NCBI GenBank assembly: GCA_030746455.1
Contig: JASLMQ010000081.1
Span: forward strand, 1-8,076
Direction of reading: 5' to 3'
DNA from: Candidatus Latescibacterota bacterium
GTDB lineage: Bacteria; Latescibacterota; UBA2968; GCA-2709665
Length of the DNA: 8,076 bases
In this document: positions 1 through 8,076 of the stretch, piece after piece
How positions within the stretch are numbered: the stretch's first letter is position 1
Layout of the letters: each line of letters opens with the position of its first letter
Notes under the pieces: model-generated
Database searches by the model: none
What the model was told of the DNA's origin: nothing
What the model saw: the letters and a program-made list of their open reading frames with translations, nothing else
Program-made: the position numbers and the translations under genes

Positions 1-27
1 GGGGTTCGACTCCCCTCGGGGTCACCA
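1..27 (+). tRNA. 3' end of a tRNA gene (partial, cut by window edge)
   Basis: The first bases form the T arm of a tRNA: a GGGG/CCCC stem (1-4 with 12-15) around the loop TTCGACT (5-11). The 3' acceptor strand CGGGGTC (17-23), discriminator A24 and an encoded CCA (25-27) follow. The rest of the tRNA, including the anticodon, lies to the left of the window, so the amino acid cannot be read. The 5' acceptor strand should be close to GACCCCG. The same 3' end recurs at 1573-1597, and a strong hairpin follows 15 bases downstream. Confidence 0.75.
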
Positions 28-42
28 ATTGAATCGATAATG

Positions 43-78
43 AACAGCCCTCCGGGATTGTCTTCCCGGGGGGCTGTT
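43..78. terminator. Strong hairpin between tRNA and ATPase gene, likely bidirectional terminator
   Basis: A 15-bp stem (43-57 with 64-78, one G-U type pair) encloses the 6-base loop TTGTCT. It lies 15 bases after the tRNA and 32 bases after the stop codon of the convergent ATPase gene, so it can end transcription from both sides. Neither side has a long T run, so termination efficiency is uncertain. It is homologous to the hairpin at 1615-1648. Confidence 0.55.
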
Positions 79-110
79 GACGTTCGACCCTGTGTGAGCC
101 AGGGCCGGAG

Positions 111-1361
111 TCAGGACAGCATCCAGGCGGCCGGTACCGCAGTGATCCCTTTATCCAGCACCTGAGCCCTCGGGTCATTCGACATCAACAGCGCGTGCAG
201 AACGGGCTTGTCCAGGATCGCGTCCAGGTTCCGCAGGTGTCTTGCGTCGGCCGGAGCGACGCGCTCCGCCATCTTGATCTCGATCGGTACAAATCCCTCG
301 TCGCATTCCAGGAGCAGATCGATCTCCCTGCCGTCGACCGTCCGGAGGTGATGGCAATGGACCGGGAGCCGGGCGTTGTTCACCTGCTTGTAGACCTCGG
401 CCACGACGGCGCTTTCGAACTCCTCGCCGGTGGGCTCCCCGCGTCGGCCGAGGAGCGCGCGCTGCACCCCCGGATCGATGAAGTGGACCCTGGGAGACTT
501 GACCAGCCTCTTGCCCAGGTTGCGGAACCACGGTTGAAGGAGAATGATCTGGTAGCTGATCTCAAGATACGTGATGAAACGCTTGGCTGTTGGTCCCGAG
601 ATACCCGACCGCCTGGCCAGACCCGACGTGTTGAGCAGGCGCCCCGTCAGCGTGGCAAGGGCCTTCTGCGCACGAACAAAGGGCTCAAGGTCGCGCAGGT
701 TGGCCAGATCTCGCACGTCTCGTTGGAGATAGGTCTGGATGTAGTTGCCAAGCCACTCGTATTTCTCCTCCGGAGCCAATGCAGCATCGGACAGGGCCGG
801 CATCGCGCCGAACCTGAGGTAGCCATCCCAGACTTGCTTCGCATTCGCGAAGCGCTCCTCCCGCTGCGGAATGCCCACCAGCTGATCCCCCGTTGCTCCC
901 TCCCGCAGCCAGCGGACCAGTCGGGACTCCTGGATCTCCTCCTCCCAGGAGTCTGTCAGAGATTCGGGGAGCGTAAGCGGGTAGAGTTCAACAAGAGAGG
1001 CTCGTCCCGCCAGGCTCTCTCGAACGCCTTTCAGCAACAGGATCTGGCTCGAGCCCAGGAGAATATGGCGAGTATCGGGGTACTGATCGTACGTGGCCTT
1101 GACGGACTCGATCAGACTCGGCGCCTTCTGCACCTCATCCAGGATTGCCACGGGATACTGCCGGTGCCACTGTGCCGCCGAAAGTCCCGTGAAGGCAGGC
1201 CGCACGACAGGATCTTCCAGAGAGATGTACTCGTGCTCTGGGAACCCCAGCCTTACGAGCGTGGTCTTCCCGGTCTGACGCGCCCCGGTGAGTACGACAA
1301 TGCGCCCGAACCTGGACTCCGCTCTGTCCTTCAGAAAGGCCAGCGCCGTTCGATTTCTCAT
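111..1361 (-). CDS. AAA ATPase with DUF4143 C-terminal domain (AAA_14/DUF4143 family)
   Basis: The 416-residue protein is full length for this family. The N-terminal P-loop ATPase shows Walker A GARQTGKTT (26-34), Walker B AILDEVQ (72-78) and a sensor-like strand HILLGSSQ (99-106). A winged-helix-like segment (about 240-270) follows. The C-terminal DUF4143 region carries REIDLLLE (345-352) and PIEIKMAE (359-366), a spacing that resembles the D...ExK core of PD-(D/E)XK nucleases. The family is widespread and poorly characterised; members are often found in accessory DNA and transferred between species, and a cellular role cannot be assigned here. The ATG has GGAG just upstream (about 7 bases) and a near-consensus promoter. 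The gene stands alone between two copies of a tRNA 3' end, which suggests acquisition by transfer. The ATPase assignment is firm; nuclease activity is inferred from the motif only. Confidence 0.93.
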   Translation of the reverse strand: MRNRTALAFLKDRAESRFGRIVVLTGARQTGKTTLVRLGFPEHEYISLEDPVVRPAFTGLSAAQWHRQYPVAILDEVQKAPSLIESVKATYDQYPDTRHILLGSSQILLLKGVRESLAGRASLVELYPLTLPESLTDSWEEEIQESRLVRWLREGATGDQLVGIPQREERFANAKQVWDGYLRFGAMPALSDAALAPEEKYEWLGNYIQTYLQRDVRDLANLRDLEPFVRAQKALATLTGRLLNTSGLARRSGISGPTAKRFITYLEISYQIILLQPWFRNLGKRLVKSPRVHFIDPGVQRALLGRRGEPTGEEFESAVVAEVYKQVNNARLPVHCHHLRTVDGREIDLLLECDEGFVPIEIKMAERVAPADARHLRNLDAILDKPVLHALLMSNDPRAQVLDKGITAVPAAWMLS

Positions 1362-1403
1362 AAAGACTCCAAAAAATGCGTAATTTTTAGTCCTGTATAG
1401 AGA

Positions 1404-1432
1404 ATAATACGCCGTTTTGCGTCTGTTGGCAA
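1404..1432 (-). promoter_or_regulatory. Sigma-70 type promoter of the ATPase gene
   Basis: Read on the minus strand, -35 TTGCCA (1427-1432) and -10 TATTAT (1404-1409) are separated by exactly 17 bases. Transcription would start near 1397, about 35 bases before the ATG at 1361. The stretch 1362-1432 is clearly AT-rich in an otherwise GC-rich window. A short inverted repeat GCGTA/TACGC (1378-1382 and 1408-1412) spans the start region and could bind a regulator. Confidence 0.65.
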
Positions 1433-1572
1433 GAGGAATCTTCCGGACGACATCGTCTCCTCACACTGCAGCGACCGGCGTCCGGTCCACGGAATCGGGG
1501 TCTTGCCGTATCACAGAGATGCGCACTGGGACGATCTGGACGGTCTCGTTGCACGACTTGGGCGTGGGATAA

Positions 1573-1597
1573 GGTTGCACTCCCCTCGGGGTCACCA
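1573..1597 (+). repeat. Second copy of the tRNA 3' end (candidate att site)
   Basis: Bases 1579-1597 are identical to 9-27 and end in the same ACCA. Four further bases (GGTT, 1573-1576) match 3-6, leaving a two-base swap (GC for CG) in the T-loop. About 75 bases upstream there is no matching 5' acceptor strand, D arm or anticodon arm, so this is a tRNA fragment, not a functional gene. Confidence 0.7.
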
Positions 1598-1614
1598 GAT
1601 CGAACCGACAACGG

Positions 1615-1648
1615 ACAGCCCTCCGGGAGTAAGATCCCGGAGGGCTGT
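1615..1648. terminator. Perfect 14-bp hairpin downstream of the membrane protein gene
   Basis: ACAGCCCTCCGGGA (1615-1628) pairs perfectly with 1635-1648 across the loop GTAAGA. It lies 36 bases beyond the stop of the minus-strand membrane protein gene and probably ends that transcript. A second, near-perfect palindrome (1653-1670, around CCCGGG) sits between the stop codon and this hairpin. No U-rich tail is obvious. The sequence and its tRNA-side flank are homologous to 43-78. Confidence 0.55.
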
Positions 1649-1684
1649 GGTTGCACTGCCCGGGCGGTGCTCGTCAGGGTTACC

Positions 1685-2356
1685 TCAACTCTCGCTGCAG
1701 TCGCTCCCGCCCACCATGGATCCCTGCACCACATCCCTCCACAGCGTCTCGCCCTTGACGAACCACGAGAAGCCAAAAGCCCACAGGGCTAGTGACTCCA
1801 ACCAGAACACGGGCCTGATCGACGCAAGAGATGCGCTCTGCGGAAGGATTTCGTACAGCGCGATCAATCCGATACACCCCAGCATGACCACCCCGCAGGT
1901 CACATAGACCCTGTTTCGGGCCTTCTTCTGACAGGTCGGCGTCTTACCCTCCTTGGTCTTGGTGAAGAGGCTCAACGAGAAGTAGGCCAACACCAGGAAC
2001 AACGCGGCCGCGGAGATGAAGTGCACCGCCCTCACGGCCTTACTGGCACTCGTCGTGGGGAACAGGGCAACGCCAAGCGCGAAGAGGCAGGCCAGGTCAC
2101 CTGCGATGTTGTCTCTGGGCTGGTAGCCTCTGTACGAGAAGAGGAACCACCCGATCACGAAGAGGATCCCCACGAAGACGTCCCGCATCGCGGTGCCGTA
2201 GTAGTCGCTGATTGTGGGGTGGAGTCCCGTGCAAGAACCCAGTATCAGACAGCCCAGGGCGAGGGCCACCGGTAACAGGACGCCCATGATGCCGACAACG
2301 CGTCTTAGTGTTAGATAGGATACGATTTCGCGCTTGCCGTCATTGTTGTTTCCCAT
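1685..2356 (-). CDS. Six-helix integral membrane protein of unknown function
   Basis: The start is placed at the ATG at 2356 because GGAGGAAA lies 8 bases upstream; a longer frame extends to 2401 without a ribosome site. The 223-residue product has six hydrophobic segments at about 20-40, 58-75, 83-101, 110-132, 150-170 and 183-201. The first loop holds the polar motif LHPTISDYYGTAMRD (45-59), and GYQPRDNIAGDLACLFALG lies at about 77-95; both look conserved and could be functional. No catalytic or transport family is recognised with confidence. The gene follows the methyltransferase by 75 bases on the same strand and may share its transcript. The C-terminal tail is soluble and carries no recognisable domain. 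Confidence 0.85.
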   Translation of the reverse strand: MGNNNDGKREIVSYLTLRRVVGIMGVLLPVALALGCLILGSCTGLHPTISDYYGTAMRDVFVGILFVIGWFLFSYRGYQPRDNIAGDLACLFALGVALFPTTSASKAVRAVHFISAAALFLVLAYFSLSLFTKTKEGKTPTCQKKARNRVYVTCGVVMLGCIGLIALYEILPQSASLASIRPVFWLESLALWAFGFSWFVKGETLWRDVVQGSMVGGSDCSES

Positions 2357-2431
2357 GGCTCGATTTCCTCCATACTGGAAGTGCGAACGTTGTACAAGCA
2401 AGGGGGCCGCACCTCGATGGGTTCCACGACC

Positions 2432-3184
2432 TCAGATTGCCTCAGCAACGATGCCATAGTCGTCGTCGTAGCGGCCCGTGAACGGGCGCATGTCGTCGTC
2501 CCTGCCGTACATCTCGGCGATCTTGAACCCGGTCAGCCGGAAGAGCAGCTCGAACTCTGACAGGTAGGTGTGCCGGACCACTTCCCCGGTGGTCCCTTCC
2601 GGCCGCTCGATCTGGGTTAGCGCATCATACACCTTTACCTGTGTCGAGTAGACGGTATCTTCGGGCCACGCATAGGTGCCGGCCTGCTGTAGCTCGAGTT
2701 CGGCCTGTCTGTGCTCGGGCATGAAGACGTACAGGGCAAACGCTCCGCCAGGCTTCAGGTGTCTTCTCAGACACTCCAGAAATGCGATCTGGTCCGGCTG
2801 AGTGATAATCGTGGACCATGTGTAGCTCGGCAAGATCGCCAGGCCGAACTCCTGCCCAAGGTCGAAGTCGACCAGGTCTTGAACGTGGAAGCTTGCGTTC
2901 AGCCTCCTTCCCTCCGCCTTCAGCTGGCCGACCCGTTGATTCGCCCGTTCGATGAAGGTGGGGTTTATGTCGAAGCCGACGACTTCGCAGTCCGGGCAGA
3001 GCTCGGCCAATCCGATCGACCAGCGGCCATTCCCGCAGGCGGGATCCAGAATCGGACCTCCGTACTTCCCGGCACAGTACGTCCATAGTTTGTTCGTGAC
3101 AGAAACGCCGCGCTCCTCTTCCCATCGCTCGGCCGTTTCACGAGCTATCTGTTCGGCTCTCTCGGTGCGAATGGCGTTTGCCAT
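2432..3184 (-). CDS. Class I SAM-dependent methyltransferase
   Basis: The ATG at 3184 is chosen because AGGAGA lies 6 bases upstream; the frame is open to 3289 but lacks a ribosome site there. The 250-residue protein has a Rossmann-type methyltransferase core. Motif I is ILDPACGNGRWSIGLA (45-60), with the glycine-rich SAM loop. The acidic residue after strand 2 is D72 in VVGFDINP. LRRHLKPGGAFALYVF (139-154) corresponds to the post-core helix and strand 5. The C-terminus (219-227, GFKIAEMYG) is typical of small-molecule methyltransferases. The substrate is not evident: there is no DNA or rRNA target domain. About 30 N-terminal residues before the core form a charged helix. It is probably the first full gene of a unit with the downstream membrane protein. 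Confidence 0.9.
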   Translation of the reverse strand: MANAIRTERAEQIARETAERWEEERGVSVTNKLWTYCAGKYGGPILDPACGNGRWSIGLAELCPDCEVVGFDINPTFIERANQRVGQLKAEGRRLNASFHVQDLVDFDLGQEFGLAILPSYTWSTIITQPDQIAFLECLRRHLKPGGAFALYVFMPEHRQAELELQQAGTYAWPEDTVYSTQVKVYDALTQIERPEGTTGEVVRHTYLSEFELLFRLTGFKIAEMYGRDDDMRPFTGRYDDDYGIVAEAI

Positions 3185-3422
3185 GAGTATCTCCTGATGG
3201 TCTTCCGGTGAGGGCAAGTGAGCCCCCCTGCCTACGTGTGGACCCCGGAGCAATCCGGTCGGCCAGAATCGGCGCAGACGAGCGGGCATAGGGAATTGCG
3301 TCTTGATGGGAGGCCATTAGCGAACGGCAGTAGACGCGTGCTATGCCTGCGCCTTCCCCAAAACGCGAAACGGCCGCCTCTTGCAAAGCGACCGGAAGGC
3401 TTCCAAAGTCAGAAGTTGATCC
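3185..3422. other. 238-bp untranslated or remnant region upstream of the methyltransferase
   Basis: No convincing gene is present. On the minus strand the frame of the 18-codon ORF upstream stays open from its TGA to 3138, running through this stretch into the methyltransferase start. The encoded sequence resembles no family I recognise. Transcripts from the promoter at 3531-3558 would cross it as a long leader. A short palindrome, GGAAG-G-CTTCC, lies at 3394-3404. Confidence 0.4.
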
Positions 3423-3479
3423 TCAGAGCCAGCGCTGCAGGAGGCGTGACATCACTTGGACTATGGACAGTTTCCGCAT
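3423..3479 (-). CDS. 18-residue ORF with very strong RBS (possible leader peptide or gene remnant)
   Basis: The minus-strand ATG at 3479 is followed by 18 codons (MRKLSIVQVMSRLLQRWL) and TGA. It has an exceptional ribosome site: AGAAAGGAGGTG at about 3486-3497 is complementary to the 3' end of bacterial 16S rRNA over about 12 bases, with about 9 bases between GGAGG and ATG. A near-consensus promoter lies about 50 bases further up. The peptide is basic and amphipathic. It may be a regulatory leader peptide for the methyltransferase, a small functional peptide, or the start of a decayed gene, since the frame stays open for 94 codons after the TGA. No run of a single codon type that would indicate classical attenuation is seen. 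Confidence 0.45.
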   Translation of the reverse strand: MRKLSIVQVMSRLLQRWL

Positions 3480-3530
3480 CTGTCACCACCTCCTTTCTAG
3501 CGTGATGCAAAACCCTCCCCCAGAGAGAAC

Positions 3531-3558
3531 ACTATACTGTACCGGTGGTGGATGTCAA
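3531..3558 (-). promoter_or_regulatory. Near-consensus sigma-70 promoter reading toward the methyltransferase
   Basis: On the minus strand, -35 TTGACA (3553-3558, perfect consensus) and -10 TATAGT (3531-3536, five of six) are 16 bases apart. Transcription would begin near 3524, about 45 bases before the 18-codon ORF and about 340 bases before the methyltransferase. On the opposite strand TATACT (3533-3538) overlaps the same place but has no matching -35. Confidence 0.65.
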
Positions 3559-3814
3559 GCGACAAATCGACACGCGACGGCCTCAGATGCTTACCCAGAA
3601 GTTTCTGCCTGGTGCCCACTCCCCGCTTGCCTTGCGGTCCCGGACGCACTACCTTGCCACCATACCACAACGGCACAATACGGCCCGCGCCGGGACGGGA
3701 TACTGGATGCTTGATCGGGGGCCAGTTCCCAACAGCACAAAGCACCACAATGAGAGCAACGTGCGCGGAGGGGGCGAGGATGCCGAGACCCCGGTGACAC
3801 TGGAGGACCATCCG
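3559..3814. other. 256-bp intergenic region upstream of the decarboxylase-family gene
   Basis: A plus-strand frame is open from 3545 into the downstream gene, but its translation (Arg-, His- and Pro-rich, low complexity) resembles no protein and no ribosome site precedes its upstream starts. A weak plus-strand promoter candidate is TTGCCA (3654-3659), 17 bases, AATACG (3677-3682); the -10 is poor. Nothing else is recognised. Confidence 0.35.
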
Positions 3815-4663
3815 ATGAGCTATGCCTTCCGACCAAATGCGATGTACAGGATGCCCACGCATTTCGGGCCCAGCCTGGGACCGAGACAGGGAGTGGACGG
3901 GCGCAGATTCGCCTGCAGGAAGAACCCGAAGACAACCACGGTGTCGGTCAGCTTCCTGACGGGCCGGGAGCAGCTCGACCGGCTGCTGCCCGACGGTTTC
4001 CGAGTGGGTGAAGAGCCCGTGGTTACGGTCGCTGCATCCTACATGACTGAGATCGAGTGGCTGGCGGGTCGAGGCTACAACATCCTCGGCGTGAGCTGGC
4101 CGGCCGTGTTCCAGGGTGAGAGGGACAGGGCTGCGGGCAGCTTCCTGGCCGTGCTCTGGGAGAACATGTGCGACCCGATTCTGACAGGTCGAGAGGAGCT
4201 GGGCTACGCCAAGATGTGGGCGGAGATCCCCGAGCCGACCGTATGCGACGGCAGGACACACTGCACCGCAGGCTGGGAGGGATTCAGGTTTCTTGATATG
4301 GAAGTCAGGGACCTCAAGCCATCGTCAGTCGAGCCACCCGAAGCGGCAGCGGACGAAGCGACGGTAGACGAGACCCTTCGAGGCATCCTGCACTACAAGT
4401 ACATCCCGAGGACGGGAGACTGGGGTGCCGCGGATGTCGCCTACGCGGTCCTCACGCCGGCGGATGTGCCGAACCAGGTGGTGACCGAAAGCTGGGAGGG
4501 CGAGGGTTCGGTTGCCTTCCACAGCGCGACCTGGGAGGATATGCCCACGCAGTGCCACATCGTCAACGCGTTCCACGAGCTGGAGGTCAAGGAATTCCGA
4601 CGGGCGGAGGTCACCCGATCGGTTGGCAGCAAGGACCTGGGCGACCAGCGCGTTCTGCGGTAG
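3815..4663 (+). CDS. Acetoacetate decarboxylase family protein (ADC-like)
   Basis: The ATG at 3815 has GGAGG 8 bases upstream, which fixes the start and gives 282 residues, near the usual 240-280 for this family. The N-terminus reads MYRMPTHFGPSLGPRQG (10-26), typical of ADC-like enzymes. The central segment GREELGYAKMWAEIPEP (125-141) aligns with the active-site region, with K133 as the candidate Schiff-base lysine. Classical acetoacetate decarboxylases convert acetoacetate to acetone and CO2 and have two adjacent lysines; here the residue after K133 is Met. Other ADC-like enzymes with altered sites act as aldolases, dehydratases or on larger beta-keto acids, so the substrate is open. There is no signal peptide, so it is probably cytosolic. 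It has no same-strand partner in the window. The family call is confident, the reaction is not. Confidence 0.85.
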   Translation: MSYAFRPNAMYRMPTHFGPSLGPRQGVDGRRFACRKNPKTTTVSVSFLTGREQLDRLLPDGFRVGEEPVVTVAASYMTEIEWLAGRGYNILGVSWPAVFQGERDRAAGSFLAVLWENMCDPILTGREELGYAKMWAEIPEPTVCDGRTHCTAGWEGFRFLDMEVRDLKPSSVEPPEAAADEATVDETLRGILHYKYIPRTGDWGAADVAYAVLTPADVPNQVVTESWEGEGSVAFHSATWEDMPTQCHIVNAFHELEVKEFRRAEVTRSVGSKDLGDQRVLR

Positions 4664-4686
4664 TTCTGATGTCGCGGTCAGACGAC

Positions 4687-4700
4687 ACTACGCGCGTAGT
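4687..4700. repeat. Perfect 14-bp palindrome
   Basis: ACTACGCGCGTAGT is exactly self-complementary. It lies 23 bases after the stop of the decarboxylase-family gene in the convergent gap. A protein-binding site is possible; the 3' position argues against a promoter operator for either neighbour. Confidence 0.3.
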
Positions 4701-4785
4701 AGCGCGGGTGGAGGAAGAAGGCGGCGAGTAGGAAATGACGGTGCACAGACTTGGGCCCTGAATCTGGACCGGGAACCACAGACCA

Positions 4786-4812
4786 GCCCTCGGGAGTAAG
4801 GTCCCCGAGGGC
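4786..4812. terminator. Hairpin between convergent genes, likely bidirectional terminator
   Basis: GCCCTCGGG (4786-4794) pairs perfectly with CCCGAGGGC (4804-4812). It sits in the 201-bp gap between the plus-strand decarboxylase-family gene and the minus-strand DUF4097 gene. A weakly T-rich stretch follows on the plus strand (GATTCGTTTCT). The core GGGAGTAAG-TCCC is shared with the hairpin at 1615-1648, which points to a recurrent terminator or repeat family in this genome. Confidence 0.5.
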
Positions 4813-4864
4813 CGATTCGTTTCTGGACGTCTGGCCAGGCGACGTTCCTGTCCGGTTGCTCTGC

Positions 4865-5740
4865 CTAGTCCGCCTTCCGCAGCCACACATCTCCATTCGT
4901 GCTCCGCAATGTGATCACCGGACGGCCACCCGCCCCAATCGCGCCCACGATCCGATTCTTCCTCTGAGTAACTGAGGCCGTCACGGGAAAGTCCGAATTT
5001 GCCCGTCCTGTCGCCGTGCGGGCGTCCAGGCGTCCGGAAAATCCACCCGGAATCGCGACCGCCACGGCACCGTTCACGGCCGAGGCGGTGATCGGCATCT
5101 CGCCGTCTCGCACGGTCACATCCAGACTCCCGTTGACGGTCGCGAATCGTCCCTCGCCGCGAAGTTCGGCGACGTCGGCCGAAATCTGGCCGTTGGCCGT
5201 CCTCGCTTCGATCGGTCCACAGGCTCCCTTCACGTCGACCAGTCCGTTCGTCGTACGGGCCACCACTTCCCTTTCCATGTCCGCCACGTGGATCGCGCCA
5301 TTCACGGAACTCAGCTCGGCGGCAAGATCCGCGGGCGCGATGATGTCGAAGCGAACGGTCACGCCGACGTTCCTCGGCGGGTTTGGATGGGTTGCAAAAG
5401 CGACGACCTGATCGTTTCGACGCTCCACCGTCACCTCGATGTCCTGAAGGAAGTCCTCGGCGAGAGACCGGTTGGGGGCTTCGACCTTCTTGACGGCCTC
5501 GACCGTCACCTCGTCCCCGTCGGTCGCCCTCAACGATATCCGACCGTTGACGGTCTGCGCGACCAGTCTGGCGGCAGCAGCAGCGTCGACGGTCCGCGTC
5601 ACGGATTCGGTTTCGGTAACGCGGCCCCCGCCGGAGAAGCCGGACGACAAGACCTCCCCCGAGCTTCCGCATCCATACAGGGCAGCGACGATCATCACGG
5701 CGATGGGGAGGCAGTGCCGGTGCAGATTCTCGAATCGCAT
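4865..5740 (-). CDS. DUF4097-family beta-repeat lipoprotein (putative adhesin)
   Basis: The ATG at 5740 is preceded by AGGAGGAG about 4 bases upstream; the frame extends further (to 5875) but without a better start. The 291-residue protein starts with a signal peptide (1-23) ending in LYGC, a near-consensus lipobox, with C24 as the lipidated residue. It should therefore be anchored in the outer or inner membrane. The mature part contains repeats of a strand-turn-strand unit with a central Asn-Gly turn, at about 65, 147, 165, 183, 203, 223 and 282, plus a TATG variant at 243-245. Between about 145 and 225 the period is 18-21 residues. This is the pattern of the DUF4097 right-handed beta-helix-like fold. 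DUF4097 genes are often found beside ECF sigma/anti-sigma pairs, as here on the divergent side. The molecular function is unknown. Confidence 0.88.
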   Translation of the reverse strand: MRFENLHRHCLPIAVMIVAALYGCGSSGEVLSSGFSGGGRVTETESVTRTVDAAAAARLVAQTVNGRISLRATDGDEVTVEAVKKVEAPNRSLAEDFLQDIEVTVERRNDQVVAFATHPNPPRNVGVTVRFDIIAPADLAAELSSVNGAIHVADMEREVVARTTNGLVDVKGACGPIEARTANGQISADVAELRGEGRFATVNGSLDVTVRDGEMPITASAVNGAVAVAIPGGFSGRLDARTATGRANSDFPVTASVTQRKNRIVGAIGAGGRPVITLRSTNGDVWLRKAD

Positions 5741-5775
5741 GGTTCTCCTCCTGTTGGAAGGTGAGGACTCGTGAC

Positions 5776-5791
5776 GTTTCGATAGTGAAAC
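5776..5791. promoter_or_regulatory. Inverted repeat in divergent promoter region (possible operator)
   Basis: GTTTC (5776-5780) and GAAAC (5787-5791) form an inverted repeat with a 6-base spacer. It lies 36 bases upstream of the DUF4097 start codon, where a promoter or operator is expected. No consensus -10/-35 pair was recognised next to it. Confidence 0.3.
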
Positions 5792-5804
5792 ACCAGGAAG
5801 CCCC

Positions 5805-5819
5805 GGAGGTGTCACCTCC
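5805..5819. promoter_or_regulatory. Perfect 7-1-7 palindrome in divergent promoter region
   Basis: GGAGGTG-T-CACCTCC is a perfect inverted repeat between the divergent DUF4097 gene and the sigma factor operon. It may bind a dimeric regulator. The one-base loop makes an RNA hairpin of this exact form unlikely. Confidence 0.35.
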
Positions 5820-5914
5820 TCCCTCGAGATTCCTTCTCGTGGCGCTTCAAGGGCTCCGCGGTCTCGGAATCCCACTCATCCAGGCCATGGGGTTCCAGCA
5901 AATCGACCTGGGTC

Positions 5915-5942
5915 TTGATTCGGATCGATCTTACCTTATATG
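5915..5942 (+). promoter_or_regulatory. Candidate promoter of the sigma/anti-sigma/caspase operon
   Basis: TTGATT (5915-5920) and TATATG (5937-5942) are 16 bases apart, giving a start near 5949 and a leader of about 90 bases before the sigma factor ATG. A second weak -35-like element, TTGACG (5953-5958), has no good -10. No clear GGAAC-type ECF promoter was found, so autoregulation cannot be read from the sequence. Confidence 0.4.
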
Positions 5943-6036
5943 CATCGCATGGTTGACGGGGCCGAATGTCGGGAGGATGCATTCTGGAGTGACACTCTAG
6001 CAGCAGTGGGGTGTTACATCGGTGGAAGCAGGAAGA

Positions 6037-6513
6037 ATGGACATCGAGGAACTCTACAGACGATTCGGGCCGATGGTCGTGAGACGATGCCGACAGCTGC
6101 TCCGCGACGAGGATGACGCGAACGACGTTGCGCAGGACGTCTTCGTCCAGCTGATTCGGAACCAGGGACGGCTGAGAGACGACTATCCGTCGAGCCTGCT
6201 GTATCGAATCGCCACGAACCTCTGCCTGAACCGTATCCGAGACCGCCAGCGAATGCTGGAAGACCGTGTCGAAGATGACATACTCTCCAGCATCGCAAGC
6301 TCCGATGTGGACGAACGGCAACTTGAGGCCCGGAGCATCCTCGATCGACTCTTCAGAGGACAGCTCGAGTCGACGCGCACAATGGCCGTTCTCTACTACG
6401 TGGATGGACTGACGCTGGAAGAAGTGGCGGAGGAAGTGGGGATGTCCGTGTCCGGCGTGCGGAAGCGTCTGCGAGGACTGCGGGGAAGCCTGAAGGACCT
6501 GGAGGAGCCATGA
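6037..6513 (+). CDS. ECF-type sigma-70 family RNA polymerase sigma factor
   Basis: The ATG at 6037 has AGGAAG close upstream and gives the usual ECF opening MDIEELYRRFGPMV. A GTG at 6022 is an alternative. The 158-residue protein contains only regions 2 and 4. Region 2 spans about 5-70, with DANDVAQDVFVQLI (28-41) for core RNA polymerase binding and LYRIATNLCLNRIRDRQR (55-72) for -10 recognition. A short linker follows, then region 4 (about 96-153) with the helix-turn-helix LTLEEVAEEVGMSVSGVRKRL (126-146) for -35 recognition. It directs transcription of a dedicated regulon. Its stop codon overlaps the next gene's ATG by 4 bases, indicating translational coupling with a cognate regulator. The target promoters are unknown. 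Confidence 0.93.
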   Translation: MDIEELYRRFGPMVVRRCRQLLRDEDDANDVAQDVFVQLIRNQGRLRDDYPSSLLYRIATNLCLNRIRDRQRMLEDRVEDDILSSIASSDVDERQLEARSILDRLFRGQLESTRTMAVLYYVDGLTLEEVAEEVGMSVSGVRKRLRGLRGSLKDLEEP

Positions 6514-7280
6514 ACCGGGACAACGAACACGCGATCTTAGAGCTCAAGCTGGAGCGGTACGTGGCCGCAGACCTGCCCCAGGAAGAGATGGACCGGATCC
6601 ACAGACTGGTCGAATCCGACGCTTACCTGAGAAATCGGGTAGACGCGCTCGTGCGATCGAACGAAGAGATCCTCGAGGAGCGCCCCCCGGCGTGGGTCGC
6701 CCGTCAGATCAGGATGCGTCTCGAGGGTGAGCCCGCTGAGCCATCGGGCGCCGTCTGGTGGAAGTGGGCGCTGCCGGTCGTCCCGATCGCGGCTGCGGTC
6801 ATCCTGATGGTGATGAGTTACGACACAATCGATCGATCCCCGTGGACCGGCATCAAGGGTCTGGAGCCAACGCTCGTGCTCTATCGTCAGTCGGACCGCG
6901 GGGCGGAAAGGCTTGCCGACGGGGTGAGCGCGGCCCAGGGCGATCGGATCCAGATCGTCTACAACGCGGCGGGAAAGCGGCACGGCGTCATCTTTTCGGT
7001 CGACGGACGAGGCCAGATCACGCAGCATCTTCCGGAGCGGGGAGACCGTTCGGTCGAACTCCGCCCGGGTAGGCTCGATACGCTGGATTTCGCCTACCGG
7101 TTGGACGACGCGCCGCGGTTGGAGCGATTCTACCAGATCGCCGCGGACTCGGCGTTCGAGGCCCGTCCGATCCTCGACGCCGCTCGTGAAGCCGCCCTGA
7201 ATGACACGGTGACAGCATCACGTCCACTTCCACTGCCATCCGGATACAGCCAACACGTCAAGACGTTGACAAAGGAGTAG
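6510..7280 (+). CDS. Single-pass membrane putative anti-sigma factor
   Basis: The gene starts in an ATGA overlap with the sigma factor stop. Residues 1-84 are cytosolic, charged and helical (for example LELKLERYVAADLPQEEMDR at 10-29), as in sigma-binding anti-sigma domains. One transmembrane segment lies at about 85-103 (ALPVVPIAAAVILMVM). The rest (about 104-256) is predicted to be periplasmic and mostly beta (LVLYRQ at 122-127, RIQIVYNAAG at 146-155, GVIFSVDGRGQI at 159-170), resembling the DUF4384-type domains found beside bacterial caspases. The protein has no cysteine, so the zinc HxxxCxxC motif of the common ZAS anti-sigma class is missing. The role is inferred from position, topology and helical N-terminus. 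The gene's last bases carry the SD of the caspase gene. Confidence 0.75.
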   Translation: MNRDNEHAILELKLERYVAADLPQEEMDRIHRLVESDAYLRNRVDALVRSNEEILEERPPAWVARQIRMRLEGEPAEPSGAVWWKWALPVVPIAAAVILMVMSYDTIDRSPWTGIKGLEPTLVLYRQSDRGAERLADGVSAAQGDRIQIVYNAAGKRHGVIFSVDGRGQITQHLPERGDRSVELRPGRLDTLDFAYRLDDAPRLERFYQIAADSAFEARPILDAAREAALNDTVTASRPLPLPSGYSQHVKTLTKE

Positions 7281-7284
7281 CGCC

Positions 7285-8076
7285 GTGACCTGCCAAACTG
7301 CCTTTTCCAGAATGGGTATCTGGCTTATCGCTCTGGCGACTTTGGCCTCGGGCCCGGCCGAGGGAGCAACAGTTGAACGTTTGGTCCTTGCGGCCGGCGC
7401 GAACAACGGGGGCAAGGAGCGCGCGTCGCTGAGGTACGCGATCTCGGACGCGGAGCACTTCACGCGTGTGATGGAAGGGATGGGGGGGGTCGAGCCGGAT
7501 CGACGCATCCTGTTGAAGGAACCGCGTGTGGGTGATCTGTCCAGTGCGTTGAGTCAGGTCAAGGAAACCGTCCGGCAAACACGGAAGCCCGGGGACCGTG
7601 TGGAGCTCATCTTCTACTACTCCAAACATGCGGACGAGACCGGCTTGCTTCTCGGAGGGGATCGCCTCACCTATCAGTCCCTGCGTGACCAGCTCGACGC
7701 GGTTCAGGCGGACGTGCACATCACCGTCCTGGATGCCTGTGCGTCGGGCGCCATCACGCGCATCAAGGGCGGCGACCGGCAGAAGGCGTTTCTTGTGGAC
7801 GAATCTTCTCAGATGCGCGGGCACGCGTTCCTCACGTCGAGCTCCGAGGATGAGGTCGCGCAGGAATCCGATGTCATTGGAGGGTCTTACTTCACGCACC
7901 ACCTGGTGTCCGGTCTTCGAGGTGCCGCGGACTTCTCCGGCGACGGCAAGGTCACCCTCGGGGAAGCGTATCAGCATGCCTTCCACGAAACGCTCGCGCA
8001 AACAACGGACACACGGTCGAGCGCCCAGCATCCCGCCTACGACATCAACCTCGCGGGGACCGGTGACTTCGTCATG
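7285..8076 (+). CDS. Secreted caspase-fold (peptidase C14) protease, 3' end outside the window
   Basis: The frame is open from GTG at 7285 to the last base (264 codons). AAAGGAG (7271-7277) lies 7 bases upstream, inside the end of the preceding gene. The first ATG (7312) has no SD. Residues 1-28 form a signal peptide (R9, hydrophobic 11-22, cleavage near AEG/A). The caspase domain covers about 32-264. The catalytic His is H115 in FYYSKHADE, and the catalytic Cys is C152 in TVLDACASG. RGHAFLTSSSEDEVAQESD (178-196) and GGSYFTHHLVSGLRGAAD (199-216) match the caspase-like family of myxobacteria and relatives. DFSGDGKVTLGE (216-227) is a complete EF-hand-type calcium loop. The usual YYSGH has Lys for Gly before the His. 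Family members commonly continue into further C-terminal domains, here not visible. Substrate unknown; export suggests the periplasm or outside. Confidence 0.9.
   Translation, partial: MTCQTAFSRMGIWLIALATLASGPAEGATVERLVLAAGANNGGKERASLRYAISDAEHFTRVMEGMGGVEPDRRILLKEPRVGDLSSALSQVKETVRQTRKPGDRVELIFYYSKHADETGLLLGGDRLTYQSLRDQLDAVQADVHITVLDACASGAITRIKGGDRQKAFLVDESSQMRGHAFLTSSSEDEVAQESDVIGGSYFTHHLVSGLRGAADFSGDGKVTLGEAYQHAFHETLAQTTDTRSSAQHPAYDINLAGTGDFVM

Follow-up and report, generated by a model that had tools for sequence, protein, structure and literature searches.

Caspase homologues and protease-controlled sigma factors

In the DegS/RseA/RpoE system, a membrane anti-sigma factor undergoes regulated proteolysis. 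Cell death is the usual guess for bacterial caspase homologues and, to our knowledge, the role of most of them is unknown. The two subjects meet in the Craspase system, in which, according to the excerpted text of PMC10028731, a caspase-clan protease cuts the inhibitor of an ECF sigma factor (Csx29, Csx30, and CASP-sigma, respectively); proteolysis of the DegS/RseA/RpoE type is also described there. Here, we analyze an 8,076-nucleotide stretch of DNA from a Candidatus Latescibacterota bacterium (contig JASLMQ010000081.1), referred to below as the window, which encodes an ECF sigma factor, a predicted membrane anti-sigma factor, and an exported C14 caspase. We propose that this caspase likewise cuts the anti-sigma factor.

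Each of the described systems resembles this locus in part. As in DegS/RseA/RpoE, there is an ECF sigma factor, an anti-sigma factor with one membrane helix, and a first cut that we propose to be periplasmic; yet DegS is a PDZ serine protease, whereas the candidate for the first cut here, encoded in the same operon, belongs to the C14 caspases and carries a predicted outer-membrane barrel. Protease-controlled sigma release is known, but an outer-membrane caspase, the likely first protease here, would be new. Craspase, as presented in the excerpted text of PMC10028731, is cytoplasmic and RNA guided and carries a CHAT domain, in contrast to the exported C14 caspase and membrane anti-sigma factor of the window. 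ECF54 sigma factors share with our locus a caspase-like protease gene nearby, their neighbors being CHAT, subtilase, or carboxypeptidase genes, but they are proposed to act without an anti-sigma factor (PMC8999054, in part). Similarly, EACC2 caspase genes lie near an ECF sigma gene, and that study does not use the term anti-sigma (PMC8195603).

The closest precedent dates from 2012, when a caspase homologue and a sigma-70 gene were reported in one operon for four of the five metacaspases of Myxococcus xanthus, and caspase/sigma-70 operons were also noted in Anaeromyxobacter, Haliangium, Sorangium, Ralstonia, and Fibrobacter (PMC3501461). The excerpted text of that report gives no anti-sigma factor, membrane location, promoter, targets, or cut site. 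These metacaspase operons probably represent the system described here, in myxobacteria at any rate. In the titles, abstract openings, and passages covered, our literature search found no promoter or cut site for such operons and, besides Craspase (PMC10028731), no link between a caspase and an anti-sigma factor, although the 2021 ECF reclassification may describe this group; a search on the act operon did not find the term actD.

The first-pass annotation of this DNA had named CRISPR-linked systems as parallels. They stand as analogues, but none of four proteins had a PADLOC match and a direct-repeat search found no CRISPR-like array in the window; a role in defense or CRISPR was therefore rejected. 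An assignment to the EACC1-type caspases was likewise discarded, since the NF047832 score was 59.5 bits against a cut-off of 140.

The three-gene locus and its conservation

The three genes lie on the forward strand. The sigma gene (6037..6513, from the ATG at 6037 to the TGA at 6513) matches PF04542 at 4.1e-15 and TIGR02937 at 6.8e-23 in Pfam and NCBIfam. The anti-sigma gene (6510..7280, ATG at 6510 to TAG at 7280) overlaps it by 4 bp, and the caspase gene (7285..8076, cut by the window end) follows after a gap of 4 bp; the AAAGGAG ahead of its GTG start at 7285 lies within the last codons of the anti-sigma gene. These coordinates, read in the window, bear out the overlap and the gap that the first-pass annotation had described. 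Its identification of the sigma factor and the caspase is confirmed by the Pfam and NCBIfam matches, the latter protein matching PF00656 in Pfam at 3.7e-7, above the cut-off.

A caspase scan of genome contigs yielded two relatives, in a metagenome-assembled Acidobacteria bacterium (L001) and in Proteobacteria bacterium isolate Deltapro3, also a MAG (L002). Both have the same three genes in unchanged order, and the sigma factor of the window is 59% and 48% identical to theirs, respectively. We built a profile (A1) from the three anti-sigma factors. In the phylum of L001, it matched 47 of 396 genomes; ten of these matches, that of L001 among them, were full-length and strong. In the phylum of L002, 169 of 377 genomes had a match. 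The 10 strong loci, the L002-phylum matches down to an E value of 7.4e-28, and the window, L001, and L002 make up a set of 64 close loci.

Adjacent genes for sigma factor, anti-sigma factor, and caspase, in that order and on one strand, are found in 53 of the 64 close loci, window included. For L122, one of these 53, and for L243, spurious side matches (domain E values of 150 and 36) were discounted, the sigma gene being in place. Five of the 11 exceptions (L107, L108, L118, L121, and L124) have a contig end where the sigma gene would be. In L067, L117, and L127, the caspase gene is nearby but ahead of the sigma gene or divergent, and in L101 it is divergent, with a contig end behind the anti-sigma gene. 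The caspase of L119 is encoded away from the locus, elsewhere in the genome (L184), with a promoter-like site of its own. Finally, L120 has neither a sigma nor a caspase gene beside the anti-sigma homologue.

All three genes were also present in 20 of 20 distant loci examined, drawn from 35 listed anti-sigma matches with E values from 2.4e-27 to 4.9e-16. The first-pass annotation had stated that its reading would fall if the caspase were not conserved next to the pair in relatives; the close and distant loci together show that it is. The three-gene arrangement is well beyond chance: dozens of genomes from two phyla share this gene order. At the protein level, an anti-sigma search returned 111 relatives among the approximately 8000 best candidates scored, a few of them labelled Gemmatimonadota, Spirochaetales, Myxococcota, or named myxobacteria, and a search with the full-length L001 caspase returned 4847 relatives among 7996 candidates scored.

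The caspase: active site, R-x-K-G loop, and predicted barrel

The catalytic His115 (7627..7629), the catalytic Cys152 (7738..7740), and Asp150, two residues ahead of the latter, are invariant in the 82 caspases linked to the module, so that every one of them has the His/Cys dyad. One point against our reading, which bears on the activity of the window copy, is Lys114 of the window caspase, beside the catalytic His, where 81 of the 82 have Gly. We take Asp150 to correspond to Asp211 of TbMCA2. The latter is listed as an S1 residue in the excerpted text of PMC4357240, according to which metacaspases cleave after Arg or Lys. An Asp two residues ahead of the Cys in 82/82 caspases is thus consistent with a predicted specificity of the metacaspase type.

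Nine residues after the Cys lies an R-x-K-G motif, which in the window is Arg159-Ile-Lys161-Gly-Gly (7759..7773, forward strand) and marks a proposed self-cleavage loop. The Arg is present in 77 of the 82 caspases and the Lys in 80, with Arg and Glu replacing it once each; in the L001 model, the region belongs to a stretch without structure (residues 152 to 185). The motif is absent from all 16 distinct loops obtained from 23 control caspase matches in module-free genomes. A similar division is seen within a single genome (G002): its caspases L002, L005, and L007, each encoded beside a sigma and an anti-sigma gene, have R-x-K-G, and its caspase L006, with neither gene within 3 kb, does not.

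The window caspase has a hydrophobic start of the export type. Its sequence had no match, up to an E value of 1, among the sequences of solved structures. A model of the full-length L001 caspase (mean pLDDT of 70.5, with a weak caspase half and loops below 50) comprises an export helix (residues 2 to 16), the caspase domain (25 to 235), a beta-sandwich (270 to 346), and eight long strands (370 to 553). In Foldseek, these strands matched OmpA, Ail, OmpX, and OmpW (best E value of 4.5e-9, target TM score of 0.71). The outer-membrane barrel family PF13505 was detected in 3 of 57 relatives at an E value of 0.01 and is listed for 26 of the best 120 matches of the full-length L001 search. Barrel proteins often end in Phe, as do 38 of the 76 caspases that extend 150 residues or more beyond the domain. 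The window caspase, cut by the window end, presumably carries such a barrel as well.

A C-terminal barrel of this type leaves the N-terminal domain in the periplasm. The L001 model and the predicted topology of the anti-sigma factor therefore agree with the earlier proposal that the caspase and the anti-sigma ectodomain lie on the same side of the membrane. Signaling of the FecA/FecR/FecI type was considered and rejected: the L001 barrel is eight stranded and OmpA/OmpX/OmpW-like, and no TonB-receptor Pfam family was found in the 57 relatives.

The anti-sigma factor and a candidate cut site

Pfam and NCBIfam do not assign the second protein to a family by themselves: no curated cut-off was passed, the best matches being DUF4384 (0.0017) and an NCBIfam anti-sigma family (0.014). 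Its identity as an anti-sigma factor follows from its position, its predicted fold, and a HxxxCxxC motif in some relatives (7 of 20 distant and 2 of 58 close ones), which is presumably the zinc anti-sigma motif. For the protein encoded in the window, AlphaFold2 (74 rows, mean pLDDT of 84.9) predicts four cytoplasmic helices (residues 11 to 72), a membrane helix near residues 93 to 103, and a beta domain (121 to 255), and the positive-inside charge holds across the 58 relatives. An ECF neighbor, a cytoplasmic N-terminal domain, one membrane helix, and a periplasmic domain are thus all in place, the topology being predicted. The membrane anti-sigma factor of the first-pass annotation is supported on these grounds, though not by any family cut-off. 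The only fold match with an E value under 0.001, to a zona-pellucida-type domain, was dismissed as unrelated.

Residues 104 to 120, just behind the membrane helix, lack structure in the model (pLDDT below 50 for residues 105 to 114, mean of 58 for 111 to 120). Within this linker we propose Lys116-Gly117 (6855..6860, forward strand) as the candidate cut site for the caspase. In an alignment of 58 full-length anti-sigma factors, from which L120 and other partial sequences were left out, the position holds Lys in 57 and Arg in 1, followed by Gly in all 58, and an Arg stands two residues ahead in 41. The linker is otherwise variable, with 9 to 39 residues (median of 22) up to the Lys. Lys and Gly are both invariant in the 74 database proteins of set A5. 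In the distant clade, the position is occupied by Lys-Gly in 14 of 20 proteins, Arg-Gly in 4, Lys-Ser in 1, and Arg-Thr-Ser-Gly in 1, that is, a basic residue in all 20, then Gly in 18.

In the controls, Lys-Gly is absent from L120, as well as from six caspase-less matches with a related domain (L031, L032, L036, L038, L043, and L045), although these controls are few and distant, the six being weaker matches, several of which look to us like protein kinases. The shared motif suggests that R-x-K-G is likely the recognition sequence for both self-cleavage and the cut in the anti-sigma factor. In this regard, the sole anti-sigma factor of the 58 with Arg for Lys (L090) lies beside the sole caspase of the 82 with the same exchange, which is one event. 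Against this, the four Arg-Gly anti-sigma factors of the distant clade lie beside caspases with a Lys loop, so that no covariation is seen there.

Alternatively, Lys-Gly may be conserved because the fold or a different protease requires it, with the caspase acting on the anti-sigma factor through binding alone, as an outer-membrane receptor might. The dipeptide lies four residues ahead of the first strand of the model, and the last Lys of the protein (Lys255) is conserved to the same degree, in 57/58, with no such explanation as a cut site, which speaks against our reading of Lys116. Yet the model shows no structure in this linker, whose length varies; Arg can stand in for Lys; the caspase-less controls lack the motif; and the catalytic dyad is kept in every linked caspase. 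We thus regard this alternative as very improbable.

A promoter-like site and a predicted regulon

Upstream of the sigma gene, on the forward strand, lies a promoter-like site, AGTGACAC-N13-GGGTGTT (5988..6015), whose core, TGACAC-N15-GTGT (5990 to 6014), recurs with the same spacing in L001 and L002. A second exact core on the reverse strand (5790..5814) stands 49 nt ahead of the ATG at 5740 of a divergent gene (4865..5740, reverse strand), a predicted target. This gene encodes a DUF4097 (toastrack) protein (PF13349, 2e-6) with a lipoprotein-like start, ALYGC. With one mismatch allowed, the window holds three core matches versus 0.35 expected, but one of these is simply the first site again, on the opposite strand.

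With at most one mismatch and within 180 nt of the sigma gene, the core occurs in 42 of the 56 loci with full upstream sequence; 60 dinucleotide shuffles gave a mean of 0.27 loci and a maximum of 1. A spacer of 15 recovers these 42 loci, versus 0 to 7 for spacers of 11 to 14 and 16 to 19. The sigma gene thus has, as judged from sequence, an autoregulated promoter, and TGACAC-N15-GTGT is presumably recognized by this sigma factor.

A stricter pattern, RGTGACAS-N13-SGGTGTY, occurs exactly 110 times in the 61 genomes that the anti-sigma profile matched strongly, compared with 9 times for the reversed pattern, and 3 times (reversed, 2) in 40 module-free genomes of the same two phyla. With rounded sizes of approximately 409 Mb of module and 173 Mb of module-free genomes, the excess of sites per base is about 15-fold, a figure that includes the sigma-upstream sites from which the pattern was learned. 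At least one exact site is found in 43 of the 61 module genomes; the 18 without any are a point against. Of 105 sites that were read, from part of the contigs with exact matches, 33 precede module genes, where ORF picking took the anti-sigma frame at 7, and 72 precede other genes, whose start codons lie a median of 24 nt from the site and within 100 nt in 66 cases.

These distances bear on a rival reading, in which a different dimeric regulator binds TGACAC-N15-GTGT as its operator. As an operator might be, the site is a partial palindrome, matching its own other strand with one mismatch; nevertheless, its distance to start codons is that of a promoter, it lies upstream of the sigma gene itself, and it is rare in module-free genomes. 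We give an operator only a slim chance and retain the reading as a promoter of this sigma factor.

By simple rules, 25 of the 72 non-module genes encode a lipobox and 46 a hydrophobic start, compared with 70 and 189, respectively, of 1500 frames chosen at random positions by the same procedure. A Pfam search of 58 of the 72 genes gave DUF2807 (9), DUF4097 (4), beta-lactamase (3), and Bor (3), together with MotA/ExbB, TSP3, S41, copper monooxygenase, barrel, and cytochrome families at one or two each. The other 14, with a doubtful or cut ORF, were left out of this count (L074, L101, L166, L168, L169, L170, L179 at 3091, L180, L187, L189, L190, L198, L214, and L225); that of L168 looks like a regulator gene and was perhaps left out wrongly. 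Given the lipobox, hydrophobic-start, and Pfam counts of the site-linked genes, the sigma factor most likely drives genes for envelope and secreted proteins.

The main rival to our reading arises from these same data. The caspase may be an output, that is, an outer-membrane protease induced by the sigma factor that remodels the envelope or kills, while another protease handles the anti-sigma factor. Its gene belongs to the sigma factor's own operon, and where it is separated from the sigma gene (L067, L101, and L184) it has a site of its own, as an output would, which counts against an input role; the other target genes likewise encode exported proteins. However, the caspase gene stays by the anti-sigma gene across phyla, whereas the other targets show no such recurrence at the locus, and R-x-K-G is common to both proteins but missing in L120 and in the unlinked caspases. 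We therefore consider an output-only role unlikely, and favor the caspase as the protease that acts on the anti-sigma factor.

Proposed mechanism

We think it fairly probable that the locus encodes a protease/anti-sigma/ECF-sigma module that watches the cell envelope, in which the exported caspase cuts the anti-sigma factor and frees the sigma factor. In the resting state, the anti-sigma factor would be anchored in the inner membrane and hold the sigma factor through its cytoplasmic helices. The caspase would be exported and, as full-length relatives suggest, held in the outer membrane by its C-terminal eight-stranded barrel, with the catalytic domain in the periplasm. A signal would activate it, probably with self-cleavage after the Lys of the R-x-K-G loop. 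The active caspase would then remove the beta domain by cutting the anti-sigma factor behind Lys116, within the linker next to the membrane on its periplasmic side. A point against this scheme is that a protease held in the outer membrane would have to reach the inner one. The remaining stub would be cleared by general proteases, for example an M50 site-2 protease, leaving the sigma factor free; PF02163 is present in 20/20 module genomes and equally in 14/14 control genomes, and so does not discriminate between them. The free sigma factor may transcribe its own operon and the divergent DUF4097 gene from the TGACAC-N15-GTGT sites; in relatives, numerous secreted-protein genes may be transcribed from the same kind of site.

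Caspase-controlled release of the sigma factor had been put forward in the first-pass annotation. What stands of it is the conserved triplet, now joined by a candidate Lys-Gly site that tracks the caspase in the controls, whereas we infer that cleavage takes place, where and in which direction it does so, that a signal starts it, that further proteolysis follows, and that the sigma factor binds the site.

The barrel of the caspase could also be the sensor, making the module a self-reporting alarm for outer-membrane assembly. A correctly inserted barrel would keep the protease away from the inner membrane; upon failure of outer-membrane assembly, unassembled caspase would accumulate in the periplasm and cut itself at R-x-K-G and the anti-sigma factor at the same motif, and the released sigma factor would raise caspase synthesis. 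This elaboration is tentative, and we would be somewhat surprised if it held.

On this reading, one large caspase family can be given a predicted substrate and cut site, together with a predicted promoter and regulon. This opens a role for caspases in transcription control to direct tests, probably in M. xanthus as well, given the operons noted in the excerpted text of PMC3501461. If true, the bacterial routes of sigma release would include one whose first step falls to a new class of protease, anchored in the outer membrane, and a protein family known from cell death would turn on genes of the cell envelope. The promoter-like site, the divergent target gene, and the barrel of the full-length relatives are additions to the first-pass annotation.

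Sequence variation in the caspase and the anti-sigma factor

The caspase encoded in the window departs from its relatives at residue 114 (7624-7626), which lies immediately N-terminal to the catalytic histidine: it is lysine here and glycine in 81 of the 82 relatives in our caspase comparison. This lysine may leave the window caspase impaired or altered. In the anti-sigma alignment, Lys255, which is located near the C terminus of the protein (residues 255-256; window 7272-7277), is lysine in 57 of 58 sequences and arginine in the remaining one.

Homologues of the anti-sigma ectodomain were also found in other settings. One of them, at 4230-4850 of locus L120, has no adjoining sigma factor or caspase and lacks the Lys-Gly pair proposed as the caspase cut site; a search of the genome carrying this locus (G471) for the exact promoter site found none. 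In locus L108, a second match to the ectodomain (3238-3651) follows the caspase domain on the same contig at a distance of about 1.7 kb and may reflect duplication of the module. Some of the anti-sigma relatives recovered by the protein search (P0019, P0092, and P0105) carry the name ActD or ActD-like in their source records. ActD is a Myxococcus gene, part of the act operon controlling C-signal.

Candidate regulon members

In two genomes, a gene for an ExbB/MotA-like proton channel (L078, 9820-10470; L194, 3108-3725) is preceded by the predicted promoter site, 76 nt upstream; the regulon may therefore include energised envelope machinery. Two single genomes, G613 with seven exact sites and G749 with nine, are well suited to a reading of the whole regulon, and lipoprotein-like genes lie downstream of many of these sites.

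Other features of the window

Elsewhere, the window encodes a methyltransferase (2432-3289, minus strand), whose best NCBIfam match, a daptide RiPP methyltransferase, falls under its cut-off, and an acetoacetate-decarboxylase-family protein (3545-4663, plus strand; PF06314, 4.5e-28). A direct-repeat search of the window returned two repeats (25 nt, 92%; 50 nt, 78%) at 3-77 and 1573-1648, about 1,570 nt apart. They resemble a tRNA 3' end, CCA included, with a terminator-like hairpin after it; ARAGORN detected no complete tRNA in the window. The minus-strand gene between them (111-1361) was assigned by the family search to the AAA_14/DUF4143 type of ATPase, and this repeat-flanked region may represent a small element that integrated at a tRNA gene.
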